Below are positions 1 to 64,000 of a stretch of 64,000 nucleotides of DNA, in pieces. Location of the stretch: assembly GCA_903855995.1 (NCBI GenBank), contig CAIOAN010000007.1:186001-250000 (forward strand), read 5' to 3'. The translations under genes and the position numbers were made by a program. Within the stretch, counting starts at the first letter, position 1; each line of letters begins with the position of its first letter. The DNA comes from an uncultured Opitutia bacterium. Its GTDB lineage: Bacteria > Verrucomicrobiota > Verrucomicrobiia > Opitutales > UBA953. Below the pieces are notes generated by a model that was given only the letters and a program-made list of their open reading frames with translations, was not told the DNA's origin and made no database searches.

Positions 1-2999
1 TCTCCAAGGGCGGCCTTTTGATGGATACGCGTGCTGGCATGCTTTCGGGTGGCGACCAGGGGCCGGCGGCCGTGCCCGGTGACCTCAAGAAGTCCTTGCT
101 CATCGTCGCGGTGCATCAGACCGATCCCGAGCTTTCGATGCCGCCCCGGAAGTCTGGCCCGAAGCTTTCGGACGCGAAGATCGCGACGCTCGAGAAGTGG
201 ATCATGATGGGCGCCCCGGCCCCTGCTGGTGCGGGTGCCGCCAAGCTGACCGGCCTTTCCCAGAAAGCCCGCGACCATTGGGCGTTCAAGCCCGTCGGTA
301 GTTATCCCGTGCCGACCAAACTCAGCATGCCCGGATGGTGCCAGAACGAGGTCGATGCTTTTGTCATGGCGAAGCTTGACCAGTTCGGTCTCAAGCCGAG
401 CCCTTCCGCCGACGGCGAAGCTCTGCTGCGCCGCCTTAATTACGATCTGATCGGCCTGCCGCCCTCTAATTCCGAAGCCGAAAGCTTCGGTCGCGAGTAT
501 GATGCCGCCGCCGCCCGTGATGCGCTTTCGCTGCGCAGCGGCCAGCCCGCCCGCGCCGCTACGGCGGTCGTTGAGCGTGCCGTGGACCGTCTGCTCGCCT
601 CGCCTCACTACGGCGAGCGCTGGGCCCGCCACTGGCTCGATACCGCCCGTTACTCCGACACCAAGGGGCTGCGCCGCAACGGAACCATCGAGAACTTCGA
701 AAGTTCCTGGACCTACCGCGATTACGTCATCGACGCCTTCAATGCGGACAAGCCCTACGACCAGTTCATCATCGAGCAGCTGGCGGCCGACCGCCTGCCC
801 GACCTCGCCAAGGATGACCCACGTCTTTCCGCCCTCGGCTTCATCACCGTCGGCAAGCGTTTCCAGAATAACGATGACACCATCGACGAGCGCATCGATG
901 CGACCACCAAGGGCTTCCTCGGTTTGACCGTGGCTTGCGCCCGTTGTCACGACCACAAGTTTGATCCAATTCCCGCCGCGGATTACTATTCGTTGCACGG
1001 CATCTTCTCCTCCATCGGCGAGCCCCTGCAGAATCCGGTGGTGCGTGATCCGTTGCTCGCCGGCAAGAACGCGCCCAGCAACGCCTACCGTGCCGACTTC
1101 GAGAAAAAGCACGCCGAACTCATCAACGACACCGCCCGCGGCTACTACAAGCACATCGCTGGCCTGATGAACAGTTTCCATAAGGAATTCGCGCCCCGCG
1201 CCATGGCTTCGATGCTCGGCGGCTACCGCAGCACCGCAGGTTACGACATCTTGAAGAAGTACGACCTGCAGGATTACCGCGAAATCGACAGTTCCTACAT
1301 GGTCCGCCCGGATTCGCCCATCACGGGTCCGCTCGCTCGCTTGAAGCGCGTCAGCGACAAGAATTTCGAGAAAGAGGCCCCCGGGGTGATTGCCGACGCC
1401 CTTGCCGACAAGAAGTCCCCCGTCAACCCGCTCATCGCCGACGCCCTGCGCAACCTCAAGCCGCGCACGCTCGAGGAAGTGGCTCTGGCCTACCAGGCCG
1501 TGTTCCTTAAGAACCACGACAAGATTTTCGCCCACATCCAGCTTCGCGCCGCTCCGGGGCGCAAGGGCGACAAAGATGACCCGGCCATCGCCCAGTTGGC
1601 CTCCTATCCCTGGCCGCTGCCCAACATCGAGGACATCAGCACCGTCCCGCTCCTCGAACTACTGACCGAAGCCCGCACCTTCTGCGAAAACTGGCAGGCT
1701 GCCCCCAGTCAGACTTTCCGGAACGGGAACAAGCCTGCGAAGTATTTCAAGTTCAAGGAACTCAATGACCTGGACATCACCCACAAGGGCGGACCTGGCA
1801 CCGCGATGGTCGTCACCGACAACGAGAAGCCCCGCGATAGTTACGTCTTCATCCGCGGCGATCGTAACAAGCGCGGGGCCGTCACGCCTCGCCAGTTCCT
1901 GGAAGTTCTCGCGGGCCCGGAACGTCTGCCCTTCTACGAAGGTAGCGGACGACGCGAACTTGCCTTGGCCATCGCCAGTCGCACCAATCCGCTCACCTCT
2001 CGCGTTCTAGTCAACCGTCTCTGGCTGCATCACTTTGGCGCCGGCATCGTCTCCACCCCGGACGACTTCGGTAACATGTCCGAAGCCCCCACCCACTTGG
2101 AGTTGCTCGACTGGATGGCCAATAACTTCGTCGAGAATGGTTGGTCGATCAAGAAGATGCACAAGAAGATCCTTCTCTCCGCGGCTTACCGTCAGTCCGC
2201 CAATCCGAATACCAACACACTTGTCATTCAGAAGGACAAGGCTGCTGTCGATCCTCTGAAGGTGGACTCCAGTAATAAGTATATCTGGCATGCGAACCTC
2301 CGTCGCCTCGATTTCGAGAGCATCCGTGACTCCATGCTGGTGCTGTCGGGCAAGCTCGATCGCGCCCTGGGTGGCCGTGCGGTCAATATCACCGACGAGC
2401 CTTACAGCTACCGTCGCACGATCTACGGATTCATTGACCGCGATAAGCTGAGCGAGTTGCAGTCCCAGTTCGATTTCGCCGATCCGGACATGGCGAACTC
2501 CAAGCGTGCCTCCACGATCGTGCCGCAGCAGGCCCTGTTCTTCATGAACAACCCGCTCGCAATCGAGGTTGCCCGCAACGTCACTTCCCGCCCCGAGATG
2601 CTCAAGGCTTCCTCGGATTCCGAGCGCGTCGCATTGCTCTACCGCATCATGTACCAGCGCTCTCCTACGGTGAATGAGCAGAAGGTCGCCCAGGAGTTCG
2701 TTGCCCGGATCGTCGGCTATATCGACGAGCCCACGCCAGTCTCCGCCGCCAAGGCTGACAAGCAGGCCAAGGCCAAGGAAATCAAAGCCAAGAACAAGGC
2801 TGCCGGTGCCGCCGCGATCGCGGCCTCAGGCAAACCCCTGACCCCGGCCGCCGCTCCCGATGTAAAGATGGATACAGAGATAAAAGGCGGCAAAATCGTG
2901 AATAAGACCGAAATGGTCTCCCGCAAAGAGCCTTCCAACCCCTGGGTCATGCTGGCCCAGTCGATGATTTGCTCCAATGAGTTTGTCTATTTGAACTAA
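1..2999 (+). CDS. PSCyt1/PSCyt2-PSD1 (DUF1549/DUF1553) protein, 5' truncated
   Basis: The reading frame is already open at base 3, and the first residues (SKGGLLMDTRAGMLSGGDQGP) are the inside of a PSCyt1 cytochrome-like domain, so the true start lies before the window. Then follow a PSCyt2/DUF1549 domain (about 270-1040, ending in a CARCHDHKFDP motif with a CxxCH haem-type signature) and a PSD1/DUF1553 domain (about 1900-2980, with the VLVNRLWLHHFG block). A basic Lys/Ala-rich insert lies at about 2740-2860. Such proteins are typical of Planctomycetes and Verrucomicrobia and are usually exported; a role in breaking down complex organic matter is often suggested but not proven. The DUF1501 gene follows after 33 nt, the usual partner order, so the two are probably one operon. 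Confidence 0.9.
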   Translation, partial: SKGGLLMDTRAGMLSGGDQGPAAVPGDLKKSLLIVAVHQTDPELSMPPRKSGPKLSDAKIATLEKWIMMGAPAPAGAGAAKLTGLSQKARDHWAFKPVGSYPVPTKLSMPGWCQNEVDAFVMAKLDQFGLKPSPSADGEALLRRLNYDLIGLPPSNSEAESFGREYDAAAARDALSLRSGQPARAATAVVERAVDRLLASPHYGERWARHWLDTARYSDTKGLRRNGTIENFESSWTYRDYVIDAFNADKPYDQFIIEQLAADRLPDLAKDDPRLSALGFITVGKRFQNNDDTIDERIDATTKGFLGLTVACARCHDHKFDPIPAADYYSLHGIFSSIGEPLQNPVVRDPLLAGKNAPSNAYRADFEKKHAELINDTARGYYKHIAGLMNSFHKEFAPRAMASMLGGYRSTAGYDILKKYDLQDYREIDSSYMVRPDSPITGPLARLKRVSDKNFEKEAPGVIADALADKKSPVNPLIADALRNLKPRTLEEVALAYQAVFLKNHDKIFAHIQLRAAPGRKGDKDDPAIAQLASYPWPLPNIEDISTVPLLELLTEARTFCENWQAAPSQTFRNGNKPAKYFKFKELNDLDITHKGGPGTAMVVTDNEKPRDSYVFIRGDRNKRGAVTPRQFLEVLAGPERLPFYEGSGRRELALAIASRTNPLTSRVLVNRLWLHHFGAGIVSTPDDFGNMSEAPTHLELLDWMANNFVENGWSIKKMHKKILLSAAYRQSANPNTNTLVIQKDKAAVDPLKVDSSNKYIWHANLRRLDFESIRDSMLVLSGKLDRALGGRAVNITDEPYSYRRTIYGFIDRDKLSELQSQFDFADPDMANSKRASTIVPQQALFFMNNPLAIEVARNVTSRPEMLKASSDSERVALLYRIMYQRSPTVNEQKVAQEFVARIVGYIDEPTPVSAAKADKQAKAKEIKAKNKAAGAAAIAASGKPLTPAAAPDVKMDTEIKGGKIVNKTEMVSRKEPSNPWVMLAQSMICSNEFVYLN

Positions 3000-3032
3000 T
3001 CCCCCCACACTCACCCCAACAACAATCCCATC

Positions 3033-4421
3033 ATGAAAGACACCAGCTGCGGCTATAATGTGCCGACCCCCAACTCCCGCCGCGAGTTCCTGCGCCAGAC
3101 CGGTCTGGGCATGGGCACGCTCGCCTTCGGCTCCATGGTCGCCGACTACATGGTCACCGACGCTCACGCCGAGGTCATGGCCAACCTGAAGCCCCGCAAG
3201 GCGCCTCTCGCCGCCAAGGCCAAGCACGTCATCCATATCTTCGCCGGCGGTGCGCCCTCGCACCTCGATACTTTCGATCCGAAGCCGAAGATGAAGGAGC
3301 TCGCTGACATGTCCGCCTCGGGCATGAACGGCGTCCTCTTCCCGACTCCCTTCGAATTCAAGAAGTCCGGCAAGTCCGGCCTCGAGATCAGCGAAATCTT
3401 CCCGAAGCTCCAGGGCGTCGCCGATGAAATGTGCGTGATCCGTTCGCTTCACCAGGATCTGCCGGCGCACGGCCCAGCTGCGAAACTGATGCACACCGGT
3501 TCGGCCATCCTCTCGAAGCCTTCCCTCGGTGCCTGGGTGCTCTACGGTCTGGGTACGGAAAGCCAGGATCTCCCCGGCTTCGTCAGCCTCGGCGGCAGTT
3601 CCGACGCCCGCACTTCCGCGTTCCTTCCGTCGCTCTACCAGGGTGCCAACACCTCGTTCCGTCCCGGCGCTCCGGCGAACAAGATTATCGCGAATCTGCA
3701 GAGCGAATTCACCACGCAGGACGCGCAGCGCAAGCAGCTCGACCTCGTGCGCCAGCTGAATGAGCGCCACATGCAGACCGTCCAGAAGGACGAGCAGCTC
3801 GAGGCCCGCATCGAGTCCTTTGAACTCGCGTTCCGCATGCAGACCGCGGCGACCGACGCCTTTGACATCTCCAAGGAGCCTGAGAAGATTCGCGAGATGT
3901 ACGGCAAGTCCGACCTCGGTGCCAAGCTCCTCTGCGCCCGTCGTCTCGTCGAGCGTGGCGTCCGCTTCGTCCAGGTCGACGCAGGTGGCTGGGATCACCA
4001 CACCAACCTTAACACGGCCATCACCCGCAAGGCCGGCGAAGTCGACGGCCCTGCCGCCGCTCTCATCGCCGATCTGAAGCAGCGCGGTCTCCTCGACCAG
4101 ACTCTCATCATCTGGGGCGGAGAATTCGGCCGCACCCCGACCACCGCTGGCCGCGTCAATGCGACCTCCGGGCGAGATCACCACGGCAAGGCTTTCTGTT
4201 GCTGGATGGCTGGTGGCGGCGTCAAGGGCGGCATGGCCTACGGCGAAACCGACGAAATCGGCTCCCAGGTCGCCTCCGACGGCGTCGACATCCATGACCT
4301 GCATGCGACGATTCTTCGTCTGCTCGGCTTCGATCACACCAAGCTCACCTACCGCTACAACGGCCGCGACTTCCGCCTTACCGATAACTTCGGCAAGGTC
4401 GTCGATAAGGTCATCGCGTAA
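3033..4421 (+). CDS. DUF1501 protein (alkaline phosphatase/sulfatase fold)
   Basis: A 462-residue protein with an N-terminal twin-arginine-like signal (RREFLRQTGLGMGTLAFGS, about residues 12-30), then a DUF1501 domain to the end. Visible family blocks are GGAPSHLDTFDPKP near residue 73, a GGWDHH block near 322 and WGGEFGRTP near 363, which hold the likely metal ligands of this alkaline-phosphatase-like fold. It lacks the Cys/Ser-x-Pro-x-Arg signature of true sulfatases. It follows the PSCyt/PSD1 gene directly and ends at a strong terminator, so the pair forms a two-gene unit. The Tat signal suggests export after folding. The substrate is unknown. Confidence 0.9.
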   Translation: MKDTSCGYNVPTPNSRREFLRQTGLGMGTLAFGSMVADYMVTDAHAEVMANLKPRKAPLAAKAKHVIHIFAGGAPSHLDTFDPKPKMKELADMSASGMNGVLFPTPFEFKKSGKSGLEISEIFPKLQGVADEMCVIRSLHQDLPAHGPAAKLMHTGSAILSKPSLGAWVLYGLGTESQDLPGFVSLGGSSDARTSAFLPSLYQGANTSFRPGAPANKIIANLQSEFTTQDAQRKQLDLVRQLNERHMQTVQKDEQLEARIESFELAFRMQTAATDAFDISKEPEKIREMYGKSDLGAKLLCARRLVERGVRFVQVDAGGWDHHTNLNTAITRKAGEVDGPAAALIADLKQRGLLDQTLIIWGGEFGRTPTTAGRVNATSGRDHHGKAFCCWMAGGGVKGGMAYGETDEIGSQVASDGVDIHDLHATILRLLGFDHTKLTYRYNGRDFRLTDNFGKVVDKVIA

Positions 4422-4440
4422 GCCAAAGGGCAGTCCTCGA

Positions 4441-4473
4441 AAAGGGCGGCACCGTAAGGTGGTCGCCCTTTTT
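4441..4473 (+). terminator. Rho-independent terminator after the DUF1501 gene
   Basis: The stem AAAGGGCG pairs with CGCCCTTT, with an inner ACC/GGT pair around a GTAA loop, and runs into a T-rich tail. Confidence 0.8.
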
Positions 4474-4490
4474 ATTGCCCGGATGGCCGG

Positions 4491-4520
4491 TTGCCTCGGC
4501 GTCCGATTCGCATCTAATCC
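4491..4520 (+). promoter_or_regulatory. Candidate promoter of the repeat protein
   Basis: TTGCCT, 18 nt, TAATCC. The -10 box ends 10 nt before the ATG at 4531, so the mRNA leader would be only a few bases long. Confidence 0.4.
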
Positions 4521-4530
4521 TTAGATCCCC

Positions 4531-5196
4531 ATGATGACCCGGTTCACTCTTCTGGCGGCGATTTCACTGGGTGCGCTGGGCGTACTAATCGTCGGCTTCA
4601 GCGACGACTCTGCTCCGGTGTCGACGGATTCGCCGAGGCCATTGGCCTCGCCCGCGCCTTTGGCGGCCGCCTCTAGAGCGAGCGCGAACCTAAGTTCAGG
4701 TGCTTCCGCGCGAAAGCCGTCAGGCGGTGTGTTGATCGTGCCGTCCGCCGACATTTCAGGCGAGGCTGGCGACACTCCAAGTGCGGGCATCAAGGCCGAT
4801 ACGAACTCAGGCCGCTTGCCGCATTCGGCAGTTCGTTCGACCGACGGGTTGGGTCGAGCGGAGGTGAGGTATGACAACGGAGTGACGGCCACCACGACGC
4901 GCGACCCGTTGGGTGGCTCCACGACGCGATATAGTAACGGTGAGACGGCGACCACCCGGCCCGACCCGCTCGGCGGCTCGACGACCCGATTCTCCAATGG
5001 AGTCACGGCGACGACCCGCCCGGATCCGCTCGGTGGCAGCAGTACTTATTACAGCGACGGCACGCGCTCGACCACACGGAGCGATCCCTTTGGTAATCAG
5101 GTCACGACCTATTCCGATGGCCGAACGGAAACCCTGCGACCCGATCCATTCGCCCCGGCTACGGGTGGTAATGGCGGGAAGAGCGGTCGAAAATGA
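4531..5196 (+). CDS. Secreted or anchored protein with five 20-residue repeats
   Basis: A 221-residue protein of unknown function. Residues 1-23 form a hydrophobic signal or anchor segment, followed by a Ser/Ala/Pro-rich low-complexity stretch (about 25-100). Residues 105-204 are five tandem 20-residue units (60 bp each, 4843-5142) of the form DPLGGSTTRYSNGETATTRP, decaying towards both ends (DGLGRAEVRYDNG... first, DPFGNQVTTYSDG... last). The Tyr-x-Asp/Asn-Gly core and the strand-forming Thr/Arg pattern recall YD/RHS-type repeats, but the unit is shorter and no RHS core is present. The C-terminus is Gly-rich and basic. It may be a surface or cell-wall protein. Either ATG of the ATGATG at 4531 could be used. 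Confidence 0.7.
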   Translation: MMTRFTLLAAISLGALGVLIVGFSDDSAPVSTDSPRPLASPAPLAAASRASANLSSGASARKPSGGVLIVPSADISGEAGDTPSAGIKADTNSGRLPHSAVRSTDGLGRAEVRYDNGVTATTTRDPLGGSTTRYSNGETATTRPDPLGGSTTRFSNGVTATTRPDPLGGSSTYYSDGTRSTTRSDPFGNQVTTYSDGRTETLRPDPFAPATGGNGGKSGRK

Positions 5197-5260
5197 TGTT
5201 CGGCGGCCAACCGCACGCTTGAAATCTCCCAGGGGCGATTTCAGTCTCTCGATCTACCCC

Positions 5261-6340
5261 ATGAAGCGTCATCTCCATCTCTGGACGGCCTTGGCCGCCC
5301 TCGTCCTCGCCTTGCCGGCCGTTGCCGCCGAAGCCTTCACCTCCGGTCCTGGCTGGCTGGAATTTCCCGCTGGCAAAGGTCTTGGCGCTGGAAAGCACGT
5401 GGTCTTGCTCGCGGGCGATGAAGAGTATCGTTCTGAGGAGTCGCTGCCGATGCTGGCGCGCATTCTTTCCGAGCGCCACGGCTTCAAGTGTACGGTGCTT
5501 TTCTCCCATGACGATGGGGTGATCAATCCGAACAGCGGCGCCACCTTGGGTAAGCCCGAGGCCCTCGATTCGGCTGACGCGCTCGTCCTTGGCTTGCGTT
5601 TCCGCAAATGGAACGAAGCAGCCCTCGCGAAGTTCGACGCAGCCGTGAAGCGCGGCGTGCCGATCGTCGCCACCCGCACCAGCACCCACGCCTTCGCCGG
5701 CATTCCGAAAGACAGCGCCTTCGTTGCCTATAACTGGAATAATAACGGCGGCTTCGGCCGCAACGTCCTCGGCGAGACCTGGATCAGCCATTGGGGAAAT
5801 CACAAATCCGAGGCCACCCGCACGGCCGTCGAGCCGGGCGCCGAGAAACTCGCGATTCTCAACGGCGTCGGCCAGATCTTCGGTGACACCGATGTCTACG
5901 AAGCCCATCCCCCGGCCGACGTCCAGGTCCTCCTCCGCGGCCTTGTGCTCAAGGGCATGAACCCCGAAGATCCTCTCAGCGAACGTGCCAAGCAGCGCTC
6001 CGACAAGCAGGAGCAGGGCGTTAACTCTCCCGCGATGGCCGTGGCCTGGACCCGCGAAGTCACTAATGCCGCGGGCACCAAGAACCGCGTGCTGACGACC
6101 ACGATGGCCTCGGCGAGCGACCTCAAGGACGAATCACTCCGCCGCCTGCTCGTCAACGGCGTCTTCTGGGGATTGCATCTCGACGTCCCCGCCAAGGCGG
6201 ATGTCACCCCGCTCGTGGAGTGGAAGCCCAGCAAATATTCGTTCAACATGTTCCACCCCGGCCTGAAGGCTGAGGATTTCGTGGGAGTGCTGCCGCCGCC
6301 CGTCACGGCCCCGCCGCCCGCCCCGAAGAAGAAAAAATAA
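5261..6340 (+). CDS. ThuA-like (trehalose utilization family) secreted protein
   Basis: A 359-residue protein. The ATG at 5261 was chosen because it starts a clear signal peptide (MKRHLHLWTALAALVLALPAVAA); the open frame runs further upstream without support. The mature part carries a ThuA-type glutamine-amidotransferase-like fold: HVVLLAGDEEYRSEE near the start, the SADALVLGLRFRKW block, and VPIVATRTSTHAFAG. ThuA-like proteins are very abundant in Verrucomicrobia and Planctomycetes and often sit near sugar oxidoreductases; their reaction is unsettled. It ends in a Pro/Lys-rich tail and is followed by a terminator. The gap to the preceding gene is 64 nt. Confidence 0.8.
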   Translation: MKRHLHLWTALAALVLALPAVAAEAFTSGPGWLEFPAGKGLGAGKHVVLLAGDEEYRSEESLPMLARILSERHGFKCTVLFSHDDGVINPNSGATLGKPEALDSADALVLGLRFRKWNEAALAKFDAAVKRGVPIVATRTSTHAFAGIPKDSAFVAYNWNNNGGFGRNVLGETWISHWGNHKSEATRTAVEPGAEKLAILNGVGQIFGDTDVYEAHPPADVQVLLRGLVLKGMNPEDPLSERAKQRSDKQEQGVNSPAMAVAWTREVTNAAGTKNRVLTTTMASASDLKDESLRRLLVNGVFWGLHLDVPAKADVTPLVEWKPSKYSFNMFHPGLKAEDFVGVLPPPVTAPPPAPKKKK

Positions 6341-6361
6341 ACAGCCTCAGCGATCCAGATT

Positions 6362-6391
6362 ACAGGCGCATCGTTCGATGCGCCTGTTTTG
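6362..6391 (+). terminator. Terminator after the ThuA-like gene
   Basis: A perfect 12-bp stem (ACAGGCGCATCG/CGATGCGCCTGT, TT loop) followed by TTTTGTTT. It lies between two convergent genes. Confidence 0.85.
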
Positions 6392-6392
6392 T

Positions 6393-8219
6393 TTAAGCCC
6401 GGATACCGCGGTTCACCAGCAGCTGAATCAGGCCGTCGTTATAGATGATATAGGCGCCTTCGCGGGAGGTGGCATCACGGACTTCGATGTCGTCGGTCAC
6501 GACAAACCACGGGGCTTCGACGGTCTTATCTTTGGCCACAAGATCCATGATGTCGTGGTCCGCCTTGGAGCCGGCGCGACTGAAGGTAATCTTCACGCGA
6601 GGATTGGAGGTCTTCAAGGCGACCGGTTGTCCGTCGAAACTCACCCATAGGTGAAGCCCCGCCGCTTCATCGGCAAGTTTCTCCAGCAGTTGAACGACTT
6701 TTTGGCGTGCGGCGGCATCTAGGAGGAAGCGGTTTTCGCCCTGGGCGTTTTTCTTGGACCCAAGTTTAAGCCCGAGATATTCCTGGCGAAGACAGGCGAA
6801 GTTATTGGCGTCGACCGCGAGGCGGGCGGGTTCGCCGGTGGCCACGGCGCGTTCGAGGAGCGCCAGCGGGCCGGATTGCTTGTGTTCGTGGAACGCTTGG
6901 TCGGCGAGTAGGGAGCGCCGGCGATGGATGTCGCGGCGGTAAAGGTCGGCGTGACGTGAATCGACGAGGCCGGATTGCTCGGCGAGATGCAGGGCGCTCT
7001 CGATCGACTTAAGCTCCCGGGTGTCGGCCACGTTGATTTTCGCGGAGATGCGTTCAAGGAAGGGATCCGAGGGGTGGTCGCGTTTCTCCAGTTCGTAGCG
7101 GACTTTTTCGACGTGTTCGGTGATCCGTTTTTCGAGGGTGATGACTTCAGGCAACGTCTGCCCGGCGGTGCGCTGGTAGCGGCGGAGCAGTTTGAGCATG
7201 TCTTCCATCTGGGGGATGGCCTGGCGTAGCTCATGTTCTTTCGCCAGAAACGGGTCGGCGTCGCGCTGGGCTTTCCGCACTTTCTCGTAGGTCTCGGTCG
7301 TGAGCTGGCGCAGCTTGGCCACCTCGTCGGAGGCGGCTTTCAAGATGCGGGCATCGGCGAGCCAGGGGCGGATTTCTTCGGAGAGCAGTTCTTCGGCAAT
7401 TTCCCGGGCTTTCTTGGCGACTTGTTCGCGGGCGCGATCAAGCTCGCCGCGGAGGCGGAGGATATCCTCTTCCGCTTTCGCGGCACGTGCGTTGGCGGCT
7501 TGCACGGATGATTCCATCGCGGCCAAGTTCTGGGCGGCTTCCTGCGCCTGCCGGGCGGCTTCCTCGCGCACTTTCCGGACGTCGGCCTCCTTGGCCTCGA
7601 TTTCGTTGGTGTGCTGGCGGCGTACCTGGCGGAGTTCGTTTTCGCGGGAGGCTTTCCCCTGGGCGAGATCCTGCTGCAAGCGGCGGAGCGTGCGATCGGC
7701 GGAGTCCAGCGCGTCGGTGGAGTCCGGTCCGGCTTTTTCGCTCTGGCCGCTGAGTTTGGTCATGACCGCTTTCCAGGCCTTGGGGTCCGGCTTGCCGGAT
7801 TGGGGTTTTGATTGAGCCGACAATTTGGCGAGTAGGTCAACCGGCAGGGTGGCATCTTTCAGCTCGGCCTGATTATTCCAAAGAATGCAAAGCAAGGTGG
7901 CGCGCGGGCCGCCGATGACAATGGCGAGCTCGTCGAGATGCTCCAGTAGCTTGGCTTTGTCGCACTTCAGGGTTTCGGCATACCAAGGTAAGTGATCGGA
8001 GATGGCCGACGCGTCTTGGGCCAGCCTGGAGAGCCGCTGCTTGAAGAGCCATTTCGCGTTGCGGAGGAATGGTCGGCGGTGGATGAAGCCGCCTGGAATC
8101 TGCTTGGCTAAGGAGAGCAACGGGGCGTCCGCGACATGGTTCAAGTCCAGGATGAGTTGCTCCGACAGCGTCTTGCGCAATGGGTCGATTGCGTCGGTCT
8201 TGTAGGAGAATTGTCCCAT
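6393..8219 (-). CDS. Coiled-coil protein with C-terminal YacP-like NYN nuclease domain
   Basis: A 608-residue protein from the ATG at 8219 (a TTG lies one codon upstream). Residues 1-140 form an alpha-helical N-terminal region that I do not recognise. Residues about 175-290 are a long Ala/Glu/Arg-rich coiled coil, followed by further helices. From about residue 465 there is a NYN domain of the YacP type (PIN-like fold): VDANNF, an internal FDG, RAGSKADHDIMDLV and VVTDDIEVRDA supply the expected acidic metal-binding residues. YacP/Rae1-type proteins are ribonucleases, in Bacillus ribosome-associated. Stand-alone YacP proteins have about 170 residues, so this one is a large fusion. It is monocistronic and convergent with the ThuA-like gene. 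Confidence 0.75.
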   Translation of the reverse strand: MGQFSYKTDAIDPLRKTLSEQLILDLNHVADAPLLSLAKQIPGGFIHRRPFLRNAKWLFKQRLSRLAQDASAISDHLPWYAETLKCDKAKLLEHLDELAIVIGGPRATLLCILWNNQAELKDATLPVDLLAKLSAQSKPQSGKPDPKAWKAVMTKLSGQSEKAGPDSTDALDSADRTLRRLQQDLAQGKASRENELRQVRRQHTNEIEAKEADVRKVREEAARQAQEAAQNLAAMESSVQAANARAAKAEEDILRLRGELDRAREQVAKKAREIAEELLSEEIRPWLADARILKAASDEVAKLRQLTTETYEKVRKAQRDADPFLAKEHELRQAIPQMEDMLKLLRRYQRTAGQTLPEVITLEKRITEHVEKVRYELEKRDHPSDPFLERISAKINVADTRELKSIESALHLAEQSGLVDSRHADLYRRDIHRRRSLLADQAFHEHKQSGPLALLERAVATGEPARLAVDANNFACLRQEYLGLKLGSKKNAQGENRFLLDAAARQKVVQLLEKLADEAAGLHLWVSFDGQPVALKTSNPRVKITFSRAGSKADHDIMDLVAKDKTVEAPWFVVTDDIEVRDATSREGAYIIYNDGLIQLLVNRGIRA

Positions 8220-8333
8220 CAAGGAAGCATACTTGGCGACCCGGCCGGGGCAAGGGCGGGTCAGCTCCCCGGGCGGTTTTTTTGGTTCAGACTCGCCAGC
8301 GCGAAGGGAAGGGGGTTCGTTCGAGCCTGTTTA

Positions 8334-9212
8334 ATGCGTTCCGCTGAATCTATCATCATTCCCCTCTGCTCGGCCGTGGGTTACACCTTCGCCGCTTTGA
8401 TGCTCAAGCGGGCGATGGATGGTGGTCATCCGTGGAGGGTCCTTTTCATCGTAAATCTGATCGGGGCGCTGCTTTTCCAGAGTTGGCTGCTGCACGGCGG
8501 AGAGCCTTTCACGGCAACGAACGTCACCCACGCCATCTTGGCGGGGACGGCATTTTTCATCGGCCAGGTCTTCACCTTCATCGCCATCAGTCGGGGGGAT
8601 ATCTCCATCGCCACGCCGGTGCTCGGAACGAAGGTGATCTTCGTGGCCTTGCTGGTCTTCGTGACCGGCGGCGAGCACCTTGGCTGGAAGCTTTGGGTGG
8701 CAACCTTCCTGACCACGCTGGCGTTGGCCTTGCTGGGCGGGGAGTGGCATGCGAACCGTCAGCGGCTGCTCTTGAGCGTCGGCTTCGCCTTTCTCGCGTC
8801 GATCGCTTTTGCCGCGACCGACGTCATGCAGCAGCTCTGGGTGCCCGGGGTCGGCTTCGGGCATTTTGCACCCGTGATGTTTGCGACGGTTGGACTGCTC
8901 TCCTTTTCCTTGGTCCCTTTTTTTTCGGCGCCGTTGCGCGAGATGCCGCGGTCCATGGTGGTCTGGGCGTTTGGCGGCGGCTTGGTTCTCACGATTCAGG
9001 CCATGGGAATCGCCTATTGTATTGCGGTCTACCATGAGGTAACCGTCACCAACGTCCTTTATAACACCCGCGGCCTCTGGAGCGTGGCGCTGGTCTGGGT
9101 CGTCGGGCATTGGTTCTCCAACTCGGAGAAGCACGTGGGGCGGGCGATCATGACGCGCCGGCTCATCGGGGCTTTGATTCTCTTGGCCGCGGTCTACCTA
9201 AGCCTGTCCTGA
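8334..9212 (+). CDS. DMT-superfamily (EamA-like) transporter
   Basis: A 292-residue integral membrane protein with about ten hydrophobic segments arranged as two EamA-like halves (for example FIVNLIGALLFQSWLL, and SVALVWVVGHWF near the end). The ATG at 8334 begins MRSAESIIIPLCSAVGYTF, with the first membrane segment directly after it; the upstream part of the open frame overlaps the divergent gene and was not used. EamA proteins export or import small metabolites such as amino acids or nucleotide sugars; the substrate cannot be read from the sequence. Its stop codon abuts the stop codon of the convergent panC gene with no spacer. Confidence 0.8.
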   Translation: MRSAESIIIPLCSAVGYTFAALMLKRAMDGGHPWRVLFIVNLIGALLFQSWLLHGGEPFTATNVTHAILAGTAFFIGQVFTFIAISRGDISIATPVLGTKVIFVALLVFVTGGEHLGWKLWVATFLTTLALALLGGEWHANRQRLLLSVGFAFLASIAFAATDVMQQLWVPGVGFGHFAPVMFATVGLLSFSLVPFFSAPLREMPRSMVVWAFGGGLVLTIQAMGIAYCIAVYHEVTVTNVLYNTRGLWSVALVWVVGHWFSNSEKHVGRAIMTRRLIGALILLAAVYLSLS

Positions 9213-10055
9213 TCAGAGGTCGGCGTTGTCGATCAGGCGCGTCGTGCCCAGATGGCAGGCGATCGCGATGGCACATTTCCGGCCGGCGATTGATGCGACC
9301 GGTGTCATCGTCTCGAGGTCGACAATCTCACAGTACTGAAGTTTCAGCGCCGGCTGGGCTGCGAGCACGGCCTGCGCCGCATCCCGCAGGCGTGCGGCTT
9401 CGGTGGTGCCGGCTTGGGCCAGGGCTTTGGCCGTGGCCAAGGCGGCGGGAATGGCAGTAGCCTGCGCCAGCTGTTCGGCCGAAAGGTAGCGGTTGCGCGA
9501 GCTCAGCGCGACGCCGTTGGGTTCGCGCACGGTCTCATGCGCGATGAGGCGGATGGGGATGTGTAGGTCGCGCACCATGCGGCGGATGACCGCCAGTTGT
9601 TGCAGGTCCTTACGGCCGAAGACGGCGAGGTCCGCCTGCGCGGCGTTGAAGAGCATGGCGACGACGGTCGCGACGCCACGGAAATGCCCCGGGCGGAATT
9701 CGCCGCACAGCTTGGCCGAGACGCCTTCGACGTCGACCCAGGTCGAGGCGCCGGCAGGGTAGAAATCGGCGGCGGTCGGCGCGAAAATCAGGCTGGCGCC
9801 CGCAGCCTCGCAGCCGCCGCGATCTTCCTCAAGCGTTCGCGGGTATTTGGAGAAATCCTCGTTGGGGCCGAACTGGGTCGGATTGACGAAAATCGAGACC
9901 ACGACGAACGTGCTTTCCAGCTTGGCCCTTTGAATCAAGGCAAGGTGTCCGGCGTGCAGGCAGCCCATCGTCGGCACGAAGCCGACGGTTTTTCCCGCTT
10001 GGCGGGCGCGGGCCACGGCGGCTCGCAGCTCAGGAATGGTGTGGACGACCTCCAT
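9213..10055 (-). CDS. panC: Pantothenate synthetase
   Basis: A 280-residue protein, the usual size. It condenses pantoate and beta-alanine with ATP to pantothenate in coenzyme A synthesis, in the cytoplasm. Diagnostic blocks are [18 protein letters not shown] (the nucleotide-binding HxGH motif), [30 protein letters not shown] and SSRNRYLS. The ATG at 10055 ([11 protein letters not shown]) matches the family N-terminus; a longer frame upstream has no support. It diverges from xylA, with 138 nt between the starts. No panB or panD is seen in the window. Confidence 0.95.
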
Positions 10056-10193
10056 GTGCTCCACCCTAGGGGGCGAGGGCCTGCCCGCAAGGAACACTTC
10101 TCCGCCGGCTTGTCGTTTCCGTCATACGCCGCCGATTCCTTCCTTGGCAGGTCCGGCCGGACGCCCAAAGTCGGAAGACTCACACCTCCCGCC

Positions 10194-11504
10194 ATGTCAC
10201 ACTTCCCTACTGTCCCTAAAATCGAGTTCGAAGGATCGAAGTCCAAGAATCCGTTCGCGTTCAAGCACTACAATCCGGACGAAAAAGTCGGCGGAAAGAA
10301 GATGAAGGATCACATGCGCTTTGCCGCCGCCTATTGGCACGTGATGCGCAACAGCCTCTCCGACCCGTTCGGTGCCGGCACCGCGTTGATGCCCTGGGAC
10401 GACGGCTCTGATTCCCTCGACAACGCCCTGCGCCGCGTGCCGGTATTCTTCGAATTCCTCGAGAAGTGCCAGATCGACTTCTATTGCTTCCACGACCGCG
10501 ACATCGCTCCGGAAGGTAAGACCCTTACCGAGACCCACGCCAATCTCGCCCGCGTCACGAAGGAGCTGAAGGCTTTCCAGAAGGGCACGAATAAGAAGCT
10601 CCTCTGGGGCACCGCCTGTCTCTTCTCCCACCCGCGCTACGCGCAGGGCGCGGGCACCTCGCCTAACGCCGACGTGTTCGCCTATGGCGCCAGCCAGGTC
10701 CGTCACGCGCTCGAGGCCACCAAGGCCCTCGGCGGCGAAGGCTACGTCTTCTGGGGCGGCCGTGAAGGCTACGCCACGTTGATCAACACTGACATGAAGC
10801 GCGAGCTGGACCACCTCGCCGCGCTCCTGCACCTCGCTGTCGACCACGCGAAGAAAATCGGCTTCAAGGGCCAGTTCCTGATCGAGCCCAAGCCGCGCGA
10901 ACCCTCGACCCACCAGTATGATTCCGATGCGGCCGCCTGCCTCAACTTCCTCCGCGAATACGGCCTGCTGAAGCACTTCAAGCTGAACCTCGAGACCAAC
11001 CACGCCACGCTCGCCGGTCACACGATGGAGCATGAGATGGAAGTCGCGATGGGTTCCGACGCCCTCGGTTCCGTCGACGCCAACCGCGGCGACACGCTCC
11101 TCGGCTGGGATACCGACCAGTTCCCGACCGATCTCTACCTCACGACGAACATCATGCTTCGCATCCTCAAGATGGGCGGCTTCACCAAGGGCGGCCTCAA
11201 CTTCGACGCCAAGCGTCGCCGCGAGTCCCACGAGCCGGTCGACCTCTTCCATGCCCATATCGGCGGCATGGATGCCTTCGCCCGCGGACTCAAAATCGCC
11301 CATGCGATCATCAAGGATGGTAAGATGGATCAGTTCGTCTCGAACCGCTACTCCTCCTGGGACAGCGGCATCGGCAAGAAGGTCGAGTCCGGCAAGGTCA
11401 CCCTCGCCCAGCTCGACGACTATGCCCAGGGCATCAAGGCGCCGACGCTCGCGTCCGGTCGCCAGGAGATGCTCGAGAACCTGCTCAACGACTATATCCG
11501 CTAA
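10194..11504 (+). CDS. xylA: Xylose isomerase
   Basis: A 436-residue protein of the class II type. It converts D-xylose to D-xylulose, and often glucose to fructose, using two divalent metals. The full set of signatures is present: FCFHDRD-like ([12 protein letters not shown]), [48 protein letters not shown] and [22 protein letters not shown], which contain the catalytic His, the Lys and the metal-binding Glu/Asp/His residues. The ATG at 10194 matches the family start. xylB begins 4 nt after the stop codon, so the two are translationally coupled. A TTGGCA-N17-AAAGTC sequence upstream (10144-10172) could be its promoter. No XylR-type regulator is nearby. Confidence 0.97.
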
Positions 11505-11508
11505 GGCC

Positions 11509-13044
11509 ATGGCGATCGTCCTGGGTCTTGACCTGTCCACGCAGAGCGCGACGGCGCTCGTGCTGGACACGGCGAAAGGCACGACGGTCGCCCGCGCCCG
11601 CGCGGCTTTCGGCGCCGACTTTCCCGACCGCGGCCATCCGGAAGGCTTCCTCCGCGGTGGGCAGGGCGGCGAAGTGCACGCCGATCCGCTTCTCTGGCTC
11701 GACGGTCTCGAGCTCGCGCTCGACCGCCTCGCCAAACTGACCGATCTCTCGATGGTCGATGCGGTCTCGGTCTCCGGCCAGCAGCACGGTAGCGTGTATC
11801 TCGCCGCCGGCTACGAGGCCGCGCTCGCGGATGGCAATCGTACCCTATCACTTTCCGCGAAGATCGCCCCGGTCCTCTCCCGACGCTCGTCGCCGATCTG
11901 GATGGATTCTTCCACCATCGTCGAATGTGCCGAGATTGCCGCCGCCCTAGGAGGTAATCAGGCCGTCTGTGATCTTACCGGTTCCGTCGCCACGCTGCGC
12001 TTCACCGGCCCGCAGATTCGTCGTTTCGCTAAGCTTGATCCCGCCGCCTGGGCCAAGACGAAGCGCGTCCATCTCGTCTCTTCCTTCTTCGCCTCGGTGC
12101 TCGCCGGCAAGGATGCCGCCATCGATACCGGTGATGGCGCCGGCATGAATCTGATGGATATTCGCAAGGGCGATTGGGCTCCCGCCGCGCTCTCCGCGAC
12201 CGCTCCCGATCTCGCCGCGAAGCTTCCGCCGGTTCGCCCCGGCTCAACCGTGGCCGGCGGTATCTCCGCTTACTTTGTAGTGCGTCATGGTTTCTCGCCG
12301 AAGTGCCAGGTCGTCATCGGTACCGGCGACAATCCTTCCAGCCTCGTCGGCATGGGCGCATCGAAGCCCGGCAAGGTCGTCATCAGTCTTGGGACGAGCG
12401 ACACGCTCTTCGCCGCGATTGAAGGTATCCGCACCGACTCCGCGGGCCTTGGTCATGCGTTCGGTAACCCGATGGGTGGCAGCATGAGTTTAGTCTGCGT
12501 GCGCAATGGTTCGCTCGCGCGTGAAGCCATCCGTCGCGAATGCGGACTCGCCGACTGGCCGGCTTTCTCGGCGGCCATCGATGAGGCTCCCGCGGCGATG
12601 GCCGCGGTGCTTCCGATGGAGGAGGCAGAGATCACGCCTCGTCGCTCGGCCGGTCGAATTGCTTTGGGCGCCGCCGCCAGCAAGGCCACGTTGCCTCGTG
12701 CCGCCGTCGAAGGTCAGGCGCTCAGTCTCCGCTATCATAGCCGATGGGTCGGCACCCCGACCACGCAGTTGCTCCTAACGGGCGGTGCCTCCGAGAATCC
12801 GTCCGTGGCCAAGATTTTCGCAGATGTTTTTGGTGCTCCGGTCCTTCGTCTGGCCGTCTCCGACTCCGCCGCCTTGGGTGCCGCCTTGCGTGCCGCCGAG
12901 GCTGCCTGTGATGCCAAGATGGCTGATTTGGAGAAGGTTTTCTGCGCCCCGGCCCCCGGAGTCGTCCAGCCGAACCCGGCCCTCCGGGCGGCTTACGATA
13001 AGCTTGAGGCCCAACTTGGCCAATCGCTGTCGTCCGGAGCATAA
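11509..13044 (+). CDS. xylB: Xylulokinase (FGGY family)
   Basis: A 511-residue FGGY carbohydrate kinase that phosphorylates D-xylulose to xylulose 5-phosphate, feeding the pentose phosphate pathway. Seen: the N-terminal phosphate-1 loop LGLDLSTQSATALVLD, the substrate-site block VSVSGQQHGSVYL, IGTGDNPSSLVGMG and SLGTSDTLFA in the second domain, and the adenosine motif LLTGGASENPS. The TQSxTA form of the first loop fits xylulokinases. It starts 4 nt after xylA, which fixes the substrate assignment more firmly than the sequence alone. A pair of hairpins follows the stop codon. Confidence 0.93.
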   Translation: MAIVLGLDLSTQSATALVLDTAKGTTVARARAAFGADFPDRGHPEGFLRGGQGGEVHADPLLWLDGLELALDRLAKLTDLSMVDAVSVSGQQHGSVYLAAGYEAALADGNRTLSLSAKIAPVLSRRSSPIWMDSSTIVECAEIAAALGGNQAVCDLTGSVATLRFTGPQIRRFAKLDPAAWAKTKRVHLVSSFFASVLAGKDAAIDTGDGAGMNLMDIRKGDWAPAALSATAPDLAAKLPPVRPGSTVAGGISAYFVVRHGFSPKCQVVIGTGDNPSSLVGMGASKPGKVVISLGTSDTLFAAIEGIRTDSAGLGHAFGNPMGGSMSLVCVRNGSLAREAIRRECGLADWPAFSAAIDEAPAAMAAVLPMEEAEITPRRSAGRIALGAAASKATLPRAAVEGQALSLRYHSRWVGTPTTQLLLTGGASENPSVAKIFADVFGAPVLRLAVSDSAALGAALRAAEAACDAKMADLEKVFCAPAPGVVQPNPALRAAYDKLEAQLGQSLSSGA

Positions 13045-13064
13045 TTTAGGGTCTGTGAGCATTG

Positions 13065-13114
13065 CCCACTTGAACAAAGTGGGGTGATTGGCTGACATAG
13101 GGGACTCACCCCTA
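13065..13114 (+). other. Two small hairpins between xylB and the sugar isomerase gene
   Basis: CCCACTT/AAGTGGG (13065-13083, 5-nt loop) and TAGGGG/CCCCTA (13098-13114, 5-nt loop). Neither has a T-tail. A candidate promoter (TTGAAC 13070-13075, 17 nt, TGACAT 13093-13098) overlaps them, so the second hairpin would lie in the mRNA leader or form the operator. Confidence 0.35.
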
Positions 13115-13120
13115 CGCACC

Positions 13121-14182
13121 ATGTCACAGCGCCCTGTTACCCTCTTCACCGGCCAGTGGGCCGACCTCAAGATCGCCGACCTTCTTCCGAAGGTCAAAGC
13201 CATGGGCTATGAAGGCGTCGAGCTCGCCTGCTGGGGCGACCACTTCGATGTCGTCCGCGCCGTCAACGAGCCGGGCTACGTCGAATCCGTCTGGAAGCTC
13301 CTCGCGCAGCACGACCTCGGTTGCTGGGCGATCTCCGCGCACCTCGTCGGTCAGGCCACCTGCGATAACATCGACGAACGCCATCAGTGCATCCTCCCGG
13401 CTCATGTCTGGGGCGATGGTAATCCCGAAGGCGTCCGCCAGCGCGCGTGTGCCGAGATGGCGTTGACCGCTCAGGCCGCCCGCAAGTTCTTCGACGCCGG
13501 CAAGGCCTACATGGCCAGCAAGCCGAAGGGCTCCGGCAAGACCGTCGTCAACGGTTTCACCGGCTCCTCCATCTGGCACGCCATCTACGCCTTCCCGCCC
13601 ACCAACCAGGCCTACCTGCAGAAGGGTTACGACGACTTCGCCAAGCGCTGGAAGCCCATCCTCGAGGTCTTCGAAAAGAACGACGTCTACTTCGGCCTCG
13701 AAGTGCACCCGACCGAGATCGCTTTCGACATCGCCTCCGCCCAGCGTGCGCTCGACGCCGTCGGTAACCACAAGCGCTTCGGCTTCAACTACGACCCCAG
13801 CCACCTCGGCTACCAGGGCGTCGACTACGTGAAGTTCATCCGCACCTTCGGCAAGCAGATCCATCACGCCCACATGAAAGACGTCTGGTGGGGTCACGGT
13901 GACGGCACGGTCGGCGTGTTCGGCGGCCATACCGATTTCTGTGACGCTCGTCGCGCTTGGGATTTCCGCTCTGTCGGCCGCGGCGATATCCGCTTCGAGG
14001 ACGTCATCGTCGCCCTCAATGACGTCGGCTACGCCGGCCCCCTCTCGGTCGAATGGGAAGACGGCCGCATGGACCGCTTCTTTGGTGCCGCCGAATCGGC
14101 CGCCTACGTCAAGAAGCTCTCCTTCCCGACCAACAAGGTCGCCTTCGACGCCGCCTTCGACAAGTCCGCCCAGGGCAAATAA
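13121..14182 (+). CDS. Sugar phosphate isomerase/epimerase (AP endonuclease-2 type TIM barrel)
   Basis: A 353-residue TIM-barrel protein of the xylose-isomerase-like superfamily. The barrel ligand positions can be seen: [12 protein letters not shown] (Glu), [17 protein letters not shown] (Asp, His), [11 protein letters not shown] (His, Asp) and GPLSVEWED (Glu). Such proteins interconvert or dehydrate sugars and inositols with a bound divalent metal. It stands at the head of a run with two Gfo/Idh oxidoreductases (21 and 11 nt spacings), the typical neighbourhood of Verrucomicrobia and Planctomycetes sugar-oxidation modules. The exact substrate is unknown. The ATG at 13121 is preferred to an upstream in-frame start that would overlap the hairpins. 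Confidence 0.85.
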
Positions 14183-14203
14183 TCACCCCTCTGTCGTTCT
14201 AAA

Positions 14204-15307
14204 ATGAAGGAAATGACCAAGGGCACGTCTACCAAAGTAGGCGTCATCGGAGCAGGCGGCATGCTCCAGTACCACGCCGCCGGCTTCAAGCAGGCGGGCG
14301 CGGAGATCCTCGCCGTCGCGGACCCCGCGCCGGGCGCCGCCCAGAAGGCCGCGACCAAGTGGGGCGTCCCGCACGCCTACGAGTCCGTCGACGCCATGCT
14401 CAAGGCGCACCCGGAACTCGATGCCGTCAGTGTCATCGTCCCGAACAAGTTCCACGCTTCGCTCGCCATCCAGTGCCTCAACGCCGGCAAGCACGTGTTC
14501 TGCGAGAAGCCTCCCGCGCTCAGCGCTCCGGAAGTGCTCGAGATCATCGCCGCTTCCAAGAAGTCCGGTAAGCACGTGATGTTCAATTTTAATAACCGCG
14601 CCCGTCCCGAGTCGCAGGCGATGATCAAGTACGTCGAGCAGGGTCAGGTCGGTAAAATCAACTCCGCGCAGGCGAAGTGGATCCGCCGCACGGGTATCCC
14701 GGGCTTTGGCGGCTGGTTCACCACCAAGGAGCTCTCCGGCGGCGGACCGCTCATCGACCTGCTACACATGGTTGACCTTGCGATGTATTTCATGGGTTAT
14801 CCCGAGCCGGCGCACGTCCTCGGTCAGACCTTCAACGATTTCATCCAGGACAAGTCCTTCAAGGGTCCTTGGGGTATCCCGGACCGCGTCGGCGGCGTCA
14901 CCGACGTCGAGAACGCCGCGCATGGCTTCGTCACCTTCAAGACCGGCCAGGTGTTAACCCTGCAGGTCTCCTGGGCCGAGATGATCAAGCGCGAGGAAGT
15001 CTCTGTCGTCTTCCAGGGCACCAAGGCCGGCGGCAAGGTCGAGCGCCTCTTCGGCATCGACGGCCTCGACAACACCGCGATCGATACCTGCGAGCTCTAC
15101 GTCCAGGAAAACGGCAACAGCGTGAACCGCTCCATCGTCACGCCGGCGTGCGAGGACATGGGCCGCATCGCCTCCGCCGCGAACTTCATCGAGGCGATCG
15201 AAGGCCGCGCAAAACCGCTGAATACGCCTGAGCAGGCCTACCGCCTCATGCAGGTCATCGACGCCATCTACGCTTCGGCGAAGTCCGGCCAGCCCGTCTC
15301 TCTCTGA
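14204..15307 (+). CDS. Gfo/Idh/MocA family oxidoreductase
   Basis: A 367-residue NAD(P)-dependent sugar or inositol dehydrogenase. The N-terminal Rossmann fold shows KVGVIGAGGMLQYHAAG (nucleotide loop) and HVFCEKPPALS, the EKP motif whose Lys is catalytic in this family; a C-terminal alpha/beta domain with GGGPLIDLLHMVDLAMYFMG follows. Cytoplasmic: no signal sequence is visible, unlike many members from this phylum that carry a Tat signal. It lies between the TIM-barrel isomerase and a second oxidoreductase, so the three probably form one oxidation-isomerization route. The substrate cannot be told. Confidence 0.9.
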   Translation: MKEMTKGTSTKVGVIGAGGMLQYHAAGFKQAGAEILAVADPAPGAAQKAATKWGVPHAYESVDAMLKAHPELDAVSVIVPNKFHASLAIQCLNAGKHVFCEKPPALSAPEVLEIIAASKKSGKHVMFNFNNRARPESQAMIKYVEQGQVGKINSAQAKWIRRTGIPGFGGWFTTKELSGGGPLIDLLHMVDLAMYFMGYPEPAHVLGQTFNDFIQDKSFKGPWGIPDRVGGVTDVENAAHGFVTFKTGQVLTLQVSWAEMIKREEVSVVFQGTKAGGKVERLFGIDGLDNTAIDTCELYVQENGNSVNRSIVTPACEDMGRIASAANFIEAIEGRAKPLNTPEQAYRLMQVIDAIYASAKSGQPVSL

Positions 15308-15318
15308 TCAACACACCT

Positions 15319-16488
15319 ATGGCATCCCTTAATCGCAAACTCCGCATGGGCATGGTCGGCGGCGGTCGCGGCGCCTTCATCGGCGGCGTGCATCGCATGG
15401 CCGCTGCCCTCGACGGCAAGATCGACCTCGTCGCTGGCGCATTCTCATCGGACCCCGAGAAGTCCCGCCTCTCCGGCCAGGACTTCAACCTCGACCCCGC
15501 CCGTGTTTACGCTTCGTACGCTGAGATGGCCAAGGCTGAGGCCAAGCGCCCGTTGGGTGACCGCATCGACTTCGTGTCGATCGTCGCGCGCAATGACCTG
15601 CACTACCCCGTGGCCAAGGCTTTCCTTGAAGCCGGCATCCACGTGATCTGTGAGAAGCCGCTGGCGTTCTCCCTAGCCGAAGCGAAGAAGCTCAAGGCCG
15701 TCGTCAAGAAGAGCGGCCTGGTCTTCGCCCTGCTGCATAACTACACCGGTTACCCGATGGTCAAGGAAGCCCGCGACTTCGTGGCCGCCGGCAAACTCGG
15801 CAAGATTAACAAGATCCTCGTCGAGTACCCGCAGGGTTACGGCATCGGCGCGCTGCAGTCCGGCAAGATTCAGAAGATCGCTAACTGGCGCATGGACCCG
15901 AACTGCTCCGGTGTCTCGAATTGTGTCGGCGACATCGGCACGCACGCCGAGAACCTCGTCCAGTACGTCACCGGCCTCGAAATCAAGGAGATTGCCGCCG
16001 ACCTCAGCACCTTTATCCCCGGTCGTCTGCTTGACGACGACGCCAACATGCTCGTCCGCTACAAGGGTGGTGCGAAGGGCGTCCTACACGCCTCGCAGAT
16101 CTCCACCGGTGACGAGAACAATCTGAACATCCGCGTCTACGGCACTCTGGCTTCGCTCGAGTGGCACCAAGAGCATCCGAATGAATTGATCGTGAAGTAT
16201 CTCGACCAGCCCCGTCAGACGCACCGCCGCGGCAACTCCTACAATGGCGCCGCCTGCAAGAAGTATAGCCGCACGCCGTTTGGTCACCCGGAAGCCTTCA
16301 TCGAAGCCTTCGCGAATATCTATCGCGCGGCGTCCGAGGCCATCACCGACCGTCTCGAAGGCCGCAAGGCACCGAAGGAAGGTTACGACTTCCCGTCAAT
16401 CGACGACGGCGTCACCGGCATGGCGTTCATCGAAGCCGCGGTGAAGTCTTCCAAGGGTAACGCCCGCTGGACCAAGCTCGCCGACTAA
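15319..16488 (+). CDS. Gfo/Idh/MocA family oxidoreductase
   Basis: A 389-residue oxidoreductase, a different subfamily from its upstream neighbour. Seen: RMGMVGGGRGAFIGGVHR (dinucleotide loop), GIHVICEKPLAFS with the EKP motif near residue 110, and the C-terminal domain with SNCVGDIGTHAENLVQYVTG, including the conserved Asp and His of the active site. The length and the GGGRGAFIGxVHR loop resemble members that act on inositols or on keto-sugars. It is the last gene of the block that starts at 13121 and is followed at once by a strong terminator. Confidence 0.9.
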   Translation: MASLNRKLRMGMVGGGRGAFIGGVHRMAAALDGKIDLVAGAFSSDPEKSRLSGQDFNLDPARVYASYAEMAKAEAKRPLGDRIDFVSIVARNDLHYPVAKAFLEAGIHVICEKPLAFSLAEAKKLKAVVKKSGLVFALLHNYTGYPMVKEARDFVAAGKLGKINKILVEYPQGYGIGALQSGKIQKIANWRMDPNCSGVSNCVGDIGTHAENLVQYVTGLEIKEIAADLSTFIPGRLLDDDANMLVRYKGGAKGVLHASQISTGDENNLNIRVYGTLASLEWHQEHPNELIVKYLDQPRQTHRRGNSYNGAACKKYSRTPFGHPEAFIEAFANIYRAASEAITDRLEGRKAPKEGYDFPSIDDGVTGMAFIEAAVKSSKGNARWTKLAD

Positions 16489-16509
16489 GGCGCGCGTCAG
16501 TCCGTCACG

Positions 16510-16541
16510 AAGGCCCCGGTTTCCGGGGCCTTCTTATTTAT
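16510..16541 (+). terminator. Terminator after the second Gfo/Idh gene
   Basis: AAGGCCCCGG/CCGGGGCCTT with a TTT loop, then CTTATTTATT. It lies between convergent genes and overlaps the end of tspO. Confidence 0.85.
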
Positions 16542-17007
16542 TGAGCCACCAGATGCTCGCGTTGAGCACAGTGGCGAAGCTGACCCAGAGCAGGTGGATG
16601 ATTTGAAGCTTGGCGTGGTCGCGGTGTTGCGGCCAAAGCTGGCGAATCCAGACCACGAGTAAGGCGAGATAAGCGAGCACGTCGACCAATGCCAGATCTG
16701 GACGGTGCATCCCGAAGAAGAGCAAGGACCAGAGCGCATTCGCCGGCAGGATGATGAAGAAGGTCCGGCGGGCGGCCCGGTCGTCCCAGGCCGCGGAGGC
16801 AGCCAAAGCCGTCCAGACGTAGAGCATGAACCAGACGGGTCCGAAGATCCAGTTGGGTGGATTGAACCAGGGTTTGTTCAACCCGGCGTACCATCCTTTG
16901 ATTTCGGGCATCGTGGCATCGGCGCTTAGCGCCCCGATGACAGTGCAGAGTATGGAGAGAAGGACGGCCCGTCCGATGTTCCTTGGCTGTGCCGGGGCTG
17001 ATTTCAT
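16534..17007 (-). CDS. tspO: TspO/MBR family membrane protein
   Basis: A 157-residue protein with five hydrophobic segments, the usual TspO size and topology. The conserved WYAGLNKPWFNPPNWIFGPVW block sits near the start, and W-x-x-L-N near the end (ATVLNASIWWLN). TspO proteins bind tetrapyrroles and sterol-like ligands and influence porphyrin turnover and stress responses; the bacterial role is not firmly known. The ATG at 17007 was chosen; a TTG six codons upstream is possible. Single gene, divergent from dapL with about 97 nt between them. Confidence 0.88.
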   Translation of the reverse strand: MKSAPAQPRNIGRAVLLSILCTVIGALSADATMPEIKGWYAGLNKPWFNPPNWIFGPVWFMLYVWTALAASAAWDDRAARRTFFIILPANALWSLLFFGMHRPDLALVDVLAYLALLVVWIRQLWPQHRDHAKLQIIHLLWVSFATVLNASIWWLNK

Positions 17008-17061
17008 GACCCCAATATTAGCCAAGGTTTGGCTGAGGCAAGGCCTGGGGGCGGAGTCCGC

Positions 17062-17090
17062 TTGCCATCCGTCGTATTGCCCCTCTTTTT
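17062..17090 (+). promoter_or_regulatory. Candidate dapL promoter
   Basis: TTGCCA, 17 nt, CTTTTT. The -10 box is poor and ends 14 nt before the dapL ATG. Confidence 0.3.
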
Positions 17091-17104
17091 AGGGCCTTAA
17101 CACC

Positions 17105-18349
17105 ATGTCCGACTCCTACATCCAGCAGCTCTTCGCCGAACGCATCGGCGGCGTCAATTACGGCAAGTCGACCGCCATCTATAAGTTCGAGAAGATCAAG
17201 CGCGCCAAGGCCGCCGCTAAGAAGGCCAAGCCAGATGTCGCCCTCATCGACCTCGGCGTCGGCGAGCCCGACGAGATGGCCTTCCCGATGGTGGTGAAGG
17301 CGCTGCAGACCGAAGTCGCGAAGCCTGAGAACCGCGGCTACGCCGACAATGGTGGCGCGGACTTCAAGCAGGCCGCCGCCCGCTATATGCAGAACCTCTT
17401 CGGCGTGACCGTCGACGCTGACACCGAAGTCCTCCACTCGATCGGCTCCAAAGCTGCTCTCTCGATTCTGCCGGGCTGCCTCATTAATCCTGGCGACTAC
17501 GTGCTCATGACCGTCCCGGGTTACCCCGTGTTCGGCACGCACGCTAAATATTACGGCGGCCTCGTCCATAACCTGAAGCTCACCGCCGAGAACAACTTCC
17601 TGCCGGACCTGAAGTCCATTCCCGCCGACATCCTGGCCAAGGCCAAGGTGCTTGTCCTCAACTACCCGAACAACCCGACCGGCGCCTGTGCCACGCGTAA
17701 GTTCTTCGAGGAGGTCGTCGCCTTTGCCAAGCAGCACAACCTCGTCGTCATCCAGGACGCCGCCTACGGCTCGCTCCACTTCGGCAAGGAGCAAGTCTCG
17801 ATCCTGCAGGTTCCCGGTGCCAAGGATGTGGCCCTCGAGCTGCACTCTCTTTCCAAGAGCCACAATATGACCGGCTGGCGCATCGGCTTCGTCGCCGGCA
17901 ATGCGCTGCTTGTCCGCGCCTACGGCGATGTGAAGGACAATTCCGATTCTGGCCAGTTCCTCGGCATTCAGAAGGCTGGCGCCGCTGGCCTCGACGAAGT
18001 CTCCATCCCGAAGGCCATCGCCGCCAAATATTCCCGCCGCATGGACAAGCTCGTCGGCGTCCTCGCCAAACTCGGTTTCCAGGTGCGTAAGCCCGGCGCC
18101 GGTTTCTTCCTCTACATGCCCGCCCCGAAGTCCGCCACCGGTCCGTCCGGCACCGTGAGCTTCGAGTCCGGCGAAGCCTTCTCGCAGTGGATGATTACCG
18201 AGCACCTCATCTCGACCGTGCCTTGGGATGATTGCGGCTCCTTTGTTCGTTTCTCCGTGACCTTCGTTTCCGATAAGGGCGAGGCCGGCGAAGGCGAAGT
18301 CATCGCCGAGGTCGAACACCGTCTGGCCCCTTGGAAATTCAGCTTCTGA
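17105..18349 (+). CDS. dapL: L,L-diaminopimelate aminotransferase
   Basis: A 414-residue class I/II aminotransferase that makes L,L-diaminopimelate from tetrahydrodipicolinate in one step with glutamate as donor, for lysine and peptidoglycan. Diagnostic features: INPLGVGEPDE-like start (IDLGVGEPDEMAFP), YADNGGADFKQAAARYM, LNYPNNPTGACATRKFF, QDAAYGSLHF and the pyridoxal-phosphate lysine in SLSKSHNMTGWRIGF. The DapL route is characteristic of plants, Chlamydiae and many Verrucomicrobia. No other dap gene is in the window. It is followed 76 nt later by tRNA-Phe. Confidence 0.95.
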   Translation: MSDSYIQQLFAERIGGVNYGKSTAIYKFEKIKRAKAAAKKAKPDVALIDLGVGEPDEMAFPMVVKALQTEVAKPENRGYADNGGADFKQAAARYMQNLFGVTVDADTEVLHSIGSKAALSILPGCLINPGDYVLMTVPGYPVFGTHAKYYGGLVHNLKLTAENNFLPDLKSIPADILAKAKVLVLNYPNNPTGACATRKFFEEVVAFAKQHNLVVIQDAAYGSLHFGKEQVSILQVPGAKDVALELHSLSKSHNMTGWRIGFVAGNALLVRAYGDVKDNSDSGQFLGIQKAGAAGLDEVSIPKAIAAKYSRRMDKLVGVLAKLGFQVRKPGAGFFLYMPAPKSATGPSGTVSFESGEAFSQWMITEHLISTVPWDDCGSFVRFSVTFVSDKGEAGEGEVIAEVEHRLAPWKFSF

Positions 18350-18380
18350 AGGCCTTTTTAAGCCTCTCTTTCTTGTCGGA

Positions 18381-18409
18381 TTGACAGGGGAGGTAGGCTT
18401 TGTCCTTCT
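18381..18409 (+). promoter_or_regulatory. tRNA-Phe promoter
   Basis: A perfect TTGACA, 17 nt, then CCTTCT, ending 16 nt before the tRNA. The -10 box differs from TATAAT, but the same layout precedes tRNA-Asn (TTGACA, 17 nt, CCTTGA). Confidence 0.55.
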
Positions 18410-18425
18410 GAACATCCAGTTAATT

Positions 18426-18501
18426 GGCCTGATAGCTCAGTTGGTAGAGCAGACGCCTGAAGAGCGTCGTGTCGTTGGTTCGATTCCGACTCAGGCCACC
18501 A
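18426..18501 (+). tRNA. tRNA-Phe (GAA)
   Basis: 76 nt with CCA encoded. Acceptor GGCCTGA/TCAGGCC, D arm GCTC/GAGC, anticodon stem GACGC/GCGTC around loop CTGAAGA (anticodon GAA), T arm with TTCGATT. Confidence 0.97.
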
Positions 18502-18508
18502 TTTAACG

Positions 18509-18547
18509 CCAGCCCGTTCGATTTAACCCGAACGGGCTGGTCTCTTT
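18509..18547 (+). terminator. Terminator after tRNA-Phe
   Basis: A perfect 12-bp stem CCAGCCCGTTCG/CGAACGGGCTGG with an 8-nt loop, then TCTCTTT. Confidence 0.85.
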
Positions 18548-18553
18548 GGTGGT

Positions 18554-19306
18554 TTAGCGACCGAAGATCAGGCGCCAGACCGAAAAATCACGCCCGCGTT
18601 CAACGGTTTCTGCGGGGGGCGTTTCCCAGCCGTAGGCGAGCAAGTGGCAGGCCTTCGACTCTTCGCGGCTTTTGTCCTTCTTTGTGGTTTTTTCAATCCA
18701 CTCGGCCTGCACCACCCCGAACGGACTCGTGGCGGAGCGCCAGACCGTGCCTTTGAACTCAATGGTCTGTTTCGGCACCAAGGGCGGGTCGGTGATGGTA
18801 GTAGCCAGCATTTTCAGGCGCTCACAGGCGAAGGTCTTACCAGCCACCTGCACGGCTTCTTCTTTCTGGGGGTCAGGGGAGAGTTCGCTGGTATATTTCA
18901 ATTTGGCCCAGTCGGAAACCCAGGCGATATCCTCGCGCGTCATATGGTAGGCGCCTTTGACGGGATTGGAGAAGACGATCTCTTGGGAGTTTTCGATCAG
19001 CCGACTGGCACCGGCCCGATCCATGTCCTGGCGCAGCAGCAGCCGCAGGGGCGCCTGTTCGCGCGAACCCAACCAGGCGACGGGTTCGACCGTGAACCAG
19101 ACGTGGGGCTTGCCAGCGGCATTCATCCCCGGGCGAATCGAGATGCGGAGTTCTGACTTGAAGACGACTTTCCCGTCCAGCTTGGACTCCATCTGGTAGC
19201 GGGCCCATGAGCCGGGCTTAGGCAGATTCTCGGCGAAAATCTGCCATTGGGCGAAGGCTGGGGCGGCGCAGGCCCAACAAAAAATAAAGGTGAACAGACT
19301 GCGCAT
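18554..19306 (-). CDS. Secreted protein of unknown function
   Basis: A 250-residue protein. Residues 1-19 form a signal peptide (MRSLFTFIFCWACAAPAFA), so it is exported to the periplasm or beyond. The mature part is rich in beta-strand patterns and Trp (a WARYQMESKLDGKVVFKSEL start), without Cys pairs or an obvious catalytic motif. The pattern 'xPGSWARYQME...' followed by 'GKTFACERLKM' suggests a small lipocalin- or DUF-type fold that measures or binds a ligand, but I do not recognise the family. Single gene, convergent with tRNA-Phe and divergent from the cimA leader region. Confidence 0.65.
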   Translation of the reverse strand: MRSLFTFIFCWACAAPAFAQWQIFAENLPKPGSWARYQMESKLDGKVVFKSELRISIRPGMNAAGKPHVWFTVEPVAWLGSREQAPLRLLLRQDMDRAGASRLIENSQEIVFSNPVKGAYHMTREDIAWVSDWAKLKYTSELSPDPQKEEAVQVAGKTFACERLKMLATTITDPPLVPKQTIEFKGTVWRSATSPFGVVQAEWIEKTTKKDKSREESKACHLLAYGWETPPAETVERGRDFSVWRLIFGR

Positions 19307-19345
19307 GGGGTGATTGTTGGCCTTTTTAGGGGGTTTTGGCGAGTC

Positions 19346-19375
19346 TTGACCACAGGCGCGATGCCTTTGCCTTTG
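19346..19375 (+). promoter_or_regulatory. Candidate promoter of the cimA leader
   Basis: TTGACC, 18 nt, CCTTTG, the same -35/-10 type as the tRNA-Phe and tRNA-Asn promoters. It would start transcription about 30 nt before the leader peptide ATG. Confidence 0.4.
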
Positions 19376-19413
19376 ACTCTCCCGGGGCCGTCCCTTGGAG
19401 TCGGGGCTTCGTC

Positions 19414-19503
19414 ATGGAATCCCTGGCACAGTCTTCGACCTCCCTCCGCGCTGCGGTTGGTCGTGCCATCATTCCGGCGATTATTACCATCATCGGGCTC
19501 TGA
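19414..19503 (+). CDS. Isoleucine-rich leader peptide of cimA
   Basis: A 29-codon open frame, too short for ordinary gene calling. Its last 12 residues read AIIPAIITIIGL and end with TGA at 19501-19503: six Ile codons and a Leu within 12 codons, next to an otherwise ordinary first half (MESLAQSSTSLRAAVGR). This is the composition of ilv/leu-type attenuator peptides, in which ribosomes stall at Ile or Leu codons when the charged tRNA is scarce. The gene downstream, cimA, makes the precursor of isoleucine, which fits exactly. No Shine-Dalgarno sequence is seen before the ATG. Confidence 0.75.
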   Translation: MESLAQSSTSLRAAVGRAIIPAIITIIGL

Positions 19504-19559
19504 GCCCGCTGAACGGAACGCCCGACGGGCGACTCCCCGTTCCGCGGCGCCCGGAACGG
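19494..19559 (+). promoter_or_regulatory. Attenuator hairpins upstream of cimA
   Basis: Four pairing elements follow the Ile codons. CGGGCT/AGCCCG (19494-19508) folds over the leader stop codon. CGGAACG (19514-19520) can pair with CGTTCCG (19538-19544), enclosing a small CGCCC/GGGCG hairpin (19519-19531). The same CCGTTCCG (19537-19544) can instead pair with CGGAACGG (19552-19559), a perfect 8-bp stem. The two foldings exclude each other, as antiterminator and terminator do. The tail after 19559 is C/T-rich (CCCCCTCCCTTTACCTCCC) rather than a T-run, so the stop may be Rho-dependent or act on translation. Confidence 0.65.
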
Positions 19560-19596
19560 CCCCCTCCCTTTACCTCCCTTTCTCACCTACACCACC

Positions 19597-21156
19597 ATGG
19601 CACGCTCCATCGAAATCTATGATACCACCCTCCGCGACGGCTCGCAGGGGCAGGGCATTCATTTCACCGTCGATGACAAGCTGCGCATCGCCATCGAGCT
19701 TGAGCGCTTCGGCATGACCTACATTGAGGGTGGCTGGCCGGGCTCCAATCCTCGTGACATCGAGTTCTTCGCCCGGGCCAAGAAGATCAAGTTCAAGAAC
19801 GCCAAGCTGGCGGCCTTCGGCTCGACCCGCCGCAAGGGGGTGCGTGCCTCTGAAGATGCCCAGGTTCGCGGCTTGCTCGAGGTCGATACCCCGGTGGTTA
19901 CGATCTACGGCAAGACTTCGGCCCTCCATGTCCGTGAAGTCCTCCGCTGCTCGCCCGAGGAGAACCTCGAGATGATCCGTGATACGGTTGCTTTCCTGAA
20001 GTCTCATCGCCGCGAGGTCGTCTACGACTGCGAACACGCCATCGACGGCTGGAAGGAAGATCCGGCCTACGCCATCGCCTCCATGCTCGCCGCCGTCGAA
20101 GGCGGGGCTGATCGCATCGTGCTTTGCGACACCAATGGTGGTTCGTTGCCCGCTGAAGTCGCTGCGGCGACCCGCGCCGCGATGGCCGCCCTTAAAAAAG
20201 TCCCCGTCGGCATCCACACGCACGACGACGCCGGCCTCGGCCTCGCCAACGCGCTCGCCTCACTTGAAGCGGGTGCCTCGCACGTCCAGGGCACCGTCAA
20301 TGGCATCGGCGAACGCACGGGTAATTGCGACCTCACGGCCGTGATTCCCTGCGCCCAGTTGAAGTTCGGTTGGAAGTGTGTGTCCTCGACCTCGCTCAAG
20401 GGCCTCGCCGGCCTGTCGCGTTTCGTCGACGGCGTCGCCAATCTCGCCCCCGATCCGCGCCGGCCGTGGGTCGGCACCGCGGCCTTCGCCCATAAGGGCG
20501 GTACGCACGTGGACGCTGTCCGGAAGTTCTCCGCGGCCTATGAGCACGTCGATCCAACCGTCGTCGGCAACGAGCGCACGGTGCTCGTCAGTGACCAATC
20601 CGGACGGAGCAATATCACGATGAAGGCCAAGTCGCTCGGCATCGACCTCGACCGCGATTCGCCCGCCACGGCCACGGCCCTCGATGAGCTTAAGAAACTT
20701 GAGCACGCCGGCTGGAGTTTTGAAGACGCCGAGGCGTCCCTGGCATTGCTCCTCCGCCGTCATATCGGTAAGAGCAAGGCCGTGCCGTTTGAAGTCGCTT
20801 CCTATCACGTCACCGCGCGCGGCGCCAAGGGCTCGGCCTACTGCGAAGCGGTGGTCCGTGTGAATATCGGCGGCGTTGAGACCTTGACGGTTGCGGAAGG
20901 TGACGGTCCTGTGCACGCCCTTGACCAGGCCTTGCGTTCCGCGCTGGTGAAGTCCTTCCCGAAACTCGCGAAGGTCAGCCTCGTGGATTACAAGGTCCGC
21001 ATCCTCGGCGGTGCCGACGGCACCGCGGCCAAGACCCGCGTGGTCATCCGCTCTTCCGACGGCAAGGCTTCCTGGGGGACGGTCGGCGTCAGTGAAAACC
21101 TCGTCGAAGCCTCGCTGCAGGCGATCGTCGACGGTTACGCCCACGCCCTCGCTTGA
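19597..21156 (+). CDS. cimA: Citramalate synthase
   Basis: A 519-residue member of the isopropylmalate/homocitrate/citramalate synthase family. It condenses acetyl-CoA with pyruvate to (R)-citramalate, the entry to the threonine-independent isoleucine route. Seen: IYDTTLRDGSQGQGIHFTVDDK at the start, YIEGGWPGSNPRDIEFF (typical of citramalate synthases rather than LeuA), the metal-binding HTHDDAGLGLAN, GTVNGIGERTGNCDL, and a C-terminal LeuA-type allosteric domain from about residue 390 (AYCEAVVRVNIGGVETL). The Ile-rich leader directly upstream supports the isoleucine role over a leucine role. The ATG at 19597 is 93 nt after the leader stop. Confidence 0.9.
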   Translation: MARSIEIYDTTLRDGSQGQGIHFTVDDKLRIAIELERFGMTYIEGGWPGSNPRDIEFFARAKKIKFKNAKLAAFGSTRRKGVRASEDAQVRGLLEVDTPVVTIYGKTSALHVREVLRCSPEENLEMIRDTVAFLKSHRREVVYDCEHAIDGWKEDPAYAIASMLAAVEGGADRIVLCDTNGGSLPAEVAAATRAAMAALKKVPVGIHTHDDAGLGLANALASLEAGASHVQGTVNGIGERTGNCDLTAVIPCAQLKFGWKCVSSTSLKGLAGLSRFVDGVANLAPDPRRPWVGTAAFAHKGGTHVDAVRKFSAAYEHVDPTVVGNERTVLVSDQSGRSNITMKAKSLGIDLDRDSPATATALDELKKLEHAGWSFEDAEASLALLLRRHIGKSKAVPFEVASYHVTARGAKGSAYCEAVVRVNIGGVETLTVAEGDGPVHALDQALRSALVKSFPKLAKVSLVDYKVRILGGADGTAAKTRVVIRSSDGKASWGTVGVSENLVEASLQAIVDGYAHALA

Positions 21157-21161
21157 ACTCC

Positions 21162-21932
21162 ATGAGGCTCCCTCGGTTCGTGCTGGTTGTCTGCTGTCTT
21201 TTCGGTGCCGGCCTGCTCGCGGCGGAAGAACTGCCTCCTCGCATCACGGAGCCGGGAAAAATCCTACTGGAAGAAAGTTTTTCAGGAACCGCTATTGTTA
21301 GGCCCTGGGAGCCGGGCGGCAAAGCCGGAGCCTTCAGCATCGTCGACGGCGCACTGCAAGGAGTCTGCTCGCCGGATGATCATCACGGCCCGGCGATCGG
21401 CGTACCGCTCGCCGGTCGCAACTTGACCATCAGCTTCCGCTTTAAGTATGCGAAGCCAGGGTATTTCCTCTTCCTACTCGACGGTGAAAGTCAGTTTGGT
21501 GGCGCGGCCCATCTGCTGCGCGTCTCCCTCGCCCCGACGCAGCTGGCCATCCAGCAGGACCGCGGCGAACCCGCTTCGCATATCGCCCAAGGCAAGGAGA
21601 AGCGCGAAGCCGACAAGGCTGGCTGCGTGTTGCCGGCCCCGACCAAGGAGCAGCTGGCTGATCCGAAATTCTACCGTGTCGAGAAACTGGCGGCGCAATC
21701 TGCGAAGACCGGCGATGGCCAGTGGCACCAGGTCCTGATCGAACAGAACGGCAACGACGTGCTCGTGCAGCTGGATGCACTGCCTCCGCTGGCGGCGAAG
21801 GGCACCGTACTCGATGCTCCTAAGTCGCGCATCGTGTTTCTCGTCGGTCTGGCCGGCACCGTTCTCGTGGATGACGTGAAGGTCTGGGAGAACTCCCACC
21901 TGGCCAAGGTCGCGCCCGCTGCGGCGAAGTAG
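21162..21932 (+). CDS. Secreted protein, possible concanavalin/DUF1080-like fold
   Basis: A 256-residue protein that begins 5 nt after the cimA stop codon. Residues 1-20 form a signal peptide (MRLPRFVLVVCCLFGAGLLAAEE). The mature part reads as a jelly-roll: EESFSGTAIVRPWEPGGKAGAFSIVDGALQG, then NLTISFRFKY, WHQVLIEQNGNDVLVQLD and RIVFLVGLAGTVLVDDVKVWENS near the end. This order (weak first strands, 'DGALxG', 'SFRFKY', terminal 'xVxVDDVKVWE') is that of laminin-G-like or DUF1080 proteins, which bind or cut glycans. No catalytic residues can be named. It is probably co-transcribed with cimA by chance of position. Confidence 0.65.
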   Translation: MRLPRFVLVVCCLFGAGLLAAEELPPRITEPGKILLEESFSGTAIVRPWEPGGKAGAFSIVDGALQGVCSPDDHHGPAIGVPLAGRNLTISFRFKYAKPGYFLFLLDGESQFGGAAHLLRVSLAPTQLAIQQDRGEPASHIAQGKEKREADKAGCVLPAPTKEQLADPKFYRVEKLAAQSAKTGDGQWHQVLIEQNGNDVLVQLDALPPLAAKGTVLDAPKSRIVFLVGLAGTVLVDDVKVWENSHLAKVAPAAAK

Positions 21933-21955
21933 CCGTCCTTCGCCCGGTGAAGGCG

Positions 21956-21984
21956 TTGACTGTCTCCGGCCATGGGTTAGCCAT
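21956..21984 (+). promoter_or_regulatory. Candidate promoter of the esterase gene
   Basis: TTGACT, 17 nt, AGCCAT, ending 16 nt before the ATG at 22001. Confidence 0.35.
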
Positions 21985-22000
21985 AGGGCTCCCCCTCCCT

Positions 22001-22999
22001 ATGCGTTCCCTAATCGTTCTTTGCTGTGCGGTGACTGCTTTCGCCGCGGATACGGAAAAGCTCCGTATCCATGAACTTGCCAAGCCCGGCGAGGTCGTGG
22101 AGGTCACCAAGGTTTCGGCGTTGGCATCGGATGCCTACGCCGCTCCCCATGCGGCAGAGATGCCGACGCCAGTCTATCGTCTGAGCAATATCCCGTTCCT
22201 CGACTCGGGCCGGAAGGAGACCCTCGACCTTTATTTCCCTTCCGGTGCGGCGCGCAAGGATCGGCCGGCGGTGGTCTTCATCCATGGCGGCGGTTTTTCC
22301 GGTGGCGACAAGGCGGAGTACCGCTCCGCGAGCGTCAGCGCCGATCTTTGTCGTGCCGGCTACGTCGTAGTGAGCTGCAATTACGTCCTCGGAGCGAAGA
22401 CGTCGCCGGGTATCTGGCCTCAGAATATCGCTGATTGCCGCAACGCCGTGCGCTGGGTGCGCGCGCATGCCAAAGAGCTCGGTGTGAATCCAGAAAAGAT
22501 TGGCGTCGCCGGAGGTTCGGCCGGTGGCTACCTCGCGCTCATGGTCGGCCTATCCGACGACAAGACCGGCCCCGGCGGCGATGCCTCGGCGAAAATCTCC
22601 GCCAAAGTCTCTGCGGTCATTGATATGTACGGCGTCGTGAATTTCTCCAAGCACGGCAAGGGTGATGTCCCCGGGGTGCCGGCTTCCGAGCAGAACTCCT
22701 ACCTGCCGGAATCACAGTGCGACGCCCAGGATCCGGCCGTGCTGATCCTGCATGGCACGGCCGATACGACGGTCGACCTCAGCCAGTCCGATGACATGGC
22801 CAAGGCTCTGCGCACGGCGAAGGTGTCGTATGAATACATCATCGTGGAGGGTGCCCCGCACACCTTCGACCTTCACCCTAAAGGTAAGGGCTGGAAGCGT
22901 TCGGGCGTCGTCGATGGCGTGGAGGTCAGCAGCGCCTCCGGCACGGCTGACCTCAAGGAAGTCACGCTGGACTTCTTGGCCCGGACAATCGGCAAGTAA
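22001..22999 (+). CDS. Secreted alpha/beta hydrolase (BD-FAE-like esterase)
   Basis: A 332-residue protein with a signal peptide (MRSLIVLCCAVTAFAAD), for which the ATG at 22001 was chosen over an upstream in-frame ATG. The mature part is an alpha/beta hydrolase of the acetyl-xylan/feruloyl esterase type: oxyanion motif FIHGGGFSGG, nucleophile elbow GVAGGSAGGYLA, catalytic Asp in LILHGTADTTVD and His in EGAPHTFDL. It probably removes acetyl or feruloyl groups from polysaccharides in the periplasm or outside the cell, consistent with the sugar-using genes around it. The stop codon lies 3 nt from that of the convergent NYN gene. Confidence 0.87.
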   Translation: MRSLIVLCCAVTAFAADTEKLRIHELAKPGEVVEVTKVSALASDAYAAPHAAEMPTPVYRLSNIPFLDSGRKETLDLYFPSGAARKDRPAVVFIHGGGFSGGDKAEYRSASVSADLCRAGYVVVSCNYVLGAKTSPGIWPQNIADCRNAVRWVRAHAKELGVNPEKIGVAGGSAGGYLALMVGLSDDKTGPGGDASAKISAKVSAVIDMYGVVNFSKHGKGDVPGVPASEQNSYLPESQCDAQDPAVLILHGTADTTVDLSQSDDMAKALRTAKVSYEYIIVEGAPHTFDLHPKGKGWKRSGVVDGVEVSSASGTADLKEVTLDFLARTIGK

Positions 23000-23002
23000 G
23001 GC

Positions 23003-24184
23003 TTACTCCTTGAGGCGGGCCATCACCGTCGAGCCCTGCAGCTGGACGTCGAAACGCCCGGTATCCTCGAGCATGCGATAAAACTTCGCGTAGCGCGGCG
23101 CATTGGCCTCCAGTCCGGGATATTCCTGGATGAGGTATTTCTTGATCACCTCGACCTTAAGCCATTCGCCGGCGGGGGCGAGGCCGGTGGCCACGTCCGC
23201 GAGAGCTTCGATGATGTCACCGCGGGCGAGCAACTGGGCTCGGCGCTGGTCGGATTCGGCTTTACCCTGTGCTTGCTGCGCCGCCGTCAGATTAGGAGTG
23301 TCGCGATAATCCTGGCCGGCGTTCTCCGCCTGGCGGCGTGGTTCCCGCGGCTGGCGGGGTTCGCGGGCCGGACGCTGGGCGCGCGGTTCGCGTTCCTGGC
23401 GGGGCTCGCGGGCGGGTCGGGCTTCACGCGCGGGTCGGGCTTCACGCGCGGGGCGGGGGGCTTCGCCGAAACGCAGTTCGGGTAGCATCTTCTCCAGCTG
23501 CTCGAGCAGGGCGCCGACTTCCTTGTTCGTCTTGGGCGTGAGCACCCGGAGCGTCTGCGCGATGAGGCCCAAGGCGATGCGCGGATCGGACTTGGCGTTC
23601 TGCTCGTCGTCGAGACGGTCGCGCAGTTCGGAGAGATTTAGATAATGATGGGCCGTGGAGCGGAGCGCCTTGTGCGTGCGTTCACCCATCACGATGATGC
23701 GCACGCCGAGTCGCTTGGCATCCTCGACCACCGGGGTGAAGTCGCTGTCGTTCGTGACGAAGATGAGCGTCGTGGGCGGATTCGGTCCGGCCATCAGTTT
23801 CACGGCGTCAATCGTCAGGCGCATGTCCGCGGCGTTCTTGCCGGGGGTGTAGCTGCGCTGGTCGACGAGCTCGAGCTCGGGCCAATCCTGGGCGGCGGCG
23901 CGCCAGCCGCTGAGGCGTCCGTTGAAATCGCCGTAGGCACGGGCGGCGGAGGTCGCCGTTTCGCCGATGAAACGACGCAAGGTCGGCAGGTGTTGGTGCG
24001 AGACGTTGTCGGCGTCGATGAGCACACCGATGCGCTGGTTCGGCTGGGCTTTGGCGGCCTCGGGGGTGGAGGTTGAGCTGGCGTTGGCCTGCCGCGGGGC
24101 GGGCGCCTTGGAGCGACGGCTGGCCGGCTTGGCGGCGCGACTGCGCGGGGCGGGGGAGGACTTCTTGGATTTAGGACGGGCCAC
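23003..24184 (-). CDS. NYN-domain nuclease with LOTUS-like C-terminus
   Basis: A 393-residue protein. Residues 1-50 are a basic Lys/Arg/Ala/Pro tail. Residues about 52-195 are a LabA/DUF88-type NYN domain: VLIDADNVSHQHL, AYGDFN, KNAADMRLTIDAVKLM and FVTNDSDFTPVVEDAKRLGVRIIVMGE carry the four acidic positions of an active PIN-like ribonuclease. Residues about 240-300 are Arg/Glu/Pro repeats (PAREARPAREPRQ...). Residues about 310-393 look like an OST-HTH/LOTUS domain (WLKVEVIKKYLIQEYPGLE...RYAKFYRMLEDTGRF), an RNA-binding fold. The NYN plus LOTUS order is known from bacterial and eukaryotic (MARF1-like) RNA regulators. Target unknown. Confidence 0.82.
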   Translation of the reverse strand: MARPKSKKSSPAPRSRAAKPASRRSKAPAPRQANASSTSTPEAAKAQPNQRIGVLIDADNVSHQHLPTLRRFIGETATSAARAYGDFNGRLSGWRAAAQDWPELELVDQRSYTPGKNAADMRLTIDAVKLMAGPNPPTTLIFVTNDSDFTPVVEDAKRLGVRIIVMGERTHKALRSTAHHYLNLSELRDRLDDEQNAKSDPRIALGLIAQTLRVLTPKTNKEVGALLEQLEKMLPELRFGEAPRPAREARPAREARPAREPRQEREPRAQRPAREPRQPREPRRQAENAGQDYRDTPNLTAAQQAQGKAESDQRRAQLLARGDIIEALADVATGLAPAGEWLKVEVIKKYLIQEYPGLEANAPRYAKFYRMLEDTGRFDVQLQGSTVMARLKE

Positions 24185-24252
24185 GGGAGTGAAAGAGGGC
24201 CTTATCCGTGCGGCTAAAGCCTCGTCCCTACAACGCGAAACGCTCCGCCGGA

Positions 24253-24924
24253 CTACTTTGCGTGCACGGCGTCGGGTCTGGGCGGGAGGCCGGAGGGATG
24301 TGTGTCGCTATGCGGGAAGAGGGTGGAGAGGGCGAGGAGGATGCCAATCGCCGAAGCGGTCGCGGAGGCCCAGAAGAGCGCCTTGACCTTGGTCAGCGCG
24401 CAGATCGACGCTAGGGCGATACCGACTTGAATGAAGGTGATGGCCTGAGCGAGCATGTGGTGCGGGTGCATCAGGCGGCGGCTTTCCTCGATGAGTGGCC
24501 CGACTTCGGCGTCCTTGCTGTCCGCGTCGGCGTCGAGTGCCTGGGCCTTTTTAAGGATCTCGGCCTTCTCGGTTTTGTAGCGCTCGATCTCGCCGGTCAG
24601 CTTGCTGCGAGTCGCATCCGAGTTCGTCAGGCTGGCCCCGAGCTCGGCGAGATTCTGCTTCGTGCTCTTGGCTTGATAGAAGGCCCATTGATTGGCCGCC
24701 TGCGTGCGCAGCTGGTTGGCTTCATTCTTCAGCAGAATGGCATCGTTCTTCAGATTGGCCGCTTCGCTTTGGTGGCTGGCTCCCAGGAAACTGAAGACCG
24801 CCCCGAAGGTGGCGAGAATCGCCGTCATGATTGAGACGCGGATCGCGAGCTGTTCGCCATGCTGGGCCTGGTGTTCGACCGCGTGTTGATCCGGACCGTG
24901 GACATGGAAGCCGTCGTGGGACAT
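24253..24924 (-). CDS. DUF4337 family membrane protein
   Basis: A 223-residue protein matching DUF4337 in layout: a His-rich start (MSHDGFHVHGPDQHAVEH), a first membrane segment (VSIMTAILATFGAVFSFLG), a coiled-coil-like region with the family pattern KNDAILLKNEANQLRTQAANQWAFYQAKSTKQ, and two closing membrane segments. Its function is unknown. The ATG at 24924 is used; a TTG nine codons upstream is weaker. It may be co-transcribed with the NYN gene 68 nt downstream. The region before it is AT-rich and shared with the divergent secreted protein. Confidence 0.82.
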   Translation of the reverse strand: MSHDGFHVHGPDQHAVEHQAQHGEQLAIRVSIMTAILATFGAVFSFLGASHQSEAANLKNDAILLKNEANQLRTQAANQWAFYQAKSTKQNLAELGASLTNSDATRSKLTGEIERYKTEKAEILKKAQALDADADSKDAEVGPLIEESRRLMHPHHMLAQAITFIQVGIALASICALTKVKALFWASATASAIGILLALSTLFPHSDTHPSGLPPRPDAVHAK

Positions 24925-24987
24925 GCCGGAGTTGTGCGGAGATTCACGCAACGAGTCAATCGACCCGAAATAAGATTAATATTATTG

Positions 24988-25016
24988 TTGGAACTTTCGC
25001 TTCGTGGTGCTGTTAA
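24988..25016 (+). promoter_or_regulatory. Candidate promoter of the NlpC-like gene
   Basis: TTGGAA, 17 nt, TGTTAA, ending 11 nt before the ATG at 25028, in an AT-rich divergent spacer. Confidence 0.45.
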
Positions 25017-25027
25017 AAAGGTGTCAA

Positions 25028-26173
25028 ATGCTCCGCGCTGTCGCTTTCTACCTTCTTACGCTTGCCGCCGCCGTTCAATTGTCGGCCGTCGAGCCGGTGT
25101 GGACGGCGAAGCCGGGCCCGTGGGGGCAGTTGGAGGTGCGGGCCGTCTACCTAGAGCCGCCGGACAGTCTGCTCGCCGTGATCGCGAAACCGAACTCCGT
25201 GACCCATTGGTCTTTTGATCAGATGACGGAGCAGGGGGTTCGCACCCTGCTCGAGCGCGCGGGGGTGCCGGCCAATGTCATCGAGCATTTGCTGAGTCCG
25301 GGCCGGGTGATCGTCAGCGGTAATTCCGTCAGCCTTTATCCGCAGGTCGAGGATCTGACGGCCCTCACGGCCGAGGTCCGGAGCGCCCTGTATCTCGAGC
25401 TCGCGAAATATCCGGCCAATGAATATCAGCGCGATCCGGTGTTCATCCTCGGCGGGGATATCGACGACTGGCTGGCGGAGACGGCCCTCACGGCCGCCCA
25501 GCAGGAATTGATGCGGAAGCTGCTCTGGCACCGGGGCGGCGCGCTCGTCTTCAGCGACATCCAGGCCTTGCTGTCGCTGGCGAAGGGTCCGCAGGACGTG
25601 AGCAATATCTTCCGGACGGTGACGCGGGTGCGCAGTCTCATCGTCGAGCTGCAGTTGCCACTGAAAGTCGACCGCAAGGAGTTCCTCGACTATTGGTCGG
25701 CCGGCCAGACGGACGCGCCTCGACTGACGTTTATCAACGCCATCACGCAGCGCCGGGCTCCGCAGAGTGTCGATATCACGCACTTCTTGCCCACGTTGAT
25801 GCGCCAGCGGGCCTATACTTTTCCCGAGATGGAGCTCGGCCTAAAGGGGCGTTTCCCGGACTGCCACTGGACGTCGCTCAACTTCTTCAATCTGACCCCC
25901 AAGGATTTCTTCCTCGATACGCGCCTGGCCGCGGAGCACCTGCTCAATAATTACGCGACCGTCGACGCGCCCTACCATTACGGTGATGTGCTTTGCTTTC
26001 TGGATAACGGCGAGGGGCTGCATACCTGCGTATATATCGCCGACGACATCGTCCTGACGAAGAACGGCGACAGCATCCTCGCCCCCTGGGCCTTGATGCA
26101 GATCAAGGACGTGGATTCAGTTTACCGCCGTTCCGCCAACACCCGCATTCAGGGGTATCGTCTTAAGAAGTAG
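25028..26173 (+). CDS. Secreted protein with NlpC/P60-like C-terminus
   Basis: A 381-residue protein with a signal peptide (MLRAVAFYLLTLAAAVQLSA). The first two thirds are helical and unfamiliar. In the last third, a Cys in FPDCHWTSLNFF is followed about 70 residues later by a His in GEGLHTCVYIADDIVLTKNG; the spacing and the flanking pattern (DCxxxSLxFF, then HxxVYIADD) resemble the Cys-His dyad of NlpC/P60 papain-like cell-wall hydrolases. If so, it may cut peptidoglycan stem peptides or an amide in the periplasm. The homology is at the limit of recognition, so this is an inference from motif order. Single gene followed by tRNA-Arg. Confidence 0.6.
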   Translation: MLRAVAFYLLTLAAAVQLSAVEPVWTAKPGPWGQLEVRAVYLEPPDSLLAVIAKPNSVTHWSFDQMTEQGVRTLLERAGVPANVIEHLLSPGRVIVSGNSVSLYPQVEDLTALTAEVRSALYLELAKYPANEYQRDPVFILGGDIDDWLAETALTAAQQELMRKLLWHRGGALVFSDIQALLSLAKGPQDVSNIFRTVTRVRSLIVELQLPLKVDRKEFLDYWSAGQTDAPRLTFINAITQRRAPQSVDITHFLPTLMRQRAYTFPEMELGLKGRFPDCHWTSLNFFNLTPKDFFLDTRLAAEHLLNNYATVDAPYHYGDVLCFLDNGEGLHTCVYIADDIVLTKNGDSILAPWALMQIKDVDSVYRRSANTRIQGYRLKK

Positions 26174-26191
26174 GCCTTGGGGCCGCGGCGC

Positions 26192-26263
26192 TGTCCCCGG
26201 CGGGAATCGAACCCACATCCTCGGTTTAGGAAACCAATGTTCTATCCGTTGAACTACGGGAAC
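26192..26263 (-). tRNA. tRNA-Arg (CCT)
   Basis: 72 nt without an encoded CCA. Acceptor GTTCCCG/CGGGGAC with one G-T pair, anticodon stem TTGGT/ACCGA around loop TTCCTAA (anticodon CCT), T loop TTCGATT. Confidence 0.95.
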
Positions 26264-26324
26264 GCACTGTCATCTAATGACCCTCGGGGGCGGCCGGGCA
26301 AGCCTGCATAGGGGGTAGGTGGGC

Positions 26325-26353
26325 TTGACTCCACCGCGATAAGGCCAACCTGT
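26325..26353 (+). promoter_or_regulatory. Candidate terC promoter with almost no leader
   Basis: TTGACT, 17 nt, ACCTGT. The -10 box ends 6 nt before the ATG at 26360, so the mRNA would start at or next to the start codon. Confidence 0.45.
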
Positions 26354-26359
26354 GAGGGC

Positions 26360-27391
26360 ATGACCGAATTGCCACTGGCTGCTGTCGAGACCGCCCTAGC
26401 GGTCCCAGGTTGGGCGTGGGCGGCTTTTCTCGGTTTCGTCGGCCTGATGCTCGCGCTGGATCTGGGGGTCTTCAAGCGCGGCGAGCGGGAGCCTTCGTTT
26501 CGGGAGGCAGTGGCCTGGTGTGTCGTCTGGATCTCCCTGGCGGTCGCCTTTTCTTTCCTGCTGTCCGCCTGGCAAGGCCCCGAAGACGGCGAATTGTTCG
26601 CCGCAGGTTACGTGCTCGAGCTAGCGCTCTCCGTCGATAACCTGTTTCTCTTCATCCTCATCTTCGCCCACTTCGGCATCGCGGATCGCTTGCAGCATCG
26701 GGTCCTGTTCTGGGGAATCATCGGCGCAGTGGCCATGCGCGCCGTGTTCATCGTGGGTGGTATCGCGGCGATTGATCGCTTCGCCTTCCTGCTGCCGGTC
26801 TTTGGGGTATTCCTAGTTTTCACGGGCATCAAGTTGGCCCTGGCCAAGGAGGAGAAAGGAGGGAAGGGCGTCGGGGAGAATTTCATCGTCCGTCTCGTCC
26901 GCCGTTTCCTGCCGATCACCGACCGACTCCACGGGGAGTCTTTCTGGGCAGTCGAGGGTGGGCGCCGGGTTTTCACGCGGCTGTTCCTCGTCCTGCTGGT
27001 GATCGAGGGGACCGACCTGCTGTTCGCGGTGGATTCCGTGCCGGCGGTGCTGGGCATTCTCCCGTCAGACATGCCGATCGAGGAACGCCGATTCGTCGCC
27101 TTTACCTCGAACATCTTCGCCATCATGGGGCTGCGCTCGATGTATTTCGCGATTTCCGGCTTCATGCATTTTTTCCGTTTCCTGAAGCCTGCACTGGCGT
27201 TCATCCTTGTGTTCATCGGGGTGAAGATGGCCTTGCCGTGGCTCGTGTCCGGCGGGCATGCGGACTGGGTGCCGTCCGCGTTGCTACACGATGGCAAGGT
27301 CCACGTGCCCACCGCTGCTTCACTCGCCGTCATCGGGTTCATCTTGGCGGTGGCGGTGGCCTTGTCCGTCATCTTCCCTAAGCGGAAATAG
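26360..27391 (+). CDS. TerC/Alx family membrane protein
   Basis: A 343-residue integral membrane protein with about nine hydrophobic segments, of the TerC/Alx family. Family blocks: YVLELALSVDNLFLFILIF in the third segment and EGTDLLFAVDSVPAVLGI in the seventh; both carry the conserved acidic residues thought to bind Mn2+ or Ca2+. Alx/TerC proteins export manganese and help load exported metalloproteins. A basic cytosolic loop (KEEKGGKGVGENF) is in the usual place. Its neighbours give no further hint. A probable promoter ends 6 nt before the ATG. Confidence 0.9.
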   Translation: MTELPLAAVETALAVPGWAWAAFLGFVGLMLALDLGVFKRGEREPSFREAVAWCVVWISLAVAFSFLLSAWQGPEDGELFAAGYVLELALSVDNLFLFILIFAHFGIADRLQHRVLFWGIIGAVAMRAVFIVGGIAAIDRFAFLLPVFGVFLVFTGIKLALAKEEKGGKGVGENFIVRLVRRFLPITDRLHGESFWAVEGGRRVFTRLFLVLLVIEGTDLLFAVDSVPAVLGILPSDMPIEERRFVAFTSNIFAIMGLRSMYFAISGFMHFFRFLKPALAFILVFIGVKMALPWLVSGGHADWVPSALLHDGKVHVPTAASLAVIGFILAVAVALSVIFPKRK

Positions 27392-27439
27392 GAAAGATTT
27401 GGTGTTTCCTCCCGCGGGGCTCTTCGCCACGCTGGCGTT

Positions 27440-29239
27440 GTGTTCCGCGGCCGCTACAAAATCTACCTTCCCTATCTGGAGGGCAGCCGTCTCCTGCTGT
27501 TTCTCGCCCTGTCGGCCGGCTTGCTCTATGCCGCCAGCTGCGCGATCGGGCTGCCTTTCTTGATCGGCAACGTGCTGCCGGCGGCGTTCAACGACTCTTC
27601 GGTCGTGGCCCCGTTGTTCAGCTTCCCGAAATGGACCGGCTGGGGGCCGGTCTTCATGCCGAAGGGCTACGAGGTGGCTTTCGCCGTCTCGTTCCTGCCC
27701 TTGGTGTTTCTACTGCGGGGACTCGGCGAGTTCTTCGCCAACTATTTGATCAATCTGGTCGGGCTACGGGTCGTAGAAGCCGTGCGTCGCGATGTCTTCG
27801 CGAAGCTCCAGCGCTTGCATCTGGGTTTTTTCGGAAAAATCTCTACGGGGGATTTGTTGCAGCGACTGACGGGCGACGTGAACTCCGTGCGGCTGGTGCT
27901 GGTGGATATCTCGAATGACATCATCGTCCAGCCGTTGACCCTGGTCTTCTCGGTTGGCTACGTGATCTGGTTGTGCCTCAGCAAGCCACAGGGCTACTGG
28001 TTCCTGCTGTGCCTCCTGGTGGTGCCCCTCTCGGTCTTTGTCGTCCGTTATCTCGGCATGGGTATCCAGAAGCGTGCCCGCAGCAGCCTCGTGGCGGGCT
28101 CGGATCTCAATAGCATCGCCGTGGAGAACCTGCAATCCGCCCGCGAGGTCCGTGCCTATGGACTCGAGGCGCGTGAAGCCGATCGATTCAACGCGGCGAG
28201 CCGCGAGGGCCTGCGCATCCAGGGTAAGCTGGCCCGCTACGAGAAAGCCCTGTCTCCGCTGCTGGAAATCTCCGCTTCGTTCGGAATTGCGCTGGCGATC
28301 GGCGTGGGCGCAAAGGTGGGTTTCAAGTTCCAGGAGCTTCTGTCCTTGATCACCGCTTTTTACGTGGCCTATGGCCCCATCAAGCGACTGGGCTATGTCA
28401 GTTCCCGGGTGAGCATGGCCACGCCCGGTCTGGTGCGGCTGGAGGAGATTCTGCTCGCGACCAACGAGGTCGCCGATGCGCCGGACGCCCGGTCGCTGGG
28501 CCGCGTGCGCGGAGCGGTGGCTTTCGACGACGTCAGCTTCGCTTATCGGGAAGAGCCTGTGCTGCGTTCTATTAAACTCGTAATCCCAGCCGGACAGTCG
28601 GTGGCACTTGTTGGGCCCAGCGGCGCGGGCAAGAGCACCTTCGTGAATCTGGTGCCGCGTTTCTTCGATCCGCAGTCCGGGGCAATCCTGGTCGACGGCG
28701 TGGATTTACGCCAGGTACGTCAGGCTGATTTGCGGGCCAACATCGCTTTCGTTTCGCAGGAGCCGATTCTTTTCAATGAATCCATTCTGGAGAATATCCG
28801 GCTCGGCGCCGGGGGTGCCTCCGATGAGCAGGTGCGGGAAGCGGCCCGTCTGGCTGGGGCGCTCGAATTTATCGAAGCGCAGCCCGAGGGCTTCCTGACC
28901 AAGGTCGGCGAACGCGGTTCGCGTCTTTCCGGCGGCCAGCGTCAACGCGTCTCGATCGCTCGGGCTTTTCTGAAGGACGCCCCGATTCTGATTCTCGATG
29001 AAGCCACCTCGGCGCTCGATACGGATACCGAGCGCAGCATCCAGCAATCCTTGGCGGTGCTGATGAAGGGCCGGACGACCTTGATCGTGGCGCATCGCTT
29101 CAGCACGATCCGCGACGTCGACCGCGTGCTGGTATTCGACGGTGGGCTGATCGTCGCAGATGGTTCGCGCGAAGAACTTTACAAGTCATCGGAGCTTTTC
29201 CGGCGTCTTTGGGATAACCAGGCCAAGAACTTAGGCTGA
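27440..29239 (+). CDS. MsbA-like ABC exporter (lipid A / lipid flippase type)
   Basis: A 599-residue half-transporter starting at GTG (27440). The N-terminal membrane domain (about residues 15-330) has six helices; the nucleotide-binding domain has Walker A VGPSGAGKSTF, Q-loop FVSQEP, signature LSGGQRQRVSIARA, Walker B ILILDEATSALD and the switch His in VAHRFSTI. Length and order match MsbA, which flips lipid A to the outer leaflet of the inner membrane. The stop codon overlaps the start of a glycosyltransferase 9 gene (TGATG), which supports a role in lipopolysaccharide assembly. Other lipid or drug exporters cannot be excluded. Confidence 0.88.
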   Translation: MFRGRYKIYLPYLEGSRLLLFLALSAGLLYAASCAIGLPFLIGNVLPAAFNDSSVVAPLFSFPKWTGWGPVFMPKGYEVAFAVSFLPLVFLLRGLGEFFANYLINLVGLRVVEAVRRDVFAKLQRLHLGFFGKISTGDLLQRLTGDVNSVRLVLVDISNDIIVQPLTLVFSVGYVIWLCLSKPQGYWFLLCLLVVPLSVFVVRYLGMGIQKRARSSLVAGSDLNSIAVENLQSAREVRAYGLEAREADRFNAASREGLRIQGKLARYEKALSPLLEISASFGIALAIGVGAKVGFKFQELLSLITAFYVAYGPIKRLGYVSSRVSMATPGLVRLEEILLATNEVADAPDARSLGRVRGAVAFDDVSFAYREEPVLRSIKLVIPAGQSVALVGPSGAGKSTFVNLVPRFFDPQSGAILVDGVDLRQVRQADLRANIAFVSQEPILFNESILENIRLGAGGASDEQVREAARLAGALEFIEAQPEGFLTKVGERGSRLSGGQRQRVSIARAFLKDAPILILDEATSALDTDTERSIQQSLAVLMKGRTTLIVAHRFSTIRDVDRVLVFDGGLIVADGSREELYKSSELFRRLWDNQAKNLG

Positions 29240-30237
29240 TGCGCCTGCTGGTCGTCAAATTTTCCGGACTGCGCGGCGCGTTGGCCGCGACGGCGGCGTT
29301 GCGTTCCATCCGCGACCGCCACCCCGGAGCTCAGGTCACGTTCGTCACCTCGGCTGGTTCGGAGCCAGCCTTGGAGGGTTGTCCGGTGGTGGTCGAGGCG
29401 GTGGGTCTTGAGCCGCAAGGCATGATGTTGCCATTGGTGGCGCATCTCCGTCGGCAGCGTTTTGAGGTCGCGATCGCCTTGGGCTCGCATCCGGCCTCCG
29501 CGCGTTTGGTCGCGATGAGCGGGGCGGCCTCGCGGGTCTGCGCCGGCCATGCCCCTTGGTTATTGAGCCCGCTGTTTCATCGTCAGGTCTTCGGTTCCGC
29601 CGTTGATCCGCATGAAGCCGCCCGTGATCACGAAGTCGTCTCCCGTGCCTTGGGTTTTCATACGGAAACTCCCGCGATGTGGTATGCCACTTCGCGCATG
29701 CAGGAGCACGGCCTGCTGGTCGAGGAAGGCCGCTTTGCGTTGATTCATCCCGGCTCGCGCCGCGCGGAACGGATTCTGGAAGTCGACAAATGGGCGGCGG
29801 TCGCCCGCGAACTGCTGGCCTCCCGGGCGGTCGAGCGCGTCGTGGTTTCCGCCGGTCCAGCTGGCGAGGAGCGCATCATGGCGGAGGCCATCTGTGGCTT
29901 GGTGGGCCCGGCGGCGATGCCGACGCGTGGTCGGCTTCGTTTCGCCCAGCTGGCCCGGCTGATCAAGGAGTCCCGGATTTTCCTCGGCTCTGATTCCTCG
30001 GTCTTACAGTTGGCCGCGGCGGTCGGCGTCCCTGTCGTCGGGGTGTTCGGTCCTTCGGATTACGCCCGGGCGCGCCCGTGGGGTACGGTCAATCGGGTCG
30101 TGCGCGTCGACACCACGCGATTTGAGGGCGAGCTGCAGACGGATTATCTCGCCCGGATGGATCGCGCGCTGGCCCGCATTTCCGCGCAACAGGTCCTGCA
30201 GGCGGCTGAAGAAGTCCTGCGGATTACTGCGCCTTGA
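29239..30237 (+). CDS. Glycosyltransferase family 9 (heptosyltransferase-like)
   Basis: A 332-residue protein of the GT9 family, which adds heptose or related sugars to lipopolysaccharide core from ADP-activated donors. Seen: MRLLVVKFSGLRGALAATAALRSIR (GT9 start), RFEVAIALGS, FALIHPGSRRAERI and the donor-site block FLGSDSSVLQLAAAVGVPVVGVFGPSD. The ATG shares bases with the stop codon of the upstream ABC gene, so translation is coupled. It is cytoplasmic. The donor sugar is not readable. Confidence 0.88.
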   Translation: MRLLVVKFSGLRGALAATAALRSIRDRHPGAQVTFVTSAGSEPALEGCPVVVEAVGLEPQGMMLPLVAHLRRQRFEVAIALGSHPASARLVAMSGAASRVCAGHAPWLLSPLFHRQVFGSAVDPHEAARDHEVVSRALGFHTETPAMWYATSRMQEHGLLVEEGRFALIHPGSRRAERILEVDKWAAVARELLASRAVERVVVSAGPAGEERIMAEAICGLVGPAAMPTRGRLRFAQLARLIKESRIFLGSDSSVLQLAAAVGVPVVGVFGPSDYARARPWGTVNRVVRVDTTRFEGELQTDYLARMDRALARISAQQVLQAAEEVLRITAP

Positions 30238-30247
30238 AGGCCGTCGC

Positions 30248-30276
30248 TTGACCTTCGCAACGCCCCCGCGAGATTA
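30248..30276 (+). promoter_or_regulatory. Candidate promoter of the CrtI-like gene
   Basis: TTGACC, 17 nt, AGATTA, ending 5 nt before the GTG start at 30282; it implies a leaderless mRNA. Confidence 0.45.
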
Positions 30277-30281
30277 GCCCT

Positions 30282-31703
30282 GTGTCCGCCCCCGCCCCGC
30301 ATTACGACGCCGTCATCATCGGAGCGGGCATGTCCGGTCTGGCCGCCGCCGTGCGCCTCGGGATGTACGGTCGCCGCGTGCTCGTATTGGAGAGGCATAA
30401 TGCCCCGGGAGGGCTGAATTCGTTCTACGCCCGCGGTCAGCGAAAATACGACGTAGGTCTGCACGCCCTGACCAACTGGGTGCCCGAAGGGGTCAAGGGC
30501 GCTCCGCTCGTCAAACTGATGCGGCAGTTGCGTATCCGCCGCGAGGAGCTCGATCTCTGTCCTCAGCTCGGTTCGCGCGTCGCGATGGCCGGAAGAAACC
30601 TTCGACTGAACAACTGCTTCGACGATCTGCTGGCGGACGTCGCCCAGGAGTTTCCGAAATCGGTGGATCGCTTCCGTGAGCTGGACGCTTGGATCGCCGG
30701 ACTGGATGAGGCCGCCCTCGAGGCCCACGGTGGTTCGGCGCGGGCGCTATTGGACGAACGGCTCGGCGACCCACTGTTGCGAGACATGTTACTCCTGCCG
30801 ACCTGCTTCTATGGCAGCGCGCTTGAGGATGATATCGAAGTCTCGCAATTCGCCGTGATGTGGAGGTCGCTTTTCCGGGAGGGATTTGCGCGGCCGTTCA
30901 TCGGGGTACGCCAGGTCATCCGCCTCTTGATCGACCGGTGCCGCGAGCACGGGGTCGAGCGCCGGATGAAGTGCGGCGTCAAGCGCATGGAGGTGCGCGC
31001 CGGCCGGGTGGCCGCGCTCCAGCTCGACGACGGCACGGAAGTGACCGCTGGAGCCGTTTATTCTTCCGCCGGTGCGGTGGAGACGCTGCGCCTGCGTTCT
31101 GACGCGCTGCCGCAGGTCGGGGCCGAGTCCGTCGGTCGTCTCGGTTACGCCGAGACCATCGCCACCTACGCTCCCGCCGCCTTCGCCGGATTCGGCTGGC
31201 AGGACACCATCGTTTTTTTCTGCGATGCGGAGCGTTTCAGTTATCGTTCACCGAAGGGGCTGGTCGATCCCTCCTCTGGGGTCATCTGCATTCCGAATAA
31301 CTATCAATACGGAGGGGGGCGGGCGCTCGACGAAGGTTGGCTACGGGTGACAGCGCTAGCAAATCACGATAGCTGGTGTGCCTTGCCCGAGTCGGAGTAT
31401 CTGGCCCGCAAGCAAGAATGGTGCGGTCGCCTTAATCGCGTCGCGCGCGCCCACCTGCCGGCTGTCGCGGACACGACGCATGACGCCGCACTCACTTCGA
31501 CCGACGTCTTCACACCCCGCACGGTGCGAAAGTTCACCGGCCATCTGAACGGTGCGATTTACGGCTCGACCGTGAAACGTCGCGACGGGCGCACGGATCT
31601 GGAGAACCTCTTCCTGATCGGGACCGACCAAGGCTTCCTGGGGGTTACCGGGGCAATGTTATCTGGCATTTCCATGGCCAATCTGCACGGTCTGAAGGCG
31701 TAA
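30282..31703 (+). CDS. CrtI-like FAD-dependent oxidoreductase (phytoene desaturase family)
   Basis: A 473-residue flavoprotein starting at GTG. The N-terminus has the Rossmann FAD loop VIIGAGMSGLAAAVRLGMYGRRVLVLERHNAPGG and the CrtI-type second block RKYDVGLHALTNW; the C-terminal FAD-binding block FLIGTDQGFLGVTGAMLSGISMA ends the protein. CrtI enzymes oxidize or isomerize long isoprenoids such as phytoene, or related carotenoid intermediates. No crtB, crtE or hpn gene lies next to it, so the substrate is open. The following MFS transporter starts 10 nt after its stop codon. Confidence 0.85.
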   Translation: MSAPAPHYDAVIIGAGMSGLAAAVRLGMYGRRVLVLERHNAPGGLNSFYARGQRKYDVGLHALTNWVPEGVKGAPLVKLMRQLRIRREELDLCPQLGSRVAMAGRNLRLNNCFDDLLADVAQEFPKSVDRFRELDAWIAGLDEAALEAHGGSARALLDERLGDPLLRDMLLLPTCFYGSALEDDIEVSQFAVMWRSLFREGFARPFIGVRQVIRLLIDRCREHGVERRMKCGVKRMEVRAGRVAALQLDDGTEVTAGAVYSSAGAVETLRLRSDALPQVGAESVGRLGYAETIATYAPAAFAGFGWQDTIVFFCDAERFSYRSPKGLVDPSSGVICIPNNYQYGGGRALDEGWLRVTALANHDSWCALPESEYLARKQEWCGRLNRVARAHLPAVADTTHDAALTSTDVFTPRTVRKFTGHLNGAIYGSTVKRRDGRTDLENLFLIGTDQGFLGVTGAMLSGISMANLHGLKA

Positions 31704-31713
31704 CCCCGCCTAC

Positions 31714-33051
31714 ATGAGCACCCCTGATTTCTCGGTCCAGCAACGCCCGCTCTGGAAGGACCTGCTGCAGCCCGCCGTGATTGTCGGCGCGCTCGGTTAC
31801 TTCGTGGATATCTACGACCTCACGCTGTTTATGACGATCCGCAAGGATAGCCTGACGAGCCTCGGCCTCGGGCACCTCATCAGCGGAGCCGCCTGGTATC
31901 AGGATTTACTGTCGTGGCAGATGATGGGCATGCTCATTGGTGGAATTCTTTTCGGTATCCTGGGCGATCGCATGGGCCGACTGACCACGCTGTTTGGGTC
32001 TATCCTGCTTTATTCCGTGGCGAATATCGCTAACGGGATGGTGCACAGTTTCGAGGCTTATGCGACGTGGCGCTTCATTGCTGGCCTTGGTTTGGCGGGC
32101 GAACTCGGCGGCTGCATTGCGCTCGTTTCGGAGACATTATCTAAAGAGCGGCGCGGTTACGGAACGGCCATGGTTGCGACGGTCGGCGTCTTTGGTGCCG
32201 TTGTCGCCGGCTACATGGCTGATCATGTGGGCGATATCGGTCGGGTGGTCGGTGGCGTCTTCGGCGCCCCCGTCGAAGGGTGGCGGATGAGTTATTTTAT
32301 CGGCGGTGGACTTGGTCTGATGTTGCTCGCACTACGCGTCGGCGTCCGTGAGTCAGGCATGTATCATCAGGCCAAGGAGCATGCGGAGGTCGGTTCCGTG
32401 GCCCGTGGTAATTTCTTTGCTTTGTTTTCAAGCGGCGAACGTTTCCTGCGCTATGCGCGCTGCATTCTGATCGGCCTGCCGACCTGGTATATGATCGGCA
32501 TTCTCGTGCAGCGTGCTTCGACCGTGTTCGCACCCGCCAATGGCATCACCGGCGAGCCCATTAAGGACAACTGGTCCGTCGCTGCGTTCTACCTCGGCCT
32601 CACCTTCGGCGATTTGGCGAGCGGTGTCGGCAGTCAGCTCCTGCGTTCGCGTAAGAAAGTCGTGCTCGGCTTCCTGCTGTTCAGTCTCGCCTGCGTCGGC
32701 GTGTATCTTTTCGGGACGACAGGGTGGACCTCGGCGGCATACTACCGGCTCATCTTCCTGATGGGCTTCGGCATGGGCTACTGGGCGCTTTTTGTGACCA
32801 TTGCTGCCGAACAGTTCGGCACCAATCTCCGCGCCACGGTCGCGACCACGGTGCCCAACTTCGCCCGCGGGTCGTTGGTGCCGCTGACTTTCTTGTTCAC
32901 CTACCTCGCCATGCCGCTCGCGTCGGCGCGGGTCGCGCCTTCTTCCGCCGGCGCAATTCTGGGCGTGATCTGCTTCGGGGCTGCTTTTATCGCCCTGTGG
33001 ACGATGGAAGAGACCTTCGGCAAGGACCTGGATTATCAGGAGAAGAAGTAG
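31714..33051 (+). CDS. MFS transporter
   Basis: A 445-residue protein with twelve hydrophobic segments. The MFS motif A appears after segment 2 (GILGDRMGRL) and motif B-like RFIAGLGLAGELGG in segment 4. It resembles the metabolite:H+ symporter (sugar/organic acid) group rather than drug exporters. It starts 10 nt after the CrtI-like gene, which suggests co-transcription but gives no substrate. Its stop codon lies 3 nt from the stop of the convergent formylglycine-type gene. Confidence 0.85.
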   Translation: MSTPDFSVQQRPLWKDLLQPAVIVGALGYFVDIYDLTLFMTIRKDSLTSLGLGHLISGAAWYQDLLSWQMMGMLIGGILFGILGDRMGRLTTLFGSILLYSVANIANGMVHSFEAYATWRFIAGLGLAGELGGCIALVSETLSKERRGYGTAMVATVGVFGAVVAGYMADHVGDIGRVVGGVFGAPVEGWRMSYFIGGGLGLMLLALRVGVRESGMYHQAKEHAEVGSVARGNFFALFSSGERFLRYARCILIGLPTWYMIGILVQRASTVFAPANGITGEPIKDNWSVAAFYLGLTFGDLASGVGSQLLRSRKKVVLGFLLFSLACVGVYLFGTTGWTSAAYYRLIFLMGFGMGYWALFVTIAAEQFGTNLRATVATTVPNFARGSLVPLTFLFTYLAMPLASARVAPSSAGAILGVICFGAAFIALWTMEETFGKDLDYQEKK

Positions 33052-33054
33052 ATT

Positions 33055-34128
33055 TTACTTCTTGGTCGCCGTCTCTTCATCGCGCACGCAACGGAAGCCG
33101 GCGTGGTTGGTCGAGGTCAGCGTATCCAGTCCTTGGCGCGCGGTGGCGCGGTAGCGGAAACAATAAGCTTCGTCGCAGAGCCAGGAGCCGCCGCGGATGA
33201 CGTGTTGTCCGTAACCGGTGCCTTCAGGGTCGTGGCCGGTGGCCGGTCCTGCGGGTGCATCCTTCGGGGATACTTTATAGTAGGCTGGCTGGTACCAGTC
33301 GTCACACATCTCCCAGACATTGCCGGCCATGTCATAGAGGCCATAGCCGTTGGGCGGGTAGGATTTCACGGGGGCGACGCCGGTGAAGCCATCCTCTCCC
33401 GTGTCGAGTTCCGGGAATTTCCCCTGCCAGTGATTGCACATGATTTTGCCGCCGGGACGCTCCACGTCTCCCCAGACGTAGGGTTTGTTTTTGAGACCGC
33501 CGCGCGCGGCGTATTCCCATTCGGCTTCGGTGGGCAGGCGTTTGCCGGCCCACTTTGCAAAGGTCTGGGCGTCCTTGTAGGTAAGACAGATCACCGGATG
33601 ATTCATGCGATCTTTGATATCAGAGCCCGCCCCCTCGGGGTGGCGCCAGCTGGCCCCGGCGGTGAATTTCCACCATGGCAGATTGCCGACCCCGCACTGG
33701 AATGGGTTCACGCCGGAGACTTTCTTGAACAGGAGCGAGCCGCCTTTGAGGTATTCGGCGGGGGCGTTCGGGAAGTCGCGCGGGTCGAGGTCTTTCTCGG
33801 CGTCGGTGATGTAGCCAGTAGCGTCCGTGAAGGCTTTGAATTGCAGATTGGTTACTTCGGTGACGTCCATCCAGAAGCCCTTGAGCTGCACGGCATGTCC
33901 GGGGGCCTCCTCGATGTGCTTATCGTCGGCCTTGTCGGTCCCCATCGTGAATTCGCCTGCCGGGATGCGCACCATCGGAGCGATGGCCGGGTCGAGCCCT
34001 TGCTTGGCGTCGTGGTTGATTTTCCAGGCCAGCACCGCGAAAGGGATGACAATTAAAGCGGCGGCGATGGTGACGATCCACCGGCGGGCGGGCAGGGCGT
34101 CCATCTGGGCTTCGCGGGGTGCGGTCAT
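33055..34128 (-). CDS. Membrane-anchored formylglycine-generating enzyme family protein
   Basis: A 357-residue protein of the SUMF1/FGE family. A membrane segment at about residues 17-35 (WIVTIAAALIVIPFAVLAWK) anchors it, with the enzyme on the periplasmic side. The FGE domain (about 50-355) holds MVRIPAGEFTMGTDKAD, GFWMDVTEVTNLQFKAF, RLPTEAEWEYAARGG and the C-terminal RGGSWLCDEAYCFRYRATARQ. Cys318 and Cys323 match the two active-site cysteines of human FGE and bacterial FGE, which many FGE-like proteins lack. It may therefore convert a Cys to formylglycine in exported sulfatases, with copper and oxygen. No sulfatase gene is in the window. Confidence 0.87.
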   Translation of the reverse strand: MTAPREAQMDALPARRWIVTIAAALIVIPFAVLAWKINHDAKQGLDPAIAPMVRIPAGEFTMGTDKADDKHIEEAPGHAVQLKGFWMDVTEVTNLQFKAFTDATGYITDAEKDLDPRDFPNAPAEYLKGGSLLFKKVSGVNPFQCGVGNLPWWKFTAGASWRHPEGAGSDIKDRMNHPVICLTYKDAQTFAKWAGKRLPTEAEWEYAARGGLKNKPYVWGDVERPGGKIMCNHWQGKFPELDTGEDGFTGVAPVKSYPPNGYGLYDMAGNVWEMCDDWYQPAYYKVSPKDAPAGPATGHDPEGTGYGQHVIRGGSWLCDEAYCFRYRATARQGLDTLTSTNHAGFRCVRDEETATKK

Positions 34129-34229
34129 GGGAGGGCTTTTCTAGGCCTTCCCTGGCTAAGGGCGAACCTTTTGCAGGGACCGGCGGTATATCGCCTCGCC
34201 CTGCCGGGGCGGCTTCCTTTATCGAACTG

Positions 34230-34805
34230 ATGTCCATGAGCTCGACCCAAGAAGAAGTCCTCCAGATTTTCCGTGATTCCAAGGCCCTGTTGACCGGTCA
34301 TTTTGTCCTCCGCTCCGGCCTCCATAGCGGCCATTTTTTCCAGTGCGCCCAGGTCTGCCAGCATATGGATAAGGTCACGCGTCTGATCGAGTTGCTGCGG
34401 CCGAAGCTGACCGCGCTTAACTGTGAGACCGTGCTGGCTCCGGCGATGGGCGGATTAGTCGTCGGGCAGGAGGTCGCGCGTCAGCTCGGCGTCCGTTTCG
34501 TCTTCGCAGAAAAGGAGAACGATAAACTTGTACTGCGCCGCAACTTTACGTTCCGCCCTGGAGAGCGTGTGCTTGTCGCCGAAGATGTCGTCACGCGCGG
34601 CGGCCGTGCTCAGGAATGCCTGGACATTCTGCTGAAGGCTGGCGCCTCCGCGGTGGGGGTCGCTGCGCTGGTGGACCGGTCTGCCGGCCAGACGAAATTC
34701 TCCGTTCCCTTCGTGGCTTTGCTGGAGCTTAATTTCCCGACCTACGCCGCCGATGCCGTCCCGGCTGAACTGGCCAAACTTCCCGCCACAAAGCCGGGCT
34801 CCTGA
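34230..34805 (+). CDS. pyrE: Orotate phosphoribosyltransferase
   Basis: A 191-residue protein that joins orotate and PRPP to orotidine 5'-phosphate in pyrimidine synthesis. Seen: HFVLRSGLHSGHFFQCA near the start, VLAPAMGGLVVGQEVA and the PRPP-binding motif VLVAEDVVTRGGRA. ATG at 34230 or 34236 (MSMSS) are both possible; the longer open frame back to 34119 overlaps the divergent gene and was not used. A palindrome-like terminator follows at 34851. It is the only pyr gene here. Confidence 0.93.
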   Translation: MSMSSTQEEVLQIFRDSKALLTGHFVLRSGLHSGHFFQCAQVCQHMDKVTRLIELLRPKLTALNCETVLAPAMGGLVVGQEVARQLGVRFVFAEKENDKLVLRRNFTFRPGERVLVAEDVVTRGGRAQECLDILLKAGASAVGVAALVDRSAGQTKFSVPFVALLELNFPTYAADAVPAELAKLPATKPGS

Positions 34806-34850
34806 GTACGGGCGGCTCAGTCGGACGCCTGCAGGCCTTTTTCCCACGTA

Positions 34851-34876
34851 AAACCCCTTATTGAGAGGGGTTTCCT
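34851..34876 (+). terminator. Terminator after pyrE
   Basis: AAACCCCT/AGGGGTTT with a 7-nt loop, ending in TTTCCT. It separates pyrE from yidC. Confidence 0.6.
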
Positions 34877-34886
34877 GCCTTGTGCC

Positions 34887-34915
34887 TTGCACACGGGCAG
34901 GCACTTCCCTACGCC
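34887..34915 (+). promoter_or_regulatory. Candidate yidC promoter
   Basis: TTGCAC, 17 nt, TACGCC, ending 16 nt before the yidC ATG. Confidence 0.4.
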
Positions 34916-34931
34916 AAACCACTCACTTTCC

Positions 34932-36683
34932 ATGGATCGCAAGAACTTCTTCCTGGGTATGGCCTGCATCGTCGGTGCCTTTGCCCTTTTCTTCCTCACC
35001 AAGCCGACCCAGCCCCCGGCTTCGGCGACTCCTCCGGCCCAGCAGGTGGTCAAGGCGGCTGTCGCCGCCCCTAAGGCGACCGTGGCTCTGGCTGCCTCGG
35101 GCGTTGGCGGCAGTCCGGTGGCCAAGGCGGTGGCCCGACATTTCTTCATCGAGAACGATTTCGTCAAGGTGACGCTGAGCAGCCGCGGCGGCGCGGTGGA
35201 AAAAATCGAACTGAAGAAGGAGCAGGCGAATGTCGGTAAGCCCGAGCTCGTGACTTTTAATGCCGGCAATGAAGAGGCCGCCTTGGTGCTCGCGGTCAAG
35301 CCCACCACAGCTGGCGCGCTGGATCCAATCTATTCCGAGTTCACCGCGCAGAACGCCACCGCCGCTTCCATCACGTTGGTGGGGGCGCTGGCCGACGGGA
35401 CTCGCCTAGAGCGCAATTACTCTTTCACCGCGCCTAAGGCGGGCGAATCGGCCGAGGCTTACTCGCTTCGTTTTTCGACGCGCGTCATCCCGCCCGCGGG
35501 CAAGCCTGCCGTCTCGGTCTGGGTTTCCACGGGTTGCTGGCAGCCCACGACGGGCGATTCGGCGAACCAGTTTCTGTCCGTGCTCGCGTATGACGGCGAG
35601 GATCTCACGCGCGTCGGCTTAGATAAGTTCACGGATTCCAGCGGCTTCTTCGGTCTCGGCGCCCATAAGGCCGCGGTGGAGCACTCGGTAGTCTCGGCTG
35701 GCAAGTCGCTGGCCTGGGTGGCTTCGGGCAATCAGTTCTTCGCGGCGATCCTGCACCCTGATGCGGCCGTTCGTGGCACGCGCGCCGAGGTCGTTGTCCT
35801 GCCGGTCGCTTTCGAGGGCGGTAAGCGCGGTCTGCATGCCTTTACTTCCTGGGAGACGCCTCCGGCCGCGGATCTCTCCCGCACGTTGGAAGGTGATTTC
35901 TTCGTCGGCCCGAAAGAATACGCCCGCCTTTCTGCCCTGCCGGACAGCCAGGTCTCCGTGCTGCAGTTCTCCAAACTTCTCGGGTTCATTTCGTTCGGCG
36001 CGATCTGCAAACTGCTCCTCGCTATTCTCGGTGGCGTACACTGGCTGCTCGAGTGGAGCGGCGTCTGGTCCTGGGGTTGGGCGGTCGTGCTCCTCACCTG
36101 CCTGATCAAACTTATCACCTGGCCGCTTACCGCGGTGCAGCAGAAGGCTGCTAAGAAGATGCAGAAGTTCGCCAAGCCGATGCAGGACATCCGCGAAAAA
36201 TACAAGGACAACCCGGAGAAGCTGCAGAAGGAGCTCATGAAGCTCTACACGGAAAATAAGATCAACCCGTTCGCCGGCTGTCTCCCGATTCTCATCCAGA
36301 TGCCGATCTTCTTCGGTCTCTACACCGCCTTCCAGACCACCGTCGAACTGCGCCTGCACTCGTTCCTGTGGATCCATGATCTCTCGGCACCGGACACGAT
36401 CTTCTTCATCGGCGGTTTTCCGGTGAATCTGCTCCCAATCTTGATGGGGCTCTCCATGTGGCAGTCGATGCGCATGACCCCGAATCCCTCGGCGGACAGT
36501 TCGCAGAAGACCATCTTCCTGATGATGACGCTGCTGTTCCCGGTGATCTGTTACCCGATGCCCGCGGCGCTGACGCTGTACATGACGATTCAGAACCTAT
36601 TGACGATTCTCCAGACCTGGCTTACCAAGGATGAAGATGTCGCGGTGATCATCCCGTCACCGACCAAGAAGGCCAAAGGCTGA
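34932..36683 (+). CDS. yidC: Membrane protein insertase YidC
   Basis: A 583-residue insertase that places proteins into the inner membrane, alone or with SecYEG. Order: N-terminal membrane anchor (residues 5-22), an Ala/Pro/Val linker, the large periplasmic beta-sandwich P1 domain (about 75-340), and the conserved five-helix insertase domain (about 345-570), with the coiled C1 loop (KAAKKMQKFAKPMQDIREKYKDNP) and the hydrophilic-groove Arg/Gln region. The ATG at 34932 gives the family N-terminus (MDRKNFFLGMACIVG). The short tail ends SPTKKAKG. Usual yidC neighbours (rpmH, rnpA, oxaA partners) are absent; yebC follows after 21 nt. Confidence 0.96.
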   Translation: MDRKNFFLGMACIVGAFALFFLTKPTQPPASATPPAQQVVKAAVAAPKATVALAASGVGGSPVAKAVARHFFIENDFVKVTLSSRGGAVEKIELKKEQANVGKPELVTFNAGNEEAALVLAVKPTTAGALDPIYSEFTAQNATAASITLVGALADGTRLERNYSFTAPKAGESAEAYSLRFSTRVIPPAGKPAVSVWVSTGCWQPTTGDSANQFLSVLAYDGEDLTRVGLDKFTDSSGFFGLGAHKAAVEHSVVSAGKSLAWVASGNQFFAAILHPDAAVRGTRAEVVVLPVAFEGGKRGLHAFTSWETPPAADLSRTLEGDFFVGPKEYARLSALPDSQVSVLQFSKLLGFISFGAICKLLLAILGGVHWLLEWSGVWSWGWAVVLLTCLIKLITWPLTAVQQKAAKKMQKFAKPMQDIREKYKDNPEKLQKELMKLYTENKINPFAGCLPILIQMPIFFGLYTAFQTTVELRLHSFLWIHDLSAPDTIFFIGGFPVNLLPILMGLSMWQSMRMTPNPSADSSQKTIFLMMTLLFPVICYPMPAALTLYMTIQNLLTILQTWLTKDEDVAVIIPSPTKKAKG

Positions 36684-36704
36684 TTTTTAACCCCCAACAC
36701 CCCC

Positions 36705-37445
36705 ATGTCTGGTCATAGTAAATGGCACACGACCAAGCGGCATAAGGCCGTGATCGACGCCAAGCGCGGGAAAATCTTCTCCGTGCTCGCCAAGGAAATC
36801 TCGCTCGCGGCGCGTGCCGGCGGCGGAAGCCCGGAATCTAATGCCCGCCTGCGGACGCTGATGGACAAGGCTCGCGCGGCCAACATGCCTTCCGATAACA
36901 TCAAACGGGCCGTCCAGAAGGGTACGGGCGAAATCCCAGGCGTGACCTACGAAGAGATTGTCTACGAGGGCTACGCCCCCGGCGGCGTCGGGCTCATCAT
37001 CGAAGTGACGACGGATAATAAGAACCGCGCCGCGGCCGAAGTCCGCCAGGCTTTCAATGACAACGGCGGCAACATGGCTCAGACGGGTGCCGTCTCCCAC
37101 AGCTTCCTCAAGAAGGGTCAGTTTCTGATTGGCGCCTCCCAGGTCGGCGAAGACGCCCTGATGGAGCTAGTGCTCGAAGCGGGCGCTGAAGATGTCGTCA
37201 ACAACGGTGACCACTTCGAGGTGCTCTCGCCGATCTCGGCGTTCGATTCGATTTCGAAGGCGCTCCAGGAGAAATCCATCAAGCCGGAGTCGGCCGAGCT
37301 GGCCTATATCTCCAGCATTCCCGTGCCTGTCGGCGATGCCGCGGTGGCCAAGCAGGTCCTTGAGCTTATCGATGCCCTGGAATCGCTGGATGACGTGAAG
37401 GCCGTCCACGGCAATCAGGAGATCGACGAGAAGCTGATGGGCTGA
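36705..37445 (+). CDS. yebC: YebC/PmpR family DNA-binding translation factor
   Basis: A 246-residue YebC protein. Members have been described as transcriptional regulators and, more recently, as factors that help ribosomes pass difficult proline runs. Seen: MSGHSKWHTTKRHKAVIDAKRGKIF, the diagnostic start, then GGGSPESNARLRTLMDKARAANMPSDNIKRAV and YEGYAPGGVGLIIEVTTDN. It begins 21 nt after yidC and is probably co-transcribed with it. Usual length and complete. Confidence 0.95.
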   Translation: MSGHSKWHTTKRHKAVIDAKRGKIFSVLAKEISLAARAGGGSPESNARLRTLMDKARAANMPSDNIKRAVQKGTGEIPGVTYEEIVYEGYAPGGVGLIIEVTTDNKNRAAAEVRQAFNDNGGNMAQTGAVSHSFLKKGQFLIGASQVGEDALMELVLEAGAEDVVNNGDHFEVLSPISAFDSISKALQEKSIKPESAELAYISSIPVPVGDAAVAKQVLELIDALESLDDVKAVHGNQEIDEKLMG

Positions 37446-37476
37446 GGGAACCTCCTCGCTCAATAGACTTCTCCCT

Positions 37477-37998
37477 TTGGCGGTTATCGTCCACACTTCG
37501 GGCGTGGCCGCTCCGTACCGTAGATCCAGCAATGATGCTTCGGGCGTGCGGACCGCCGCCCGGGCCGTCATCCTGCGGGGTGAAGAGTTGTTGGCCGTAC
37601 GCATCCGCACGGAAGAAGGTGAATTCCTCGTGCTGCCCGGCGGCGGCCAGAACCACGGTGAGGCGCTCGTCCAGACCGTCGCCCGGGAAGTCTTTGAGGA
37701 GCTGGGACTGAGGGTCACGCCCAAGGCGCTGCTCTACGTCCGCGAATACGTCGGCAAGAATCATGCGATGCATCGCATCCACGGGCACTTCCATCAGGTG
37801 GAGGCGGTCTTTCATTGTGAGTGCCTCGACTTCGCTCCCATCGGGGCCGGGCAGGAGCGGGATCGCCGACAGGTGGGCTTCGAATGGCTTCCCTTGGCCC
37901 GTCTGGCTGATTACCCGCTTTCGCCCAAGGGGTTGGGGGAGGTCATCCCCAAGGCCCTGCAAAGCGGGGCTGCGACCTATCTCGGCGATATTCATTGA
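37477..37998 (+). CDS. NUDIX hydrolase
   Basis: A protein of up to 173 residues. The NUDIX box (G-x5-E-x7-REVxEELGL) is complete: GGGQNHGEALVQTVAREVFEELGL, with the metal-binding REVFEE. Such enzymes cleave nucleoside diphosphates linked to another group; the substrate is not set. It begins 31 nt after yebC. The start is uncertain: a TTG at 37477 or a GTG at 37504 are in frame, no ATG is suitable. Confidence 0.85.
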   Translation: MAVIVHTSGVAAPYRRSSNDASGVRTAARAVILRGEELLAVRIRTEEGEFLVLPGGGQNHGEALVQTVAREVFEELGLRVTPKALLYVREYVGKNHAMHRIHGHFHQVEAVFHCECLDFAPIGAGQERDRRQVGFEWLPLARLADYPLSPKGLGEVIPKALQSGAATYLGDIH

Positions 37999-38002
37999 AG
38001 GC

Positions 38003-38031
38003 TTGCCAGCGGGCGGTCGGCTCCCTTTGTT
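38003..38031 (+). promoter_or_regulatory. Candidate tRNA-Val promoter
   Basis: TTGCCA, 17 nt, TTTGTT, ending 16 nt before the tRNA, the same distance as for tRNA-Phe. Confidence 0.4.
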
Positions 38032-38047
38032 CACTTTCCTCTTTATT

Positions 38048-39596
<1,549 letters not shown>

Positions 39597-39617
39597 TCGG
39601 CCGGGTTGGGTAAAGCA

Positions 39618-39650
39618 ATGGGCCGCCCGATGGGCGGCCCATTTTGTTGT
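39618..39650 (+). terminator. Terminator after eno
   Basis: ATGGGCCGCCC/GGGCGGCCCAT (11 bp) with a GAT loop, then TTTGTTGT. Confidence 0.85.
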
Positions 39651-39665
39651 CCGACACGTCGAGGC

Positions 39666-40958
39666 TTACTTCGACTCAAGGCCGACGGTGTTCACCGTGA
39701 TAACCTCATATTTCGCGCCAGCCTGGGCGCCCTTGTCGATGAAGCGCATCTGCGCGAGCGGCTGGCTCGGGGTGTCGCCATAGCTCATGCCTTGGAAGAG
39801 TGGGCGGCCGAAGGGGCTCGCGAGCTTCTCCGGCACACGGCCGACGACTTGGCCGTCCTTCTTGATGAGGAACTGGCGGATGCCGCTTTCAAGGTCGGCG
39901 TGCGCGTCCCAGGTGACTTCGACGCCGTCCGCGGTGGTCTTGGCGGCGACATTGAAAGGTGCGGGCGGCGGCGTGGTGTCGTTCGTCGCGCCGGTCTTCA
40001 CGTATTCAGTCCAGGCCTTGGCGAACGCCGCGTTAGGCAGCCAGTTGGATTCGGCCTTGTCGCCAGAAAATTCGCCGGCGGGCTTGGCTTCGTTACCGAG
40101 TAGAGGCGAGATCCACCCTTTGGATTGATCAATCTTGCGGAGCTTGTTGCCGGATTCAGGCAGGCGAAGTTCGAGGCAGGCATCAAAGAACGCGATGGAG
40201 GCGTAGCGCTGATCGCCGGCCTGGTGCGAGGTGAGCGGATCTGGTGCGAAGCCGATCGGTGCGCCTTTTGCTCGGTAGGCTTTGAACATCGCGAGGTTAC
40301 CGGTCCACGCGGTGTTGAAGCGCTTGTCGCCATTCTCCTTTACGCCGGGGTTGGACATCATCGGGATTTCATAGGCCTCAGGAGGCAGGACGACTTCGGG
40401 AATCTGGCGTTCCTTGGTCTTGTCTTCGGGCTGCTGCCAATAGGAGTAGGCCGTGCCGGAGCGGAACCAGATGGCAACGATGCGCTCAGGGTACTTCGCC
40501 TGCATGATGCTCGACCAGAAGCCGCCGCCGCTGTGACCCCAGAGGCACCAGGGGGCGGTTGCGATCTCGGGGTGGCCGGTCTGCTTGGCAAGGTCGTCGA
40601 GGGCCCGCAGGTAGGTCTGGTCGGAGCCGTTGCGCGGGTCGCACCACATGCGGCAGTTGGCCTTCTCGGGTTCGCCGATGACCGGGCCGACGAGGGCGCA
40701 GTTCCATTTGCGGGCGAGGGCTTGCCAGTGCAGGTCGTCGGCGACGGTCGCCGCGCCCTTGTTCGAGCCGGTGCCGCAGCCGTGCTGATGCACGATGATA
40801 CCGCGGACGGTCTTCACGCCTTCGGGTAGCCAGAGATTGTAGGTCGAGGCGAAGATGAGTTCGCCGGGTTTGTCCGACGCCGGGTAGCTGACGGAGTATT
40901 TGGCGCCGTCGGCCAGAGCGGCCAAGGGCAGGAGGAGCAGGGCGAGGAGGGGTCGCAT
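39666..40958 (-). CDS. Secreted alpha/beta hydrolase of unknown substrate
   Basis: A 430-residue protein with a signal peptide (MRPLLALLLLPLAALADG). It has an alpha/beta hydrolase core: RGIIVHQHGCGTGSNKG (oxyanion region), nucleophile elbow LWGHSGGGFWSS, and a C-terminal fibronectin-like stretch from about residue 350 (PPPAPFNVAAKTTADGVEVTWDAHADLESGIRQFLI). A Cys-rich CRMWCDPRNG block is unusual. The layout fits the large poly(3-hydroxyalkanoate) or feruloyl-esterase-like enzymes seen in Verrucomicrobia, but the substrate is not evident. It is convergent with eno and separated from the next gene by 86 nt. Confidence 0.8.
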   Translation of the reverse strand: MRPLLALLLLPLAALADGAKYSVSYPASDKPGELIFASTYNLWLPEGVKTVRGIIVHQHGCGTGSNKGAATVADDLHWQALARKWNCALVGPVIGEPEKANCRMWCDPRNGSDQTYLRALDDLAKQTGHPEIATAPWCLWGHSGGGFWSSIMQAKYPERIVAIWFRSGTAYSYWQQPEDKTKERQIPEVVLPPEAYEIPMMSNPGVKENGDKRFNTAWTGNLAMFKAYRAKGAPIGFAPDPLTSHQAGDQRYASIAFFDACLELRLPESGNKLRKIDQSKGWISPLLGNEAKPAGEFSGDKAESNWLPNAAFAKAWTEYVKTGATNDTTPPPAPFNVAAKTTADGVEVTWDAHADLESGIRQFLIKKDGQVVGRVPEKLASPFGRPLFQGMSYGDTPSQPLAQMRFIDKGAQAGAKYEVITVNTVGLESK

Positions 40959-41044
40959 GGGGTTCTCCTATGGACAGTTAGAAATCCCTTTGGTTCAAGT
41001 CAGCGTTGGCTTGTGATGTGAATCTTGGCCGACAGTTTCTGCGC

Positions 41045-41755
41045 ATGGGCTCTCGCGAGGACTTTATGGCGCTCCTGAAGGCAATAAAGGCCCGGGAAGA
41101 TGCTCGGGTGGACGGGTTGCTCGCCGGGTTGAAAGTCGACCGGATTGGGGGTTGGGTGGGCGGGCTGACTGAGCCTGGCGAGAAACTCCCTTCCGCTGAA
41201 GCCTTTGCCCGGGGGCATCCGAAAGTCGCCACGGAGATACTTGCGGACGGGGTTGCTTATTCCGTGCGTCAAGGGAGCTGCTTCGGATGGTTCTGGCTCA
41301 TCTTCACGATGGTGCACTGTGCGTTCATGGTCTACGGTCTGAGCCGCGGGGTCGTGCGCTCCAACCACCAAGTGATCACGAATCCCACGGGGTGGCACTT
41401 CTTGTTCATGGCATTGTTTTACGCGCCTTTTTTCCTTATCGGCTTTGGGTTCACGGTCGCCCGCTGTCGCATCGAACTGACTCAGGCAGGAGTGGCGGTT
41501 CGTTGGCGTATTCTTCCGGGTATCGGTTGGACGTGGCATCTGCCGGCAGGCGAGGAGGTCCGCGTGGTCTTGGCCTATCGCGGCGTGCGCGCCAACAAGC
41601 GCCCGGTCCAGGCGATTGCGATTTCATCGCAGGGCAAGGAACTCAGCTTTGGGAGCATGCTGACGGATGACGTGAAGGAGTATCTTGCCGCGGCAATCCT
41701 TGATTATTATCAAGGTCCAGAGCAGGGTGGCGCGCCGTTCATCCCAGCCACCTGA
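41045..41755 (+). CDS. Small membrane protein of unknown function
   Basis: A 236-residue protein from the ATG at 41045 (a TTG start at 41006 would be longer). Residues 1-80 are a soluble helical N-terminus, followed by two hydrophobic segments (about 82-103 and 118-142) and a C-terminal soluble part with strand patterns (RIELTQAGVAVRWRILPGIGWTWHLP...). This layout, with a bacterial PH-like C-terminal part, is frequent in small unknown membrane proteins. No catalytic motif seen. It is convergent with the sialidase gene with a 2-nt spacer. Confidence 0.65.
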   Translation: MGSREDFMALLKAIKAREDARVDGLLAGLKVDRIGGWVGGLTEPGEKLPSAEAFARGHPKVATEILADGVAYSVRQGSCFGWFWLIFTMVHCAFMVYGLSRGVVRSNHQVITNPTGWHFLFMALFYAPFFLIGFGFTVARCRIELTQAGVAVRWRILPGIGWTWHLPAGEEVRVVLAYRGVRANKRPVQAIAISSQGKELSFGSMLTDDVKEYLAAAILDYYQGPEQGGAPFIPAT

Positions 41756-41757
41756 TC

Positions 41758-42846
41758 TTATTTCTTCGGTATCTCGACCGCCCGGAAGCGCACGATTGTA
41801 TTGCTGGCCGGCTCATAGAGAACGCCGATGCGCCCGTCTTTGAGTAATGCCATGCTGCTGTAGGCGAAGGGGCCCGGGAAGATCAGTTGAGAGACAGCCC
41901 AAGTCCGGCCGTCATCGTGGGAAAGGCGTAGCGTGCCATTTTTACGACCTTTCCCGACCGGATTTAGAAAGGCGATGGTATGGTCATCCATGCGCAGGAG
42001 GCTTCCCTGGCAGATCGGGTCAGGCAGCTTAGCGTCTTCGGTGGCTTGGCTCCAGGTCTCGCCGGCGTCTTGGGACCAGGAGGTCTTGCGCAGGCCAGCG
42101 CCTTTTCTCCAGCTGCGCGAATTCAGATAAAGGCCACCGCCTACTGACTCCGCTACCTGGACTTCGTTCAATTGGATGGTTTCGGTCTGCGGGACTTTCT
42201 CGCCGCGTTTCCAGGTGGCGCCAGCGTCGTCACTGTAGGCGACCCAGTTGTAGAAGTTCTTCTTCGCGTCCTGCGAATTGAAAGGAATGACGAGTCGGCC
42301 GGCCTTGGGGCCAGATTTGAGCTGGATGCCGATACCAGGTCCGGAGGCGGTGGTGATGGCTTCGTTGGGCTTGAGGCTCGCGGAGACATCGGTTGGCTTA
42401 CTCCATGTCGCGCCGTCGTCATCGGAAGAGATGTAGCAGGAGCGGTTGCCCTTGGGGTCGGCCGGGCCGACAGGGAGGCCGCCGAATTCATGTCCGCCAG
42501 CAGGAAAGGTCTGATAGAACAAGAAGATGCGGCCGGATTTTGCTTCCTGGACGAGGCACGGGTTGTTGCAGCTGTCGTCCCCTTGCTCGTAGGCGACCTT
42601 GGGCTTGGACCAAGTGGCGCCTTCGTCCTTCGAGATGGAGATCACCAGGTCGTTGCCCGCTTGGTCAGTGGGTTTGTCGCGCCCTTCGGCGAGGGCCAGC
42701 AGCGTGCCTTTCTGCGTGCGTAGCAGCGAAGGGATGCGCACGGAGGGGTGCGCTATATTCTGCTTCGCTTCGAAGATGACGACGTCGGTGCCGTCCGCGG
42801 CAAGGGAACGGGCGCAGAGCAGACTGAGGAACAGGGCGAGGCGCAT
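41758..42846 (-). CDS. Exo-alpha-sialidase
   Basis: A 362-residue secreted glycoside hydrolase family 33 type protein with a signal peptide (MRLALFLSLLCARSLAADG). It removes terminal sialic acids from glycans. Seen: the Arg of the RIP motif (HPSVRIPSLL, Arg37), LLALAEGRDKPTDQAGNDLVI carrying the acid/base Asp, five Asp boxes of the SxDxGxTW type (for example SKDEGATW, SDDAGATW, SQDAGETW, SHDDGRTW), and FAYSSMALLKDGRIGVLYEP holding the nucleophile Tyr and the Glu. It is the last gene of a minus-strand operon whose other members handle free sialic acid, which supports the assignment. Confidence 0.9.
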   Translation of the reverse strand: MRLALFLSLLCARSLAADGTDVVIFEAKQNIAHPSVRIPSLLRTQKGTLLALAEGRDKPTDQAGNDLVISISKDEGATWSKPKVAYEQGDDSCNNPCLVQEAKSGRIFLFYQTFPAGGHEFGGLPVGPADPKGNRSCYISSDDDGATWSKPTDVSASLKPNEAITTASGPGIGIQLKSGPKAGRLVIPFNSQDAKKNFYNWVAYSDDAGATWKRGEKVPQTETIQLNEVQVAESVGGGLYLNSRSWRKGAGLRKTSWSQDAGETWSQATEDAKLPDPICQGSLLRMDDHTIAFLNPVGKGRKNGTLRLSHDDGRTWAVSQLIFPGPFAYSSMALLKDGRIGVLYEPASNTIVRFRAVEIPKK

Positions 42847-42847
42847 G

Positions 42848-43765
42848 TTAGAAATTCCAGCTGAAGAAGCCGATCGCTGCGAGTTCGCCGATCATCTTCT
42901 TGGTCTCGGCGGCGTCGGGGTTGCCATTGGGCAGGCGGGCCGGGCCGAGTGGTACGCCTAGGTGATTCATCAAGGCCTTGGCCGCCCCCATGTAGCCGCG
43001 CTTGGCGAGGATATCGACGACCGGTTGGACTTTGCCTTGTTCGGCTTGGGCGGCGGCAAGGTCGCCTTTGGCATAGGCCGCGATCACACGCTGTAAAGGG
43101 CCAGGGTTGAAGTTATAGGTGCTGCCCACTCCGGCGGTGGCGCCGGCCTGTAGCGCGGAGAGGAAAAGTTCGTCGACGCCGAACGGGAGGTCGAAGTTGC
43201 CGCCGGCGAGAGCCTTCGCTTTGCGGTAGGCGGCAAGGTCCGGGTTGGAATATTTGATGCCGGCGAGATTCGGAATCCGGCTTGCAGCCTGTTCGAGGAA
43301 CTGGTCCGCGGGGAAGCCGGTGATGCCCGTCATGCCGGGGATATCGTAATAATAGAAAGGAGTGCGCGGGGCCGCCTGCGCAACCATGGCGCAGCTGGCG
43401 ATGAGGTCGGCCATCGTGCGCGGTTTGAAATAAGACGGTGCGATCATCGAGACAGCCTTTGCCTGGTTGCGCTCCGCGCGTGCGGCCAGCGCGGCCGCAT
43501 CGGTGAGGCAGTTCGCGCCGACGTGGACGACGACGTCGATGTCGGTGTCGGGGCCGACTTGGGCCCAGCGATCACTCAGGTCGAGCCTCTCGGATACCGT
43601 CAGCGAACTACTTTCGCCGGTCGTGCCCCCGATGAAGACCGAGGTGATGCCGTGGCTCCGCAGGAATTTCGCCTGCAGCGCGACGGCGTCGAGATTAAGC
43701 GCGCCGTCCGCATGGAACGGCGTGTGGGTGGCGGTGCAGAGACCGGTGAACTTGAAGGAGGGCAT
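42848..43765 (-). CDS. nanA: N-acetylneuraminate lyase-type aldolase
   Basis: A 305-residue class I aldolase of the DapA/NanA family. Seen: GLCTATHTPFHADG, GGTTGESSSLTVSER, YYYDIPGMTGITGFP with the conserved Tyr, and the Schiff-base Lys in GIKYSNPDL. In NanA it splits N-acetylneuraminate to N-acetylmannosamine and pyruvate. The YYYDIPxMTG form and the neighbours (sialidase, two NanM-type mutarotases and a transporter) make the sialic acid role more likely than dihydrodipicolinate synthesis. The ATG at 43765 gives the family start; a longer upstream frame is not supported. Spacing to the sialidase gene is 1 nt. Confidence 0.85.
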   Translation of the reverse strand: MPSFKFTGLCTATHTPFHADGALNLDAVALQAKFLRSHGITSVFIGGTTGESSSLTVSERLDLSDRWAQVGPDTDIDVVVHVGANCLTDAAALAARAERNQAKAVSMIAPSYFKPRTMADLIASCAMVAQAAPRTPFYYYDIPGMTGITGFPADQFLEQAASRIPNLAGIKYSNPDLAAYRKAKALAGGNFDLPFGVDELFLSALQAGATAGVGSTYNFNPGPLQRVIAAYAKGDLAAAQAEQGKVQPVVDILAKRGYMGAAKALMNHLGVPLGPARLPNGNPDAAETKKMIGELAAIGFFSWNF

Positions 43766-43767
43766 GG

Positions 43768-44997
43768 TCAGGTTTTTGCGGGGACGGGGTTGAGGCGGAT
43801 GGAAAGGGCGATGCCAATCGAGAGCAAGGCGATGGCGGCGAAGACGCCGAAAATTCCGTTGAGCGGGACGGAGCGATCGCGGAGGGCGCCAAAAATCCAG
43901 TCTGCGAAGCCCCCGCAACTGATACTGACGAAGTTCATCAGCCCGTAGCCGGCGGCGCGATTCTCCGGGCCGACGAGCTGACACAGGATGGGCATGCTAT
44001 TGCAGTCGAAGAAGCCCCAGCCAAAGCCGAAGATGACCAAGAAACCTAGCGCCACCAGGAGTGAAGAGGCATTGCCGACGCCGAAGAGGGCCGGGAGGAG
44101 CAAGAGTACACCGATGGCACTTACATAAATTCGGCCACGTGGATTATGCTTTGTCCAGCGATCGGCGAACCATCCACCGATGAGCACGCCGGCAATCGCC
44201 GCCACCTGCCAGAATAGCACCGCCGAGACGCCGGCCTTGCCTTGGCCGAGGGCGAAGCGTTCGCGGAGAATATCGGGCATCCAGTCGCGCACGATCCAGG
44301 CGGCCATGGCGGGCAGTGTGAAATAGAGGATGAGTTTTAGGAATTCCCGGTTGTGCGCCAATGAGCTGAGGGCTTCCACGGGGTTCAGTCCGGCGACAGT
44401 TCCTGGGACTAGCGGGCGGTTTTTCAAAAACAGGAAAAGCGGCAAGGCGTAAAGAACGCCTGCCAGTCCGCACCAGGCGAAGGCGCCACGCCAGCCGAGG
44501 TCGGGGCTGTCGGCGGCATAGCCGGCGAAGCCGCCGATAATCACCCCGAGATAGATGCCCATCTGATGCAGGCCGATGGCGCGAGAGCGGGTGGGGCCGG
44601 CGTGATAATCGGCGATGAGTGCGAGCGCTGCCGGAATATAAAACGCCTCGCTGATGCCCATCACCGCGCGCGTCGCCAGCAGCTGATCGTAACTATGGAC
44701 GTGCCCCGTCGCCCAGGTGATGACCGACCAGGTGAAAAGGCTGAAGCAGATCACGTGGCGTCGGCTCAGCCGATCGGCGAGGAATCCGCCGATTGGGCTA
44801 AAGACGGCGTAGACCCATTTGAATGAGCCAAGGATGAAGCCCCAGTTCGCGGCCGTGGCGATGTCGGGCATGTCCCGCATCATCGAAGGCTTCATCGTCG
44901 CGAGCATCTGCCGGTCGAGGTAGTTGAGTAGGGCTACGGGGAAGAGCAGGGCGACGACCAGCCAGGCCGTGCGCGTCGTGGGCGAAGTTGCGTTCAT
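43768..44997 (-). CDS. MFS transporter, probable sialic acid uptake
   Basis: A 409-residue protein with twelve hydrophobic segments. Motif A after segment 2 reads GGFLADRLSRRHV, and YLDRQMLATMKPSMMRD marks the first segment of the anion:cation symporter (ACS) group. Members include uptake systems for sugar acids and sialic acids. Its start overlaps the stop of the upstream NanM-type gene (ATGA), and nanA starts 2 nt after its stop, so it belongs to the sialic acid operon. The substrate is inferred from this context. Confidence 0.8.
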   Translation of the reverse strand: MNATSPTTRTAWLVVALLFPVALLNYLDRQMLATMKPSMMRDMPDIATAANWGFILGSFKWVYAVFSPIGGFLADRLSRRHVICFSLFTWSVITWATGHVHSYDQLLATRAVMGISEAFYIPAALALIADYHAGPTRSRAIGLHQMGIYLGVIIGGFAGYAADSPDLGWRGAFAWCGLAGVLYALPLFLFLKNRPLVPGTVAGLNPVEALSSLAHNREFLKLILYFTLPAMAAWIVRDWMPDILRERFALGQGKAGVSAVLFWQVAAIAGVLIGGWFADRWTKHNPRGRIYVSAIGVLLLLPALFGVGNASSLLVALGFLVIFGFGWGFFDCNSMPILCQLVGPENRAAGYGLMNFVSISCGGFADWIFGALRDRSVPLNGIFGVFAAIALLSIGIALSIRLNPVPAKT

Positions 44998-46043
44998 CGA
45001 TATTCGGCCGGGATGGTCCAGCGGGTGATTTTTGGCGTGCGGATGCCGGGGCGTATTTCTCCGCTGATGGTAACGAGATCATCGCCGAGGCGGACGAGCG
45101 GGGCCACGGCCACCGGGTGCGGCCAGTCTCCGACGATGGTTGCTTTCAAGGTCTTCAGGTTAAGGGCGAGGATGTGACGACCCAACCCCGTGTGTGTTTC
45201 ATACGGATGCCCATACTGGCTGCCGTCGTCGCCTCCGACGAAGAAGAGGTGTGTCGCGGTGGCAACGCCTGGCCCGGCGGCCCCTGCCAGCGTCTGTGGA
45301 AGTCCGTGGAAGTGATGACCCTCCGCGGAGGCCGATTTGAACGAGAGATTGTCCTGATAGGTGCGGAAAGGCTTTCCCTCTTTTGCGGAGAGCATGCAGC
45401 CCCCGCCCCATAGCATGGTCTGCGCTCCGGCGCCGCAGAGCGGAATGATGCGGGCGAAGGCGGGATCGGCTTCGCTGGTTCTCCATGTCCTGCTCGGTTC
45501 ATCCAGATTGAGCGAGGTCAGCGTCGGGATTGCCGTCGTGTCATTTGGTCCGGTGATTCCGCCGATCAAGATCAGGTTGTGATTGCTCGAGGTGAAGCCG
45601 GCGTAGGCCCGCGGCTCCGGCATGTTGGGGGCGAAGCGCGTCACGCTACCGTCGAGGCGCACAACCCACACCTCTGTGCGATGCCCGTCGGCGGCGGCGC
45701 CGCCGGCGATAATCAGGCCGTCGAGTTTCGGGGTGGGGCAGAAGGCCGCGCCGACGAGTCCCGTGTGGAGATCGCCAATCTTGGTCCATGCCCAGCTGCC
45801 ACGAGTCTGGGCGAGTTTGAAGACATCCTGGTGATATTTCCGCTGGCCGCCTTCCCAGAGTTTCTTGTCGGGGAAGTTCGTGCCCCCCGCTGCGATAATT
45901 ACCTCGCCGCCAGCGGAGTCGTGGAGGACGGCGGCCATCATGCCCGCGCGCCCGAGTGGGTCGGGCAGATCCGGCAACGGTTCCCCTCGGGCGAAGGCGA
46001 GCGCCGCCGCGACGAGTCCGAATAATGGGCAGAGGCGGAACAT
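44994..46043 (-). CDS. nanM: Periplasmic NanM-type mutarotase (N-acetylneuraminate epimerase)
   Basis: A 349-residue protein with a signal peptide (MFRLCPLFGLVAAALAFARG) and six kelch-type blades. The cyclically permuted mutarotase signature GGTNFPDKKLWEGGQRKYH sits near residue 55, followed by repeated GG-type blades (LIIAGGAAADGH, LILIGGITG, FFVGGDDG). NanM converts the alpha to the beta anomer of sialic acid in the periplasm, which speeds its uptake. The ATG at 46043 was chosen for the signal peptide; the open frame runs upstream without support. Its stop codon overlaps the start of the transporter gene. Confidence 0.82.
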   Translation of the reverse strand: MFRLCPLFGLVAAALAFARGEPLPDLPDPLGRAGMMAAVLHDSAGGEVIIAAGGTNFPDKKLWEGGQRKYHQDVFKLAQTRGSWAWTKIGDLHTGLVGAAFCPTPKLDGLIIAGGAAADGHRTEVWVVRLDGSVTRFAPNMPEPRAYAGFTSSNHNLILIGGITGPNDTTAIPTLTSLNLDEPSRTWRTSEADPAFARIIPLCGAGAQTMLWGGGCMLSAKEGKPFRTYQDNLSFKSASAEGHHFHGLPQTLAGAAGPGVATATHLFFVGGDDGSQYGHPYETHTGLGRHILALNLKTLKATIVGDWPHPVAVAPLVRLGDDLVTISGEIRPGIRTPKITRWTIPAEYR

Positions 46044-46099
46044 GTTCGCCGGGGTGGTGCTTTTGTAGCCCGCCGCCGTCGATTCGCCAGCCCCAACGA

Positions 46100-47071
46100 T
46101 TATTCTGGGCGCAGTAGCCAGCCTTCGGCGGAGCGCACGAACGGGCGGGCCTCGCCGTTGGTGACGGCGAAGCCGCCGGACCATTTGGTGCAACCCGTGG
46201 AGAGCACCTGAGAGGAGCCTTCGCCGGCTTCGCTCCAGGTGTCCGTGGATTTGTCGTAAGAGAGGAGCGTCTTTGGGTAGCCCGGGTGCTTCACCGCTTC
46301 GACTTTACCCGCCAGCTGACCGTCGTCGCCGCCGAGAATAAGGATATTATTATCCATCACCGGACAGGGGGAGGGGGCCGCCGCGACGGCGCGCGGCATC
46401 GGGGCCAGCCGGCGCCATTCCTTACCGAGGGTGAAGGCGTGGCAATCGGAGAGGTATTCGCGTTCGACGTTCTTCGCGCCCGGGCTGAGGGCGACCCCGC
46501 CGAACATGAAGAAGGTGTCCTTGGTGCCGGCGGACTGCGCGAGCATGCGCCCCGAGCCGGCGCAGAGTGGAAGTTCTTTCCAGCCGGCGTTGAGGTTCGC
46601 GAGGTCGATTGCGTAGGCGGCGGAAGAGGCGGCCGTGGCGTCGGGTCGTTCGGTGCCGCCGGCGACGATCACCTTGCTGCCGACGAGCGCACCGGTGGCA
46701 TAGGCGAGCGGACGAGGAAGGAAGGGGAAGGGGCGGACCTTTAATTCGCCCTCTTCAATGGCGAGGGTATAGCAGTCGGCGTAATGACGGTGGGCGTCGG
46801 CGCCGCCGATCATGAGCAATCCTTGGCGGATGGAGACACTGACGCCGTAGCCGCAGGGTCGGGGTAGCTTGCCGATGCTGGCCCATTTTTTGGAGCGGGT
46901 GCTGGTCAGGGAGTAGACTTCATCGTGCCAGGCTTTGACGCCGCCCTCCCATGCCGCCTTGTCCGGGTAGTTGGAGCCACCGCCGCAAAGCAGGGTGTCG
47001 CTGGAAGTGCCGACAAAGGCACCGCCGAAGCCGGGTGCATTGGGAGTTTCAGGAAGTCGGGACCAGCGCAT
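46100..47071 (-). CDS. Second NanM-type mutarotase, apparently cytosolic
   Basis: A 323-residue kelch-type protein from the ATG at 47071. It carries the same permuted-mutarotase block (GGGSNYPDKAAWEGGVKAWHDEVY near residue 30) and blade motifs such as VIVAGGTERPDAT and ILILGGDDGQLAG, but no signal peptide, so it should act in the cytoplasm. It stands at the head of the operon, 56 nt before the periplasmic copy. A cytosolic mutarotase could act on the sugar after uptake, or serve a different sugar. If the true start lies further upstream (in-frame to 47278) no signal sequence results either. Confidence 0.78.
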   Translation of the reverse strand: MRWSRLPETPNAPGFGGAFVGTSSDTLLCGGGSNYPDKAAWEGGVKAWHDEVYSLTSTRSKKWASIGKLPRPCGYGVSVSIRQGLLMIGGADAHRHYADCYTLAIEEGELKVRPFPFLPRPLAYATGALVGSKVIVAGGTERPDATAASSAAYAIDLANLNAGWKELPLCAGSGRMLAQSAGTKDTFFMFGGVALSPGAKNVEREYLSDCHAFTLGKEWRRLAPMPRAVAAAPSPCPVMDNNILILGGDDGQLAGKVEAVKHPGYPKTLLSYDKSTDTWSEAGEGSSQVLSTGCTKWSGGFAVTNGEARPFVRSAEGWLLRPE

Positions 47072-47232
47072 GGTTTTGATAGGACATGAGGAAGACAGTC
47101 CGCACAGGGGTGTCCAGAGATTAGGCGCAGTTGGGGTGAATGTCGTCGCGCAGGCCCGCCAATACGGCCTTTTATGGCCCTTCCATCGCAAATTACGGCA
47201 AAGCTGTGGTGCCTTCGGGTCGGAGGATTTGT

Positions 47233-47261
47233 TTGACAGAGCCGCCCTGACCTTGCCTTGA
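47233..47261 (+). promoter_or_regulatory. tRNA-Asn promoter
   Basis: A perfect TTGACA, 17 nt, CCTTGA, ending 17 nt before the tRNA; the same type as for tRNA-Phe. Confidence 0.55.
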
Positions 47262-47278
47262 TTGAACTCCTTTCGCAC

Positions 47279-47353
<75 letters not shown>

Positions 47354-47371
47354 GAAAGGGTCCATTTCCTC

Positions 47372-47389
47372 CTCCCGGGCTTCCGGGAG
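47372..47389 (+). other. Hairpin after tRNA-Asn
   Basis: CTCCCGG/CCGGGAG with a GCTT loop but no T-run. A second, larger inverted repeat (GCAACC at 47397-47402, GGTTGC at 47423-47428) follows before the next gene. Confidence 0.4.
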
Positions 47390-47408
47390 AGGGTCTGCAA
47401 CCTTCTCC

Positions 47409-47437
47409 TTGACCATCGGAGGGGTTGCGGGAGGATG
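47409..47437 (+). promoter_or_regulatory. Candidate promoter of the small basic protein
   Basis: TTGACC, 17 nt, AGGATG, ending 8 nt before the ATG at 47446; it lies inside the second inverted repeat. Confidence 0.4.
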
Positions 47438-47445
47438 ACCAGACC

Positions 47446-47565
47446 ATGGGCCAACAGACCAACAAAGTTATCAAGCGTCGTCGTCGTCGCGCCTACCTCG
47501 AGCGCAAGAAGGACCGCATCAAGGCCGCTCGCGTCGCCGCGAGCAAAAAGAAGGTCAAGAAGTGA
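47446..47565 (+). CDS. Very small basic protein, PVC signature-protein-like
   Basis: A 39-residue protein, too short for usual gene calling. It starts MGQQTNKVIKRRRRRAYLER and ends KKKVKK; 18 of 39 residues are Lys or Arg. Composition and start strongly resemble, from memory, the small basic protein described as a signature of the Planctomycetes-Verrucomicrobia-Chlamydiae superphylum, proposed to act with the ribosome or RNA. It follows tRNA-Asn, and its stop codon overlaps the GTG start of the lipoprotein gene (GTGA), so the two are translationally linked. The match is not checked against a database. Confidence 0.72.
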   Translation: MGQQTNKVIKRRRRRAYLERKKDRIKAARVAASKKKVKK

Positions 47566-48077
47566 GCGGGGCGGTGAGCCAGGCCTCTCTGTGGGCCGCG
47601 CTCGCTGCGCTGGTCTTCACGGCATGCGGAACTCCCCCTCCCTCCGCGGAGGAGGTTCCGGGTGTGGCCTATGTCAATGAGCGGCGCCGCAGTGAGGCGG
47701 ACGTCGCCCGTGCATCCGAGGCTTTCTACGCCAAGGAGCATCACGGCTCGGATGTCGTCTTCCGCACGGAGGAGCATGTCCGCCCGGGATATTATTTTTA
47801 CGTGAAGCTGGATATCGATCCGCCCGCAGATGGCCGCCTGGTGCTGGAGGTCATCCGGACGGAGAACACGCCACCGGAGCGCTATGATTTTGCGGTGAAT
47901 CTGAAACCAAAGTTGCCCCTTGGGGAATTCGTCATCGGCCTGACGGGCAAGCAGGCCGGGACGCCGAACTGGCGTCCGATTGCGTGGCGAGTCTCGGTGG
48001 TGGACGCCAAGGGGCGCTTCCTGGCTTCGCGCCACAGTTTCCTCTGGGGGACGCCGCTCGATCTCGGTCGCCGCTAG
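47562..48077 (+). CDS. Putative lipoprotein of unknown function
   Basis: A 171-residue protein from GTG (47562), overlapping the stop codon of the small basic protein. An N-terminal hydrophobic stretch ends at Cys22 (AALVFTAC), a possible lipoprotein cleavage site, though the -3 position (Phe) is not ideal. The mature part has a beta-rich, immunoglobulin-like pattern (YYFYVKLDIDPPADGRLVLEVIRTEN... FVIGLTGKQAG) without known motifs. It may sit in the periplasm facing the outer membrane. A second GTG four codons later (47574) is also possible. The downstream glycosylase gene starts 6 nt later. Confidence 0.6.
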   Translation: MSGAVSQASLWAALAALVFTACGTPPPSAEEVPGVAYVNERRRSEADVARASEAFYAKEHHGSDVVFRTEEHVRPGYYFYVKLDIDPPADGRLVLEVIRTENTPPERYDFAVNLKPKLPLGEFVIGLTGKQAGTPNWRPIAWRVSVVDAKGRFLASRHSFLWGTPLDLGRR

Positions 48078-48083
48078 GCCGTC

Positions 48084-49013
48084 ATGTCGACGGACGCATG
48101 GACATCGTGGAGGCCCTTGCGGCTCGCCGCTGACGTCCCCGCGAATTCACTCCAAGAGCAACTCGATGGCGGTCAATGTTTCCGCTGGAGTCGTGACGCA
48201 GCTGGGGTTTGGACCGGCGTCTTTGGCGAGACGGTCGCATCACTACGTTCAGGTCCGGCCGGCTTGGAGTGGCGTGCCCCGTCTTGCAGTATGCAAGCGG
48301 AGTCAGCCCTGCGATATTATCTGGATGCCGAAGGCATGCAGGCAGTGCTGGCCGAAGCCTTGCCGTGGCGGTCGGACCCCGTCCTGCATGGGGCGATGAA
48401 GGCGTGTCCGGGGCTCCGGATTCTCCGACAAAATCCGCACGAGGCGTTGCTGGGCTTTCTGTGCAGCTCCAATAAGCGCATCCTGCAGATTCGCACGATG
48501 GTGGCTGCGATGGCCGTCAAGATGGGCGTGCCGCTCGCCGGAGGTTTTCATTCCCTGCCGACGTGGCGAGCTTTGCTGAAAGCGGATGATGCGGCGTTGC
48601 GCAGTTGCGCCCTGGGCTATCGGGCTGCGTTCATCCGGGGGACGGCGAAGAATCTTGTGGCTCGCCCGGATTGGGCGGCGGAATTCGCGGCGCTGCCCAC
48701 GCCTGCGCTGATGACAGAGTTGCAGTCGCTTCCGGGCGTCGGGCCGAAGGTGGCATCCTGCGTGGCTCTTTTCGGCTTCGGCCGGCTCGAAAGTTTTCCG
48801 GTGGACACCTGGGTCGTGCAGGCGCTGGGTACGGCGTATGGACTTCGCGGGTGGAAGCCGGCGCAGTTGGAAGAATTCGGCCGCTTGCATTTCGGCGCCG
48901 GTGCCGGCCTGGCGCAGCAATTCTTATTCTCGGCGGCGCGACTGGGTCAGTTACCTGAGGCGCCGCTTCGCATCGTGCCGCCCAAAATCAAGCGCCCCAG
49001 ATTGCACGGCTGA
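48084..49013 (+). CDS. OGG1-type 8-oxoguanine DNA glycosylase
   Basis: A 309-residue helix-hairpin-helix DNA glycosylase of the OGG1 type, which removes 8-oxoguanine opposite cytosine. Seen: QLDGGQCFRW near residue 27, LCSSNKRI near residue 126 (the OGG1 SSNNxI block), the HhH motif LPGVGPKVASCVALFGF with the catalytic Lys222, and FPVDTWV with the catalytic Asp241. This is the eukaryote-like OGG1 form rather than MutM; it occurs in scattered bacteria. Its 3' end overlaps the convergent ABC ATPase gene by 26 nt, an unusual tail-to-tail overlap. Confidence 0.9.
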   Translation: MSTDAWTSWRPLRLAADVPANSLQEQLDGGQCFRWSRDAAGVWTGVFGETVASLRSGPAGLEWRAPSCSMQAESALRYYLDAEGMQAVLAEALPWRSDPVLHGAMKACPGLRILRQNPHEALLGFLCSSNKRILQIRTMVAAMAVKMGVPLAGGFHSLPTWRALLKADDAALRSCALGYRAAFIRGTAKNLVARPDWAAEFAALPTPALMTELQSLPGVGPKVASCVALFGFGRLESFPVDTWVVQALGTAYGLRGWKPAQLEEFGRLHFGAGAGLAQQFLFSAARLGQLPEAPLRIVPPKIKRPRLHG

Positions 49014-49680
49014 TCTCCAGCGTCAGGGTCTGCTCCGGCGGTCCTGACGCGATGAGCCGGCCTTCAGAAAGCACGAGCACCGTATCGGCTGACCGGATGA
49101 AATCGATATCATGTGTCGCCACGACGCAGGCCGCCCCGGCGCGGGCGAGGTCGCGTGCGGCGTCGCGCACGGCTTGCTGGCGGACGAGATCGAGGGATGT
49201 GGTCGGCTCATCGAGTAGTACGGCGCAACCATACGCTTCATGTAGAGTGGCCAGAATCATCGCTAGATGGGCGCACTTCTGTTCGCCGCCCGATAGTTCC
49301 GAGAGAGGACGTGTCGCTAATTCCCGCCCGCCCAATCGGCTGAGCCAGGTTTCGAAGTCGGCCGGTTCTCCGCAAATCTCACCTAGTTCTTCGACACGAT
49401 AATCCCAGGATGAGGTCGGCTTCTGCGGGCAGTAGATGCGGTGTCGGGCGTGGTCGGCCGGAGCGCCGCGGCGTGGGTCGGCGCCGCATATTTCCAGGAT
49501 GCCGCTAGCGGCGGGGATGAGTCCGGCGAGAGCCCGCAGTAAGGTGGTCTTGCCCGAGCCGTTCGGGCCGACGATCGCCGTGACCGTGCCGCCGTTGGCC
49601 AACAGAGAGACGCCGTCGACAGCCCGACGTGAGCCGAACTCAACTCCGAGACCGATCGCCTTGATGATGATTTCACTCAT
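48988..49680 (-). CDS. FecE/BtuD-type ABC transporter ATP-binding protein
   Basis: A 230-residue ATPase of the iron-siderophore/cobalamin uptake group. Seen: Walker A IVGPNGSGKTTLL near residue 37, signature LSGGEQK, Walker B GCAVLLDEPTTSLD and the switch His in VVATHDIDF. Its start overlaps the stop of the FecCD permease gene by 8 nt. No periplasmic binding protein is encoded nearby, and the last 26 nt overlap the convergent glycosylase gene. Cytoplasmic side of the inner membrane. Confidence 0.88.
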   Translation of the reverse strand: MSEIIIKAIGLGVEFGSRRAVDGVSLLANGGTVTAIVGPNGSGKTTLLRALAGLIPAASGILEICGADPRRGAPADHARHRIYCPQKPTSSWDYRVEELGEICGEPADFETWLSRLGGRELATRPLSELSGGEQKCAHLAMILATLHEAYGCAVLLDEPTTSLDLVRQQAVRDAARDLARAGAACVVATHDIDFIRSADTVLVLSEGRLIASGPPEQTLTLEISRAIWGA

Positions 49681-50617
49681 AGCGCTTTCTTGCTATCCAG
49701 ATGAAGAGCGGGGCGCCGAGTACGGCCGTGACGGCCGCGGCCGAAAGCGGGGCATGCGGGAAAAGGCCTCGTCCGAGTGTGTCGGCGGCGACGAGCAGGC
49801 CCGCTCCGATAAGAGCCGAGAAAGGCAGCACCCGCGCGTGTCTTGGGCCCGCGAGAGCGCGGGCGAGATGGGGGGCGAGTAGGCCGATGAAAGCCACTTG
49901 CCCGACCAAGCAGGTGGCGGCGGCGGCGGCTAAGGCGGTGAGCAGTACGGCGCGGCGGCGGACGGCATGAACATCACAGCCGAAACTAACGGCGGCATCT
50001 TCACCGAAGGCGAGAAGGTCAAATGAGCGTGCCATCGTCAATAGCAGCAGGGCGGCGGCCGTGCAGAGCAAGGCCGGCAGCCAGATGAGCTCAAGTGTGG
50101 CCATGCCGAGCCAGTCGCCGTAGGCACCGTTGGTGAGCAATTCGCGTGATTCGCCGCTACGGGTGGCGATCACAAGTGTGCCCGCAGCCGTGAAGGCGTT
50201 GAGCCCAAGACCCGTGAGGAGCAGTCGGGCGCTCGAGCCTCGGCTGCCGATCAGCACGAGGAGTGTGGAGGTGGCGAGCGCACCAGAGAAGGCGGCGCCG
50301 GGAATCAGCCAGACTTTTTGCCACGCGAGTTCTGGCGCCAAACCGAGGAGCACGGCGATGCCGAAGAGAGCTCCGCCGAAGACGCCCGTGAGGCCCGGGT
50401 CAGCCAGCGGATTACGGAAGACGCCTTGTTGGGCGGCTCCGCCGATGCCGAGCGCGAGACCGGCGGCCAAGGCGGCGAGCACGCGCGGCGCCCGCAGGAG
50501 GAGGAGTGAATTCGATGCACCCCAGCCAAATCCTTGGGGTCCGACGGCCAGGGCCAGCATCACCAGTCCGGCCAGCAGCAGGGTGGCGAAGACGAACGCG
50601 AGGCCGTGTCGCGTCAT
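49673..50617 (-). CDS. FecCD-type ABC transporter permease
   Basis: A 314-residue protein with about nine hydrophobic segments and the FecCD block LAAGLALGIGGAAQQGVFRNPLADPGLTGVFGGALFG, with GLLAPHLARALAGPRHARVLP near the end. Such permeases import iron-siderophore complexes, haem, B12 or metal ions with a binding protein and the ATPase encoded next to it. Its first codons overlap the last 4 nt of the large AsmA-like gene (ATGA), so the three genes form one operon. Confidence 0.9.
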   Translation of the reverse strand: MTRHGLAFVFATLLLAGLVMLALAVGPQGFGWGASNSLLLLRAPRVLAALAAGLALGIGGAAQQGVFRNPLADPGLTGVFGGALFGIAVLLGLAPELAWQKVWLIPGAAFSGALATSTLLVLIGSRGSSARLLLTGLGLNAFTAAGTLVIATRSGESRELLTNGAYGDWLGMATLELIWLPALLCTAAALLLLTMARSFDLLAFGEDAAVSFGCDVHAVRRRAVLLTALAAAAATCLVGQVAFIGLLAPHLARALAGPRHARVLPFSALIGAGLLVAADTLGRGLFPHAPLSAAAVTAVLGAPLFIWIARKRYE

Positions 50618-53600
50618 TTCCCCAGTTGCTTCAGCAGGTCGCCGAGCGGATTACGCTTCTTGGTGGCCGGCGTCTGCGGCTGGGTGGAAGGCGCGGCCTG
50701 AGCGGAGCCGGAACTGATGCGGTCGATGGCTTGTTGCAGCTGGGCGGCGAGGTCCGTCTTAATGTTATTGATGGAGCCGGTGACCTTGACGCCAGGTCCG
50801 TCGGTCAAGCCGTCGGACTTGGATGGCGCGGCGGCATAGCCCAGCGCCACAAAAAGCGATGCATAGTCGCCCGTGCCGCGCATCTGCGCGTCTATCAGAA
50901 TCGGCCAATCCGTCAGCGGGGCCTTGGGATCCGCGCTGATGCTTCCCTTGGCGGTCATGTGGAGCGTCGCATTACGGATGTCGGCTTGGTCGAGTTTGAG
51001 TGTGCCGGAGGCGAGACGGGAGGCCTTAATGGCAATGGTGTCGTAGTTGAAATCGCCCAGCGCCTTCTGGAGCTTGGCCGCCGCCGCCATGGCGGTACCA
51101 ATCCGCGATGCCGTGGAATTACTATTATTTCCGCCGATTAGCAGCGCACCCAGGCCGATCAGTTCGCCGACATTGCCCGCCTTGTTGGCGGCCAGCGAGG
51201 TCGCGCTGCCTTCTTTCCCGTAGGCGCGGATATGGCCGCCCTTGGAATTGAGTTCGGTGTCCACCTGCAGCTTGCTGAAAAGTTGGGCGGGAGTTCCGCA
51301 CACGCTCGTGAGTGAGGCGGAGGCATCGACCTTCCCCTGGAGGAAATCCTTGATGACGGGCGCCGCCTCAGCGATAGAGCCGATCTCGAGCTGGTTGAGG
51401 TTGAGTGTCGCCGAGAGCGAGTACGGGCCGTTGCTCATCGTCGGAACGAAGGCGAGCTGGCCGCGTCCGCTGAGGGTGCCCTCGGCGACCGTGCCGCTGA
51501 GCTGGGTGAGCTTAACCGCTTTTTCGTCCGCCTCGGCCTTCAGGAGGATTTTCCGGGCGACGATGCCGTAGGCGTTAGCTGAGCCGATGGAGAGCTTAAG
51601 GCTCCCCGTCTGGTTTTCCCAGAAAGGTTTTTTGTCCGGCTTGCCGACGATCTCCGGTTTGGCTTCTTCGGTTGTCTCCGCGCTTTTCGGAACCAAGGCC
51701 AGGAAGTCATCCACGTCAACGTTATCGATGGCCACCGTGCCTTGCCAATCGGTGCGCTGCCCGAGGCTGGCTTTGGTGAGCGTGAATTTCCCCGAGCTCA
51801 CGTTGGTCGCTTTCATCAAGAAAGAACCTTCGGCGGCGAGGCCATTGGCCGTCGGGGTGTATTTGCCTTTGATTTGCGCAACTTTAATGCGTCCAACGCA
51901 CTGGCGCAGGCCCACGTCGTCGACGTTCACCGTGACGGCGATCTCGCCGGAGGGGGCGTAGTCGGCTGATGCGCTGTACTGGCCGCCGGAGACGATGTTG
52001 AGCGGCCCGGCGAAGGGCTGGCCGGCGAGCTCACCGAGGTCGCCGTGCAACTTCAAGGTCGTGCCGCCGAGGCCGCTGGCGTTCAGCCCGAGCGAGATGT
52101 CGCCAGCCGCGAGGGTGCGGCCGTGGCTGGTCAGCTCCGCTTTGTTGAAGCCGATGGTGATATTTTTATTATCACCGATCAAGAGGTCCAGGCTGGCGGC
52201 GAGGTCGCACTCCTTGACCCAGAGCTTGTTCTGCCAGGTCACGCTGGTGCCGATGAAGGCGAGCGGTGCACCTTCCGTGCGGACGAAGAGGCCCTCTGAC
52301 TTGAAGCCTGCGACCAAGTCCGCGCGCTTGAGGTCGCCGCTGAGCTTGAGTCCCGGCACGACCGCAGCGAGGGACTCGAGCGGCAGGTCGCGAGCGGAAG
52401 CTTCGACAAGGACGCCGGTCGGCTTGGTGCCATCCAGGGCGAGGGGTTGGCGGAGCTTCAGCGAGAGCAGGTTGAGACCTTGGCGCAGGATGCCGGCTTC
52501 GGCGGAAGTGACGGACGGCGCCTTGCCGGCGGCGCGATCGACGGCCACGCGGGCGTTGATGCGGATACCTTTCAGTTTTTCGACCGGCAGTTCCTCCCAG
52601 TTTGGCTGAGAAGCAAGTTCGACGATGCCCACGTTGACGTTGGCGAGCACGGACCAGGCGCCATCGGCCCCTGGTCGTAGCGTGAGCGAGCCGCTGGCGA
52701 TATCGCCGGCGGCGCAGGTGACTTTGAAGGGCCCGATGGTGACGGCGCCGTCTTCAGATTTTAACGGCACTTCCGCGTCGATGTCGCGTACCAGGATTTT
52801 GCCGGCCTGTTCGATGGTGAGTCCCTTGAAGCTGTGGGTGCGGATGTTTGCGACGGTGGCCTGGCCGTCAGCGAAGGAGACTGCGGCTTCGCCGGTCCAG
52901 TGGCCGCTGGTGGCGGTGAGTCCGGCCATGGCCAGGAAAGGGGTAAGGGCGACGAGTTCGGCGTCGTTGGCGACGATCGTTAGGGAGGCTCCCGAGGAGT
53001 CGTTGGGTAGCAGGCCGCCTTTCCAGGTGAGTGGCTGTGGCATGCTGATGCTGATGCCGTTGCCAGCGATGGCCAGATGGTTCAGGGCGCGGGTGGTATT
53101 GGAGCCGGCGGCGTCCGCCTTGATACTCCATTCCGAGGTGGAATTTTTGCGGAGCGATTTCGAGAATTTACTCAGATCGGTCCAGGAGGCTTTCAGGTCC
53201 GTGGAGACTTTCCAATTGGCGCCATCCAGTTCGGCGGAGGTTTGTCCGCTGAGATGAAGGTCGGGCAGTTCTCGGCTGAGGATGCCGAAGCGGGTCGGAT
53301 CCACATCCAGCTGCGTATCTACGTTGGTGCGGCCGTGCGCAAAAGCGCCGGTGAATTGGACGGCGCCTCGATTCGCGGAATCTTTGATCAGTCCGCGGAA
53401 GCCGAGGCCGTCCTTGCTGGCTGTGGGTGCAGCGGTGAGGGAAAGGCTGATGGCGCCGGCGGCTATCGGGCTCGCGTCCTTGGCGGCCAGTTCGAGCTGC
53501 ACGCTGCCGATGTCTGCGGTGAGGTCGTCGGGCGAGAGGCCGTTGCCGCCTAGAGGGCGTCGGAAATCCGCTTTCAGCACGATCTCGCCGCGCGGGTCGG

Positions 53601-54165
53601 TTTGTTGCGTGCCTACCATGAAGCCAGGCCAGGCGATGCCTGCGCGGAAGTCCGCCTTGCCGTTGGAATCAAACACATCGCCGCGACAGCTGAATCTCAA
53701 CAGTGTGCCGTCTTCGAGTTTGATGCGACCGCTGGCGGCATAGGGCCCGAGGGAGAACGGCGGCAGGCGGGTCTTGGCAGGTGCGGCCGGAGTGGCGGCG
53801 GTCGCGGGCTTGCGGGTGGTCGCACGCGTGCCCAGGTCCAGTTCAAGTCCCTTCACTTCGAGACTGCTGAGCGCATAGGTTCCTCGGAGGATCGACCACA
53901 GCTGGGCTTCGCCTTTGATACTGGCGGCGGCGAATTGCGTGCCGTCTTCGAGTGTCAGATTGATGCCTTCGGCCGAAAAAGATCCGTCGAGCGATGCTTC
54001 GACGCGGGAGATAACGCCCTTGATTTTCGCATCGGCGAGGAGACCTTTGACGCGCAGTCCGAGAGGTTCCGGGCGGAGTTGAGATTCGATCCAGAGGAAG
54101 GTCGCTCCGATGAGGAGGGCAACGACGCCGACTGTCCAGAGAGTGATGCGAATAAAGCGAGACAT
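50614..54165 (-). CDS. Large AsmA-like (DUF3971/AsmA C-terminal) protein
   Basis: A 1183-residue protein with an N-terminal membrane anchor (IRITLWTVGVVALLIGATFLW, residues 5-25) and a long, mostly beta-strand periplasmic part with many LxxGxxxxxF and GxLxL repeats, ending in an AsmA-type C-terminal region. AsmA-like proteins form long lipid-carrying bridges between inner and outer membrane. The C-terminus is Ala/Pro/Thr/Lys-rich (KKRNPLGDLLKQLGK). Its stop overlaps the start of the FecCD permease gene. A terminator separates it from the VWA gene upstream. The family call rests on size, anchor and repeat pattern. Confidence 0.8.
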   Translation of the reverse strand: MSRFIRITLWTVGVVALLIGATFLWIESQLRPEPLGLRVKGLLADAKIKGVISRVEASLDGSFSAEGINLTLEDGTQFAAASIKGEAQLWSILRGTYALSSLEVKGLELDLGTRATTRKPATAATPAAPAKTRLPPFSLGPYAASGRIKLEDGTLLRFSCRGDVFDSNGKADFRAGIAWPGFMVGTQQTDPRGEIVLKADFRRPLGGNGLSPDDLTADIGSVQLELAAKDASPIAAGAISLSLTAAPTASKDGLGFRGLIKDSANRGAVQFTGAFAHGRTNVDTQLDVDPTRFGILSRELPDLHLSGQTSAELDGANWKVSTDLKASWTDLSKFSKSLRKNSTSEWSIKADAAGSNTTRALNHLAIAGNGISISMPQPLTWKGGLLPNDSSGASLTIVANDAELVALTPFLAMAGLTATSGHWTGEAAVSFADGQATVANIRTHSFKGLTIEQAGKILVRDIDAEVPLKSEDGAVTIGPFKVTCAAGDIASGSLTLRPGADGAWSVLANVNVGIVELASQPNWEELPVEKLKGIRINARVAVDRAAGKAPSVTSAEAGILRQGLNLLSLKLRQPLALDGTKPTGVLVEASARDLPLESLAAVVPGLKLSGDLKRADLVAGFKSEGLFVRTEGAPLAFIGTSVTWQNKLWVKECDLAASLDLLIGDNKNITIGFNKAELTSHGRTLAAGDISLGLNASGLGGTTLKLHGDLGELAGQPFAGPLNIVSGGQYSASADYAPSGEIAVTVNVDDVGLRQCVGRIKVAQIKGKYTPTANGLAAEGSFLMKATNVSSGKFTLTKASLGQRTDWQGTVAIDNVDVDDFLALVPKSAETTEEAKPEIVGKPDKKPFWENQTGSLKLSIGSANAYGIVARKILLKAEADEKAVKLTQLSGTVAEGTLSGRGQLAFVPTMSNGPYSLSATLNLNQLEIGSIAEAAPVIKDFLQGKVDASASLTSVCGTPAQLFSKLQVDTELNSKGGHIRAYGKEGSATSLAANKAGNVGELIGLGALLIGGNNSNSTASRIGTAMAAAAKLQKALGDFNYDTIAIKASRLASGTLKLDQADIRNATLHMTAKGSISADPKAPLTDWPILIDAQMRGTGDYASLFVALGYAAAPSKSDGLTDGPGVKVTGSINNIKTDLAAQLQQAIDRISSGSAQAAPSTQPQTPATKKRNPLGDLLKQLGK

Positions 54166-54204
54166 GGGGACGGCTGGTCATCTTGGGCGAGGGTTCGGGC
54201 CGGG

Positions 54205-54240
54205 CAACAAAAAGCCCGGCGGAATCGCTTCCGTCGGGCT
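54205..54240 (-). terminator. Terminator after the VWA gene
   Basis: On the minus strand AGCCCG/CGGGCT with an inner CGGAA/TTCCG pair, followed by TTTTGTTG. Confidence 0.85.
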
Positions 54241-54261
54241 GGTTTCAGGCGACTGGGCCGC

Positions 54262-55629
54262 TTATGCCTGCGGAGGCTGGCCGCCCTGCGGGGGCTTGGG
54301 CTTCGTGGCTCGGCCGTCGGCGCGTTTCCGGCGCAGGTAGATGGCCTTCATAGCCTCTGCGGTTTCATCGAGGCTGCTGCTGTGGCAGACCATCGAGGAG
54401 TGCTTGGACTGGCTCATCATGCGGGTGCGACCGTAGCGCATTTCCTTCATCGCCATGACGGCATCCTCATCGAGGAGTTCCTTGAGGTATTCAATCTTCT
54501 GCTTGGCCCAGTCCGAAAGACCTGGGCGATTCAAGAGGGTCTCGAACTCTTTCTTGGCCTCGGCAAATTTTCCGCGTCGAGCGAGCGACTCAATGAATTC
54601 AATCTTCTCCGCAACGAGGGCTTCCCCGACCACTGCGGCGACATCGGCGTCGGCGGGCAGGGTCGAGAACACGGCGAGATCGACTTCCGGAAGCGTGATC
54701 AGTTCGGGGCCGTATTTCACGACTTCACCCTCCTTGGTCGTCGCTTCGAAGTTGATGGCGGCGAGTGCATCGGCCTTGGCGAGGGCGCCGATCTTGAGTT
54801 CGACGACCGCGACGAGCGAGGCATCCCAGGGAAGGGTGCCGAGTTTACGAGTGATTGCGGCGCCGTTCTCAAGGATTTCGCCGACCAGACGGGCTTGGAC
54901 GTCGCTGCCGCCTTGTACGCTGACCTTCACCTGCCGCAGGAACGAGTTGGAGATGATGGCGAACTGTTCTTCAAAGGCCTCGTCGAGGTCGTCGGCGGTC
55001 TGGCCGAAATTCGCGACGCCTTCGCCAGCGGTGGCCATGCCGGCCATCAGCGATTCGTTGAAGCCATGGCCGAGGCCGACAGTCGAGGTCGTGATGCCCG
55101 CGCCGGCGGCTTTGCCCACTTGGGCGAAGATTTCCCGTTCATCGACCGTGCCCTGGTTGGCTTGGCCGTCGCTCAAGAGGATGACTCGGGCGATGCGGTC
55201 TTTGCGGGTAAAGGGGGCGAGTTGTTTGACGCCTTCCTCCCAGCCGCCGAAGAGGTTGGTCGAGCCACGGGCCTCAATCGCCTTGATGCGCTGGACGAGG
55301 GCTTCGCGGTCAGTGACAGCCGTGAGCGGCTGAACGACCTCGATGCGGTCGTCGAACGCCACGATAGTCACGCGGTCATCGGAGCGGAGGCCGCGCACGA
55401 TGCGAACGGCGCTTTCGAGGGCAGCTTCGATCTGGCGGCCGGACATCGAACTCGAGCGGTCGATGACCAGCGCGAGGTCGAGGGGCGCACGGGGGGTGTT
55501 GCCGAGATCAGCCGGTTTGGCGGGGGCGACGATACGGACGAGAATATGCGTCGCATCAGCGGCGGTACGGAGGAAGCCCTTCTTCAGGGGGAGGATTTCA
55601 ATCTTCGGTTGGTTCATGGGAGCAATCAT
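54262..55629 (-). CDS. Cytosolic VWA-domain protein
   Basis: A 455-residue protein without a signal peptide. The VWA (integrin I-like) domain spans about residues 45-240, with a complete MIDAS: DRSSSMSG, ARGSTNLFGG and ILLSDGQANQG. A beta-rich middle part and a C-terminal helical, then Lys/Pro/Gln-rich tail (ATKPKPPQGGQPPQA) follow. Similar 'Ca-activated chloride channel-like' VWA proteins exist in many bacteria without a clear role. The ATG at 55629 was chosen: a candidate promoter ends 8 nt before it and AGGGGG lies just upstream; ATG at 55617 is the alternative. The MerR-like regulator gene ends 88 nt upstream. Confidence 0.8.
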   Translation of the reverse strand: MIAPMNQPKIEILPLKKGFLRTAADATHILVRIVAPAKPADLGNTPRAPLDLALVIDRSSSMSGRQIEAALESAVRIVRGLRSDDRVTIVAFDDRIEVVQPLTAVTDREALVQRIKAIEARGSTNLFGGWEEGVKQLAPFTRKDRIARVILLSDGQANQGTVDEREIFAQVGKAAGAGITTSTVGLGHGFNESLMAGMATAGEGVANFGQTADDLDEAFEEQFAIISNSFLRQVKVSVQGGSDVQARLVGEILENGAAITRKLGTLPWDASLVAVVELKIGALAKADALAAINFEATTKEGEVVKYGPELITLPEVDLAVFSTLPADADVAAVVGEALVAEKIEFIESLARRGKFAEAKKEFETLLNRPGLSDWAKQKIEYLKELLDEDAVMAMKEMRYGRTRMMSQSKHSSMVCHSSSLDETAEAMKAIYLRRKRADGRATKPKPPQGGQPPQA

Positions 55630-55637
55630 TGGCCCCC

Positions 55638-55666
55638 TACTGTCACCAAGGCCTGATAAATGTCAA
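55638..55666 (-). promoter_or_regulatory. Candidate VWA-gene promoter with TGACA repeats
   Basis: On the minus strand TTGACA (55666-55661), 17 nt, ACAGTA (55643-55638), 8 nt, ATG. TGACA occurs three times here (plus-strand TGTCA at 55641, 55661 and 55710), two of them overlapping the -35 and -10 boxes and set 20 bp apart; AACACCA is also repeated (55665, 55694). These could be operators. Confidence 0.5.
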
Positions 55667-55717
55667 CACCAAGGTAGTATCTTTCATAAAATTAACACCA
55701 CTAGGTTACTGTCATAA

Positions 55718-56554
55718 TTATAAATAGTTCTTCATTAAGGCGTTACTGAAATTATCCACAATTTCTAGCAGTTCCTCTCTGGTCGGTTTGGCCCGGCTAT
55801 CTATATTGAAGTGAGCTTCGCACCAATGGGTGAGCCTTAATCTGGTCCACCTTTCGCGCTTTGGCTCATCGCCTCGGGAGCTCGGATTGAAGGCAATTAA
55901 CTGGTTAAAGAGTTCGCGGGCCTCGGGAGAGATGTCGGGCCGTATCAACTCCTTTTTGATCATGTAGCGAAACGCTTCGGCGGGGCTTTCCGTTTCGGAG
56001 ACTTGGCGTAGCTGATGTCCCAGGGTGTAGGAGCGTGGGCGTGCCGGCTGAGCGTCCTGGTCGGCGTAATCCGAGCTCAGGGAGTGGCGGAGGGCGGAGC
56101 GTTTATGAAGGACGGTACTCTCGGAGACGCTCATGCTTCGTCCCTGCGATTCAAGTCCCATCGACTCGGTGGTGCTAAGGGTTTTGAAGAAAAGCTTTTC
56201 CGCCTCGGTGGGCGTGGCTAATTCATCGATTAACTCATTCAGGCGAGAGAGAGCCGTGTTCTCTTTGAGCAGATTCCGAATGCGGTCCAGATCCCAGCCG
56301 CGTTCGGCGAGGAGGCGAGCCAGCAGCAGTTGCCGAACTTGAAGGGGGCCGAAGTTGGCCTTGCGCCGATCATCTAGTGCCCGCTCGGGCTTGGAAAGCA
56401 GGCCCTCGTAGGCGTAGAAACGGACGAGACGTTCGGTTGATCGGTGGCGATCGCCGAAGCCTAATTCGGCAAGTTTCTCGCTGACAAAGGCAGCCAGGTC
56501 TTCGGCGGTGCCGAGGAATTCGGCATCATTAAGACGTGCAGATATTTTTATCAT
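55718..56554 (-). CDS. MerR-like transcriptional regulator
   Basis: A 278-residue protein from the ATG at 56554 (MIKISARLNDAEF). This start was chosen because a good promoter (TTGCCA-N18-TATGCT) lies inside the longer open frame and ends 16 nt before this ATG. A MerR-type winged helix lies near residues 40-100 (STERLVRFYAYEGLL..., then GPLQVRQLLLARLLAERGWDLDRIRNLL). The C-terminal half (about 130-278) is helical and unfamiliar and may bind an effector or partner. It is directly upstream of the VWA gene in the same direction; their promoters share TGACA-type sites, which suggests it controls both. Confidence 0.72.
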   Translation of the reverse strand: MIKISARLNDAEFLGTAEDLAAFVSEKLAELGFGDRHRSTERLVRFYAYEGLLSKPERALDDRRKANFGPLQVRQLLLARLLAERGWDLDRIRNLLKENTALSRLNELIDELATPTEAEKLFFKTLSTTESMGLESQGRSMSVSESTVLHKRSALRHSLSSDYADQDAQPARPRSYTLGHQLRQVSETESPAEAFRYMIKKELIRPDISPEARELFNQLIAFNPSSRGDEPKRERWTRLRLTHWCEAHFNIDSRAKPTREELLEIVDNFSNALMKNYL

Positions 56555-56567
56555 CGGATTTAATACC

Positions 56568-56600
56568 GACAGCATAGTGTCAGCATTCAGGGCGTGGCAA
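56568..56600 (-). promoter_or_regulatory. Promoter and operator of the MerR-like gene
   Basis: On the minus strand TTGCCA (56600-56595), 18 nt, TATGCT (56576-56571). GACA-N6-TGTC (56581-56568) is an inverted repeat lying across the -10 box, as expected for autoregulation. Confidence 0.55.
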
Positions 56601-56649
56601 CCCTGGAGTGCCTTTGTTTCCAAGTGTTTTGCCCTAGGCTTGCGTTACT

Positions 56650-56687
56650 TGACCAAAGAAGAAGGCCGTCCGAAATCGGACGGCCTT
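56650..56687 (-). terminator. Terminator after the first ammonium transporter gene
   Basis: On the minus strand AAGGCCGTCCG/CGGACGGCCTT (11 bp, 4-nt loop) followed by CTTCTTTGG. Confidence 0.8.
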
Positions 56688-56712
56688 CGAGCCGGCTCCC
56701 TTGGAGGGGAGA

Positions 56713-58266
56713 TCAGGAGTTGTGGTTGTAGCCTTCTTCGCCGTGGTCCGAGATATCAAGGCCGCGAGCTTCGTCTTCTTCGCTCGGGCGGAGACCCACG
56801 ATGGCCTTGACCAAGTAGGCGAGGATCAGGGTTCCGAGGAGGGAGAGCACCAAGGTGACTCCGATGGCCTTGAACTGTTCATTCACCAGGGTCTTGCCCA
56901 CGATGTCCTTGAGGTTCGTCGTGAGGTTGCTGTTGGCGTCGGCCGTGGCGCAGATGCCGGTCACGATGGCACCGAGGGTGCCGCCCACTGCGTGGACCCC
57001 GAAGGTGTCGAGAGCGTCATCGTAGCCGAGCTTGGACTTCAGGTAGACCACTGCGAGGAAGGGCACTACGCCGGCGAGCACACCAATCAGGACGGCTGAG
57101 CTGGCGGACACGAAGCCCGCAGCGGGGGTGATTACGACTAGGCCGGCGACGGCACCCGAGCAGAAGCCCAAGATGCTGGCGTGCTTGCGGAGGATCCATT
57201 CAAGCGAAGCCCAGGTGAAGGCGCCGACCGCAGCGGCCAGCGTGGTGGTGGTGAAGGCCTGCGCACCCACGACGTCGGCGGCGAGCGCCGAGCCGGCGTT
57301 GAAGCCGTACCAACCCACCCAGAGCATTCCAGTGCCGACCGCGCAGAGCACCATGCTGTGAGGCGCCATGGTCTTCTTGCCGAAACCAATACGGGGTCCG
57401 AGGATCAAGCAGAGGAGCAGGGCGGACCAGCCGGAGGTCATGTGCACCACCGTGCCACCCGCGAAGTCGATCGCCTTGATAGAAGCCTTGGCGTTCCAGA
57501 CACCGTTCATGTCGCCGGTAATGCCCCAGATGGCGTGGGCCATCGGGAAGTAGACGATGAACATCCAGCCGAGCATGAAGAGCATCACGGCGGAGAACTT
57601 CATACGTTCAGCGATGGCACCCACGATCAGGGCCGGGGTGATGATCGCGAACATCAGCTGGTACATCGAGAAGACGTTCTGCGAGACCCAGAAGGCGTAG
57701 TCGGTGTTCGGGGCGGAGGTGACATCCTTCAGGAAGAAGTATTCGCTGCCGCCGAAGAAGTGACCGAGGAAGGTTCCGTCGAAGCTCTTACCGAACACGA
57801 GGGAGTAGCCGACGGCCCACCAGAGCACGGTGACCAGGCCGGCAAGCCCGAAGCACTGGGCTACGACGGAGAGTACGTTCTTCGCGCGGACCAAGCCTCC
57901 GTAAAAGAGGAACAGACCGGGAAGAGTCATGAAGAGAACCAGCGCGGCGCTGATCATCATGAAGGCGTTATGGCCCGGTCCGGGGGTCTGCGCCGCAGGG
58001 GTCGTGAGGCCGGCTGGGATGGTCGCATTGCCATCCTTATCCTTGGGGCCAGTCTTCAGCGGAGCCGTAGGATCTCCGTTGGAGAGATAGGCCTCGATGC
58101 CGGCTAAGCGCTGCTCGAGGGAGGGCGCGGGCGGCGGCGGCGGAGTCTTGGCCGCCTCGACGGCGGGGGCCGCCGCAGGTGCGGCGGCGGGGGCGTTCTG
58201 CGCGGACGACAGGTAGGGCACTGCCGCCAGAGCGAGGATGGTGAGAGTTCGTAGCAGGGAGTTCAT
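56713..58266 (-). CDS. Ammonium transporter (Amt) with extended exported N-terminus
   Basis: A 517-residue Amt/MEP/Rh channel for ammonium. Residues 1-20 form a signal peptide (MNSLLRTLTILALAAVPYLSS), followed by an Ala/Pro linker and a periplasmic segment (SLEQRLAGIEAYLSNGDPTAPLK) before the eleven-helix core (from about residue 95: HNAFMMISAALVLFMTLPGLFLFYGGLVRAKNVL). The twin pore histidines are in VHMTSGWSALLL and DTFGVHAVGGTLGA. Its promoter is of the sigma-54 type, 15 nt before the ATG, so it should respond to nitrogen limitation. No glnK/PII gene is adjacent. The second copy lies 142 nt upstream. Confidence 0.93.
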   Translation of the reverse strand: MNSLLRTLTILALAAVPYLSSAQNAPAAAPAAAPAVEAAKTPPPPPAPSLEQRLAGIEAYLSNGDPTAPLKTGPKDKDGNATIPAGLTTPAAQTPGPGHNAFMMISAALVLFMTLPGLFLFYGGLVRAKNVLSVVAQCFGLAGLVTVLWWAVGYSLVFGKSFDGTFLGHFFGGSEYFFLKDVTSAPNTDYAFWVSQNVFSMYQLMFAIITPALIVGAIAERMKFSAVMLFMLGWMFIVYFPMAHAIWGITGDMNGVWNAKASIKAIDFAGGTVVHMTSGWSALLLCLILGPRIGFGKKTMAPHSMVLCAVGTGMLWVGWYGFNAGSALAADVVGAQAFTTTTLAAAVGAFTWASLEWILRKHASILGFCSGAVAGLVVITPAAGFVSASSAVLIGVLAGVVPFLAVVYLKSKLGYDDALDTFGVHAVGGTLGAIVTGICATADANSNLTTNLKDIVGKTLVNEQFKAIGVTLVLSLLGTLILAYLVKAIVGLRPSEEDEARGLDISDHGEEGYNHNS

Positions 58267-58281
58267 GGCGAGAGGTCATTC

Positions 58282-58296
58282 GCAACCCCCGTGCCA
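58282..58296 (-). promoter_or_regulatory. Sigma-54 promoter of the first amt gene
   Basis: On the minus strand TGGCAC (58296-58291), 5 nt (GGGGG), TTGC (58285-58282): an exact match to the -24/-12 consensus TGGCAC-N5-TTGC, with 10 nt between GG and GC. It is 15 nt from the GC to the ATG at 58266. Confidence 0.82.
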
Positions 58297-58319
58297 ACAC
58301 CCCTGATTAGAAACTAACC

Positions 58320-58340
58320 CTGATTTGTGCTTAAAATCAG
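58320..58340 (-). other. Hairpin between the two amt genes
   Basis: On the minus strand CTGATTT/AAATCAG with a 7-nt loop, after amt2 and before the amt1 promoter; no proper T-run follows. A TGCACC half-site like those bound by NtrC lies at 58355-58360. Confidence 0.4.
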
Positions 58341-58407
58341 ACGCATTCAGCCCGTGCACCTGCTTTTTTTCGAGCAAGTCGCTTCTTCGGCATCACTCCG
58401 AGCCACC

Positions 58408-59685
58408 TTAATTATGATTATAGCCTTCTTCGCCGTGGTCAGCGATGTCCAGTCCCTGGGCCTCGCCTTCCTCCGTTACCCGGAGTCCGATTGATTTAGA
58501 CACGATTTTTGCGATCAGCCAGGTCATCGCCAAGGAGAGGAGGATGCAGAGAGCCATCGCCATTAGCTGTCCTTTGAGAAGGCCTTTCGAAATCAATTCA
58601 CCGCCGGCGCTATTGGCTTGGGCACTCATGAGCAGGGCGGTGGCCAGGGCGCCGATAGTGCCACCTATTCCGTGCACGCCAAAGGTGTCGAGGGCATCAT
58701 CGTAACCGAACTTCGGTTTCAGCACGGAGCAGGCCCAGTAAGAAACGGAGCCGGCGAGGATGCCAATGAACACGGCCGACATTCCCGAAACAAAGCCGGC
58801 AGCATTCGTGATGGTGGCAAGCCCAGCGATCGCACCCGAGCAAAGGCCCAGCACCGAAGGCTTTCCGCGGTGGAGTTTCTCAATGGCCGCCCAGGCGAGC
58901 GTCGCCGCGGCCGCCCCGAGGGTCGTGGTCAGGAAAGCCTGGATCGCGACCCCGTCAGCCGCCAAGGCGGAGCCGGCGTTGAAGCCATACCAGCCAGCCC
59001 AGAGTAAGCCCGTGCCTGCGACGCAAAGCACCATGCTGTGCGGCGTCATCGGGCGCTTGCCGAAGCCCGCGCGCGGGCCGACGAGGATGCAGAGGAGGAG
59101 GGCGGACCAGCCAGAGGTCATGTGGACGACGATTCCTCCGGCGAAGTCCGCGGCCTTGAAGGGCGCATCCGGATTGGCGAGCCCGGCGAAGGCCCCGCTC
59201 GCGCCCCAGACGGCGTGAGCGACCGGATAATAGACAAGGACGGTCCAAAGCGCCGAGAAGAATAGCACCGCCGAGAACTTCATCCTTTCGGCGACGGCAC
59301 CAATAATAAGTGCCGGGGTAATCGCCGCGAACATCGCTTGGAAGAGTCCGAAGGTTGCACCGGAGATTCGGGGTTCGTAGCTGCTTGATCCAGCACCGAG
59401 TCCGGCAAAGCCGAAATTCTCAGAGCCACCGAAGATGTGCCCGAGGCCTGAACCTTTGAAGCTGGTACCAAAGACCAGGCTGTAACCGAAGGCCCACCAC
59501 ATGAGAACTCCCAGCGCGGTCAGCGCCAGGCATTGGGCGGCGATGGAGAGCACGTTTTTACTGCGCACCAAGCCGCCATAGAATAGGAAGAGGCCCGGAA
59601 TACACATCATGAGCACCAGTGCCGTGCTCACGAGAACCCAGGCGTTATCGCCGGCAGTGGGGGAGGGGGTGGCAAAAATAAGCAT
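58408..59685 (-). CDS. Second ammonium transporter (Amt)
   Basis: A 425-residue Amt without the long N-terminal extension of its neighbour; the ATG at 59685 (MLIFATPSPTAGDNAWVLVSTALVLMM) leads straight into the first core segment. Twin pore histidines are in VHMTSGWSALLL and DTFGVHGIGGTIGA. It is clearly a paralogue of the downstream copy. A sigma-54 promoter lies 15 nt upstream. Both ORFs end in the same EExExGLDxxDHGEEGYNHN-type tail, a shared C-terminal element. Confidence 0.92.
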   Translation of the reverse strand: MLIFATPSPTAGDNAWVLVSTALVLMMCIPGLFLFYGGLVRSKNVLSIAAQCLALTALGVLMWWAFGYSLVFGTSFKGSGLGHIFGGSENFGFAGLGAGSSSYEPRISGATFGLFQAMFAAITPALIIGAVAERMKFSAVLFFSALWTVLVYYPVAHAVWGASGAFAGLANPDAPFKAADFAGGIVVHMTSGWSALLLCILVGPRAGFGKRPMTPHSMVLCVAGTGLLWAGWYGFNAGSALAADGVAIQAFLTTTLGAAAATLAWAAIEKLHRGKPSVLGLCSGAIAGLATITNAAGFVSGMSAVFIGILAGSVSYWACSVLKPKFGYDDALDTFGVHGIGGTIGALATALLMSAQANSAGGELISKGLLKGQLMAMALCILLSLAMTWLIAKIVSKSIGLRVTEEGEAQGLDIADHGEEGYNHN

Positions 59686-59700
59686 GATGCTTTTTATTAA

Positions 59701-59715
59701 GCAAAATCTATGCCA
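59701..59715 (-). promoter_or_regulatory. Sigma-54 promoter of the second amt gene
   Basis: On the minus strand TGGCAT (59715-59710), 5 nt, TTGC (59704-59701), again with exactly 10 nt between GG and GC and 15 nt from the GC to the ATG at 59685. An inverted repeat CAAGC-N5-GCTTG (59730-59744) lies just upstream. Confidence 0.75.
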
Positions 59716-59789
59716 CTTTTTAGTCAGTCCAAGCAACTCGCTTGCTATCGGGGGATTACGGTTTATTTTAAATTTAACCCTCCTAAGGT

Positions 59790-60683
59790 ATGATTGATTT
59801 TAAGCAAATTGCTCTAGTTTGTGCATGCTATTCTTCGGCATACGCCGCAGATGCCCCCGCCGCCGCCAAGGATTGGCTGGTGATTACCGATTGGCAGTAT
59901 CGGGGCGACGATTTCGTTTCCCATGCGGGCGGAGTGTCGGGCGAATATGGCCGCTCACGGAGCGGTGCGGAATTGATTTATCAGACGAATACGCAGGCGG
60001 TAGATTTGGAATGGTATCGTTACCAGAGCCGGTTCAGCGGCGCCATTGCTGGCACGGATCGTTCTTACGGCTCGGTTACCGACGTCATGCTCACGGGCTT
60101 CAAGCAGTGGGATTGGAACCAGAAATACGGCGTGGAACTCATTTACGCGCTTGAGGGAGCGGCCGAAGACGGTGTGGGCCTGGGGTCAGGGAAGCGCTGG
60201 GGCTTGGGGGGTGCCGTCCGCTGGCGTCCCGATGCGGAGACCGATGTCGCCCTCGGGATTCTGCTCGAGGACCGGCTGGAGGCTTCGGTTCTCCCCATTC
60301 CTTATGTTAAGGCGATCTGGCGCCCATGTAAGTTCGCAGAAGTCGAACTCCGGGCCACGGGTCTGCAGAATGGCCTGATCATCCGGGGCTTCGTCACCGA
60401 AGATCGCGCGACGACGGTCGATTTCACCGTCGCGTATGAGACCATGAATTTCCAGCTCACCCCGAGCACGACCTACGGCTCGCGTGCGGTTGCCATCGGC
60501 GAGGTCCCGTTTCGCCTCGGCGTCACCCAGTTTCTCGAGAAGAGCGGAACTTGGTTCGTGCGCGGAAGCGCCGAGTGGGTGCCTTTTGCACGACAGACTT
60601 TCCGCCATGAAGGCCTGAGCGAGGCCGCTTTCCAGCCGGGAGCGAGTTGGGGCTTGGCGGCTCGATTCGGGGCCCGCTTCTAG
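59790..60683 (+). CDS. Outer-membrane beta-barrel protein
   Basis: A 297-residue protein divergent from the second amt gene. An N-terminal signal region (residues 1-20) is followed by a run of alternating hydrophobic strands (for example SGAELIYQTNTQAVDLEWYRYQS, ATTVDFTVAYETMNFQLTPS, GTWFVRGSAEWVPFARQ) and a C-terminal Phe (LAARFGARF), the mark of outer-membrane barrels assembled by BAM. Count and length suit about fourteen to sixteen strands. The family may be a small uncharacterised barrel group; the substrate is unknown. Sharing a regulatory region with a sigma-54 amt gene suggests a nitrogen-related role, but only as an inference. Confidence 0.72.
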   Translation: MIDFKQIALVCACYSSAYAADAPAAAKDWLVITDWQYRGDDFVSHAGGVSGEYGRSRSGAELIYQTNTQAVDLEWYRYQSRFSGAIAGTDRSYGSVTDVMLTGFKQWDWNQKYGVELIYALEGAAEDGVGLGSGKRWGLGGAVRWRPDAETDVALGILLEDRLEASVLPIPYVKAIWRPCKFAEVELRATGLQNGLIIRGFVTEDRATTVDFTVAYETMNFQLTPSTTYGSRAVAIGEVPFRLGVTQFLEKSGTWFVRGSAEWVPFARQTFRHEGLSEAAFQPGASWGLAARFGARF

Positions 60684-60762
60684 TCATCGGGCTCAGAGCT
60701 GACGCGCGGATAAGGCGTGGAATAAGAGCAGGGCGAGGACGAAGCTCATCGGTCGATCGCCG

Positions 60763-61011
60763 TCAGGCCGCCCCCAGCCATTCGTCGCGTCGGGCGATGG
60801 CGACTTCCAGGTCATGCGTCGACAGCGAACGCCGCACCCGGCGCTTGGTGAAGTCGGGCAGGTGTTCGGTGTAGTGCAACCACCAGGTGCCGTTGTTATT
60901 CCAGAGGTGGTGCAGACGGTTTTCCGCGCTGACTCGAATGGAAATCCGGGCGGCGTTCGGCTGGTTGTTTTCGTGGGTGTTGATCATGGCGGCGGTGAAA
61001 GAGGCGCGCAT
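60763..61011 (-). CDS. Small protein resembling a tyrosine-recombinase arm-binding segment
   Basis: An 82-residue protein from ATG 61011 (other starts at 61014 and 60987). The C-terminal half, LWNNNGTWWLHYTEHLPDFTKRRVRRSLSTHDLEVAIARRDEWLG, resembles the N-terminal arm/core-binding part of phage-type tyrosine recombinases (basic, with 'RVRRSLxTxDLxxA'), but there is no catalytic domain. It may be a stand-alone DNA-binding protein or a remnant. I recall similar short proteins in related genomes, not verified. No repeats or attachment site are visible around it. Function unknown. Confidence 0.55.
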   Translation of the reverse strand: MRASFTAAMINTHENNQPNAARISIRVSAENRLHHLWNNNGTWWLHYTEHLPDFTKRRVRRSLSTHDLEVAIARRDEWLGAA

Positions 61012-61285
61012 CACGATTAAACCACGGGGGTCTTTTTAGCCTTTCGGCTCTCATCTCGATTCCTTGCGGTTTCGATTACCACCGTGACCCTTGGAGGGCT
61101 CGGTTGGTGCAGATTCTGGCTTTCGCCTGAATTGCTCGTGATGCGACTAATAATGAACTGACCTCACTGTGGGTCGTGGTGGGATGTTTTCAAGTCCGCA
61201 TCGCCATCAACAGTGTCATAAGCTTTAATCGCGGGTATTTCGTAACTAAACGGGCTGGGAGGTGTTGGATAAAGTATACCCGCCC

Positions 61286-61936
61286 ATGCTTTATCCCCTC
61301 TTTATATGTCTGCTGTTGGCCGCTAAGACCACCACGACGGTCACGGGAGATAAGGCAAAGGCACCTCCCAGCAAAGAGGCGGCCGCCAAGCCGGAGACCG
61401 CTCGGGCCCCGGCCCCGGCCGCCATCCCGCCGGCTCCGCCCCGCATCGCGATCACGGTGCTGCCTGGCGCACCCTCATTCGGTATCAGGATTGATGCCCG
61501 CTCGGCGAAGGTGCCTACAGATAAACTCGATGCGACGCGCAAGGCCCTTGAAGCGGCGAAGCTGGATGCGTTGAGCACCTTGCACGGACATCTCAAGCCC
61601 CTCTATGACGCCGCTATGAAGGCGAGTACCGACGTCGATGCCGCCGAGAGAGAAGCCGCTCGGGAAAAGGCCAAATTGGATAAGGTGACCGAACAGGTCG
61701 ATGCTGCGAAGGGTCAGTCAACCAGTCGCGGAAAAACCACGAGCGTCCCCACCGTTTCTCCTTCGATTAAGGCCAACGCCGATCGCGCGGCGGCCGTGGC
61801 GAAGAAGTTGACCGACGCCAGTAAGGCCGTCGGCGATGAATATGCGACGGCGCTCGAGGCTTATCAGAAGGCGCTGACGGAGGCTCAGCCTTTCATCGAC
61901 ACGATTCGCAGCGAGACAGGCTTGGCCGCGCAGTAG
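61286..61936 (+). CDS. Secreted Ala/Lys-rich coiled-coil protein
   Basis: A 216-residue protein from the ATG at 61286. A short hydrophobic start (MLYPLFICLLLAAK) is followed by an Ala/Pro/Lys-rich linker (about 15-55) and then by a long helical, heptad-like region (about 75-210) rich in Ala, Lys, Asp and Glu, likely a coiled coil. No Cys, no catalytic motif. It could be a periplasmic or envelope-attached structural protein. Upstream, 275 nt hold no recognisable gene. Confidence 0.55.
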   Translation: MLYPLFICLLLAAKTTTTVTGDKAKAPPSKEAAAKPETARAPAPAAIPPAPPRIAITVLPGAPSFGIRIDARSAKVPTDKLDATRKALEAAKLDALSTLHGHLKPLYDAAMKASTDVDAAEREAAREKAKLDKVTEQVDAAKGQSTSRGKTTSVPTVSPSIKANADRAAAVAKKLTDASKAVGDEYATALEAYQKALTEAQPFIDTIRSETGLAAQ

Positions 61937-61986
61937 GCATCTACCTTCGCTTGCGCGTCGGCACGGGCGGCTTCACGATCTTCGCC

Positions 61987-62250
61987 ATGGGGTTCTTCCG
62001 TTTTCGCAAAACTATCCCGCTTGGAAAATTTCTTCGCATCAACGTATCGAAGACGGGTGCCTCCGTCTCCGCCGGGCGACCTGGGGCGACCGTTAATATC
62101 CGCAAGGACCGCGTCGACGGTACGGTCGGCGTGCCGGGCAGCGGGCTTTCCTACAAGGAACGCCTTTCCAATCGCGGGTGTGTTTCGCTGCTGGCCTTCG
62201 TGCTGCTGACCGCGTCGTTGGTGGCGGGAGCGATAGCCTGCATCACTTGA
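61987..62250 (+). CDS. DUF4236 family protein
   Basis: An 87-residue protein from the ATG at 61987. Its first 55 residues match DUF4236: MGFFRFRKTIPLGKFLRINVSKTGASVSAGRPGATVNI..., then a C-terminal hydrophobic segment (VSLLAFVLLTASLVAGAIACI) that should anchor it. Function unknown; DUF4236 is scattered and sometimes linked to mobile or defence contexts, which is not evident here. An upstream in-frame start at 61951 lacks the family N-terminus. Confidence 0.8.
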   Translation: MGFFRFRKTIPLGKFLRINVSKTGASVSAGRPGATVNIRKDRVDGTVGVPGSGLSYKERLSNRGCVSLLAFVLLTASLVAGAIACIT

Positions 62251-62294
62251 CGCGCACCTGCTACGCAGGTGTGTCGCGGCGAGTGTTCCGCAAG

Positions 62295-62378
62295 TGCCCG
62301 GGAAAGGACTCGAACCTTCATGCCTTTAAAGGGCGGCAGATTTTGAGTCTGCTGCGGCTGCCATTTCGCCACCCGGGC
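62295..62378 (-). tRNA. tRNA-Leu (CAA)
   Basis: 84 nt without encoded CCA, with a long variable arm typical of Leu. Acceptor GCCCGGG/CCCGGGC, anticodon stem GCAGA/TCTGC around loop CTCAAAA (anticodon CAA), T loop TTCGAGT. Confidence 0.95.
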
Positions 62379-62460
62379 GGATTGCGGACATGCATTCATT
62401 CCGCGAGCGTCGAGCCCTGCAAGAAAAACCGTTCCGGATGCGTCGCGGAAAATCCGGACA

Positions 62461-62492
62461 ACAAAAAAGGCGCTCCTTGCGGAGCGCCTTTT
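62461..62492 (-). terminator. Terminator after the HU gene
   Basis: On the minus strand AAAAGGCGCTCC/GGAGCGCCTTTT with a 4-nt loop, then TTGTTG; nearly symmetric, so it may also work on the plus strand. Confidence 0.85.
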
Positions 62493-62512
62493 GGCGTGAA
62501 TCTCGTGAGAGA

Positions 62513-62800
62513 TTACTTGGCGCCGAGGATCGCGTCCTTGGCGGCCTTAGCCACGCGGAACTTCACGACCTTCTTAGCCTTGATCTGGATGGTTTCGCCG
62601 GTGGCAGGGTTGCGACCGAGGCGAGCCTTGCGATGGACGAGGACGAGCTTGCCGAGGCCGGGGAGCGTGAAGGAATTCTTCGCGTTCTTGTAGGCGAGGG
62701 CGGCGATGATCTCGAGAATCGCGACGGCCTGCTTCTTGCTGAGTTCAGCTTTTTCGGCGATGGCGCTGGCGATTTGGGACTTGGTGAGGGCTTTGGACAT
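62513..62800 (-). CDS. HU-family DNA-binding protein
   Basis: A 95-residue histone-like protein, the usual HU/IHF size. Seen: MSKALTKSQIASAIAEKAELSKKQAVAILE, then FTLPGLGKLVLVHRKARLGRNPATGETIQIKAKKVVKFRVAK with the DNA-binding arm RNPATGE. It bends and packs DNA as a dimer. The ATG at 62800 gives the family start; the longer frame is not used. CCAAC is repeated in the leader (CAACCAACCCATAACCAAC). Followed by a strong terminator. Confidence 0.95.
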   Translation of the reverse strand: MSKALTKSQIASAIAEKAELSKKQAVAILEIIAALAYKNAKNSFTLPGLGKLVLVHRKARLGRNPATGETIQIKAKKVVKFRVAKAAKDAILGAK

Positions 62801-62925
62801 GTTGGTTATGGGTTGGTTGTGCAGTGATGCGGGTCTATTAAGTATCGAACCGTGCTCTGAAAACCAGCGAAAAATAAGGGCAGGGTGCAGGTTTCTTCGG
62901 ACCCCCTCTCGTCGCAAAAAATCTT

Positions 62926-62954
62926 TTGCATGTGGTCGGCATCGGTCATAAGTC
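62926..62954 (+). promoter_or_regulatory. Candidate promoter of the sugar dehydrogenase-like gene
   Basis: TTGCAT, 17 nt, TAAGTC, ending 19 nt before the ATG at 62974. Confidence 0.45.
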
Positions 62955-62973
62955 TCTGCGTAGACCTCACCCC

Positions 62974-64000
62974 ATGCGCTCCTGTCCCATCATCGCCCTC
63001 CTCTTCTCCCTCTCGCTCGGGATATCTGCTCCGCTCCCCCAGGACGTGGTCGGACTCGAACCGGCCTTCCCCGAAATCACCTTCAGTCTCCCCGTCGCGA
63101 TCGCGCCACTTCCGGGAAGCAAGGACATCGTCTTCGTCGTCGAGAAGGGTGATCCCGCTCCTTCGACGGCGCCGGACAAGTCTGCCGACGGAAAGAAGCA
63201 AAAGCCTACCGCCTTTTTCGGTGGCAAGGTGCAGATGGTGACCGGGCTGAGCTCTGGTAAATATAATAAGCAGCAGGTTCTACAAATTAGCCCGAGGGAC
63301 GGTAAATTCGAAGCCGGCGGCGAGTGCGGTCTCCTGGGTTTTGCCGTACATCCCAGGGTAGCTGATGTTAAGCAAGTCTTTGTCTATTATAGTCTTAAGA
63401 TTGATGGTAAACTCCATCAGCGCGTTTCTCGATACTCCGTGAGCTCGCTGGAGCCCTTCGCGATCGATGCGGCCTCCGAGCAGCCCTTAATCACCCAACT
63501 GGACCCAGCTGGTAATCATAACGGCGGCGACCTTCATTTCGGGCGGGATGGCTACCTCTATATCAGCTGCGGTGACGGCGGTGGCGGTGGCGACACCTTC
63601 AATAATGCCAGCTTCATCGATAAGGGCTTCCATGCCGGAGTCTTCCGGATTGATGTAGACAAGAAGGCTGGCAACCCCGCCCCTAACCCCCACCCCTCGG
63701 TCATCACCGACGTCCAGGGGGCGGCCTTCTACTCCGTCCCTTCCGACAACCCCTTCATCGGAGCTACCTCCCACCGGGGGCGTCCCTTGGAGGCAAAGTC
63801 TATCCGAACCGAGACCTGGGCCACCGGCTTGCGTAATCCCTGGCGATTCTCCTTCGACCCCAAGACGGGGACCTGCTTCGCCGGGGACGTCGGCCAGAAC
63901 CTCTTCGAGGAGATCGACATTCTGGTGTCCGGTGGCGACTATGGCTGGCACGACGTCGAGGGGTATCACGTCTTCAACCAGAAGGATCCCTCCGGTAAGA
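62974..64000 (+). CDS. PQQ-dependent sugar dehydrogenase-like protein, 3' truncated
   Basis: The frame is open from the ATG at 62974 to the window end (342 codons), so the stop lies beyond. A signal peptide (MRSCPIIALLFSLSLGIS) precedes a soluble glucose/sorbosone dehydrogenase-type beta-propeller: GGECGLLGFAVHP, GNHNGGDLHFGRDGYLYISCGDGG, and TWATGLRNPWRFSFDP, with the conserved His/Arg/Asn of the PQQ site. Such enzymes oxidise sugars in the periplasm and pass electrons on. An inserted Asn/Pro-rich loop (NPAPNPHPS) is unusual. Orientation divergent from HU with 173 nt between. Confidence 0.85.
   Translation, partial: MRSCPIIALLFSLSLGISAPLPQDVVGLEPAFPEITFSLPVAIAPLPGSKDIVFVVEKGDPAPSTAPDKSADGKKQKPTAFFGGKVQMVTGLSSGKYNKQQVLQISPRDGKFEAGGECGLLGFAVHPRVADVKQVFVYYSLKIDGKLHQRVSRYSVSSLEPFAIDAASEQPLITQLDPAGNHNGGDLHFGRDGYLYISCGDGGGGGDTFNNASFIDKGFHAGVFRIDVDKKAGNPAPNPHPSVITDVQGAAFYSVPSDNPFIGATSHRGRPLEAKSIRTETWATGLRNPWRFSFDPKTGTCFAGDVGQNLFEEIDILVSGGDYGWHDVEGYHVFNQKDPSGK

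Follow-up and report, generated by a model that had tools for sequence, protein, structure and literature searches.

A candidate isoleucine leader-peptide attenuator upstream of the citramalate synthase gene cimA in an Opitutales bacterium

The window, by which we mean the whole analysed stretch of 64,000 nucleotides, comes from a freshwater group of the Opitutales (Opitutae) and not from the genus Verrucomicrobium, to which the initial annotation had referred. On the forward strand it carries the citramalate synthase gene cimA (19597-21156; TIGR00977, 643.5 bits with a cut-off of 450). No threonine dehydratase was found above the cut-off in the genome, and cimA is therefore probably the entry to isoleucine. 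Upstream of cimA and on the same strand lies an open reading frame of 29 codons (19414-19503) encoding MESLAQSSTSLRAAVGRAIIPAIITIIGL followed by a stop codon, the end of which is separated from the cimA start by 93 nt. Both this frame and its isoleucine run were found exactly at the coordinates at which they had initially been described. Six of the last 11 codons are isoleucine codons (19468, 19471, 19480, 19483, 19489, and 19492; control region 19468-19494, forward strand), so that a run of codons for the pathway product precedes the gene as in attenuators of the trp/his/ilv type. The window contains, counting both strands, 1026 distinct open reading frames of 8-60 codons; this is the only one of them with six isoleucines within 11 codons, and 2000 Markov shuffles of the region upstream of cimA yielded no such frame.

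A putative promoter for the leader was identified on the forward strand, consisting of the -35-like sequence TTGACT (19373-19378) and, after a 17-nt spacer, the -10-like sequence TGGAGT (19396-19401). The sequence TTTGACTC is present upstream of the leader in 43 of 43 members of the genus, with TTGACT about 39-42 nt 5' of the leader start codon in all cases in which that codon was picked. The -10-like sequence, as TGGAGT or TGAAGT, usually follows at a distance of 17-18 nt, and its position is kept as TGGAGT, TGAAGT, TTTAGT, and similar sequences in most members. From this arrangement transcription is predicted to start at about 19408, a few nucleotides 5' of the leader ATG, which would make the leader mRNA nearly leaderless.

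We searched for cimA in 79 genomes of the family to which the window belongs and found the gene in most of them. Wherever the upstream sequence sufficed, which was the case at 43 same-genus loci, the leader frame lies directly upstream of cimA, and the ATG, the frame, the isoleucine run, the stop codon, and three hairpins (see below) are kept in each of these 43 genomes. The alignment of relatives that had been proposed as a check on the frame thus came out in its favour. The 38 distinct same-genus sequences all contain the leader ATG, and the insertions and deletions within the frame comprise whole codons. While the N-terminal half of the peptide is variable, its end reads GRAxIPAIIxIIGL or a close form, and pN/pS is about 0.56 for the C-terminal 16 codons as compared with about 1.2 in the N-terminal part. 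The isoleucine columns are conserved with exchange between ATT and ATC, and in part of the genus the isoleucine pairs are separated by threonine.

The leader is absent from genus g5 of the same family, the cimA of which is closely related. A CimA tree places the sequences of the window's genus and of g5 among those of other orders, with which they share up to 61-64% identity; the identity to CimA of their own order is 47-53%, and the own-order clade, which includes genus g2, has a support of 0.976. This grouping makes horizontal acquisition likely, and the tree suggests that cimA of the window's genus and g5 was acquired laterally, perhaps together with the attenuator. Three Opitutales loci from other families (L236, L269, and L272) have isoleucine-rich short open reading frames in front of a different cimA lineage (MNFLITAGQTKSISAEIISIII; ...LGLIIGALIIS; ...NIITGDTLTIIS). 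These are unrelated to the window's element, do not contain its motif, and are possibly independent isoleucine leaders.

Inverted repeats are present downstream of and partly within the isoleucine run (19490-19500/19502-19512, 19506-19516/19537-19547, 19514-19520/19538-19544, and 19537-19544/19552-19559), and the RNA after the run folds more stably than shuffled sequences (z = -2.9; 1 of 200 shuffles as stable). Three hairpins on the forward strand can be assigned to these repeats. The first, P1 (19494-19508), pairs CGGGCT with AGCCCG (19494-19499/19503-19508) and has the leader stop codon in and beside its loop; it is paired in 93.8% of cells, and one pair is changed on both sides, from C-G to G-C in two members. 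The second, P2 (19506-19547), is the putative antiterminator, in which CCGCTGAACGG (19506-19516) pairs with CCGTTCCGCGG (19537-19547) around an inner stem (19519-19523/19527-19531), with 96.8% of cells paired. The third, P3 (19537-19559), is the putative off hairpin, formed by CCGTTCCG (19537-19544) and CGGAACGG (19552-19559); it resembles a terminator without a U-run and is paired in 94.4% of cells.

As had been proposed, the overlapping repeats share 19537-19544: CCGTTCCG is common to P2 and P3, which are mutually exclusive and are both kept in 94-98% of cells. The upstream arm, by contrast, had to be reassigned. The sequence CGGAACG (19514-19520), initially taken as this arm, is not conserved and reads CGGACCG, CGGCTCG, CGGATCG, or CGGTGTG in relatives, whereas the conserved partner of CCGTTCCGCGG is CCGCTGAACGG. 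The anticipated covariation was borne out in part, with compensatory changes in P1 and in the inner P2 stem; the pairs of the long P2 stem are mostly invariant, and for this reason their covariation support is thin. Three pairs of the inner stem show compensatory changes, a number reached by 3 of 500 shuffles. P3 is maintained mainly through U-A/U-G exchange (8 members), and in two loci (L031 and L032) its partner is shifted with the pairing retained. In cells paired and covariation score the full set of hairpins exceeded 500 of 500 shuffles.

The nucleotides of CCGCTGAACGG and CCGTTCCGCGG are very strongly conserved, as would also be expected of a riboswitch or a protein-binding RNA element that overlaps a nonfunctional open reading frame by chance. 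We regard this explanation as scarcely credible, given the whole-codon insertions and deletions, the universal ATG, and the pN/pS of 0.56 in the isoleucine-rich part; moreover, the related elements described below are preceded by isoleucine-rich leaders of divergent sequence. Nor did the leader match any Rfam cis-regulatory RNA (T-box, ilvB-OMG, Leu_leader, and others) at the family threshold when the window and the related loci were scanned.

The trp/his/ilv attenuators of Proteobacteria form 1:2, 2:3, and 3:4 hairpins; a ribosome stalled at the control codons frees segment 2, and one that terminates covers it. The cimA leader resembles them in the logic of its hairpins and in the placement of the stop codon and the control codons. 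By analogy, at a shortage of isoleucine the ribosome would stall at the Ile codons 19480-19494 and CCGCTGAACGG would be free to pair with CCGTTCCGCGG; the resulting P2 would block P3, and transcription would continue into cimA. With plentiful isoleucine the ribosome would reach the stop codon inside P1 and cover the 5' arm of P2, which would allow P3 to form from CCGTTCCG and CGGAACGG and expression to drop.

We simulated ribosome positions in 15 members of the genus, the ribosome being taken to cover the RNA to a distance of 14 nt from the A site. Most of the 15 members favour P2 when the ribosome is stalled near the last isoleucine codons (L001: P2 0.95, P3 0.01), and most favour P3 when it has reached the stop codon (L001: P2 0.00, P3 0.97). 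These outcomes agree with expression of cimA at low isoleucine and with its shut-off otherwise. The freeing of segment 2 by the stalled ribosome, as in the trp/his/ilv systems, was thus reproduced in silico in most of the 15 members; L031 and L040 are exceptions, in which P2 is not preferred to P3 at the modelled isoleucine stall. In the genus P2 (-18 to -23 kcal/mol) is more stable than P3 (-10 to -16 kcal/mol), so that most members would reside in P2 without a ribosome.

No U-run follows the last stem in the window or in the other members of the genus, and the intrinsic terminator of trp/his/ilv-type attenuators is thus lacking here. Terminators of the ordinary type with a U-tract are used elsewhere in the window's genome. 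A strong hairpin (GCCAGCCCGTTCG...CGAACGGGCTGG, 18508-18541 of the window) with a weak T-tract lies 3' of a tRNA-Phe gene and is possibly a second U-poor terminator.

A covariance model built from the genus only was scanned over 384 genomes of the class and gave four matches outside the order, three of which lie directly upstream of cimA. The remaining match (L150) precedes a gene for an ABC-type ATPase and was judged to be due to chance. With a second model, built from those outside-order and related loci, 12 matches with E < 1e-9 were obtained, all of them upstream of cimA; four of the 12 genomes had also contributed to the model. They comprise all 10 of the genomes sampled from family f36 and both of the two from family f31. 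Weaker matches (E > 1e-7) had cimA near none of those fetched and are presumably mostly generic terminators. In the window's genome the element was not seen a second time, only weak matches with E > 2 being found there. The distribution is patchy, as most other sampled cimA genes of the class are without the element. In a group of Limisphaerales-like loci without a leader (L108-L140) we observed a different conserved start region, with a recurrent TTTGCC followed after 17 or 18 nt by TAGATA/GATATT upstream of cimA and, next to the start of the gene, a small inverted repeat (CCGC...GCGG).

The related leaders end in isoleucine-rich stretches (PSLIASIIIGHPGR, GGSIIIAITISPDGRR, FDAISILSSIELIREIPSHR, and PIPVIAILIADISAMIPVTPVR), most of the isoleucine codons lying 5-16 codons ahead of the stop; L116 and L127 have little isoleucine in the leader. 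The stem CCCCGTTCCGC/GCGGAACGGGG follows, and after it TTTT or a longer T-tract in most loci. In f36, f31, and other relatives the equivalent of P3 is therefore an intrinsic terminator with a U-tract, and the anatomy of the elements in the related families is that of a canonical attenuator. The order of stabilities is opposite to that in the window's genus, with P2 at -4 to -12.5 kcal/mol and P3 at -20 to -27 kcal/mol. The genus element and those of f36 and f31 likely share ancestry, as judged from the common core GCTGAACG, CCCCGTTCCGC, and CGGAACGG. The f36 and f31 relatives show the tested features of transcription attenuators; the window's element lacks the U-run and is hence classed as a variant. 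The missing T-run, which had been noted as an unusual property of the mechanism, is real in the window, but it is a trait of the window's genus and not of all related elements.

As the other families have a canonical U-tract terminator for their downstream stem, we consider the reading as an attenuator well founded. The coding frame, the isoleucine codons, the partly covarying stems, their mutual exclusion, the geometry, and the cimA-linked relatives, taken together in the comparison, indicate that the region 19373-19596 is very probably a leader-peptide attenuator of cimA, which would sense charged tRNA-Ile by way of the translating ribosome. The initial proposal that an attenuator controls cimA is strengthened in the same way by the conservation in the genus, the compensatory changes, and the cimA-linked elements with canonical terminators in other families. 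Against this reading stand the missing U-run in a genome that does employ U-tract terminators, the reversed order of hairpin stabilities, the behaviour of L031 and L040 in the simulation, and the thin covariation of the long P2 stem.

The missing U-run raises the question at which level the off step would act. Between P3 and cimA lies a spacer (19560-19596, forward strand) that by its base counts is pyrimidine-rich and free of G and has no Shine-Dalgarno sequence. We considered a translational attenuation, in which leader translation would switch hairpins that control the access of ribosomes to the cimA start and not transcription. The cimA start region, free of a Shine-Dalgarno sequence and of G and unstructured, would fit such a mechanism, as would the U-less P3 and an 8-nt complement (CGTGCCAT/ATGGCACG) between the leader and the cimA start of the window. 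Yet the unpaired probability from -15 to +15 around the cimA ATG has a mean of 0.63 in the free, the isoleucine-stalled, and the stop-bound state alike (17 members), and this equal accessibility makes a masking of the start unlikely; a start alternately masked and free, as in erm-type translational attenuators, was not found in these three states. Sequestration of the start codon by CGTGCCAT/ATGGCACG was rejected, since the complement shows no covariation in relatives and accessibility is unchanged. In addition, 37 nt separate the end of P3 from the cimA ATG, and the related elements use transcription terminators. We consider translational attenuation unlikely.

The same spacer could serve as a rut site, the C-rich, G-free tract after P3 being bound by Rho under the control of the leader ribosome or of P2/P3. 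The 36 nt before cimA contain no G and 21 C, the G content being the lowest among the 46 long open reading frames of the window with upstream sequence, and the absence of a U-run after P3 would also agree with Rho-dependent attenuation. Against it, no rho gene, the product of which is present in tnaC-type systems, was found above the family cut-off in the one genome searched, which is 97.4% complete (TIGR00767, best about 23 bits versus a cut-off of 509), and this weakens termination by Rho. Furthermore, leuA too is preceded by a pyrimidine-rich region without a Shine-Dalgarno sequence, and the tract, located 3' of both hairpins, would be exposed in either state. Rho-dependent attenuation is accordingly very improbable.

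We therefore return to transcription attenuation by the leader peptide. Its off step is most likely transcriptional and would be exerted by P3 without a U-run, either as termination or as a long pause. Tentatively, and at somewhat less than an even chance, we propose that in this genus, in which Rho was undetected, an attenuator derived from canonical relatives has lost its U-run and inverted its hairpin stabilities and still switches cimA through U-less termination or regulated pausing.

Neither ilvB nor leuA gave a comparable leader. A frame in front of ilvB (MPGVGLGVGVGLGLFCLN) was rejected as a second leader peptide, since it is an array of GGGGTA repeats which the other members of the genus have in different form or not at all, and in front of leuA only the terminator of the upstream gene was found. 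About 100 nt upstream of ilvB (L277-L290) we observed a conserved promoter-like block (TTATTCACACTTGCCCC...CTTTTCTAACCC) followed by a short G+C hairpin adjoining the ilvB start, with variable GGGGTA/CCCCTA arrays farther upstream in some members.

Compared with the attenuators of Proteobacteria, a class treated in PMC2965389, the 3:4 hairpin of the window's genus lacks the U-run and is less stable than the 2:3 hairpin, whereas f36, f31, and other Verrucomicrobiota are canonical. The ilvB-II motif, the ilvBNC attenuator of Corynebacterium (PMC10272879, PMC11857589), likewise combines a short uORF rich in branched-chain amino acids with alternative hairpins in front of a gene of the isoleucine/valine pathway. 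It controls ilvB, has a uORF rich in all three branched-chain codons, and ends in a U-tract terminator (PMC10272879, PMC11857589); the cimA leader, in contrast, contains mainly isoleucine, precedes only cimA, belongs to another phylum, and has no Rfam match. The ilvB-OMG and Leptospira ilvB motifs have predicted uORFs that are rich in threonine as well as in branched-chain codons, which recalls the threonine in part of the window's genus, but concern another gene and another structure (PMC10272879). The cys leaders of Mycobacterium, for which an involvement of Rho has been suggested, share with the cimA leader a run of control codons near the leader stop, the lack of an intrinsic terminator, and pyrimidine tracts before the gene; they have no conserved hairpins, whereas those of the cimA leader are conserved and Rho was not found (PMC1262725).

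A survey from 2010 described a leader-peptide system in Firmicutes and stated that until then such systems had been demonstrated only in Proteobacteria and Actinobacteria (PMC2965389). In the open-licence literature we found no earlier description of cimA attenuation or of attenuators in Verrucomicrobiota. Through the cimA leader Verrucomicrobiota would join the groups known to have amino-acid leader attenuators, and cimA the genes under such control. It also offers a natural comparison: some families have canonical terminators, and another has a version without a U-run and with inverted hairpin stabilities. This comparison makes it directly testable whether a hairpin without a U-run may end transcription in an apparently Rho-less bacterium.
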